Positions 1 to 33,328 of a stretch of 33,328 nt of DNA are shown piece after piece. Origin of the DNA: a virus. How positions within the stretch are numbered: position 1 is the stretch's first letter; the number at the start of each line of letters is the position of its first letter. Both the position numbers and the translations under genes were made by a program. The stretch lies in the IMG/VR virus record IMGVR_UViG_3300031841_001549, positions 1 through 33,328 of that record. One strand, given 5' to 3'. The notes beneath the pieces were generated by a model, which saw only the letters and a program-made list of their open reading frames with translations, did no database searches and was not told the DNA's origin.

Positions 1-2
1 CC

Positions 3-254
3 AATAGCTTGGTATGTCGTGAGCTTGGCCTCACTGTTTCTCCTAGTTTGGATCGCCTCCGCAAGGCAACCATTAATTGGGTGATGCAGCCCCTGGGCAA
101 GTCGGACGACAAGTACCTAGACAAACAGTTCTGGCTCGACCAGAGTGACAGTTTGATGTACGCAGGTAAGGCCGAAGGTCTCATCGAGACCCAACGAGCC
201 AGGATGCCAGCGTTCTTCGAGATGTCGAACAGCGACCTGCCTAGTTACGCCTAG
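3..254 (+). CDS. Unidentified protein, 5' end outside window
   Basis: An open frame runs in from the left edge and stops at the TAG at 252-254, so only the last 83 codons are present. The TTG at 9 is an internal codon rather than a convincing start. The visible part is polar with several Trp and Tyr residues (FWLDQSD, KAEGLIETQRARMP) and no membrane segment. I do not recognise it. It lies directly upstream of small virion-associated genes and the portal, where T7-like cyanophages usually carry the end of the DNA-metabolism block or small unknown genes. The next gene begins 3 bp after its stop, so the two are probably co-transcribed. Confidence 0.6.
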   Translation, partial: NSLVCRELGLTVSPSLDRLRKATINWVMQPLGKSDDKYLDKQFWLDQSDSLMYAGKAEGLIETQRARMPAFFEMSNSDLPSYA

Positions 255-256
255 CC

Positions 257-853
257 ATGAAGATCCCAGATCACGACGCTAAGTTCATCGATCCAGATTT
301 CTACTGCAATCCGAATGATATGCAGTGGTCTGGGGTCAACAACAATTTCTGGTGGTTTGTTGCGATTGCAGTTTCTGCAGCCGCAGCAGCCGCCGATCAA
401 CGCAGACGGCAACAACAACGAGAAGCTGAACAAGCTGCTCAACGTGCTGCACAAGAACGAGCAGAAGCTCAACGCCGTCTTGAACAAGAACAACGCCAAG
501 CTCAAGAAGCTATTAATCAACAACGAGCTGAAAGCGAACGACAAGCTGCAGAAGAGCGGCGTGTCATGGAAGAGCAAGAGAAGATTGCTGCTGAGGTTGA
601 GCGGCAAGCTGTGATTTCTGAAAAGGCCAGTAAAGCAATGCTTGGCCAGCAAACCATCAAAACTCAACGAGAGCAACAGATGGCTGAGAAAGAGCTCGCA
701 CAGCAAGCGCAAGTTGTTGAGCCTGACCGTCCTGCTGGCTCTACCGTTGGACAGCCTGGTGTTTCTCGGACAAAGGTTACGACTGGTAGCAGCGTCGGTG
801 GCTACGGTTCAACCGGTCCTGGTCAAATCAACCCAACTGGTCTGAATATATGA
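257..853 (+). CDS. Virion-associated coiled-coil protein, T7 gp7.3-like C-terminus
   Basis: A 198-residue protein. Residues 30-46 form a hydrophobic Trp/Ala-rich segment (NFWWFVAIAVSAAAAAA). Residues 47-150 are an extreme Gln/Ala/Glu/Arg-rich helix that should form a long coiled coil. A flexible Gly/Ser/Thr tail ends in PTGLNI. T7 gp7.3, a small virion and tail-assembly protein encoded just before the portal, also ends in a Gly-rich GGGINI, so position and C-terminus support a similar role; the rest is not alignable by eye. The downstream gene at 1035-1532 has the same architecture (hydrophobic N-terminus, Ala/Gln coil, GLN[IV] end), so the two look like diverged duplicates. ATGA overlap couples it to the next gene. 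The function is inferred. Confidence 0.7.
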   Translation: MKIPDHDAKFIDPDFYCNPNDMQWSGVNNNFWWFVAIAVSAAAAAADQRRRQQQREAEQAAQRAAQERAEAQRRLEQEQRQAQEAINQQRAESERQAAEERRVMEEQEKIAAEVERQAVISEKASKAMLGQQTIKTQREQQMAEKELAQQAQVVEPDRPAGSTVGQPGVSRTKVTTGSSVGGYGSTGPGQINPTGLNI

Positions 854-1023
854 TTCCATATATCGATCCTGAGATCATCAAGTATTTAGAGGAGTTGTAT
901 CCCGACAAAGCTCCTGATCTTAGTATGGAAGAGAAACAGATCTGGTTTTCTGCGGGGCAAGTCTCAGTTGTACGACATCTAAAAGATCAGTACAATCTTC
1001 AAGAGGAAACCAAGTATAACTAA
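850..1023 (+). CDS. Small conserved-looking phage protein (57 aa)
   Basis: This 57-residue frame starts at ATG 850, overlapping the previous stop by 4 bp (ATGA), and ends at TAA 1021-1023. It begins MIPYIDPEIIKYLEELYP and carries the core LSMEEKQIWFSAGQ. It fills the only space between the two coiled-coil genes, has a sensible composition and is translationally coupled, so I take it as real. I recall similar small MIPYID-type proteins near the portal in marine podoviruses but can name no function. It is predicted to be soluble and helical, with no membrane segment. Confidence 0.65.
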   Translation: MIPYIDPEIIKYLEELYPDKAPDLSMEEKQIWFSAGQVSVVRHLKDQYNLQEETKYN

Positions 1024-1034
1024 CAGAGGTTACT

Positions 1035-1532
1035 ATGGCTGCTTGGCTACTCCCTGCCGCTACAACTCTACTTGCTGGTGCTAGCGCTTACTCAGGTTAT
1101 CAAGCAGCGCAAGCAGCTCGATCACAAGCTGATGCAGCACGGCGTCAAGCAGCTGCTATCCGTGAGTCTTCTCTTCGTGAAGTAGAGCAACTCCAAAGAG
1201 AAGCACAACAACGAGCTCAGCAATTCCAAGCTCAACTTGAGCAAAGCAGGAAAGCCACTCAGCAACGTGCAGCTGAAGCAGCTCAAGCACAGCAAGTTGC
1301 ACAACAGCAGATTGCACAGCAACGAGCTTCCTCTGCCTTGGCAATTCAACAGCAACAACTTACAGCTGCAATCCAACGACAAGCACAAGCAGCAAAAGTA
1401 GGTAAGCAAGCTCGTCGTCGAGTTGGGACACCAGCTGCGCTACGTACTAATTTGGAACTACAATCATCCCTTGCGCTTGGAAGCACTCCAGGGGTCGGAT
1501 CAGAAACTCAATCTGGTGGTTTAAATGTCTAA
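1035..1532 (+). CDS. Second virion-associated coiled-coil protein, gp7.3-like C-terminus
   Basis: A 165-residue protein. Residues 2-20 are a hydrophobic stretch (AAWLLPAATTLLAGASAYS) followed by YQAAQAARSQADAARRQAA and a long Gln/Ala coiled coil to about residue 120. The tail is basic and then Gly/Ser-rich, ending SGGLNV. The C-terminus resembles both the product of 257-853 (PTGLNI) and T7 gp7.3 (GGGINI). The likely role is a minor virion or tail-assembly component inserted near or into a membrane; this is inference. An AGAGG stretch upstream (1025-1029) may serve as ribosome-binding site for ATG 1035. The gene overlaps the portal start by 8 bp, consistent with co-translation. Confidence 0.7.
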   Translation: MAAWLLPAATTLLAGASAYSGYQAAQAARSQADAARRQAAAIRESSLREVEQLQREAQQRAQQFQAQLEQSRKATQQRAAEAAQAQQVAQQQIAQQRASSALAIQQQQLTAAIQRQAQAAKVGKQARRRVGTPAALRTNLELQSSLALGSTPGVGSETQSGGLNV

Positions 1533-3108
1533 TGCTGCGGCTCGTTACTCGGCGCTCGAGCCGGAAAAGGTTATTTATCTAGATCGCGCAATTGAGTGCA
1601 GTAAGTACACACTGCCTACTCTGATCACTGATAACGATCGTAGTACCGGTAAGAATCTATACACGAAGATTGCTACCACCTACCAAGGACTGGGAGCTCG
1701 TGGTGTTAATAACTTAGCAAGCAAACTTCTGATTGCTTTGCTACCTCCTAACCAAGCTTTCTTTCGTCTTTCTGTAGACGATATGAAGCTCCAAAGGGAG
1801 CTAGAAAACTTTAAAGAACTGCAGTCAGAGTTTGATCAGCAACTGGCTTTGATGGAACGCTCAGTGATGCGTGACATTGAAGAGTCAGGTGATCGTACTG
1901 CACTGTTTGAAGCGCTGAAGCACCTTATCATCGGTGGCAACGCGCTGCTCTACGTTTCTGAAAATGGTACCAGGGTATATCCACTCAAATCGTTTGTTCT
2001 TAATCGTGATCCTGAAGGAAATATCCTTGAGGTTGTTGTCCGTGAAGAGGTCAGCCCTGACGTTCTTCCCGAAGGTGTTGCGAGCAAAACAGCAGAAGGA
2101 AAGTTTGTAGATAAAACTGTTTTCCTCTACACCCACGTCAAGTGGGATTACGAAAAGGATCGCTGCATCTGGCAACAAGAGGCTTACAACAAGCCCGTTG
2201 GTAAGCAAGGTTCTGTTCCGATTGAGAAGAGCCCTTGGATTCCCCTCCGCCTTTTCCGGGTAGCCCATGAAAGTTACGGTCGTGGATACTGTGAAGAACT
2301 TCTCGGGGATCTGAAGAGCCTTGAGTACCTCAGCAAAGCAATCGTTGAAGGATCTGCAGCAGCTGCAAAGATCATCTTCCTCTGCAACCCGAACGGCACG
2401 ACTCGTCCTGACGCTCTTGCTCGGGCTGCCAATGGATCAATTGTGGCAGGCAACCCAAATGATGTGGCTCCTCTGCAAATGCAGAAGCAAGCAGATCTCA
2501 CGGTTGCTCTCAACACCATTGCAAGAATCGAACAGCGTTTGAGCTTTGCGTTCTTGCTCAACAGCGCTATCCAAGCAGGTGCCTCTGGTCGTGATCGTGT
2601 GACGGCTGAAGAGATTCGGATGGTGGCTCAGGAGCTTGAGTCTGGCTTGGGTGGTATTTACAGCGTCTTAAGCATTGAGCTGCAGTTGCCCCTGGTTAAC
2701 CGCAAGATGGCCATGATGGAGCGGCAGGGACGTTTACCTCGCCTTCCTAAAGATGTTGTCAAACCTCAAATCACCACCGGTCTTGACGCCCTCGGTCGTG
2801 GTAACGACAAAGCCAAGCTCATCGAATTTCTACAGACCTTGGCCCAAACAATGGGACCGGAATCTATGGCTCGGTATGTTAATAGCCGAGAGCTTATTAC
2901 TCGTCTTGCTGCTGCTGACGGTCTTGATACGTACAAACTCATCAAGAGCGAAGAACAACTTATGGCAGAAGAACAACAACAAGCTATGATGATGCAGCAA
3001 CAAATGGCCGCGCAAGATCCTAATAACGATCCTGCAAAACAGGCCGCATTAGTCAAAGCTGAAAATGACTCAATCCGGGCAGAGCAAGAAGCCGCAACCG
3101 GCGGTTGA
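1525..3108 (+). CDS. Portal protein (head-tail connector, T7 gp8 family)
   Basis: A 527-residue protein of the usual length for the T7 gp8 family. The N-terminal third contains the typical RYSALEPEK, YTKIATTYQGLGARGVNNLASKL-type region and LLPPNQAFFRL. The centre holds GGNALLYV and the segment around SPWIPLRLFRVAHESYGRGYCEE. The C-terminus is Gln/Met-rich (residues 480-500), as in other podovirus connectors. The protein forms the dodecameric ring at the capsid vertex through which DNA is packaged by the terminase and ejected into the tail. It is followed directly by a small gene and the scaffold, the canonical T7 order. No frameshift or truncation is seen. I am sure of the family from motif pattern and context. 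Confidence 0.95.
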   Translation: MSNAAARYSALEPEKVIYLDRAIECSKYTLPTLITDNDRSTGKNLYTKIATTYQGLGARGVNNLASKLLIALLPPNQAFFRLSVDDMKLQRELENFKELQSEFDQQLALMERSVMRDIEESGDRTALFEALKHLIIGGNALLYVSENGTRVYPLKSFVLNRDPEGNILEVVVREEVSPDVLPEGVASKTAEGKFVDKTVFLYTHVKWDYEKDRCIWQQEAYNKPVGKQGSVPIEKSPWIPLRLFRVAHESYGRGYCEELLGDLKSLEYLSKAIVEGSAAAAKIIFLCNPNGTTRPDALARAANGSIVAGNPNDVAPLQMQKQADLTVALNTIARIEQRLSFAFLLNSAIQAGASGRDRVTAEEIRMVAQELESGLGGIYSVLSIELQLPLVNRKMAMMERQGRLPRLPKDVVKPQITTGLDALGRGNDKAKLIEFLQTLAQTMGPESMARYVNSRELITRLAAADGLDTYKLIKSEEQLMAEEQQQAMMMQQQMAAQDPNNDPAKQAALVKAENDSIRAEQEAATGG

Positions 3109-3289
3109 AGAAGTTAAAGCTGTAGAGGCTCCCGCTCCTAAAAAGAAGGAAGAGCCCAAGTCGAAGATGGATCTTCTGATCGATCGTCTTCGTGAAGAGA
3201 AGCCTCAGATTTATGAGCAATACGTGGCGGCTGCCAAGAACCGTCGGCCAGTTTGGATCTATCCTGATCTGACCGTTCGTATTGGTTGA
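3065..3289 (+). CDS. Small Lys/Pro-rich protein between portal and scaffold
   Basis: A 74-residue frame starting at ATG 3065, inside the last 44 bp of the portal gene, and ending just before the scaffold. The N-terminal half is low complexity (Pro/Glu/Lys: PAPKKKEEPKSK). The C-terminal half is more ordered (MDLLIDRLREEKPQIYEQY, then PVWIYPDL). It is the only reasonable reading of the 180 bp between portal and scaffold. Small proteins sit at this place in several T7-like cyanophages, but I know no function. A minor head component or scaffold partner is possible. No good ribosome-binding site is visible, so translation is probably coupled to the portal. Confidence 0.65.
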   Translation: MTQSGQSKKPQPAVEEVKAVEAPAPKKKEEPKSKMDLLIDRLREEKPQIYEQYVAAAKNRRPVWIYPDLTVRIG

Positions 3290-3291
3290 TC

Positions 3292-3924
3292 ATGGAAGTC
3301 ACTGCTGAAGGCGTGTTGGCTCCAGAGCAATCTGGACCTTACAGCGAGCAAGATCTGCAGGTACTTGAGGGTACTGAACAGCAGCAACAACAAGAGGAAC
3401 TGATCGGTGGCAAATTCAAATCTGCCGATGACCTTCTCCAGGCTTATCAAGAACTTGAAAAGAAACTTGGAGGTCGCTCTGCTTATGAGGCAGCCGAAGA
3501 ACAGTCTCAGGAAGAGGCTGCTCAAGAAGATCAAGAGTCCGAAGTTGCTGCTCTCTCTCAAGAAGAAGAGGCCACCATTATGGAAAGTATTGGTGGAGAG
3601 CAAGCCTTTTCGGCGGTTCAAGAGTGGGCTCGGGAAAATCTTGACCAAGCTGAACTCGATGCGTACAACCGTGAAGTAAACAGCGGCGACTACTACCGTG
3701 CTCGAAATGCACTGCAGTCACTGCAATATGCATATCAAGACAACGTGGGTAGTGAACCTGATTTGATTGGCGGCAAGCTGTCTGGTAACAGCAGCGATGT
3801 GTTCCGTTCCACTCAAGAAGTGATGGCTGCTATGAGCGATCCTCGCTATTTGCAGGACACTGCTTATACCCAAGATGTCCAAGAGAAGCTAATTCGTAGC
3901 GACGTTCTTGGCCCTAGGGGTTAA
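3292..3924 (+). CDS. Capsid assembly scaffolding protein (T7 gp9 family)
   Basis: A 210-residue, very acidic, Gln/Glu-rich protein immediately upstream of the major capsid gene. The hallmark is FKSADDLLQAYQELEKKLGG near residues 42-61, the conserved scaffold motif. An acidic helical central region follows, and the C-terminus is short and basic. Scaffold proteins co-assemble with capsid and portal in the procapsid and leave before or during packaging. I chose ATG 3292 (MEVTAEG). A TTG at 3286 would give two more residues and a 4-bp overlap with the previous stop and cannot be excluded. Family confident from motif and position. Confidence 0.9.
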   Translation: MEVTAEGVLAPEQSGPYSEQDLQVLEGTEQQQQQEELIGGKFKSADDLLQAYQELEKKLGGRSAYEAAEEQSQEEAAQEDQESEVAALSQEEEATIMESIGGEQAFSAVQEWARENLDQAELDAYNREVNSGDYYRARNALQSLQYAYQDNVGSEPDLIGGKLSGNSSDVFRSTQEVMAAMSDPRYLQDTAYTQDVQEKLIRSDVLGPRG

Positions 3925-3947
3925 TATCGAAATAGCGAACGTGAACA

Positions 3948-3971
3948 TTGTTGCCGCTGAGGCGATAACAA
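3948..3971 (+). promoter_or_regulatory. Hairpin in leader of the capsid gene
   Basis: A 10-bp arm (3948-3957) and its partner (3962-3971) pair with one mismatch and one G-U around a TGAG tetraloop, about 40 bp before the capsid start. No T-run follows, so it is not a normal terminator. It could be an mRNA processing or stability element in front of the most highly expressed gene; this is inference. The 88-bp gap otherwise shows no convincing gene. A phage RNA polymerase promoter may lie here, but I do not know its consensus. Confidence 0.4.
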
Positions 3972-4012
3972 CAGTGAAGACGAACGCAGCAAACTACTAA
4001 CCAAACTTAGAA

Positions 4013-5425
4013 ATGCCTGACTTTGCATCTCTTAGCCGGTTGGGTAGCGTCAACAGCGTTCAGTTTAACGCTGGGTCTGCCGCCGGTAATTATGAGCGTG
4101 AAAACGCCAACTTCATGAAATTGTTCTCAGGGGAGGTGCTGACCACCTTCGCTCGAGAATCTGTGTTCAAAGACCTCACGATGAAGCGCTCGATCTCTTC
4201 GGGCAAGTCTGCATCGTTCCCCATCACTGGTCGTTTCTCTAGCCGTTACCACCGTCCTGGTGACTGGATTACCGGTCAAGGTAACAAGGGCATGATCGGC
4301 GAAAAGATCATCACCATCGATGATCTGCTTATCGCTGATGCTTCGATCTACGACCTCGACGAGGCCAAACTTCACTGGGACGTGAGGAGCATCTATTCCA
4401 CGGAATTGGGCAGGGCTCTTTCGCGGGCATATGACCAGCGTATTGCTCGTACTCTTCTGACTGCTTCTGAGTCTGACGGTCGTGTGAAGGATTGGGAGTC
4501 CCGTAACTTCCAAACCGCTGGCGGTACTTTTGTTTCCGCTGCTTCTAACGTTGTTACTCTGAGCGAGAACTTTGCTACTGCTGAGCTTGGCTCTTGGGCA
4601 GTTGGTGAGGTTGTCTACGGTGAAGATTCCGGTGCTTACGGTGTGATCACCACCGCTCCTACCAACGGCGCAGCAACCTTCGGTATCAACCCCCTGGGTT
4701 CTATCGGTACTGGTTCTAACGCAACCTTCACCGTTGGCGAGCGTCTGTTCACCCTGAATAGCCTGCCTGGTGGTACCTCCCTGACCGGCATCGACCTCAA
4801 CGCTGCGGCTGACCGCAACGCTCGTGGCGATCTGATCGTTGAGAACCTGTTCCAAGCTTGTCAGTCCCTGGACGAAAAGGATGCTCCCAAAGAGGGTCGC
4901 GTCTGCGTTCTGAGCCCTGCGGCCTACTACGACGTTCTGGCTTCTGACCGCGCTATCAACACCGACTTCAACGGTGGTACCGGTGCTAACGGCACCTTTG
5001 CTCAGAACCGTGTTGCTTCTGTGGCTGGCTTCCGCCTCGTCACCAGCAACCACCTGGGCATCAACGCTTACACCAACGGTCAGTCTTACGTTGGTCTGAG
5101 CAACCAGTCTGCTACCACCCGTGGTGAGCGTCCTAACTACATCAACGGTCGGGACGGTTCTGACGGTCGTGTTGCTGCTGGCTTCAACGATTACTTCCAA
5201 GACGAGCAAGGCAACACCAGCTCCATCGCCAACTGCTTCGGCCTGTGCTTCACCAAAGAAGCTGTGGGTACTGTGTCCCTCAAGGACATCTCGATGCAGA
5301 TGACCGGTGCTGAGTACAAGGCCATGACTCAGAGCACCATGATGGTCGCAAGCTATGCCGTGGGTCACGGTATCCTGCGTCCTGAGTGCTGCGTCAGCCT
5401 GCTGCACGACGGCAATCCCTATTGA
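4013..5425 (+). CDS. Major capsid protein (T7 gp10 family) with extra central segment
   Basis: A 470-residue HK97-fold capsid protein. Family-typical stretches are FARESVFKDLTMKRSI with SFPITGRFSSRYHRPG (residues 46-82), LLIADASIYDLDEA (105-118), ALSRAYDQRIARTLL (135-149), and SLDEKDAPKEGRVCVLSPAAYYDVL (285-309). T7 gp10A has 345 residues; the excess here lies mainly in residues about 170-255. This Gly/Thr/Ala-rich stretch contains WAVGEVVYGEDSGAYGVIT and a second FTVGERLF, a pattern also common in phage decoration and fibre domains. It probably forms a surface-exposed inserted domain (inference). Codon use is strongly biased (GCT, GGT, CGT, AAC), as expected for the most expressed protein. 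A terminator follows the gene. Confidence 0.95.
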   Translation: MPDFASLSRLGSVNSVQFNAGSAAGNYERENANFMKLFSGEVLTTFARESVFKDLTMKRSISSGKSASFPITGRFSSRYHRPGDWITGQGNKGMIGEKIITIDDLLIADASIYDLDEAKLHWDVRSIYSTELGRALSRAYDQRIARTLLTASESDGRVKDWESRNFQTAGGTFVSAASNVVTLSENFATAELGSWAVGEVVYGEDSGAYGVITTAPTNGAATFGINPLGSIGTGSNATFTVGERLFTLNSLPGGTSLTGIDLNAAADRNARGDLIVENLFQACQSLDEKDAPKEGRVCVLSPAAYYDVLASDRAINTDFNGGTGANGTFAQNRVASVAGFRLVTSNHLGINAYTNGQSYVGLSNQSATTRGERPNYINGRDGSDGRVAAGFNDYFQDEQGNTSSIANCFGLCFTKEAVGTVSLKDISMQMTGAEYKAMTQSTMMVASYAVGHGILRPECCVSLLHDGNPY

Positions 5426-5456
5426 TAAATAGGTATTAGCTAATTACCAATACAAT

Positions 5457-5485
5457 GGGGGAAGCAGAAATGTTTCCCCTTTTTT
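5457..5485 (+). terminator. Rho-independent terminator after capsid gene
   Basis: A GGGGAA / TTCCCC stem (5458-5463 with 5474-5479) closes a 10-base loop and is followed at once by six T residues (5480-5485). It sits 32 bp after the capsid stop and 10 bp before tail tube A, the same place as the main late terminator of T7 (after gene 10). Leaky termination here would give more capsid than tail mRNA. Confidence 0.8.
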
Positions 5486-5494
5486 GTTGCGATA

Positions 5495-6133
5495 ATGGCG
5501 ACTAGTAAACTCAACGCAGTTAACACGCTTCTTGCCATTATTGGCGAAGCTCCTGTAAACAGCCTCAACCCACCACTGACAGGTGATGCAAGCCTGGCAG
5601 ATCAAGTTATTGATGAAGTGAGCCGAGAGGTTCAGGGTGCGGGGTGGTCTTGGAACACAATGCTTTATGACTCCATACCTCTGGACGCTTCTACAGGCCA
5701 GTCCCAACTTCCCTCCAACACCCTGGCAGTACGGTTCAACCCTCTCTCGTACCCTAGTCAGCGGTTTGTTCTTCGTGGTCTTAGGCTTTTTGATCGCGTT
5801 AAAAATACATACGATCTTAGAACCAGCCTAGGGGTTGGGATGACTGGCAACACTAGTGACCTTGTTGCCGAGATCGTTGAAGAACTTCCTTGGGACAGCA
5901 TCCCAGAAACTGGACGCCGTTACATTGTTATTCGTGCTGGACGTATCTTCTCTAACCGTGTTGTAACTTCAGCCAGCATTGAGAGCTATACGTCTGAAGA
6001 TGAGGAACGTGCGCTGCAAACTCTGAAGCGTACTGAGGACATGGCTCAGAATTACAACTTCATCAGCGGTCCTGATGATATGTATGGCGGTCGTGTAATT
6101 ACTAACTTTGGTCCCGATATTCTGAGCCGCTGA
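5495..6133 (+). CDS. Tail tubular protein A (adaptor, T7 gp11 family)
   Basis: A 212-residue protein, close to the T7 gp11 length of 196. The N-terminus is diagnostic: SKLNAVNTLLAIIGEAPVNSL, followed by DEVSREVQGAGWSWNT. In T7 this protein forms the dodecameric adaptor ring between portal and nozzle and binds the tail fibres. The C-terminus EERALQTLKRTEDMAQNYNF is also typical. The stop overlaps the start of tail tube B (TGATG), so translation is coupled. Confidence 0.95.
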   Translation: MATSKLNAVNTLLAIIGEAPVNSLNPPLTGDASLADQVIDEVSREVQGAGWSWNTMLYDSIPLDASTGQSQLPSNTLAVRFNPLSYPSQRFVLRGLRLFDRVKNTYDLRTSLGVGMTGNTSDLVAEIVEELPWDSIPETGRRYIVIRAGRIFSNRVVTSASIESYTSEDEERALQTLKRTEDMAQNYNFISGPDDMYGGRVITNFGPDILSR

Positions 6134-9100
6134 TGTCACGAGAACTTTATAGCCAGATTATTGGCCCGCTGAATAAAGGCGTAAACCAGCAAGCCGATAG
6201 CTTTGTGCTGCCTGGTTTTGCCAAGGTACTTGAGAACGGTAACTGTGATCTTGTTGAGGGTCTGAAAAAGCGCTTAGGTTCTGTGCCTGTAAAGCGTGTA
6301 GACACTCTTACTCAGAACGCTGGTGGTCAAACTTTGACTGCTCCCATCAAGTGGGATGAGGCTTGGGCGTTTGTTTACAATCGCAGTACGGATGAGCGGT
6401 TCATTCTGTTTGTTGTAGACGATAGTCGTACCATTAGCCGTACAGGTAACACTACTAACGGCTCTGCTGTCATCACCTCTGTCAGCTCTATGACAGATGT
6501 GTTTGTTGGTGCTGGTGTCACTGGTACAGGTATCCCGGCTAACACGACGATTCTGGACATCGACGTTGCTAACACTCGTATTACTCTCAGTGCCAACGCA
6601 ACAGCAACAAACACAGGCACTACGCTGACAATTGATTCAAGCCTTACGTTTGTTACTGGCGTCTCTGACGTTGAGCCGATTACCGGAACCCTGCCTTCTG
6701 TGGTTCCTAATGAGCAAACGTTTGCCAACGTCACCACTGCAAATCTTAACTACCTGCGTGGGTCTGGACGAGCTCGTGATCGCTTACGGGCTACCTCGTT
6801 CCAGGATTATGTGTTCGTTACAAATATCCAGCAAGAGGTTGAGTACGATTCAACCGAAACTCTGACTCGCTACAACATCAGCGAGATCAGTAACGCCTAT
6901 GTTCCTACCCGTGCTCAAATCTGGGTAAAACTAGTTGATTATGACACTCGTTACATTGTCCACGTAACGTTAGATAACGGGGATGAAATTGAGGGTTACT
7001 ACCTCACACCATCTCTTACAGACGCAGGTGGTGACGCAAACGTTGTTAGTTCTGACGACATTGCTGCCAGATTGGTAAGCAACACCATTGATATTACTGG
7101 TACCACTACGAGTGGAAGCAGCACTATCACAAGCGTAACTGCCGACGACATCGAGGAGTTACACGCTGGTGAAACGATTACAGGCACTGGTATACCTGCT
7201 AATACTTTTGTTGGGACTGTTGATTCTGACGCCCTTACCTTTACTCTTGTTAATGAGGCAGGTGCAGCTGTCAACGCCACTGCAAACGGATCCACCACCC
7301 TCACAATTGGTAGAGGATTAGATCAAGTTGATATTCATAACGAACTTAACTTTACGATTGAAGACTCTCAGATACTGATTACTTGCGCCAACGCCAACCG
7401 TTCGATCACCAGCATCATTGCTGCTGACGCTCGGGGTAATACCTTGATGGCTGGTTTCTCTAACCAAGTCACATCAATTACTGAGCTTCCTCCTTTTTCT
7501 TGGGAGGGGTATACGGTTCTCGTTGCTCCTGATGGGGCAGGAGATCAAAGTTCGTATTACTTACAGTTCAACGCTGAAAACACTACAACCAACGGCGACT
7601 TTGGACGCGGCGTGTGGGAAGAATCTGCTGGTTGGGGAACTCGTGGTGAGTATGACCAAACCACAATGCCTCACGCCTTTGTCCACTACAGAAACGACAA
7701 CGGCCTGACGCGATTCACGTTCCAGCCGTTTAGCGGTACTGCTTACACCGACGGTTCTACCTCTGTTGATATTCCTGGTTGGACTGATCGTTTAGCTGGT
7801 GATGAAGATGAGTTGCCTGGTCCGTCGTTTGTAGACAACACAATTAACGACATTGTGTTCTTCAAGAACCGCTTGGGCTTTGTGAGCGGTGAGAACGTCA
7901 TCTTGTCTGAGGCAGGTGCTTACTACAACTTCTGGCAGCAATCAGCTCTGCAAGTCGTCGATAGCGATCCTATTGACCTGACCGCAGTCAGTAACGACGT
8001 TGCTGTGTTGAACTATGCGTTGCAGCAGCAGGACGAATTGATCCTGTTCTCCAACGAAAACCAGTTCCGTCTGTACTCTGGTGACAACGTTACGTTCTCT
8101 CCAGAAACAGCATCTGTTGGTCGTATCAGCTCCATCACTATGGAGTCAAAAGTACGTCCTGAGCAGGTTGGTCCGCAGGTCATCTTTCCAGTCAAAGAAG
8201 GTGACTTCACTGGTTTGCATACCTTCATTACGACTGACCGAACCGTCGGCATCAACTTGGGTCAAACAGCTGTTATCACAGAAACTGTTCCCAAGTACAT
8301 CCCTAAAAACATTGACTCGCTAGCTGTTAGTCGTACTGACCAGTACCTAGTGGCTCTTAGCAGGGACGACAACGACGCTCTGTATGTGTACCAGTTCTTC
8401 TGGGAAGCTTCTGGTGGGTCTTTGACCAACAGACAGAACGCTTGGCACAAGTGGACCTTCCCAAACAAAGAGATTCACTGGTGTGATTTTGTTGAAGGTA
8501 CGCTCTATAAACTTGTTGAGTACGACAACGACGGTACTGCTGAGTTTTACCTTGAAGGCATTAACGCCTCACGACCTCCGCAGAACCCGAACGAATTGTT
8601 CCTGTTGGATCGTCAGCTGTCTAGTTCCATCACCACCGACCTTGGTGCTGTGACGTTCAGCTACGACGCTGGCACTAACAAAACCACTGTCAACCTGCCT
8701 TACCGTACTGTTAACACCAGTCAATTTGCTGTCATTAGAGTCGATGCAACCGACACCGCAGAGGCTCAGAAACGTTGGATCGTGGCTAATAATATCCCGG
8801 CTGACGTTACTAGTTTCGTTTGCGATAGCCTTGGGGATTTTTCGAGCAGCTCTTGGGTCTTTGGTGAACAATATACGTTCACTTTCAGGCCGCCTCAGCT
8901 CATGCCTTACTCAAGAACAGCAACTGAGAACACTTTTATTGGCAATCGTACTGGGCGTTTGCAGCTTAGATACGTTGATATTTATTACAACGATTCTCGA
9001 TACTTTAAAGTCGAGGTGACTCCTAAGCACCGTGATGCGGTTACGTATGAGTTTGATCGTCGTGATCCGCTTAACGGCAACATCGTTCTTAGTCAGGAAC

Positions 9101-9252
9101 CAGACTTTGAAGAGTCTAAGTTCCGCGCCTATATTCAAAGCAAGAACGACCAAGTTACAGTGGAGCTAGTGAACGACAGCATTGACCAGGCTAAGTTCAT
9201 CGCTCTTGAGTGGACTGGTCTGTACTTTGACGTTGCGAGGAAGTTCGGCTAA
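6133..9252 (+). CDS. Tail tubular protein B (nozzle, T7 gp12 family) with two inserted domains
   Basis: A 1039-residue protein, longer than T7 gp12 (794). The N-terminus has the family pattern GPLNKGVNQQADSFVLPGFA and VEGLKKRLGS. The core contains FFKNRLGFVSGENVILSEAG and LILFSNENQFRLYSGDNVTF (about residues 575-660), and the C-terminus has LRYVDIYYNDSRYFKVEV. The nozzle forms the distal tail tube. The excess length is partly explained by two related Thr/Gly-rich segments, residues about 102-168 and 322-392, both with a TGTGIPANT core. Such modules occur widely in phage surface proteins; here they probably decorate the nozzle (inference). TAATG coupling leads into the next gene. Confidence 0.95.
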   Translation: MSRELYSQIIGPLNKGVNQQADSFVLPGFAKVLENGNCDLVEGLKKRLGSVPVKRVDTLTQNAGGQTLTAPIKWDEAWAFVYNRSTDERFILFVVDDSRTISRTGNTTNGSAVITSVSSMTDVFVGAGVTGTGIPANTTILDIDVANTRITLSANATATNTGTTLTIDSSLTFVTGVSDVEPITGTLPSVVPNEQTFANVTTANLNYLRGSGRARDRLRATSFQDYVFVTNIQQEVEYDSTETLTRYNISEISNAYVPTRAQIWVKLVDYDTRYIVHVTLDNGDEIEGYYLTPSLTDAGGDANVVSSDDIAARLVSNTIDITGTTTSGSSTITSVTADDIEELHAGETITGTGIPANTFVGTVDSDALTFTLVNEAGAAVNATANGSTTLTIGRGLDQVDIHNELNFTIEDSQILITCANANRSITSIIAADARGNTLMAGFSNQVTSITELPPFSWEGYTVLVAPDGAGDQSSYYLQFNAENTTTNGDFGRGVWEESAGWGTRGEYDQTTMPHAFVHYRNDNGLTRFTFQPFSGTAYTDGSTSVDIPGWTDRLAGDEDELPGPSFVDNTINDIVFFKNRLGFVSGENVILSEAGAYYNFWQQSALQVVDSDPIDLTAVSNDVAVLNYALQQQDELILFSNENQFRLYSGDNVTFSPETASVGRISSITMESKVRPEQVGPQVIFPVKEGDFTGLHTFITTDRTVGINLGQTAVITETVPKYIPKNIDSLAVSRTDQYLVALSRDDNDALYVYQFFWEASGGSLTNRQNAWHKWTFPNKEIHWCDFVEGTLYKLVEYDNDGTAEFYLEGINASRPPQNPNELFLLDRQLSSSITTDLGAVTFSYDAGTNKTTVNLPYRTVNTSQFAVIRVDATDTAEAQKRWIVANNIPADVTSFVCDSLGDFSSSSWVFGEQYTFTFRPPQLMPYSRTATENTFIGNRTGRLQLRYVDIYYNDSRYFKVEVTPKHRDAVTYEFDRRDPLNGNIVLSQEPDFEESKFRAYIQSKNDQVTVELVNDSIDQAKFIALEWTGLYFDVARKFG

Positions 9253-10163
9253 TGGCTGCAGATAGAGAACCAAACATCGGTGGCGGTGGAGACGGTAGTA
9301 CTCCTGGTGTAGGAGGAAGTACTGGTAATGAATCTATGGCCGTAGGCGCTAGCGCGTTTGATGCGTTTACAGCTGTAACTCAAATCACTGAAACTGGTCT
9401 TGAAGTAGCTAATCAGATCTTTGCGTTTCAAGAGGCACAAGCTACTGCTGATATTAAAACTGCTGAACGGCAAATAGAGTACTGGACTAAGTTCTCTCAA
9501 CAAAACCGTGAGAACTACAGGGCTTACGACCAACAACTGGACTCTTGGTACAGAGCTTCTGATTACGTAGAGAACTTCAGGCAGTACCAATCAAAACTGC
9601 AAGAGCAGCGAGCTGAGTTTAAAGGAGAGGTTTCTACAGCAGCCACTCAAAACTTTGCACGACAGCTTGCTGATATTGAAGGTCGGTTCTACGAAGAGGA
9701 AGCAAAAGACGAGATCCAGATCAACGCAATTATGCTGGACAAGTTTGCCAGAGCTTCTAAAAAGGCAGCCACTGGTCAAGTCGGTAGAACTGTTACTCGT
9801 ATTAATAACCAGTACAACCAGCAGTACCTACAGAATTTGGGTAACCGCCAAATTACTCGTGAGTTCCGTTTGGCTGACAAGCTCAAGATGGGTGAAGCAG
9901 CTAACGTTGCTCGTCAAAACACTGTTAACAAAATTCAGTTCTACACTCCTCAACCTATTGCTGATCCGGTGAAACCTTTGGCTCCTTTGCCAATTAGAGT
10001 AGTGGAACCTCTAGCAACACCTGGCCCAAGCAAAAGCGCTTTGGCTATTGGTATTGGCAAGACTGTTCTTAGCGGCATCATGGATTACAAAGCAAGTCTT
10101 CCTGAAGCCGGATCTACTGAATACGACGAAAAACCACCTGCAAGTACTGGAACTGAATCATGA
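9252..10163 (+). CDS. Internal virion protein (T7 gp14-like)
   Basis: A 303-residue, mostly helical protein in the gp14 position, between nozzle and the two large internal proteins. An N-terminal Gly/Ser-rich stretch (residues 10-30) is followed by long amphipathic helices rich in Gln, Ala and aromatic residues (EYWTKFSQQNRENYRAYDQQ, DYVENFRQYQSKLQEQ). The C-terminus is Pro-rich and then hydrophobic (SALAIGIGKTVLSGIMDY). In T7, gp14 is ejected first and forms a pore in the outer membrane. The assignment rests on gene order and helix pattern, not on a catalytic motif. ATGA overlap with the next gene. Confidence 0.8.
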   Translation: MAADREPNIGGGGDGSTPGVGGSTGNESMAVGASAFDAFTAVTQITETGLEVANQIFAFQEAQATADIKTAERQIEYWTKFSQQNRENYRAYDQQLDSWYRASDYVENFRQYQSKLQEQRAEFKGEVSTAATQNFARQLADIEGRFYEEEAKDEIQINAIMLDKFARASKKAATGQVGRTVTRINNQYNQQYLQNLGNRQITREFRLADKLKMGEAANVARQNTVNKIQFYTPQPIADPVKPLAPLPIRVVEPLATPGPSKSALAIGIGKTVLSGIMDYKASLPEAGSTEYDEKPPASTGTES

Positions 10164-12955
10164 CCAGCAGCTTTGGCATCAATCCTCAGCGTCAAGTACG
10201 TGATCTTGTAAGCCTGCCTAGTGCTCCTCAAGAGCCTGCAGCTCCTGCTCGGCCTGCTGAAAAGCCTCAGCAAGTTGGCGGTCAGTTGCTTTACGGTCGC
10301 GCTTATCAAGAAGACAACCGAGCCAAACAAGTTATTGGTCAGATCTCTGATTTTCTAAAGGACCAAGGGGTCTTTGATCGTGCCGTTGGCATGATGCGTA
10401 AAGATTATGTTGAGGGTAAAAAGCGTCAAGCAGAAGCACTTCTAGAGCAAGAGGCTGCTGCGTACAAGGATGCCTCTGAGAACAAAGCAGAAACTCAAGC
10501 TCTCAAAGACTCTGGTCGCCCTGACTTAGCTCGTGAGAACCAGCTTCGTAACCCATACGTCAACTTTTTCTACTACAACACCAAAGCAACTGACGCTGGT
10601 AAGCAGATTGCTGTTGAGCTAGCTGATTGGGTAAACAAATCTGTTCCTACTCTTTCGCAGATTGAGAACCCGGCTGAACGTTCGGCACTGATTACTCAAA
10701 AGGCTATTGAGCTTAAAAAGCCTTACGCTGATCTCCCTGCTGCTCACGTTGCAGCAAAGATCGATCCGTTGATCGCTAGCGTCAAATCTGACTCAAACAA
10801 GCTGGTTGCTAAAGAGGTCCTTGAGCGTCGAGCAGAAACTCAGATCCGTGAAACGCAAGAAGCTTTCACTAATGAGCTGAAGCTTCGGGGTACTGTTGCC
10901 AAAGCTGATCCTGGATCACCCCGATCCATGACCTTTGTTGCTGGCGCTGGTCGTGCTGCTTATCTCAAAGGTCGTTCAATCTATGTAGATAAATACGGCT
11001 ACGACGAGTCTCAGTATCACCAGATGCTGTTCGACATCTTGCCCACAATGTTCATCGACCAGTTCGGTGGAGCAGATGGTCGTAACGATCTTCTTGATCA
11101 AGTTACTTACAGCAGCTTTATTGACAGCCTTCAAGGGATCAAGAACAAAGACGGTATTGAGGTTCTTGATCTGATCAAGCGTGGAGATAAGAACCGTAAG
11201 TCCCTGCGTCGTACCATCCTTGAAGGTGTTGTTAACGAGCAAAAGTTATTTGACAACCTACAGCGCAGCGAAAACAATCGAATCTCTCAGCTGCAGCGAG
11301 AGTGGAAAACTGGTCAACGTGCGTCCATCAAAGATTGGATTAGAAACAACCCCAACGCTACTCAAGAGGATGTACTACAAGAACGCAACAGACTGATTCG
11401 TGAAGTAGATCAGAATCGGGGGCTGCTGCCTCGAGATATGGAAGTTGAGGATGCCATCAAGTTTTATGAAAAGGCACTGCCTGACATTGAATATGCTCTT
11501 CCTGACAGGCAAAAGCTAAACGAAATTAACATTGCTAAGAGCTTGGTAGCTAGCGGTGTTGTTCAAATGCCTGAGGATCAGCTTGAGCGTTTGACAGGTA
11601 CTGACGCTTTCTACGAGATCGCAAAGATCTATAACGACGCTGACGTTTCTCAAAACAGCCCTGACGTAGCAGCAAACACAGCGAGCGCTATGAAGACGCT
11701 CAAGCAAAACCTCAGGACTACCATCCTGAACGGAGAGTACGCCAGAGGAATTGCCACGTTGCCTGAGGGTCCTGAGCGGACTGCAAAACGCAGGCAGCTT
11801 GATGAAGCTATTGAACGGGCTCAAAGCCAATTTGAATCTGAACTGTCTCCTCAGCTGAGAGCACGTATTGGTGCTGCAGGTCAGCTTACCCCTGAAAAGC
11901 TGCAAGACATCATTACAACTATTGAGACGGAACAATTCAATCGTCCTATCTATTCAAAGGTTGAGGATCACTATTTTGATAAAGTTTCCGGTGCTCCTAC
12001 TCCTGTTCCCCCTCTTGCTATTGATAAGTGGGAACCAAACAAAGGCTGGGAGATCACCATTAACGACGTAGATGACGGTCGTGCTTGGAGCCGGTTGTCT
12101 AAGAGCTACTTCTACAGGAACCCTCAACAAGCTCGTCAGTGGCTGAGCAACAATTTTGTTCTACCCTCTTCTTCGATCCAAGAGTTGCATAAAGCTTTAA
12201 TTAGCGGTGACGTGTCTAATATTAGTGAGGCAACTCGTAAACGGATGCAAAATGTTATGTTCGCTTTTAGTAGTACTGGTTTAGGTCCAGCGGACGTTGC
12301 ACAGCAACAAGTTATTCGTTATTTGACCAAGGATCAAAACAACAACGTTGTAAGCCCACTGCCTAGGAAAGTCGGCCAGAGCTATACCCAAAACCTCGAT
12401 AAGCTTGCAAACCACCTTGCTGTTCCTATTGCTGGCACTGGCGTAGCTCCTAAGGACCTGCTGCTGTATATGTCAAACAACGGTGAGCACGGTCATAGCA
12501 ATAACAACGCTATCGACTTCTTTGTTGAGCGTGGTAACCGGTATCAAACAGCAAACCGTTTTGGTTCTCCTGTTAGCGGCAGAGTTGTGTTCGCTAACTA
12601 CGTGGATGGCTTTGGTATGACTGTTGTGGTTCAAGCCACTACTAACGGTGACGGGTACAAGAAAGGAGACCGTATTCTTGTCGGTCACGCTGATCAGCTG
12701 TTAGTCAAAGAAGATGGTTTTGTTACTAAGGGTGATCCCCTTCTGGTTGCTGGTAACCGTTTGAAGCCGTCTGCTAACACTGGTAGAGGTACTCCTGGTC
12801 ACCTTCATCTGCAAGTGATGCAAAAGCCTGAAGGTAAAAACTGGGAAGGTAAGTGGGTCGATCAGCAGGTATACCAGTACAGTCAACCGGAACAGCAGTA
12901 CTTCTTTATGAAGAACGTAGTTCCTATGTACTCTCGGTTTGAAAAGGGGTCATAG
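10160..12955 (+). CDS. Internal virion protein (T7 gp15-like) with C-terminal M23 peptidase-like domain
   Basis: A 931-residue protein. Residues 1-740 are helical and polar, as expected for the ejected gp15 core protein. Residues about 770-895 read as an M23 (LytM-type) zinc peptidase: AIDFFVERG with Asp786, then GSPVSGRVVFANY, LVGHADQLLVKEDG with His843, KGDPLLVAGN, and GHLHLQV with His881 and His883. These match the Asp, the YxH histidine and the HxH pair of the family. The first zinc ligand, normally His four residues before the Asp, is Asn782 here, while His777 and His779 lie close by. The domain would cut peptidoglycan cross-bridges during ejection. T7 instead carries a transglycosylase in gp16. 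Confidence 0.85.
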   Translation: MTSSFGINPQRQVRDLVSLPSAPQEPAAPARPAEKPQQVGGQLLYGRAYQEDNRAKQVIGQISDFLKDQGVFDRAVGMMRKDYVEGKKRQAEALLEQEAAAYKDASENKAETQALKDSGRPDLARENQLRNPYVNFFYYNTKATDAGKQIAVELADWVNKSVPTLSQIENPAERSALITQKAIELKKPYADLPAAHVAAKIDPLIASVKSDSNKLVAKEVLERRAETQIRETQEAFTNELKLRGTVAKADPGSPRSMTFVAGAGRAAYLKGRSIYVDKYGYDESQYHQMLFDILPTMFIDQFGGADGRNDLLDQVTYSSFIDSLQGIKNKDGIEVLDLIKRGDKNRKSLRRTILEGVVNEQKLFDNLQRSENNRISQLQREWKTGQRASIKDWIRNNPNATQEDVLQERNRLIREVDQNRGLLPRDMEVEDAIKFYEKALPDIEYALPDRQKLNEINIAKSLVASGVVQMPEDQLERLTGTDAFYEIAKIYNDADVSQNSPDVAANTASAMKTLKQNLRTTILNGEYARGIATLPEGPERTAKRRQLDEAIERAQSQFESELSPQLRARIGAAGQLTPEKLQDIITTIETEQFNRPIYSKVEDHYFDKVSGAPTPVPPLAIDKWEPNKGWEITINDVDDGRAWSRLSKSYFYRNPQQARQWLSNNFVLPSSSIQELHKALISGDVSNISEATRKRMQNVMFAFSSTGLGPADVAQQQVIRYLTKDQNNNVVSPLPRKVGQSYTQNLDKLANHLAVPIAGTGVAPKDLLLYMSNNGEHGHSNNNAIDFFVERGNRYQTANRFGSPVSGRVVFANYVDGFGMTVVVQATTNGDGYKKGDRILVGHADQLLVKEDGFVTKGDPLLVAGNRLKPSANTGRGTPGHLHLQVMQKPEGKNWEGKWVDQQVYQYSQPEQQYFFMKNVVPMYSRFEKGS

Positions 12956-12972
12956 CGTTTTCTAGTCATATC

Positions 12973-12999
12973 CAGTAGTTTGGAGGAAGCGAACTACTG
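12973..12999 (+). promoter_or_regulatory. Perfect hairpin with Shine-Dalgarno-like loop before gp16-like gene
   Basis: CAGTAGTT (12973-12980) pairs perfectly with AACTACTG (12992-12999) around an 11-base loop that contains GGAGG (12982-12986). It lies in the 54-bp gap before the giant internal virion gene, 10 bp upstream of its ATG. No T-run follows, so termination is unlikely. It may be a processing site, or it may tune ribosome access (inference). Confidence 0.5.
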
Positions 13000-13009
13000 T
13001 TTGGTCTAG

Positions 13010-16000
13010 ATGCCATACGTACCTCTTTCTGACGGCCAACTTATCTTTGTAGAAACTCAAGAAGAAGCAGATCGTTTATATAACGAGAGCTGGGGTCAGG
13101 GGGCTGCTGCGGAGGCACAACCAGCAGCACCTCAACAACCTGCTCCTGCTGAACAGCAACAAGAAGCCGCTCCTACTGCTCAAGCACAACCTGAGGTTCC
13201 TGAAGAGCGAACCTCTTTGCGCTCTGAACAGGAGCGACCTCTGACTAAATACATCGAAGACCTTGGTCGTGCTGGTGTTGATGGTCTGCGTCAAATTGTT
13301 GACCAGACGTACGGCATGGGCGAGATGATGGCCGAGTTGTACGCAGACGTTGAAGCCGGTCTGGGTGACACTGCCGGTATGATCGCTGGCGGTCCTGCTC
13401 TTGGCGGTAGCCTCAACCCAAACGCTCTTAAAGATCCTGACGTTCTCCGGGAAGAGCTGAATAACGCTGGTTTGGCTTTTGATGCCGTTGTTAAAACCGG
13501 TAAGAACCCTGAAGGTTTTAGCTACGGAATTAAACCCAGTGTTCCTGTTCTCGGTCCTTTGTTCAGTGAGGAAAGTGATCTTGTAGATGAATATGTAAAG
13601 CCCAAAACTGCTCCAGGCAAATTCGTGTCTGGTGTCGTCAGTATTATTGGTGCTGACAAGATTGCTAAAAAGATCGGTCTTAATCCGAACACCGCACCTG
13701 CTCTTGCTCAAGTATTTAAAGCAGAAGGCGCTAAGCAAAAGATAAACGCAGGCACCCGTTACCTCTTCAAAACCTTTCTTCCTGAGTTGGTTGGAGACAG
13801 CATCTACTTCGGTCCTGATCTACCGCCAGAGCTGAATCAAGAGCTTGAGGAAGTCCGAGCAGAGGCTACTCCTGAGCTGCGTCGAGCAGCTATGAAGACC
13901 CTACTGGCTAGGGATGACATTGAGTTTGAGTACGCAAGCGCAGCACTAGAAAATCTGTACTGGGGTGCCGGTACTGTTCTTGGTGTTGATGCTATTGCTA
14001 AACCTCTACTTAAAAAGATCTTCAAAATCGGTAATAACTCCGTACAAGACGTTCAAAACGGCGTACCTATTAACGAAGCAATCGATAAGCGTGTCGATGA
14101 GGGTTTCAAAGAAGTCGAAGAGGTTCTTAGCGAGAACGTCTACGACATGGCCGACACCGTTCGTGATGAGCGGCTTGGTCAACTAAACACTCTCATCAAC
14201 CGCCGTATTGAAGAGAACGTTTCAAAGATTGCTCTTAGCTCTCGCTCTGGCGCTGAGAACTACATCACTAAGCAAACTGATGTTGGTCCACGGCTGAAGG
14301 AAGCTTTGGATGCTGTTGATGAGATCCCTGACATTGGTGAGGAACTGCCTCAGATCAGTGCTCGCGTCAACGACCTTCAAAAAGCTGCTGGTGTTTCTTC
14401 TGTTGATCAGCTTGAAGCTAAGCGTGTGATGCTTACTAAGCGGATTGAAGATTACAACAGAGCAGCAGCTGCTGATCCTGAGTGGATTAACAAAAGCACT
14501 GGCACTGGTAAACGCAAAACAAAGAACAGCACCAAGGTCCGTAAAGCTACCCAAGCTCTTGCACGACTGGCAGATCTTGAGCAAGCAAACATCGAGCTCA
14601 AAGCAGCTCAAGAGGTGATGGATGCTCGTGAGGCTGGCTTCAGCAAAGTCAACGAGTTGTTGCGTGAAGGTGGTGAGTCTTCCCTTGGTTTCAGGAACTC
14701 TCTCAACGATGCACGTACTCTGATCAACAGCATTGAAGAGCTGGACAAAGAGCGTATTGGTCTACTGAAGAACCGCAACAGCGCTCTGTTTGAACAGAAT
14801 CGTTTGGACGAGATCAACAACGATCTCAAGCTGCCTGGTCCCCTTGGTGAGGCTTACCGGGAACTCAAGGACCTTGTTGATTCCGCTGAGATTGCTAACA
14901 ACTTCGGCAACCTCAACGAAGAGTTTATGCGGAACTTTGTTCTCCGTGCTGAGGCTATCGAGAACAAGATCATGGAAGTCGGTGGTATGCAGCCGATCGT
15001 TCCTGAGATGCCAAAAGGCACTCCGTTTGATGATGAGTTCAAACAGCTTGAGATACCTCTGACTGGTGAGGAGGCTGTACCGCCTGAACTGAGTAGCGGT
15101 ATTCCTCGTACTGCTGCTGCTGTTGAGCTGCCTGCTCCTATTACCAAGAACGAAGCTGGTGAGCTTGCTATCGACAGCAACAAAATCACCAACAACATCC
15201 AACTCAAAACGACTCGGCCGCGGCCTACTAGCGTCTCTAACCAGCAAGTTATTGATCAGCTCAACAGGCGTCAAAACAAGATGCTCGATCCTGCTGATAA
15301 CGCAGAAGAGTTCTTGGACAACCTGGACGAGATGGACAAGATCAACAAAGATCTTCTCGCTGCTGGTCGTACCGAAGAGGCTATTGAAGCTACTAAGTGG
15401 AGAAACACCAACAGCATTAAATACGCCACTAGCTGGACTAACGCCAAGATTCTGAAGCTGGCTATTAAACGTCAGCAAGAGAACGCTCGTTGGGTTCCGG
15501 CTCAAGCTGCTGAGGCTGTGTTCCGTTTGTCTGCTCTTCAGGGCTACGACAAGAACCTTGCTCGTATTCAGACCTACTTGCAAGCTGAGAAGATCGCCAA
15601 GAAAGAGAAGAAAGATACAAATGTACTGATTACTGTTCTTGCTCTGCTGGATACCTCATCCACTCAGCTGCTGCGTGATGCTCGTGATATGCGGGCCATT
15701 GTTCGGCAAGAGAACGCAGATGCTCTTATCAAAGAACAAACCCTCCGTAACTTCAAAAACTCTTACGTCGAGCTTCAAGCTGGCGTAAAAGCTGTCACTG
15801 AGTTGATGGACGTTGCAGGTAACCGCTTGCAACTCTTTGGTAAGGCACGACGTTTGGTTGCTGGACCCAGCATCAACGACATCTTCAATTCCTATATGAA
15901 GGCTTTTGGAGATGTTGATGAGCTGTCTGAAACCCTGGCAAAGAACGCAAAGAAAGCCAAGGTTGAAATGGACGCTAAGTTCAACGATGTCTTTGAACGC

Positions 16001-18646
16001 CTTGATAACGGTGAGGAAGTCTCACAAGCAGATCTAGAAGGTCTTGAGGATCTGGCTGATCAGATCTACATGGCCCAAGGTGATCTTAAAAAACTCCAAG
16101 ACCTGCAAGTTACTGACAGGGACATCTTGGCTCGTATTCAGGTCAACGCCAGTATGAGTGGCCCTGATCTGTTCTTGACGATGCCTGTTGATGGTGTTGC
16201 TAACGGTATCCAAGAGAGTGCTTTGCGGGCTGTTGGTTACGGCGTCAACGGTTACTGGGCTAAGTGGGTCACTCAAAACCCTGAGGTCAGTGAAGCTGCA
16301 ATCAAAGAAGCAAGGATTAGCGCTGGTGTTATGTACCAGTGGTTGTTCTCGCTAAACGAAGGCTTTGAGATGGCTTACCGACGGTTTGTTTACGGTAAGC
16401 AAATTGCTGATCCCAAGCAGCTAACCAACAAAGCGTATGAAATGGCTCAAACCGGTGGTATCCGTCGGGAAGAAGCAATCAACCAAGACCTCAGCGCTGA
16501 ATCGCTCAACATTCCGTTCATCAACTACGTCCTTGAGCGTAAGAAAAACGGCGATGACAAGCTGTTCGATGCCATCAACAAGGCTCGGGTTCTCACAAAA
16601 GTGTTCCATGACTACACCATTCCTGGCGAAGCTTGGAACCTGCGTGGACCTGCTGGTAAGGTTCTTGGCGGGTTTACTAGCCTTACTCGTGGGATCACTA
16701 AAAACATCCCGCTTGGCGGAGAGAAAGGTTTAGGTACTCACAGCTACTACCCCGGTGGTGAGTATATGAACCTCAGTTTGGCGACTCAAATTGCTGGTTC
16801 TGCTGACGAGTTTGTCACAACTCTGTTTGCTCACGGTCGAGCTAAAGCAGAAGCAAAACTTATGGTTGATGACCTAATTGCTTCTGGTACTTATGCAGCT
16901 GAAGACCGAGCAAAGATGTATAGAAAACATCTTGCAGAGGCTAAGAGCCGTATCTACAAAGATAAGATCCGGGTTGGTTATGACCAGCGGGTAATCGGTC
17001 GAGCTGTTAACGAGGAAAAAGTCCTTGAGATGACTCGGGCCATCAACTTGGTCGAAGAGCTGACTGGACCTCTTGGTGATATGGAGGATGCCATCAACGT
17101 GCTGCGGAACTCTAAAAACCCGCAGATGGCTGCTTTCTCCCGTCACGTTATTCCGTATGTTGTTTCTCCTGCTAACGCTATTAAGCGTGCAGTTAAATAC
17201 GCATACGGCGGTCAAGTTGCCAACTTCGCTCTTGATATTGGTCGCCTAGGTTTCAAAGAAGCCGCAGGTCGCCTCCCAGAGAAAGTCATCGCTCAAGCTG
17301 ATGCAATGAGCAACGGCGGTCTTACCAAGCACGTACTGGAGTTTGAATCTAAATACTTCAGTGAGGATATGGCTGTCCGCAGTAAGGCACAAGGTGCTCT
17401 AGCTGTTTCTGCTGGCATCATGACCACCACTTGGGCGATGGTCAATATGGGCGAGCACGACATCACTGGCGGTATGGAGCACACCTACCGTCAAGGTGAA
17501 GCAGTTAGAAAACCCTACACCTGGCTGATTAACGGTGAAGAGTACAGCTACCGTTGGTGGCCCATCATTGGTCCTGCTATTGCTTTCCACGCAAACCTGC
17601 GGGATATGGATCAACACGGGACAAACCCGATGAGTGATCTTGTTTCGTTTGCTCTGGCAACAACTGCAAACACCATTATGGAAGTGCCTGCTTTGGCAGG
17701 TATTGAGCAGCTGTTCAAAGTTGTTAGCAGCACTCAAGATGGAAACGTGAATCGTCTCCAGAAGTTCCTTGCTGATGGTGCAGCCAAAGCTGGTGATCCT
17801 TACCTCAACCTCCGTAAGTTCCTCAAGTTTGGCGTTGACCCCCGTAAACCTGCTGATGCACTAGGCCGCTTCAAGCTTCCGTTTACGGAGCGCTTCAAAA
17901 CTGAGCGGACTGCACAAGGTGAGGATGTTGGTTTTGCTAAGCAAACCGCTCAACAGGTTGGTGATGTTGCCAGTATGGCTGTCAGCATGATCGCTAACTC
18001 TTACGAAGACACTCCGTTCACCTTTATTGCAGAAGCAATGATGAACGAGTTCAACGGAGATGAAGATGTTCGTCTGCGGTCTCGTAAATCCATCTGGTAC
18101 GGCAAACCTGAAGAAACCGTCAAAGCAAACCACGCTGGTATCTTCTGGCCTCTCCAATCTGTGTTTGGTCGGTATATGCCGTTCTCTACCAACCAAAACG
18201 ACATCGTTAACCGTGAGATGTTGAACAACATGATCTCTCCTCCTGCACCAAATATGTTTGCAGCTGATGGAGTGAAAGCTGTTGATAAGACGGTTCTCAA
18301 TAACTTTGGGTTCTACCTAAACACTGAGTACACGTTCTACAGCCCACGGTTCAGAAAGACTTACACAGGTGTTAATGAGTACCTGCGTGATGTCATTAAA
18401 GATCCTTTGTACCAATCTCTTCCTTCCCTTGATTCTCCTTACGCAATGGGTAACACCTTTAGCGAGAAAGAGTTCAATTGGGACCGTGAGAACAACAGTC
18501 GTAGAGCAATGTTGATGAAAGAAGTTAGGGCGCTCTACAGTGGAGCAAAGGAAAAGTTCCTACAAGGAGACCAGCCAAATCAACGATTTAAGGCTCCTGA
18601 AAACCTCAAGCAGTACATCAACACCCAACGAGGGATGATTAAGTAA
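13010..18646 (+). CDS. Giant internal virion protein (T7 gp16-like), 1878 aa
   Basis: The largest gene in the window, in the gp16 position just before the tail fibre. Residues 30-75 are a Pro/Gln/Ala-rich linker. Residues about 80-330 include Gly-rich hydrophobic stretches (GDTAGMIAGGPALGGSL, PGKFVSGVVSIIGADKI). The rest is long helical and coiled-coil sequence. T7 gp16 (1318 residues) is ejected, spans the envelope and helps translocate DNA; its N-terminus carries a lytic transglycosylase. I do not see a transglycosylase motif here; the wall-cutting role seems to have moved to the M23-like domain of the upstream protein. The last residues (QRFKAPENLKQYINTQRGMIK) run into the fibre gene by a TAATG overlap. 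Confidence 0.85.
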   Translation: MPYVPLSDGQLIFVETQEEADRLYNESWGQGAAAEAQPAAPQQPAPAEQQQEAAPTAQAQPEVPEERTSLRSEQERPLTKYIEDLGRAGVDGLRQIVDQTYGMGEMMAELYADVEAGLGDTAGMIAGGPALGGSLNPNALKDPDVLREELNNAGLAFDAVVKTGKNPEGFSYGIKPSVPVLGPLFSEESDLVDEYVKPKTAPGKFVSGVVSIIGADKIAKKIGLNPNTAPALAQVFKAEGAKQKINAGTRYLFKTFLPELVGDSIYFGPDLPPELNQELEEVRAEATPELRRAAMKTLLARDDIEFEYASAALENLYWGAGTVLGVDAIAKPLLKKIFKIGNNSVQDVQNGVPINEAIDKRVDEGFKEVEEVLSENVYDMADTVRDERLGQLNTLINRRIEENVSKIALSSRSGAENYITKQTDVGPRLKEALDAVDEIPDIGEELPQISARVNDLQKAAGVSSVDQLEAKRVMLTKRIEDYNRAAAADPEWINKSTGTGKRKTKNSTKVRKATQALARLADLEQANIELKAAQEVMDAREAGFSKVNELLREGGESSLGFRNSLNDARTLINSIEELDKERIGLLKNRNSALFEQNRLDEINNDLKLPGPLGEAYRELKDLVDSAEIANNFGNLNEEFMRNFVLRAEAIENKIMEVGGMQPIVPEMPKGTPFDDEFKQLEIPLTGEEAVPPELSSGIPRTAAAVELPAPITKNEAGELAIDSNKITNNIQLKTTRPRPTSVSNQQVIDQLNRRQNKMLDPADNAEEFLDNLDEMDKINKDLLAAGRTEEAIEATKWRNTNSIKYATSWTNAKILKLAIKRQQENARWVPAQAAEAVFRLSALQGYDKNLARIQTYLQAEKIAKKEKKDTNVLITVLALLDTSSTQLLRDARDMRAIVRQENADALIKEQTLRNFKNSYVELQAGVKAVTELMDVAGNRLQLFGKARRLVAGPSINDIFNSYMKAFGDVDELSETLAKNAKKAKVEMDAKFNDVFERLDNGEEVSQADLEGLEDLADQIYMAQGDLKKLQDLQVTDRDILARIQVNASMSGPDLFLTMPVDGVANGIQESALRAVGYGVNGYWAKWVTQNPEVSEAAIKEARISAGVMYQWLFSLNEGFEMAYRRFVYGKQIADPKQLTNKAYEMAQTGGIRREEAINQDLSAESLNIPFINYVLERKKNGDDKLFDAINKARVLTKVFHDYTIPGEAWNLRGPAGKVLGGFTSLTRGITKNIPLGGEKGLGTHSYYPGGEYMNLSLATQIAGSADEFVTTLFAHGRAKAEAKLMVDDLIASGTYAAEDRAKMYRKHLAEAKSRIYKDKIRVGYDQRVIGRAVNEEKVLEMTRAINLVEELTGPLGDMEDAINVLRNSKNPQMAAFSRHVIPYVVSPANAIKRAVKYAYGGQVANFALDIGRLGFKEAAGRLPEKVIAQADAMSNGGLTKHVLEFESKYFSEDMAVRSKAQGALAVSAGIMTTTWAMVNMGEHDITGGMEHTYRQGEAVRKPYTWLINGEEYSYRWWPIIGPAIAFHANLRDMDQHGTNPMSDLVSFALATTANTIMEVPALAGIEQLFKVVSSTQDGNVNRLQKFLADGAAKAGDPYLNLRKFLKFGVDPRKPADALGRFKLPFTERFKTERTAQGEDVGFAKQTAQQVGDVASMAVSMIANSYEDTPFTFIAEAMMNEFNGDEDVRLRSRKSIWYGKPEETVKANHAGIFWPLQSVFGRYMPFSTNQNDIVNREMLNNMISPPAPNMFAADGVKAVDKTVLNNFGFYLNTEYTFYSPRFRKTYTGVNEYLRDVIKDPLYQSLPSLDSPYAMGNTFSEKEFNWDRENNSRRAMLMKEVRALYSGAKEKFLQGDQPNQRFKAPENLKQYINTQRGMIK

Positions 18647-20640
18647 TGGCTTTTGCTTCTATCACATATACCAGTGCATCTGGTACCACCTTTGCTCTGA
18701 CGAATAGTGATGGCAACGCCATTGAATATCTTCGTCAATCTGATATTGCTGTAACCGTCAACGGTACGCTTCAAACGCTTACCACTGATTACACGTTCAA
18801 CGCAGCTGGGACCTCAATTGTCCTTAACACTGCAGTCAGTAGTGCAACGGTTGTTATTACTCGAACGACCAGCATTACTGACGCCACAGTGAGTTTTACT
18901 GCTGGCTCTACGCTGACAGCTCAGGACCTCAACAACTCTGACAGACAGAACCGATTTGCTCTGCAAGAGTTTTCAGATACCTACGGTGCCCTTACTACCG
19001 GTACTGGTGATCTAAGCGCTCTTGCTGGTTTCATTGGTAGCGCTGAGACGTGGACTTCTGATAACGCTCACGCAGCAACCACAGGAGCTATTGACGCTCG
19101 CATTGACACTGCACTGACGACTGACATCAGCGGTGGTGACGGTGTAACGATTACCACTGACACTCCTGCTGCTGGTCAGGTCCGGGTTGACCTTGATGCT
19201 GACATCGCCACTCTGCGGAATATGCAATCTGGAGCGGCCACTGCTCTTGCTGCTCTGACCTCTACGGAACTTGGGATCCTTGACGGGGCTACAGTCACCA
19301 CTGCAGAGCTGAACACGCTGGATGGAGTTACTGCTACTGCTGCTGAAATTAACGTCCTTGATGGAGTTACTGCAACTACTGCTGAGCTGAACATCCTTGA
19401 TGGGGTGACGGCTTCTACGGCTGAACTGAATATCCTTGACGGCGTTACTGCCACCGAAACTGAGCTCAACGTCCTCGACGGTATTACTGCTACTACGGCA
19501 GAGCTGAACTTTGTTGATGGTGTTACTTCCAACATCCAAAACCAGCTAGACGCTAAGCAGCCACTGGATGCAGAGCTGACTGAGCTGGCTACGATGCCCG
19601 CTACAACCGCTTCAGCCCTTGCAGACCTAACTCAAGCTGAGGTGCAAGTTCTTGATGGTGCAACTCTAAACACTGCTGAGCTTAACCAGCTTGATGGCAA
19701 CAGCCTGACCAACTCTCCGACTTGGACTTCTACTACTGATTACCCGTCAGCAAGCGCAATCAACACCCGCTTTGTCGGGTTGATGGACAGCCTTGGTGGT
19801 TTTGTTGCTATTGCTGATGACCAAAGCTTCCCGACCACTAACCCAGATCCTTCTGACAACGCAGGTACTGTCGTCAGTATTGCTGATGCTGGTGGTCTTG
19901 TAATTAACGCCTCTGGTGAAAGCACTACTGGTCGGACTACTGGTTCTGATGTCGTAACGATTACTGGTTTCCCTGCAAGCCTCCAAAGCACTACCTTTGC
20001 TGCTGGTCTTGGTCTGCAGGTTCAAACCACAACGACTCTGCACACCTACACGTACCACAAGATCATTGCCAAAGAAACTGATGTCATTCAGCTCAGTCAA
20101 GACATTGAGGACTTTGGTAACCGCTATCGGGTAGCTGCTACTAACCCCAGCACCGATAACGATGAAGGTGATCTGGTCTACAACACCACTGATGATGTTC
20201 TGAGGGTTTTTGACGGTACTAACTGGGTCGCTGCAGCAGCTGCTAACGCCTCTCAAGTAGCGTTTAGTGCTGGCGGTGATATTGCTGCTACTGATGTTCA
20301 AGCAGCTATTGATGAACTAGACGACGAAAAAGTACCCCGTACTGCTACTACTGGTGCTGCAGTTGTTCCTGCTGGTACTGAACTTCAAAGACCTACTGGT
20401 GTTGCTGGTCACCTCAGATTTAACACTGATACAGATTCTTTCGAAGGTTTTGACGGTACAAGTTGGGGTAACATTGGTGGAGGAGCTTCCGCTGGTGGAG
20501 CTATTTACGAGGCATCCCAAACTATTAGTGCCGACTACACTATTACGTCCGGTACAAACGGCCTCAGTGTATCTCCCATCACCGTAAATGCTGGGGTCAC
20601 CGTCACCATTCCTGCCGGTTCTACCTGGACAATTGTTTAA
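18646..20640 (+). CDS. Tail fibre protein with T7-type N-terminal attachment domain
   Basis: A 664-residue protein. Residues 1-150 resemble the T7 gp17 N-terminal domain that docks the fibre on the tail: an early ITYTSASGTTFAL, VNGTLQTLTTDYTFNAAGT, then LTAQDLNNSDRQNRFALQEFSD. Residues 208-298 are seven 13-residue repeats of the ELNILDGVTATTA type, with two degenerate copies near 330-350. The distal half is Thr/Ala/Asp-rich (FDGTNWV, FDGTSWGNIGGG) and ends in a short beta segment TVNAGVTVTIPAGSTWTIV, the usual end of short cyanophage fibres. Trimeric receptor binding is expected. The protein may act as a base on which the next three products assemble (inference from order). Confidence 0.9.
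   Translation: MAFASITYTSASGTTFALTNSDGNAIEYLRQSDIAVTVNGTLQTLTTDYTFNAAGTSIVLNTAVSSATVVITRTTSITDATVSFTAGSTLTAQDLNNSDRQNRFALQEFSDTYGALTTGTGDLSALAGFIGSAETWTSDNAHAATTGAIDARIDTALTTDISGGDGVTITTDTPAAGQVRVDLDADIATLRNMQSGAATALAALTSTELGILDGATVTTAELNTLDGVTATAAEINVLDGVTATTAELNILDGVTASTAELNILDGVTATETELNVLDGITATTAELNFVDGVTSNIQNQLDAKQPLDAELTELATMPATTASALADLTQAEVQVLDGATLNTAELNQLDGNSLTNSPTWTSTTDYPSASAINTRFVGLMDSLGGFVAIADDQSFPTTNPDPSDNAGTVVSIADAGGLVINASGESTTGRTTGSDVVTITGFPASLQSTTFAAGLGLQVQTTTTLHTYTYHKIIAKETDVIQLSQDIEDFGNRYRVAATNPSTDNDEGDLVYNTTDDVLRVFDGTNWVAAAAANASQVAFSAGGDIAATDVQAAIDELDDEKVPRTATTGAAVVPAGTELQRPTGVAGHLRFNTDTDSFEGFDGTSWGNIGGGASAGGAIYEASQTISADYTITSGTNGLSVSPITVNAGVTVTIPAGSTWTIV
19267..19539 (+). repeat. 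Seven 39-bp in-frame tandem repeats in the tail fibre gene
   Basis: Seven consecutive 13-codon units begin with Glu-Leu/Ile-Asn/Gly and contain LDG[VAI]T. Unit starts are at 19267 and every 39 bp after it. The units are diverged at DNA level but keep a strict period, so the number of copies could change by slippage or unequal recombination and alter the fibre shaft length. Confidence 0.85.
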
Positions 20641-20642
20641 TT

Positions 20643-21632
20643 ATGACAATTCAAATTAACGGAACCTCTGGAATCTCGGGTGTGGATGGCTCTGCCACCA
20701 CGCCTGCACTTCAGGGGACAGATACAAACACGGGTATTTCGTTTGGTACGGATACGGTCAACGTTGTCACGGGCGGCAGCACTCGCACCACGGTTGACAG
20801 CAGCGGGCGGCTGTTGGTTGGTACATCCACGGCACAGGGCAATAACCGCTTGCAGCTTGAAGGCTCCGCATCTGGAGCGTCTGAATGGGCAGGAATCAGC
20901 CTGCGTAGAGGCGTTGCTACTGCGTCTTTAACCAGCGGGCAATATTTAGGTGCTATTTCCTTCCAAAGCCAAGGTGGCGCAGAAGGTGGCGTAATAAGAG
21001 CACAATGTGATGATAATTGGAGCGCCTCAAGTCATCCCACAAGGCTGACCTTTGAGACAACTGCATCAAGCTCTACTTCTCCGACGGAGCAGATGAGGAT
21101 TTTGAACAATGGCGCCGTTGCTATGTCAACGGATACGACCTTCACGCAAGAGTCAGGCGCAAAACTAACCGTTCGAAACAATTATAATTATACGATTGCC
21201 TGTAAACGAACTGGAACTGGCGGCGAAGGTCAGATTGCGTTTAAGAACGGAAACGGACTTGTCGGAAGCATTACGACCAGTGGATCTGCAACTTCTTTTA
21301 ACACTTCTTCCGACTACCGCCTAAAAGAAAACATTGTCGATCTCGATGGTGCTATTGATCGTGTCAAACAGTTAGCGCCCAAGCGGTTCAACTTTGTTGT
21401 TGACGAAACTGACACTGCTGTTGACGGTTTTCTTGCTCACGAAGCGCAAGCCGTTGTTCCCGAAGCAGTTACTGGCACGCACAACGAGGTTGATGAGGAA
21501 GACAATCCCGTCTACCAAGGCATCGACCAATCCAAACTCGTGCCACTGCTGACTGCTGCATTGCAGGAGGCGATAGGCAAAATTGAAGCCTTAGAAACCC
21601 GCGTCGCCCAACTCGAAGGAGGCACTAACTAA
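20643..21632 (+). CDS. Tail fibre/spike protein with S74 chaperone domain (first copy)
   Basis: A 329-residue protein. Residues 1-60 carry a short beta pattern common in cyanophage fibres (MTIQINGTSGISGVDGSA, then SGRLLVGTS). The middle is variable. Residues about 221-329 form a peptidase S74 intramolecular chaperone domain: TSSDYRLKENI with the expected self-cleavage at Ser223-Asp224, DGFLAHEAQAVVPEAV, YQGIDQSKLVPLLTAALQEAI and a terminal coiled coil ending LEGG. The domain trimerises the fibre and then cuts itself off. The codons for Glu-Gly-Gly double as the AGGAGG ribosome-binding site (21617-21622) of the next gene. Codon use is less biased than in the capsid gene, suggesting a separately acquired module. 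Confidence 0.9.
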   Translation: MTIQINGTSGISGVDGSATTPALQGTDTNTGISFGTDTVNVVTGGSTRTTVDSSGRLLVGTSTAQGNNRLQLEGSASGASEWAGISLRRGVATASLTSGQYLGAISFQSQGGAEGGVIRAQCDDNWSASSHPTRLTFETTASSSTSPTEQMRILNNGAVAMSTDTTFTQESGAKLTVRNNYNYTIACKRTGTGGEGQIAFKNGNGLVGSITTSGSATSFNTSSDYRLKENIVDLDGAIDRVKQLAPKRFNFVVDETDTAVDGFLAHEAQAVVPEAVTGTHNEVDEEDNPVYQGIDQSKLVPLLTAALQEAIGKIEALETRVAQLEGGTN

Positions 21633-22849
21633 TGACACTTAAAATTAACGGTGCAACTGGTGGCTCCGTCTCTATTGATGCACCAGACAACACAAGTCCT
21701 GCGGGAACTGACGTTACCCTGACCCTGCCGACTAGCGCGGGGTCTAGCGGTCAAGTCCTTACGACCGACGGCTCTGGAACCCTGAGCTTTACAACGCTTG
21801 CCTCTGACTCTATTACCGAAGGCAATACCACTGTCGAGTGCGTTGACACCGGCAGTAACGGTCACATTAAATTCAACACTGAAGGTAGTGAAAAAGTAAG
21901 GATTGACGCGAATGGCAATATGGCGATTAACCTCGCCCCTAGCACAAGCTCTGTTAGTGGCTCAACCTTAGAAGTGAGAAACGCTGGCAGTGGCATCGTC
22001 GCTACCAGTGCAGCAGACACCAGTTTTACTAACAACAGCTACTACAACAACGCTTGGAAATACGGGGGCTCTCATGCGGCTGGTCGCTTACAGCTAAGCG
22101 ATGGCAATCTTAATTTTTTCAGTGCAGGATCAGGCACTACAGGCAACACAATAACCTTCACCCGAAGGATGGTGCTTAGCCAGGCCGGCACTTTTGGCCT
22201 GGGCTTTGGCATTGATAACGTCCCCTGGAGCGGAAACGCGATCAACGATTACAACGGCTTCCGCTTTACCAATGCGACTAGCGGTGGCTCTATTGCGGTC
22301 GGGATGAACTGCAATAACGAAACTGTTTGCGTGATGCACCGGACCAACGGCACCGGTCGGATGCTGGAGTTTAAATACAACAACAGCGTTATTGGTTACG
22401 TTAACGGTGGGTCCAGCAGTGTTTCTTACAACACAAGCTCTGACTATCGCCTCAAGGAAAACGTAGTTAATCTTGATAACGCAATCACCCGTGTTAAACA
22501 ACTTTTACCTAGGCGGTTTAACTGGATTAGCGACGAATCAAATACCTTAATTGATGGCTTCATTGCTCATGAGGCAGCAAGCGTAGTCCCAGAGGCTGTT
22601 ACTGGCGAGCACAATGAAGTAGAGGTTTGGAAGGAAGGCCAAGAATTGCCTGACGGCGTTGCCGTTGGTGACACCAAACTGGACGAAGACGGAAATACAA
22701 TTCCCGTTTATCAAGGCATCGACCAATCCAAACTTGTACCTCTGCTGACTGCTGCTTTGCAGGAAGCTATCGCCAAGATCGAAACCCTAGAAACCGCCAA
22801 CGCCTCCCTTGAGGCTCGCCTTACCGCACTTGAAGGAGGTGCCAGCTAA
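21632..22849 (+). CDS. Tail fibre/spike protein with S74 chaperone domain (second copy)
   Basis: A 405-residue protein starting in a TAATG overlap. The N-terminus (MTLKINGATGGSVSIDAPD, then LTLPTSAGSSGQVLTTDGSGTLSF) is a widespread phage fibre pattern. The centre has no recognisable catalytic domain. Residues about 268-405 form an S74 domain: SSDYRLKENVV with the cleavage pair Ser270-Asp271, DGFIAHEAASVVPEAV, an extra 20-odd-residue loop (EVWKEGQELPDG...) absent from the first copy, then YQGIDQSKLVPLLTAALQEAI and a coiled coil ending LEGGAS. A 23-bp stretch encoding this region is identical in both copies (21516-21538 and 22712-22734). It is probably a second receptor-binding protein or an alternative tip. 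Confidence 0.9.
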   Translation: MTLKINGATGGSVSIDAPDNTSPAGTDVTLTLPTSAGSSGQVLTTDGSGTLSFTTLASDSITEGNTTVECVDTGSNGHIKFNTEGSEKVRIDANGNMAINLAPSTSSVSGSTLEVRNAGSGIVATSAADTSFTNNSYYNNAWKYGGSHAAGRLQLSDGNLNFFSAGSGTTGNTITFTRRMVLSQAGTFGLGFGIDNVPWSGNAINDYNGFRFTNATSGGSIAVGMNCNNETVCVMHRTNGTGRMLEFKYNNSVIGYVNGGSSSVSYNTSSDYRLKENVVNLDNAITRVKQLLPRRFNWISDESNTLIDGFIAHEAASVVPEAVTGEHNEVEVWKEGQELPDGVAVGDTKLDEDGNTIPVYQGIDQSKLVPLLTAALQEAIAKIETLETANASLEARLTALEGGAS

Positions 22850-23481
22850 TGTCTACGATCAAGGTCACAAACCTGCGCCACGAAAGCGCAACGTCTAACA
22901 ACATCGCGCTGGACAGCTCTAATAACGTCACCACCGCCAATAACTTCACGGCTGGTGGAACGATTGGCTGCACGGGCGATCTGACTATCACCAGCGGCAA
23001 CCTTGTCGTCAGCAGCGGCAACGGTATTGATTTTTCGGCTACTTCAGGAACGGGAACGTCAGAACTGTTTGATGATTACGAAGAAGGAACTTGGGATCCT
23101 GTCTACAACTTCTCATCCTCAGGAGATGCGACTGTTGTTTCGGCTGGAAGATATATCAAGGTAGGGTCTCTTGTGCATATTCAAGGTTATGTTTATATCA
23201 ACAGCAGCAACTCGTTGAGTGGGAACGCTCTGATAGCGGGACTTCCTTTCGCTTCTTCAAGCTCTCCGTCTCAGAGGGTGGCTGCTTTTGCTATCAGTCA
23301 GGCTCGCGCATGGCCTGAAGATCATCCTTACCTGCGTCTTCTGCTAGAGCCTAATTCAACTGGAATTAAGCTGTTTAATAATGACACCAGTGCCACATCA
23401 AATGCAAGGCTGACCAATGGAAACTTTACCGCTGCAGCAGAAAAGAATATCATAAGTTTTAGCGGCGCTTACACTGTCTAA
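22849..23481 (+). CDS. Tail fibre-like tip protein
   Basis: A 210-residue protein. It begins STIKVTNLRHESATSNNI and continues with GDLTITSGNLVVSSGNGIDF. The C-terminal 130 residues hold LFDDYEEGTWDPVYNFSSSG, GRYIKVGSLVHIQGYVYI and a beta-rich end, a domain I know from many cyanophage fibre genes. It lacks an S74 domain. A strong ribosome-binding site (AAGGAGGT, 22833-22840) lies in the end of the preceding gene. A distal receptor-contact or accessory fibre subunit is likely from content and position. Confidence 0.8.
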   Translation: MSTIKVTNLRHESATSNNIALDSSNNVTTANNFTAGGTIGCTGDLTITSGNLVVSSGNGIDFSATSGTGTSELFDDYEEGTWDPVYNFSSSGDATVVSAGRYIKVGSLVHIQGYVYINSSNSLSGNALIAGLPFASSSSPSQRVAAFAISQARAWPEDHPYLRLLLEPNSTGIKLFNNDTSATSNARLTNGNFTAAAEKNIISFSGAYTV

Positions 23482-23521
23482 GCCCCAAGCCTAAACCTGT
23501 TTCATCTAGGAGATGACCCTA

Positions 23522-23779
23522 ATGGCTTTCACCGAACGCCAAGAACACAAGATCGAAATCATCCCGCCTTACAGCATCCTGCAATGCCGTGAAGCCAACA
23601 TCGTTGAAAAGGATGGCGTCGAAGTGGGGCGCACCTATCACCGCCACGTCAAAACACCTGGCGAGGACATGAGCGGCGAATGCGCCGAAATGCAGGCAGT
23701 CGCTACGGCACTGTGGACCGATGAGGTCGTTGCTGCTTATCAGGCAATGCTTGAGGCTCAGGAAAATGGCAACCCGTAA
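23522..23779 (+). CDS. Conserved-type cyanophage protein of unknown function
   Basis: An 85-residue soluble protein. I chose ATG 23522 because AGGAG at 23508-23512 is 9 bases upstream; the in-frame ATG 23513 directly abuts that site and is a poor start. The sequence has KIEIIPPYSILQCREANIVE, then DGVEVGRTYHRHV, and an acidic helix AVATALWTDEVVAAYQAML. I recall similar proteins next to fibre genes in marine cyanophages, without known function. It may be a small virion protein. It overlaps the next small gene by 14 bp. Confidence 0.75.
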   Translation: MAFTERQEHKIEIIPPYSILQCREANIVEKDGVEVGRTYHRHVKTPGEDMSGECAEMQAVATALWTDEVVAAYQAMLEAQENGNP

Positions 23780-23897
23780 GACCATTAGCGGTAGCAAAGT
23801 AAAGCTGCCGCCAAAGCCCAAGCAGACGACCCAGGGGTCTAGCAAGAACAGCAAACCCAAACGGGGCAAGAAACCGTACCGTGGTCAAGGGAAATAG
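23766..23897 (+). CDS. Small basic protein (43 aa)
   Basis: A 43-residue frame from ATG 23766 to TAG 23895-23897, overlapping the preceding gene. It is very basic (ATRKTISGSKVKLPPKPKQ, ending KRGKKPYRGQGK), with no hydrophobic segment. Its position within the same run of genes and its non-random Lys/Pro/Gly content support it as real. A nucleic-acid-binding or virion-packaged peptide is possible, but the function is not known. Confidence 0.6.
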   Translation: MATRKTISGSKVKLPPKPKQTTQGSSKNSKPKRGKKPYRGQGK

Positions 23898-23929
23898 GGC
23901 TACGATTACAGAGACCTTATTTCACTAAG

Positions 23930-24289
23930 ATGTTCAAGTCTGCTTCTGCCGCCCTTGCGGCTATGGTCCTGGCAGCTCCTGCAGCCATTGCTGGTCCTTT
24001 CTACGCCAACGTCGAAGCCAACAGCGGCTTTGTCGGTTCCGACTACAGCGCCACTACCACTGATTTCCACATTGGTGTAGAAGGTGCTTCTGGCGTTGCT
24101 AGCTACTACCTGCAAGGTGGCCCTAGCTACACGGTGCCTGACGGCGGTGTGGGCAGCACCATTGCTACCGGCAAAATGGGTGGCTCGATTGCGGCCTCTG
24201 AACAGCTTTCCGTGTACGGAGAACTCAGTGCCGCATTTGACGACGTGAACTCCTACGGAGCTAAGGCCGGAGCTAAGTACAAGTTCTAA
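23930..24289 (+). CDS. Exported outer-membrane beta-barrel-like protein
   Basis: A 119-residue protein with a clear signal peptide: KSASAALAAMVLAAPAAIA followed by G-P, with a likely cleavage after AIA at residue 21. The mature part is about 98 residues of alternating polar and hydrophobic beta strands rich in Tyr, Gly and Ser (FYANVEANSGFVGSDYSA, HIGVEGASGVASYYLQGG, SVYGELSAAF). It ends in Phe (AKYKF), the C-terminal signature of outer-membrane proteins assembled by BamA. It therefore probably enters the host periplasm and outer membrane, for example in lysis, superinfection exclusion or surface change; which one is not visible. TAATG coupling joins it to the next gene. Confidence 0.75.
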   Translation: MFKSASAALAAMVLAAPAAIAGPFYANVEANSGFVGSDYSATTTDFHIGVEGASGVASYYLQGGPSYTVPDGGVGSTIATGKMGGSIAASEQLSVYGELSAAFDDVNSYGAKAGAKYKF

Positions 24290-24798
24290 TGCCTGTACCG
24301 GGAGTACCACCACTTCCGATATTTGACCTTCCGAAGTCTCCGCTTTTGCCAGCTCCTGTTTTGGAGTTGCCAAGGGCGGAGCTTCCGTCTTATGAGGTCA
24401 TGGTATTTCCTCCTACTTCCGCCCCTCCTCAAGCATCTGTAAAATCACGAACACAAAAGAAAACAGAAGAAAAACCAGAAAAACCGCCACAACCAAAGCT
24501 CCCAAAGATACCTATATCTAACGAGGTTACTAAAATTCAGATCCCAGTTCTAGACATTGAGATCCCTGTACCTAGGGCTGAGATCGTCTCTACGGCTATG
24601 ACAACCAGTGCTGTGAGTGTTGGTGCCGCACTGGCAGCTACAAGCATCTTCAAGCGGCTTGTGAGCGTCTTTAAACCCGTTATCAAGACTGCGGTGAAGA
24701 AAATTCAGAAGATGAGGGGGAAGAAGGTTGTATCTTTTGGTAGGCAGCGATTGGAACAACGTCGGAGCAAGCGGCCGCGTAAGGACTTTCTGGCCTGA
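24289..24798 (+). CDS. Pro-rich protein with single membrane segment
   Basis: A 169-residue protein. The N-terminal 95 residues are Pro-rich (PVPGVPPLPIFDLPKSPLLP, later EEKPEKPPQPKLPKIPIS). Residues about 98-125 form a hydrophobic helix (IVSTAMTTSAVSVGAALAAT). The C-terminus is strongly basic (TAVKKIQKMRGKK, then RRSKRPRK). I recall similar proteins in marine cyanophages but no function. The topology suggests a membrane protein with a long Pro-rich extension that could cross the periplasm. The last 116 bp overlap the 3' end of the convergent minus-strand gene. Confidence 0.7.
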   Translation: MPVPGVPPLPIFDLPKSPLLPAPVLELPRAELPSYEVMVFPPTSAPPQASVKSRTQKKTEEKPEKPPQPKLPKIPISNEVTKIQIPVLDIEIPVPRAEIVSTAMTTSAVSVGAALAATSIFKRLVSVFKPVIKTAVKKIQKMRGKKVVSFGRQRLEQRRSKRPRKDFLA

Positions 24799-25315
24799 TC
24801 ATGTACCCAAGGGAGTGGATCTTGGCGCACTCTCGGTACCGCACTAGAAACAGATCAAGACGTTCCTTCTCAAGGCGCTTCCTGGCTGTCTCCTTACACA
24901 GTTCAACCATCCCTCCGTCTAGGGGGAAGCTAAAGCTGACCTGTGCTCCGTAGTTCTGGTTTCTGACGTAGGTAGGACTAACGTCGTTGCCGAGAAAGAA
25001 CGGGGTCAGAACCATCGTCCCTGAGTTACAGGTGTTTCCAGGACCAAAGCTTTGCTGGCTGTAGCCGCCTTGGTTGATCTGCACGGCCTGATTGCTCACA
25101 GACCCGCTAGAAGACGCCTGAGGCGCTGCAATGGCCGTTATACCGTCATCCTCAGCCCGTACAGGAGCCGCTAGGACTACTGCGAGAAGACAGACAAGCT
25201 GTTGGTAACGGATTCGATGGTGATGGTGCGGCTGATGTCCTCGGTCTCGATTACCCCTGCCGAACGGGAGATTTGCTCGAGCTGAAACTCTGCGCCAGAA
25301 GTTGTAATGCTCCAC
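24683..25315 (-). CDS. Probable exported protein, start uncertain
   Basis: The frame is open from ATG 25315 to the stop at 24683, but the first 34 codons lie inside the upstream gene and read like a shadow (HQPHHHHR). A convincing signal peptide begins only at codon 35-37 (RYQQLVCLLAVVLAAPVRA followed by E-D). There is no ATG, GTG or TTG at that point: codon 35, at 25213-25211, is ATC. The next GTG (25099) would remove the signal. The mature part has SSSGSVSNQAVQINQGGY, GNTCNSGTMVLTPFF and a helix ELCKETARKRLEKERLDLFL, with four or more Cys. The function is unknown. The gene overlaps the convergent plus-strand gene at its 3' end. Confidence 0.6.
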   Translation of the reverse strand: MEHYNFWRRVSARANLPFGRGNRDRGHQPHHHHRIRYQQLVCLLAVVLAAPVRAEDDGITAIAAPQASSSGSVSNQAVQINQGGYSQQSFGPGNTCNSGTMVLTPFFLGNDVSPTYVRNQNYGAQVSFSFPLDGGMVELCKETARKRLEKERLDLFLVRYRECAKIHSLGYMIRPESPYAAACSDVVPIAAYQKIQPSSPSSSEFSSPQS

Positions 25316-25530
25316 GTTGTATCTGCGGCGTGAATAGCGCCACTCGGAGTTACGTTATAGCCAGAAGTATAAGTGTAATCACCACCGTATCTTTCGATGG
25401 CAATAGTTTCAGAAATGTCAGTTGTCGTAGTTGTCGTCGAAGTCATAGAACCCTGAGTGAAGTTCGGGGTTACAGACTGTGCGTATGCCGGACTAACTAA
25501 CAGAACAAGAAACAGGAACAACTTGTTCAT
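25177..25530 (-). CDS. Small secreted protein with signal peptide
   Basis: A 117-residue protein with a textbook signal peptide (MNKLFLFLVLLVSPAYA, cleavage before QS). The mature part is Thr/Ser/Ile-rich beta sequence (QGSMTSTTTTTTDISETIAI, GGDYTYTSGYNVTPSG, EDISRTITIESVTNSL). I recall similar small exported proteins in marine cyanophages. The start overlaps the stop of the upstream minus-strand gene by 4 bp (ATGA), so the cassette is co-translated. The role in the periplasm or envelope is unknown. Confidence 0.75.
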   Translation of the reverse strand: MNKLFLFLVLLVSPAYAQSVTPNFTQGSMTSTTTTTTDISETIAIERYGGDYTYTSGYNVTPSGAIHAADTTWSITTSGAEFQLEQISRSAGVIETEDISRTITIESVTNSLSVFSQ

Positions 25531-25793
25531 CGTTTTGGAGCGGGTTCTGTTTTAACTGTAGGTTCTTTAGCTTCTGGTTTATTACTTGCTCTAGAAATTC
25601 CATAATTAGCTAAGCACCCAGTAAAGATGCTCGCAACAAAAGTCGGATCAGCTCGAATGATTTCTAGGTAACCAGCAGTCAGGATCGTCGCTGACCACCC
25701 AAGAACAGCAAGTTGTACAATTTCGTGTATCGGTTTTTGTGTGCCAGGTTCTTTAGGTTTAGTATCTTTCACACCCTTGCCTAAAAACTGCAT
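25527..25793 (-). CDS. Small membrane protein, holin candidate
   Basis: An 88-residue protein, first of the minus-strand cassette. Two hydrophobic segments are visible: residues about 25-47 (EIVQLAVLGWSATILTAGYL) and 51-68 (PTFVASIFTGCLANYGIS). The N-terminus is charged, and the C-terminus is Lys/Glu/Pro-rich. Two short membrane helices, small size and a charged tail fit a class II holin, but no specific family motif is seen and other small membrane proteins look alike. The short AT-rich leader (25794-25832), shared with the divergent gene at 25833, contains TAGAAT on the minus strand as a possible -10 element. Confidence 0.6.
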   Translation of the reverse strand: MQFLGKGVKDTKPKEPGTQKPIHEIVQLAVLGWSATILTAGYLEIIRADPTFVASIFTGCLANYGISRASNKPEAKEPTVKTEPAPKR

Positions 25794-25832
25794 TTTTCTT
25801 AAATTCTATTTGTAATAAACGTACTACGTGTC

Positions 25833-25958
25833 ATGCCGTTTAAGTCCGAAAAACAGCGTAAATATCTCTATTTTCAGAAACCCGAAGTGGCCGCTAAATA
25901 CGCCCAACACAAAGGCAGTAAAGGCGGTAAAACCAAGACTGGTTACAAGACTAAGTAG
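25833..25958 (+). CDS. Small MPFKSEKQRKYL-type phage protein
   Basis: A 41-residue basic protein from ATG 25833 to TAG 25956-25958. It starts MPFKSEKQRKYLYFQKPEVA, a pattern very common as a tiny stand-alone phage protein, and ends in a Lys/Gly-rich tail. It is transcribed divergently from the minus-strand cassette. No function is known to me; the charge suggests nucleic-acid or virion association. Confidence 0.65.
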   Translation: MPFKSEKQRKYLYFQKPEVAAKYAQHKGSKGGKTKTGYKTK

Positions 25959-26141
25959 TCTGTTACGCTGTCTCAGCAGTTAACTGCCTAACTGCAGTCT
26001 TATGTAAACCCTATTCGGAGCATGAGGCGTTACTCGCCACCACCCTTTGGCCAGAGCAGTGTCAGCGCGTGAGCGGCTGCATAGGGAGCAATACTTTTGT
26101 TGGAAAAAGTGGCAGTATAAGTAAAGGGTACAAACTAAATA
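25959..26141 (+). promoter_or_regulatory. Intergenic region with palindrome and possible -10 element
   Basis: 183 bp without a convincing gene. It contains the perfect palindrome GCAGTTAACTGC (25976-25987), whose TAACTGC half is repeated 8 bp further on (25989-25995). Near the end is TATAAG (26116-26121), a possible -10 box 20 bp before the next ATG, with no clear -35 partner. An AAAGGG at 26123-26128 is a rather distant ribosome-binding site for ATG 26142. Confidence 0.35.
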
Positions 26142-26720
26142 ATGGCTCTGAACATTACCTCGTCTCGTAACCGCTCAAAGCGGAAGAGCAACAAGCCAGT
26201 TACTAAAGGTCAAAACCCTCAACGGGCTAATCGCCAAGCAGTTAGTAACGCTAAGGTTACTACTGGCGAAAACCGTCTTCCTCGTTCGCCGTTTGGTCCT
26301 CAGCGTCCTTCACGTCAAGGACCTACTGACGACTCGTTGCGTCAGATCCAACGGAACAAGTTCCTCATGGGTGAGGAGAACGAGAAGATTACTCGGGGTA
26401 AAGGTACGCCTTCTGGAACCGGTAACCGCTTTAGCATCGGCTCGTTCGTTGAGTCGGCTGTGCGCTCAACCCTTGGTCGCTACGCTCCTGCGCTTGCAGC
26501 TGGTTATGCAGTTCTAGAGCCTAAGCCTGTTGCTGATGGCACTCTTACCGCTGCTCGTGAGCGTGGTGATTACAAGCCCTCTCAAAATATGCGCGGTGCT
26601 GACGAAGGGTTGACTCGTGCTGAATCCTTTGACAAAGCTTTTGCTAGCGCTCGTGACGCTGGTAAGTCCACCTTTAAATGGCGTGGACGCAACTACAACA
26701 CCAAACTCAAAGGAGAGTAA
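26142..26720 (+). CDS. Basic phage protein with C-terminal FxxAFxxAR...FxWxGxxYxT motif
   Basis: A 192-residue, basic protein. The first 95 residues are low-complexity and Arg/Asn/Ser/Pro-rich (SRNRSKRKSNKPVTKGQNP). Residues about 100-125 are Ala/Gly-rich and mildly hydrophobic (STLGRYAPALAAGYAVL). The last 30 residues contain SFDKAFASARDAGKSTFKW followed by RGRNYNTKL, a motif I recognise at the end of many small podovirus proteins of unknown role. It may be a head- or packaging-associated factor given the nearby terminase genes (inference). Its end contains AAAGGAGAG, which serves the next gene as ribosome-binding site. Confidence 0.7.
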   Translation: MALNITSSRNRSKRKSNKPVTKGQNPQRANRQAVSNAKVTTGENRLPRSPFGPQRPSRQGPTDDSLRQIQRNKFLMGEENEKITRGKGTPSGTGNRFSIGSFVESAVRSTLGRYAPALAAGYAVLEPKPVADGTLTAARERGDYKPSQNMRGADEGLTRAESFDKAFASARDAGKSTFKWRGRNYNTKLKGE

Positions 26721-26722
26721 TC

Positions 26723-26833
26723 ATGGCTAGTAAGAAGAAGGGACCCTGCTGGAAGGGGTACGAAATGGTTGGTATGAAGAAAAAGGGCGGCCGACCCGTC
26801 CCTAACTGTGTTCCTAAAGGTGGTAAAAAGTAA
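26723..26833 (+). CDS. CWKGYxxxGxKxKxG...VPNCVP micro-protein
   Basis: A 36-residue protein: a basic start, then CWKGYEMVGMKKKGGRPVPN followed by CVPKGGKK. The Cys-Trp-x-Gly-Tyr ... Val-Pro-Asn-Cys-Val-Pro pattern recurs in many phages, often as the tail end of head-maturation proteins; here it stands alone. The two Cys could bind metal or form a disulfide. A good AAGGAG lies 8-13 bp upstream, and the TAATG at the end couples it to the next gene. Confidence 0.7.
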   Translation: MASKKKGPCWKGYEMVGMKKKGGRPVPNCVPKGGKK

Positions 26834-27009
26834 TGCCGTCATTTGAAATTAAGAAAGGCACAAAGAAGCCTTCTGGAAGCGGTCCTAGCCTTCCTCAAAC
26901 CGGTGAGACCAAGGTGCTACCTAAGGGTCACCCATACCGCCAAGGGGCCATCAACGTTCGTTCTGCCTACCTACTTAAAGCAAAGAAAGGTTTTGAAGGC
27001 AGAGCTTGA
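26833..27009 (+). CDS. Small protein of unknown function (58 aa)
   Basis: A 58-residue frame between two coupled neighbours (TAATG at its start, TGATG at its end), which strongly supports translation. It starts MPSFEIKKGTKKPSGSGPSL and contains KVLPKGHPYRQGAINVRSAY. It is basic, with no membrane segment and no known motif. Confidence 0.65.
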   Translation: MPSFEIKKGTKKPSGSGPSLPQTGETKVLPKGHPYRQGAINVRSAYLLKAKKGFEGRA

Positions 27010-27257
27010 TGGATCCTTCCTTCGTCCTATCGCTAGTACTAGGCGCTGCTTCCGTTGGAGGTGGCGTCTTTGCTTGGACGAGTAAACGTCTGTATCATTT
27101 CGAGAACCGTCTTGATCAAGTCGAGATGACGTTGCACAAAGAGTTTGTTAGAAAGGACGAGTTAATGCCGATGATGGACCGCTTAGATCAGCGGATTCAG
27201 CGCATCGATGAAAAACTCGACCGTATCTTCTTCAATGGCCGAAATCCGTCTGCGTGA
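27009..27257 (+). CDS. Membrane-anchored coiled-coil protein, spanin- or holin-like
   Basis: An 82-residue protein. Residues 4-23 form one membrane helix (PSFVLSLVLGAASVGGGVFA), then a basic WTSKRLYHF, then a coiled coil (RLDQVEMTLHKEF, MDRLDQRIQRIDEKLDRIF). I chose ATG 27009 in the TGATG overlap. An N-terminal anchor plus coiled coil near the terminase genes is where T7 has its Rz-like spanin (18.5), so a lysis role is possible. The protein is shorter than usual and the call is tentative. Confidence 0.65.
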   Translation: MDPSFVLSLVLGAASVGGGVFAWTSKRLYHFENRLDQVEMTLHKEFVRKDELMPMMDRLDQRIQRIDEKLDRIFFNGRNPSA

Positions 27258-27408
27258 CGTAGCGATGTACTACAACAATCAGGAGCATCAGAACTTTGCT
27301 CTTGATTTCTTGCAGGATCACATCCCTGACGGAATCTTGGCCAAATTTGCAGATTATTGGAAAAGTGGTCCAAAAAACGTCGTACCTAACGACGGTCGAG
27401 TATCTTGA
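27235..27408 (+). CDS. Small protein resembling an endolysin-associated N-terminal region
   Basis: A 57-residue protein starting at ATG 27235 (MAEIRLRDVAMYYNNQEHQN). An ATG at 27208 would add nine Ser/Thr residues inside the previous coiled coil and looks less likely. The pattern (LRDVAMYY...HQNFALDFL....FADYWKSGP) resembles a short segment I know at the front of some cyanophage cell-wall hydrolases (YYK.LPHQ..A). Here no enzyme domain follows. It could be a detached targeting module or a remnant. The gene overlaps its neighbour by 23 bp. Confidence 0.55.
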   Translation: MAEIRLRDVAMYYNNQEHQNFALDFLQDHIPDGILAKFADYWKSGPKNVVPNDGRVS

Positions 27409-27430
27409 TGGAGAACTCGTATAAATAGCT

Positions 27431-27595
27431 ATGGATTTTTCTGATCCTGCTGTTCAAGCGATCCTGTGGTCGCTGGCCTTTGCTGTGTCCGAATTGATCG
27501 GTGCATCAAAGATGAAGGAAAATGGCCTCGTACAATTGGGGTTGAAACTGTTTAAAACCGCTTATGGCAGCTTCTCCAAAAAAGGCTCTAAATAA
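27431..27595 (+). CDS. Small hydrophobic protein (54 aa)
   Basis: A 54-residue frame, MDFSDPAVQAILWSLAFAVS then ELIGASKMKENGLVQLGL, ending in basic KKGSK. One hydrophobic stretch, residues 7-25, may span or lie on the membrane; the second half is amphipathic. I recall similar MDF/MDP...SELIGASK proteins in cyanophages without known role. The stop lies inside the start of the small terminase gene (32-bp overlap). Confidence 0.6.
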   Translation: MDFSDPAVQAILWSLAFAVSELIGASKMKENGLVQLGLKLFKTAYGSFSKKGSK

Positions 27596-27836
27596 ACCTA
27601 CAGGTCTCGCATCAGAAGACGATCTGTATTCACTCCACCGACTGGTGGCTACGAAACTGATTGATCAACTGAATCGTGAGGATGTAAAAGCTTCTGACCT
27701 TGCTAACGCTATTAAGTTCCTCAAGGATCAGGGTATTACTGCTCTGAACGGTGGTGACGTTAGCGCTATTTCTGAGATGATTTCTGCACTTCCAGAAGTC
27801 GATATTAAAAAGGTTAGAAGCTATATTGGTGCATAG
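27564..27836 (+). CDS. terS: Small terminase subunit (DNA maturase A, T7 gp18-like)
   Basis: A 90-residue protein, the same size as T7 gp18 (89). The sequence EDDLYSLHRLVATKLIDQLN followed by SDLANAIKFLKDQGITAL matches the small-terminase pattern of T7-like cyanophages. It recognises concatemer DNA and works with the large subunit, whose gene lies about 550 bp downstream. Two genes, an HNH endonuclease and an NblA-like gene, lie between; in T7 the interval holds the spanin genes. No strong ribosome-binding site is visible, so coupling to the preceding overlapping gene is likely. Confidence 0.75.
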   Translation: MAASPKKALNKPTGLASEDDLYSLHRLVATKLIDQLNREDVKASDLANAIKFLKDQGITALNGGDVSAISEMISALPEVDIKKVRSYIGA

Positions 27837-27838
27837 GG

Positions 27839-27909
27839 ACACAAAACCCTATATGTACCAAGCAAAACCCCCGGTATGGTGATTAGATCGCCTGCTGGGG
27901 GTTTTGTGT
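27839..27909 (+). promoter_or_regulatory. Two competing long hairpins around the HNH start
   Basis: CAAAACCCCC (27863-27872) pairs perfectly with GGGGGTTTTG (27897-27906) around a 24-base loop that contains the ATG at 27876. An upstream arm ACACAAAACCC (27839-27849) can pair perfectly with GGGTTTTGTGT (27899-27909), so the two left arms compete for one right arm. Directly after the small terminase gene this could act as terminator, attenuator or translational switch for the endonuclease. Confidence 0.6.
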
Positions 27910-28250
27910 ATCTAACGCCAGATGCAGCTATGGCTAACCTCCAAGCGCTACAGCGACGAGAAGCAGTCAAGCAGTGGAGACAATCAATTAAAGATGCGTT
28001 CGGTTGTAAGTGTGCCTATTGCGGCACTAAAAGCGAAAAGTTAACTCTGGATCATATTCACCCCAAAACTAAAGGCGGCGAGGACCTAGCTACGAACATT
28101 GTCCCCGCTTGCAGCCGTTGTAACCACGAAAAAGGCAGTAACAATTGGAGACTGTGGTTTAAGAGCCGCCCTGACTATTGTGAGGAGCGAGAACTGGTTA
28201 TCGACAGATGGATGAATTGCCTCCTCTGCCCAATCTCAATCTCTCCATAG
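27876..28250 (+). CDS. HNH endonuclease (probable free-standing homing enzyme)
   Basis: A 124-residue protein with a full HNH zinc motif: CAYCG (Cys46, Cys49), LDHIHPKTKGG (Asp59-His60, His62), NIVPACSRCNHEKGS (Asn74, Cys79, Cys82, His84). HNH enzymes of this type nick or cut DNA near their own gene and spread into phages lacking them; those beside terminase genes may also assist packaging. The ATG at 27876 lies in a hairpin loop. ATG 27930 (MANLQALQRREAV) is an alternative start that keeps the whole domain. The last 43 bp overlap the NblA-like gene. Confidence 0.85.
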   Translation: MVIRSPAGGFVYLTPDAAMANLQALQRREAVKQWRQSIKDAFGCKCAYCGTKSEKLTLDHIHPKTKGGEDLATNIVPACSRCNHEKGSNNWRLWFKSRPDYCEERELVIDRWMNCLLCPISISP

Positions 28251-28408
28251 AGCAAGAGCTCAGGATGGAGCGGATCAAAAGAGATCTGCCTAACGCTAGT
28301 CGTGAAGACTTGGAGAAGTTTGCCTTGGAGTTCGCCAAGATGAACCTAATCCTGCAGAATAACTTGAGCCAAGTGTTTAAGTGGGCTCACGATGCCAAGG
28401 GTAAGTAA
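28208..28408 (+). CDS. nblA: NblA-like phycobilisome degradation protein
   Basis: A 66-residue protein. After a short Pro-rich start (MDELPPLPNLN) it reads LSIEQELRMERIKRDLPNAS, then REDLEKFALEFAKMNLILQN, then NLSQVFKWA. This follows the NblA pattern: an initial LS[LI]EQE[FL], a Ser-Arg/x-Glu turn, a second helix with Met and Asn, and a 55-66 residue total. NblA dimers bind phycobiliproteins and ClpC and trigger antenna breakdown; freshwater cyanophages are known to carry nblA. Here it would release amino acids or reduce light capture during infection. The gene is squeezed between HNH and large terminase, overlapping both (43 and 17 bp). The call rests on motif pattern in a short protein. Confidence 0.6.
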   Translation: MDELPPLPNLNLSIEQELRMERIKRDLPNASREDLEKFALEFAKMNLILQNNLSQVFKWAHDAKGK

Positions 28409-30146
28409 AGAAACAGAACGGATTATTCAGGAATCTGTAGAAAGCTTTCCTGTCTTTGCTACTCACCTTTGGCACTACCTACGACTGCCAAGTCCTACCC
28501 CTGTTCAGTACCAGCTGGCTGATTACCTACAGAACGGCCCTGAACGACGCATCATCATGGCGTACAGGGGCTGCGGAAAGAGCTTTCTGACGGCTGGCTA
28601 CGTGCTTTGGAGGCTCCGTAGGGACCCAGATACCAAAGTGCTGGTTATATCGGCCGCACAGGACCGTGCAGACGCCTTCTCGGTGTTCTGTCATGACTTG
28701 CTGCGTAACTGGTTCATGGTCAAAGACCTGTTCCCTAGCGATACGCAGCGATTTAGCAAAGTCGCGTTCGATGTTTACGGTGCTAAGCCCGATCAAAGCC
28801 CCTCGGTACGCTCCAGCGGCATCTTTGGCCAAATCACGGGCTCTCGTGCAGACCTGATCGTCGCTGACGACGTAGAAACACCTCAGTCGTGCGAAACCCA
28901 ACTTATCCGCGACAAACTTCGTGAGTCGATTAAAGAATTTGACTCCGTGATCAAGCCTGGTGGTGAGATCGTGTTTCTCGGAACGCCTCATACCCAAGAC
29001 TCGATCTACGCAAAGCTCGAGATGGCGGGTTACTCCTGTCGTATTTGGCCAGCTCTGTACCCAACAGCCAAGAAACGACAGAACTACTACGGTCACCGCC
29101 TAGCACCCAAGATCCAGTCAGACCTCGATAACGACAAGAGCCTAGCTGGACATCCAGTAGACCCTCGTCGCTTCGGGTGGGAGGAGTTAGAGGCGCGTCA
29201 GCTCTCCATTGGTAAGTCTACGTTCAACCTCCAGTTCCTCCTAGACATCTCACTGAGTGATGAAGAACGGTTCCCTCTCAAACTCAAGGACCTCTGTGTG
29301 TTCCGCCTAAACCGCGAACAAGGCCCTGACAAGGTGGTGTGGATGGCTAACGGCGATAAAGCCCTAGACCTCCCCTCTGTCGGTCTTCACGGTGATTTGT
29401 TCTACAAGCCTGCACAAATCGGATCGGAGTTTCTTGAGTACACCGGAGTCGTCATGAGCGTTGACCCGAGCGGACGCGGCTCTGACGAGCTCGGTTATGC
29501 AGTAGTCGCCTACTTGAACGGTAACCTTTTCCTTCTCGCGAGCGGTGGCCTTCGGGGAGGTTACAGCGAGACGAATCTTAAAAAGCTCGCTCTCATCGGC
29601 AAAGAATTTAAGGTCAAGCAAATACTGGTTGAGAGCAACCTCGGCCTCGGGATGTTCTCTGAGCTTCTCAAACGTTACTTGGGAACGATTTACCCCTGCA
29701 GCGTTGAAGAGGTTCGACACACAAAACAAAAGGAAGTCAGGATCATCGACACCCTTGAGCCGGTCTTGAACCAACACAGGCTCATGGTTGACATCGACGT
29801 AATCACTCAGGATCTCGCCACCACTGAGTGCTATCCAACTGAAACTCGAAGTCAGTACCAGCTCTTCTTCCAGCTGACCCGTATTACTAAAGAGAAAAAT
29901 TCCTTGAGGCATGACGACCGCTTAGATGCCCTCGCTATGGCTGTCCAGTACTTTACGGAGTCCATGGCTCAAACGGAACGTAACGCTATGGCAGCTCGAG
30001 CAGCAGAACAGTGGGAACTGGAACGAAAGTTCATCCAAGGTGAAGGTGGTTTGTCGATAGACGTTATGGGATACGCAGGCTCTTTAGAGGACCTTCAGAG
30101 GGCCTCTACGGCCTCTGTAGGGGGTGCTAACTGGTTAGATACCTAA
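28392..30146 (+). CDS. terL: Large terminase subunit (T7 gp19 family)
   Basis: A 584-residue packaging motor and nuclease, matching T7 gp19 (586). The ATPase domain has Walker A AYRGCGKS (residues 57-64) and Walker B ADLIVADDVE (153-162) with catalytic Glu162. The motif VFLGTPHTQDSIY follows near residue 195. The RNase H-like nuclease domain shows SVDPSGRGSDELGY with Asp358, LVESNLGLG with Glu414, and LRHDDRLDALAMA with Asp508, Asp509 and Asp512. It cuts concatemers and pumps DNA through the portal. The start overlaps the NblA-like gene by 17 bp. No defect is seen. Confidence 0.97.
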   Translation: MPRVSKETERIIQESVESFPVFATHLWHYLRLPSPTPVQYQLADYLQNGPERRIIMAYRGCGKSFLTAGYVLWRLRRDPDTKVLVISAAQDRADAFSVFCHDLLRNWFMVKDLFPSDTQRFSKVAFDVYGAKPDQSPSVRSSGIFGQITGSRADLIVADDVETPQSCETQLIRDKLRESIKEFDSVIKPGGEIVFLGTPHTQDSIYAKLEMAGYSCRIWPALYPTAKKRQNYYGHRLAPKIQSDLDNDKSLAGHPVDPRRFGWEELEARQLSIGKSTFNLQFLLDISLSDEERFPLKLKDLCVFRLNREQGPDKVVWMANGDKALDLPSVGLHGDLFYKPAQIGSEFLEYTGVVMSVDPSGRGSDELGYAVVAYLNGNLFLLASGGLRGGYSETNLKKLALIGKEFKVKQILVESNLGLGMFSELLKRYLGTIYPCSVEEVRHTKQKEVRIIDTLEPVLNQHRLMVDIDVITQDLATTECYPTETRSQYQLFFQLTRITKEKNSLRHDDRLDALAMAVQYFTESMAQTERNAMAARAAEQWELERKFIQGEGGLSIDVMGYAGSLEDLQRASTASVGGANWLDT

Positions 30147-30159
30147 AGCACCCCACAAG

Positions 30160-30184
30160 GGCCTTCTAGGGGCTTCTAGAGGCC
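30160..30184. other. Hairpin between terminase and convergent small gene
   Basis: GGCCT-CTAG (30160-30169, with one bulged T) pairs with CTAGAGGCC (30176-30184) around a 6-base loop. It lies 14 bp after the terminase stop, between two convergent genes, and may end transcription in both directions, though no T-run follows on either strand. Confidence 0.35.
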
Positions 30185-30358
30185 AATAAGCTCCTTTTCG
30201 CGTCTACGCTCAGCTTGTTCAGCTGCGGAAAGCTCACTAGAGGCCATCATTGCAACGTAATTGGCTGCACTCATTTGAAGCTCAGCACCAAGCTGGACAA
30301 GCTTCCAATAGGTTTTGTTATTAACCTCAACCTCCAAAAACCACTTCTTGTCGGACAC
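30176..30358 (-). CDS. Small polar protein on minus strand (60 aa)
   Basis: A 60-residue frame starting at GTG 30358. It reads SDKKWFLEVEVNNKTYWKLV, then QLGAELQMSAANYVAMMASS and an Arg/Glu-rich end. The charge pattern and beta-helix-helix layout look like a real protein, weakly like a ribbon-helix-helix regulator, while the opposite strand shows no sensible frame. It is convergent with the terminase. No clear ribosome-binding site is visible. The call is tentative. Confidence 0.45.
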   Translation of the reverse strand: MSDKKWFLEVEVNNKTYWKLVQLGAELQMSAANYVAMMASSELSAAEQAERRREKELIGL

Positions 30359-30452
30359 GGCGTTTTTTACGCAAAGAACAGCCGGACCTTAGGACATACG
30401 GCCAAAGACCAGTTTTAAAACCGTCTACTCGCACTTAGGTGCATACGCTCGT

Positions 30453-30458
30453 TATAAT
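30453..30458 (+). promoter_or_regulatory. TATAAT -10 box upstream of thyX
   Basis: A perfect sigma70-type -10 hexamer 101 bp before the thyX start. No good -35 is found at the usual spacing, which is frequent in marine cyanobacterial promoters. It suggests transcription of the thyX block by host RNA polymerase. Confidence 0.45.
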
Positions 30459-30557
30459 CTCTTTATTAAAGAGTTTTAAAAGGTTTGAAGGTTGGTTGTT
30501 GAGTTGGTCCTTAAGGACCCTTAAGCCTTTAAACTCTCTAAGACTCTTAAAGACTCT
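30459..30557 (+). repeat. Palindrome and short-repeat leader before thyX
   Basis: This stretch holds CTCTTTA-T-TAAAGAG (30459-30473) and the perfect palindrome GGTCCTTAAGGACC (30506-30519). Outer arms (30471-30483 with 30526-30536) can pair with a 2-base bulge. Three 10-bp tandem units end at the thyX ATG, starting at 30531, 30541 and 30551 and sharing A[AG]ACTCT. Short TAAAG-type repeats also flank the T7 terminal repeat, so a genome-end role is possible. Confidence 0.6.
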
Positions 30558-30559
30558 CA

Positions 30560-31216
30560 ATGACTTGCAAGCTGGTTACTAGGACACCAGACGCAGAGAA
30601 CCTCCTTGTCTATATGGCAAGGGTTAGTAACCCAGCTAATCAGTCCTCCAACCTCAACAACGAAAGACTGATTAACTACCTCATCAAGCACCGTCATTGG
30701 TCTCCCTTTGAGATGGTGCATCTGGTACTAGAAATCAATACCACCAGATCTATTGCTGCTCAGATCCTTAGGCACAGATCGTTCTCGTTCCAAGAGTTCT
30801 CCCAGAGATACGCAGATGTCAAAGAGCTAGGAACAACAACAGCTCCTCACCTCAGAAGACAAGACACCAAAAACAGACAGAACAGTATTGATGATCTGGA
30901 TCCTCAGAAGACTCAGATCTTTTACAGGAGGATCAATCAGCTCTTTGAGGAGTCCCAAGACCTCTACAGAGAGATGGTGAGCTCTGGGGTAGCTAAAGAG
31001 TCAGCACGGGATGTTCTTCCTCTTGCTACTCCTACTCGGTTGTATATGTCTGGAACTCTCAGGAGCTGGATTCACTACATCGATCTAAGAGCTGCTAACG
31101 GGACTCAACTAGAACATCAACAAATAGCTCTCCAGTGCAAAGAGATTTTCTGTAAAGAGTTCCCTACAGTAGGTAAAGCTCTTGGCTGGCTTGTAGATGG
31201 CTCGCAACTACCGTAA
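30560..31216 (+). CDS. thyX: Flavin-dependent thymidylate synthase ThyX
   Basis: A 218-residue protein carrying the ThyX signature RHRx7S: Arg71-His72-Arg73 followed by seven residues and Ser81 (RHRSFSFQEFSQRY). Other family parts are HWSPFEMVHLVLEI (46-59), IAAQILRHRS, and the C-terminal LPLATPTRLYMSGTLRSWIH and IDLRAANGTQLEHQQIA with the substrate-binding Arg and Gln/His residues. It makes dTMP from dUMP using methylenetetrahydrofolate, FAD and NADPH, supplying dTTP for phage replication. Length is normal. No ribosome-binding site precedes ATG 30560; the leader is a repeat array. The end overlaps the next gene by 20 bp. Confidence 0.93.
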   Translation: MTCKLVTRTPDAENLLVYMARVSNPANQSSNLNNERLINYLIKHRHWSPFEMVHLVLEINTTRSIAAQILRHRSFSFQEFSQRYADVKELGTTTAPHLRRQDTKNRQNSIDDLDPQKTQIFYRRINQLFEESQDLYREMVSSGVAKESARDVLPLATPTRLYMSGTLRSWIHYIDLRAANGTQLEHQQIALQCKEIFCKEFPTVGKALGWLVDGSQLP

Positions 31217-31412
31217 GGAATACGACAATTACCACTCCAAAAAGGAGCAACGGGAGAACCGTAGTAGCCGTAATAAGGCCCGCAGGAAGATGAAAAAAGC
31301 GGGCTACAGCGTTGCTGGTAAGGATGTAGACCATAAGAACGGGAATCCACGGGATAACAGGCTTAGTAATCTTTCTATAAAGTCAAAAAGGGCTAATAGA
31401 AGTCGTAAATAA
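31197..31412 (+). CDS. Small HNH endonuclease
   Basis: A 71-residue, very basic protein. The core is KARRKMKKAGYSVAGKDVDH followed by KNGNPRDNRLSNLSIKSKR. DVDHKNGN with Asp45-His46, Asn50 and the following NRLSNL form the HNH fold typical of small phage enzymes. The N-terminal 25 residues are Arg/Lys/Asn-rich and probably bind DNA. It overlaps the end of thyX by 20 bp, so it may be a mobile endonuclease lodged behind a metabolic gene. It is shorter than many HNH homing enzymes but complete in its core. Confidence 0.8.
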   Translation: MARNYRKEYDNYHSKKEQRENRSSRNKARRKMKKAGYSVAGKDVDHKNGNPRDNRLSNLSIKSKRANRSRK

Positions 31413-31424
31413 TTTTTTTTTATT

Positions 31425-31439
31425 ACCCAAAAGGGTTTT
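31425..31439 (+). terminator. Weak terminator after HNH gene
   Basis: ACCC-AAAA-GGGT (31425-31436) followed by TTT, 12 bp after the HNH stop and just downstream of a nine-T tract. The stem is only 4 bp, so termination would be partial. Confidence 0.35.
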
Positions 31440-31781
31440 ACTTCGGATTTTTGAGCACTAGTTAGCGTTAAGCCCCGGCCGAGCAGCCCCCGGGAGGGGT
31501 ATCGGCGGCCATATGGAGCTAAGTCGAAGTCGTTATGACTTTATTTAGGGCTAATGCGGAGTCGTTATGAGTTCACAGAAGGCTCTGCAAGGGGCCTCAG
31601 CGGGCGGACATATACACGCGCCCAAGGCCCCAACTAAAAGCCGCTTACAGAGCCTTCTAGGACCCTCTCAGGACCCTCTGTAAACTTCTGCGACAGCCCT
31701 TGGCCTTGTCAGGGCTAGGGGCTCTACCTTGTCACTGCCAGGGCCAAGAGAGCTTTGGCGACCCTTTCGACCCAACACCCA
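31440..31781 (+). other. GC-rich structured region without convincing gene
   Basis: About 340 bp between the HNH gene and the next small gene. It contains a GC-rich block (31472-31520), inverted repeats AGAAGGCTCTG / CAGAGCCTTCT (31577-31587 with 31648-31658) and CTTGGCC / GGCCAAG further on, a tandem GGACCCTCT pair near 31660-31680, and the AGTCGTTATGA direct repeat. The only plus-strand frame with an ATG, 31567-31683 (38 codons), is low-complexity and not convincing. It may be a non-coding RNA, a packaging or origin region, or part of the terminal repeat; the sequence alone does not decide. Confidence 0.5.
31528..31570 (+). repeat. AGTCGTTATGA direct repeat, 32-bp spacing
   Basis: The 11-mer AGTCGTTATGA occurs at 31528-31538 and 31560-31570, preceded by CGA or CGG. 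Two identical copies at 32-bp spacing in a gene-free region suggest protein-binding sites or phage RNA polymerase promoters. Confidence 0.55.
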
Positions 31782-31994
31782 ATGAAACGTCTTACGCGCC
31801 TCCGGTTTGTAGTTGAGACCAGCTACGGCCGTGTGAGGGCCTATCCGGCTGCTAGCGACCAGCGGGCAGTTCTCATGATCCTTCTGGCAAAGACAAAGAC
31901 TCTCCTGCCTCAAGATATCAACACCTTTACAGCCTTGGGCTATCGGTGTGTCGATCAGAACAACAAAGAGATTGAAGCGGGGATGCTGTACTGA
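31782..31994 (+). CDS. Small protein of unknown function (70 aa)
   Basis: A 70-residue frame from ATG 31782 (MKRLTRLRFVVETSYGRVRA). A TTG at 31755 would add nine residues. The protein is basic at the front, with SDQRAVLMILLAKTKTLLPQ and DINTFTALGYRCVDQNNKEI. It overlaps the next start by one base (TGATG), supporting translation. No family recognised. Confidence 0.6.
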   Translation: MKRLTRLRFVVETSYGRVRAYPAASDQRAVLMILLAKTKTLLPQDINTFTALGYRCVDQNNKEIEAGMLY

Positions 31995-32107
31995 TGATGC
32001 GCCTAGCACTCTTTACGTTCCTTTGTGTTGTTGCAGGGACTAGTACGTTTCCTCCCTTGTCTCTGCTGCTGCTTCTCTCTGCCGTTGTTGTTCTGGTGTG
32101 GTTCTAA
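31994..32107 (+). CDS. Tiny membrane protein (37 aa)
   Basis: A 37-residue frame, coupled at both ends (TGATG at its start, TAATG at its end). Nearly all of it is hydrophobic: MMRLALFTFLCVVAGTS, a short FPP turn, then SLLLLLSAVVVLVWF. Two short membrane helices are likely. It could be a toxin-like, holin-like or regulatory peptide; no family is recognised. Confidence 0.55.
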   Translation: MMRLALFTFLCVVAGTSTFPPLSLLLLLSAVVVLVWF

Positions 32108-32238
32108 TGATGTATCCAGAGTCAGACTCTGCTTTTTATGCCTATTACGAGTGGGCTTTAGAGCAAGAGGAGCGTTGGCTGTATGAGCAGCAAGAACTAG
32201 AACAACAATCACAACTGGAGGATTCTTCTAATGACTAA
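32107..32238 (+). CDS. Small acidic, Gln/Glu/Tyr-rich protein (43 aa)
   Basis: A 43-residue frame from the TAATG overlap: MMYPESDSAFYAYYEWALEQ, then EERWLYEQQELEQQSQLED. Acidic and helical. It is followed by an 8-bp overlap with the next gene, and its GGAGG (32217-32221) serves that gene as ribosome-binding site. The chain of overlaps suggests a real small operon. Function unknown. Confidence 0.5.
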   Translation: MMYPESDSAFYAYYEWALEQEERWLYEQQELEQQSQLEDSSND

Positions 32239-32812
32239 CGCAACCTTCGACCGCTTTGATATCAAAGAGGCGCACTTTCTTTTCTGGAGTGAGCATCACT
32301 CAGGGCAGTTCTCTGACGGTTACATCAGGATGTGTAAAGCTCTGAATAATTTCAAGCCGTCTCCTGGTTTGTGCTGGGAGACACTAAGCGACAACGGGAG
32401 AGATATTTATAGAGATCTCTGCAAGCGAGAGTGGGAGGAGTGTGATTATGATTCGCTCACGTATCTAATAGAGAAGCAGGATTGGGATACCGATAGATAT
32501 AACGATTGTGTCCATTGGTTTGTTGGTCATTACAACAACAACCCGGAAGATCTTTGTAACTACGACCGATCAGATTTCGTTAATAACGATATGTGCTATA
32601 CCAAAGATCTTTTAGATTTCTACGACAACAACGAAGAATCAGTGTTGTACTGGTTGGATGATTACTGCGACGCTACTGGTTACAGCCGTATGCAAGTTGT
32701 CGAAGGTGACACGATCGAGGATCCTGATGACCTCAAAGCTGCGTTTGTTAATCGTGCGATGACCTGGCTAGGTATAACTCTCCTCAGTATTTATGAGGAT
32801 CGTGATGAGTGA
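32231..32812 (+). CDS. Very acidic protein, possible DNA-mimic anti-restriction factor
   Basis: A 193-residue protein with 42 Asp/Glu against 17 Lys/Arg, a net charge near -25, and many Tyr, Trp and Asn. Acidic runs are spread throughout (REWEECDYDS, EKQDWDTDRYNDC, LDFYDNNEESVLYWLDDY). A more hydrophobic helix ends it (AMTWLGITLLSIYED). A GGAGG 9 bases upstream is a strong start. I do not recognise a named family. The charge resembles DNA-mimic proteins such as T7 Ocr (gp0.3), encoded at the early end of T7, but similarity of charge is not proof. Eight Cys argue for some other fold or metal binding. Confidence 0.7.
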   Translation: MTNATFDRFDIKEAHFLFWSEHHSGQFSDGYIRMCKALNNFKPSPGLCWETLSDNGRDIYRDLCKREWEECDYDSLTYLIEKQDWDTDRYNDCVHWFVGHYNNNPEDLCNYDRSDFVNNDMCYTKDLLDFYDNNEESVLYWLDDYCDATGYSRMQVVEGDTIEDPDDLKAAFVNRAMTWLGITLLSIYEDRDE

Positions 32813-32898
32813 GGAGAGCTGCTAAGTTATTTCTCTATTCGTTCCTATTTTGTATACCTATTGCACTGTGCGTTGTTTGTACTTTGACTGACAACTAG
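32809..32898 (+). CDS. Tiny membrane peptide (29 aa), GTG start
   Basis: A 29-codon frame starting at GTG 32809 in a GTGA overlap with the previous stop. It has a basic start (RRAAK) and one hydrophobic helix (LFLYSFLFCIPIALCVVCTL), ending TDN. A ribosome could reinitiate directly. It is too short for certainty; a leftover signal-like sequence is the alternative. Confidence 0.4.
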   Translation: MRRAAKLFLYSFLFCIPIALCVVCTLTDN

Positions 32899-32910
32899 CA
32901 ACAACAACGA

Positions 32911-32937
32911 AGGGCCTCCAATTGGGGGCCTTTCTTT
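32911..32937 (+). terminator. Rho-independent terminator
   Basis: GGCCTCC (32913-32919) pairs with GGGGGCC (32924-32930) over an AATT loop, with one G-U pair, and is followed by TTTCTTT. It ends the preceding gene cluster and isolates the downstream operator region. Confidence 0.85.
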
Positions 32938-32974
32938 ATATCAACTCTTATTGCAAATGCCTCTCAATTGCAGA

Positions 32975-33020
32975 GGTACATCTGTACTGGAGTACGTTTG
33001 TACTGTAGTACGGGTGTACT
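32975..33020 (+). promoter_or_regulatory. Three tandem LexA-box-like operators
   Basis: Three sites, GGTACATCTGTACT (32975-32988), AGTACGTTTGTACT (32991-33004) and AGTACGGGTGTACT (33007-33020), each fit the published cyanobacterial LexA consensus RGTACNNNDGTWCB at every defined position, with starts exactly 16 bp apart. GTAC therefore recurs six times at 8-bp spacing. They lie after a terminator and about 80 bp before an ATG. Possible -10 elements are TACTAT (33043-33048) and TACACT (33079-33084 region, less clear). With the first, the third site would border the -35 region. The binding protein could be host LexA or a phage repressor. Confidence 0.7.
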
Positions 33021-33099
33021 GCTGTGTCTGGTGATCCGTAACTACTATCACGCCACGTTGTAGGGAGTAGTACAAATACACTGATTAAAATTGTGGGAG

Positions 33100-33328
33100 A
33101 TGAGCACCGTCATCATGACAGCTGCAAACGCCAAGGAGAAGTTCTACGGCCCACTCAAGCAAGTGGCCAGTCAGTACATTCCGTTGTTGATGGCACGGAT
33201 GAGGGTGCTTCAGGTTCGTGCCAATAACGCTCTTGACTTTCTAGAGAACGAAGAGGAAGAAGATACTCCACTGGAATCAGTTGTCGCTGTTGCCGAGGCT
33301 CAGAGCCAACTACACAAAGCAGTGCTAG
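33100..33328 (+). CDS. Unidentified protein, 3' end outside window
   Basis: An open frame from ATG 33100 (GGGAG lies directly in front of it) or ATG 33115 (MTAANAKEKFYGPLKQVASQ) runs off the right edge. The visible part is helical (YIPLLMARMRVLQVRANNAL) with an acidic stretch (DFLENEEEEDTPLESV). I do not recognise it. It is the first gene behind the LexA-like operators and the terminator, so it probably opens a new transcription unit. Confidence 0.6.
   Translation, partial: MSTVIMTAANAKEKFYGPLKQVASQYIPLLMARMRVLQVRANNALDFLENEEEEDTPLESVVAVAEAQSQLHKAVL

Follow-up and report, generated by a model that had tools for sequence, protein, structure and literature searches.

A predicted NblA-family gene between HNH endonuclease and large terminase genes in a podovirus lineage related to phage P-RSP2

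We analyzed a 33,328-nucleotide stretch of viral DNA (IMG/VR record IMGVR_UViG_3300031841_001549; hereafter the window) that carries a short open reading frame (ORF) in its packaging block (Table 1). A preliminary description of this DNA had placed a 66-residue ORF between the genes for an HNH endonuclease and the large terminase subunit (TerL), overlapping both. Both points were borne out. The ORF is a forward-strand frame with an ATG start, encodes MDELPPLPNLNLSIEQELRMERIKRDLPNASREDLEKFALEFAKMNLILQNNLSQVFKWAHDAKGK, and shares 43 bases with the upstream HNH ORF and 17 bases with TerL. Read in a different frame, the HNH ORF continues across the beginning of the short ORF (...IDRWMNCLLCPISISP). 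We observed no obvious ribosome-binding site immediately adjacent upstream of that start.

Table 1. Coordinates of the packaging block and of other genes of the window discussed in the text
Feature	Coordinates	Strand	Basis
1878-aa ORF, probably an internal virion protein	13010..18646	+	no confident NCBIfam match
Cyanophage outer-membrane-like beta barrel protein	23930..24289	+	PF24653, E 1.3e-37
Small terminase subunit (TerS), start of the TerS-HNH-NblA-TerL block	27564..27836	+	PF11123 DNA_Packaging_2, synteny
HNH endonuclease gene, upstream of nblA	27876..28250	+	PF14279 / PF01844
nblA-like gene, 66 aa, NblA family (PF04485)	28208..28408	+	Pfam, 3cs5 match, hairpin model, purifying selection
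Large terminase subunit (TerL, DNA maturase B)	28392..30146	+	PF22530, phrog_38
FAD-dependent thymidylate synthase, directly after TerL	30560..31216	+	PF02511

NblA is a small dimeric hairpin protein that connects the phycobilisome to ClpC and hence to Clp proteolysis (PMC7966870). A profile search of the kind proposed in the preliminary description matched the 66-aa protein to a single Pfam family, NblA (PF04485), at 26.7 bits against the curated cut-off of 25, a margin of 1.7 bits (E 7.7e-6, profile positions 1-46 of 50). The protein also matched S. elongatus NblA (PDB 3cs5; phmmer, E 1.2e-6, ~35% identity). We also searched with a profile of 74 viral homologues, 64 of which matched PF04485 individually; it recovered 3cs5 (1.3e-10) and three further NblA crystal sequences, 2q8v, 1ojh and 2qdo (3e-4 to 3e-3). 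Identity to characterised host NblA or cultured podophage NblA was about 35-37%. Its 66 aa, and the 65-84 aa of its relatives, fit the small size expected of NblA (~55-65 aa). The proposed LSIEQEL signature was found and the length agrees, but the motif lies at residues 12-18 and not at the protein start. Against the NCBIfam equivalog NF045916 (PhycobilmeDegNblA, cut-off 100) the protein scored 24.8 bits; KBS-P-1A NblA scored 24.2, S-SRP01 NblA 20.3 and WH11-B NblA did not match. By these scores, this narrow model excludes the phage NblAs as a group.

The single-chain structure prediction was, as had been anticipated, a hairpin of two helices (residues 14-29 and 32-65) with high confidence (mean pLDDT 91.4), and M45, N46, N51 and N52 fall within the predicted second helix, in line with the Met/Asn content claimed for it. 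A Foldseek search of the model against the PDB, run without a control, did not return the NblA crystals (best E 6.6). We took this result as uninformative, since structural searches of this kind struggle with helical hairpins of so few residues. Against BFVD, Foldseek returned one 79-aa viral protein (E 2.2e-3, probability 1.00, 36% identity). Across the 74 viral homologues, W59 is invariant and K58 nearly so, and in a hand alignment K58 corresponds to Anabaena K53, and V56 to Anabaena L51. Work by Bienert in 2006 reportedly found that these two C-terminal residues of Anabaena NblA are needed for phycobilisome binding. The Pfam match above cut-off, the matches to NblA crystal sequences and the predicted hairpin uphold the original identification, and, judged by sequence, the 66-aa protein belongs to the NblA family.

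The closest isolated phage by TerL is Prochlorococcus phage P-RSP2 (86% identity), an outlier among cyanopodoviruses (PMC9860041) whose genus lacks psbA and nblA in a published table (PMC5332604). Both P-RSP2 and the window have the order TerS-HNH-TerL, and psbA and a T7-type RNA polymerase were undetected in P-RSP2, as in the clade of the window. Unlike the window, P-RSP2 has no nblA, and its HNH gene, which ends in ...FINNWISA, overlaps TerL directly; a PF04485 search of the whole P-RSP2 record found nothing. Two TerL-based scans yielded 85 distinct TerL sequences whose loci also showed TerS. HNH and NblA occurred together in 53/85, and all 53 were arranged as TerS-HNH-NblA-TerL (locus G+C 42-49%), so that an HNH gene accompanied nblA in 53/53 nblA-bearing relatives. 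HNH without NblA was found in 3/85 (P-RSP2 type; G+C 33-35%), and 29/85 had neither (G+C 37-43%). The nblA slot was thus empty in 32 distinct TerL relatives, P-RSP2 included. A single branch of the TerL tree (SH-aLRT 100) divides carriers from non-carriers, with gain and loss indistinguishable; because this is a single event, the tree does not establish a correlation of nblA with host. The junction of nblA and TerL seems to accept inserts: one locus (L058:3493-3909, minus strand) has a 138-aa ORF there that by eye resembles endonuclease VII, two others (L060 and L061) have a similar gap, and KBS-P-1A has an unassigned 271-aa ORF between HNH and TerL.

We considered whether this NblA-family protein could have a changed cargo, docking on ClpC and delivering other host proteins, such as defence or photosystem proteins, in place of the phycobilisome. 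Its low identity to host NblA (~35% to 3cs5) and a clade-specific invariant motif, LQNN..W.A, that is absent in that form from the host crystals would fit such a shift. Yet the N-terminal PPLP..LS.EQ stretch and the lysine of the C-terminal helix are kept in the viral homologues. The nblA-free sister lineages also include a phage of Prochlorococcus, a genus largely without phycobilisomes, as an antenna cargo would predict. We regard a changed cargo as improbable. Still less credible is a small accessory packaging protein that owes its NblA hairpin to common ancestry or to convergence and works with HNH and TerL. In its clade the gene always lies between HNH and TerL, as such a role would suggest, but 32 distinct TerL relatives, P-RSP2 among them, package DNA without it, the homologues of other podophages sit in a DNA-metabolism module, and the sequence matches are to NblA, with none to packaging proteins. 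We rejected this candidate on these grounds.

Close relatives of the window nblA were found at 60 IMG/VR loci. Over residues 15-60, which lie outside the overlaps, the nblA frame is open in 69/69 distinct homologous coding sequences and each of the other two forward frames contains a stop in 69/69. In the same region pN/pS, from uncorrected counts over non-independent pairs, was 0.13 when close relatives were paired and 0.26-0.28 in more distant pairings. At residues 62-66, where the gene overlaps TerL, it was at least 0.6, as expected because the DNA there is constrained by a second frame. The nblA ORF is a real gene under purifying selection. A chance open frame or decayed relic, which the short length, the two overlaps and the lack of an obvious adjacent ribosome-binding site might suggest, is almost certainly wrong given the conserved open frame with both other forward frames closed, the low pN/pS and the Pfam match, and was rejected.

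We compared the gene with other NblA systems. The NblAs of cultured cyanopodoviruses that infect Synechococcus (S-RIP2, KBS-P-1A, S-SRP01, S-B28 and WH11-B) share 34-37% identity and a PPxP...EQ...N..LxK.W pattern with the window protein. Their nblA adjoins an exonuclease gene, upstream of ribonucleotide reductase (RNR), whereas the window nblA lies between HNH and TerL and not between exonuclease and RNR, the position that defines the exonuclease-linked class (80 IMG/VR loci retrieved). The exonuclease-linked podophages have a T7-type RNA polymerase and, in most cases, psbA as well, and neither was detected in the clade of the window. The two NblA classes occupy different genomic settings. 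The preliminary description had expected that the gene could easily be missed or called hypothetical, and indeed a PHROGs search with the 66-aa protein gave no match and podophage homologues are labelled 'hypothetical protein' or unannotated. In KBS-P-1A, nblA (34501-34680, CYZG_00043) is annotated as hypothetical from an internal start, and in the near-identical S-RIP2 record nblA (about 29035-29214) has no annotation.

Cyanobacterial NblA (S. elongatus 3cs5; crystals 2q8v, 1ojh and 2qdo) resembles the window protein in length (~60 aa), in the hairpin, predicted here for the phage protein, and in the PPLP..LS.EQ N-terminus. The window protein differs in being viral, in its ~35% identity and in having its own C-terminal motif; host nblA is induced by starvation, whereas the window nblA sits in a packaging block. 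NblAs of the Microcystis and Planktothrix phages Ma-LMM01, MaMV-DC and PaV-LD and of the myophages S-TIM5 and S-SCSM1, for which antenna degradation during infection has been proposed (PMC9602691, PMC5780444), belong to phage families other than that of the window, and tblastn with the window protein did not find them even at E 10. A scan of genome contigs in search of a host donor gave a single locus, on a metagenome-assembled contig filed under bacterium TMED88 (L283, NHEP01000067.1). Besides replication genes of podophage type, this contig has an NblA of the exonuclease-linked class (PF04485, 25.4 bits) and is probably a misbinned cyanophage.

We also assessed the gene content of longer relatives; only their length and gene content served to judge them near-complete. 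Genes for exonuclease, DNA polymerase, primase/helicase and RNR are present in two such contigs of the clade (G014, 43 kb; G015, 41 kb), each of which has a single nblA, at TerL. We considered and rejected an additional nblA in the exonuclease slot, since none was found in the longer contigs of the clade. Searches with PF00940 (T7-type RNA polymerase) and PF00124 (PsbA) gave no match in G014, G015, P-RSP2 (L285) or the nblA-free contig G021 (39 kb). Both were present in KBS-P-1A, WH11-B and the IMG/VR contig G033, and S-SRP01 had the polymerase only. No terminal repeats were found in the window, G014, G015 or G021. Elsewhere in the window, the 1878-aa ORF has relatives in G014 (36%) and G021 (27%). 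The beta barrel protein has a relative (70%) encoded immediately ahead of psbA in KBS-P-1A and another in G021. The thymidylate synthase gene occupies the same place in KBS-P-1A and had no match in P-RSP2 or G021.

Overall, our analysis suggests that the window gene is very probably a functional phage nblA, encoding a hairpin protein through which the antenna would be dismantled by way of ClpC and the Clp protease during infection. Expression of nblA from freshwater cyanophages and from marine viral metagenomes in cyanobacteria caused loss of phycobilin (PMC9602691). The infected cell would produce a small NblA-family protein with a helical hairpin fold that, by analogy with host NblA, may dimerise, bind the host phycobilisome and pass phycobiliproteins to the ClpC-containing Clp protease. 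Dismantling of the antenna could free amino acids for virion proteins and reduce light capture; benefits proposed for phage NblA are a supply of amino acids and protection against too much light (PMC9602691, PMC5780444). A benefit to the phage, including the nitrogen gain put forward at the outset, is plausible. The nblA gene would probably be co-transcribed and translationally coupled with HNH and TerL, and its position among packaging genes points to late expression. T7-like expression timing is not safe to assume because the near-complete relatives gave no match to a T7-type RNA polymerase. Synechococcus, the host named in the preliminary description, is a likely host of the window virus; the clues diverge, as the nearest NblA carriers among isolates infect Synechococcus and the nearest terminase is from a Prochlorococcus phage.

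The window nblA adds to the known phage NblAs, which comprise those of Microcystis phages, those of marine phages since 2019 (Nadel 2019) and those of a 2025 study, in a different genomic slot. That study, by Nadel, is reportedly a large functional study of phage NblA. A literature search, exclusive of the 2025 study, found no report of NblA between HNH and TerL or in the sister clade of P-RSP2. Both the fixation in this sister clade and the slot may be new.

A broader and more speculative reading, which we consider possible but doubtful, is that of a distinct podovirus lineage, sister to P-RSP2, without psbA and a phage RNA polymerase and with nblA in the packaging operon. Such phages would dismantle rather than maintain host photosynthesis and would tie antenna breakdown to the terminase transcript, with nblA gained or lost upon switches between antenna-bearing and antenna-less hosts. 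As summarised in PMC12892361, Nadel 2025 estimated a global-scale drop in light capture by phage NblA, and counts of nblA carriers matter because of this estimated effect. Our data add a clade with fixed nblA, in a form missed by the PHROGs library. Phages with and without nblA but with ~86-88% identical terminases provide a natural comparison, and the two genomic positions of nblA may mean different expression timing.
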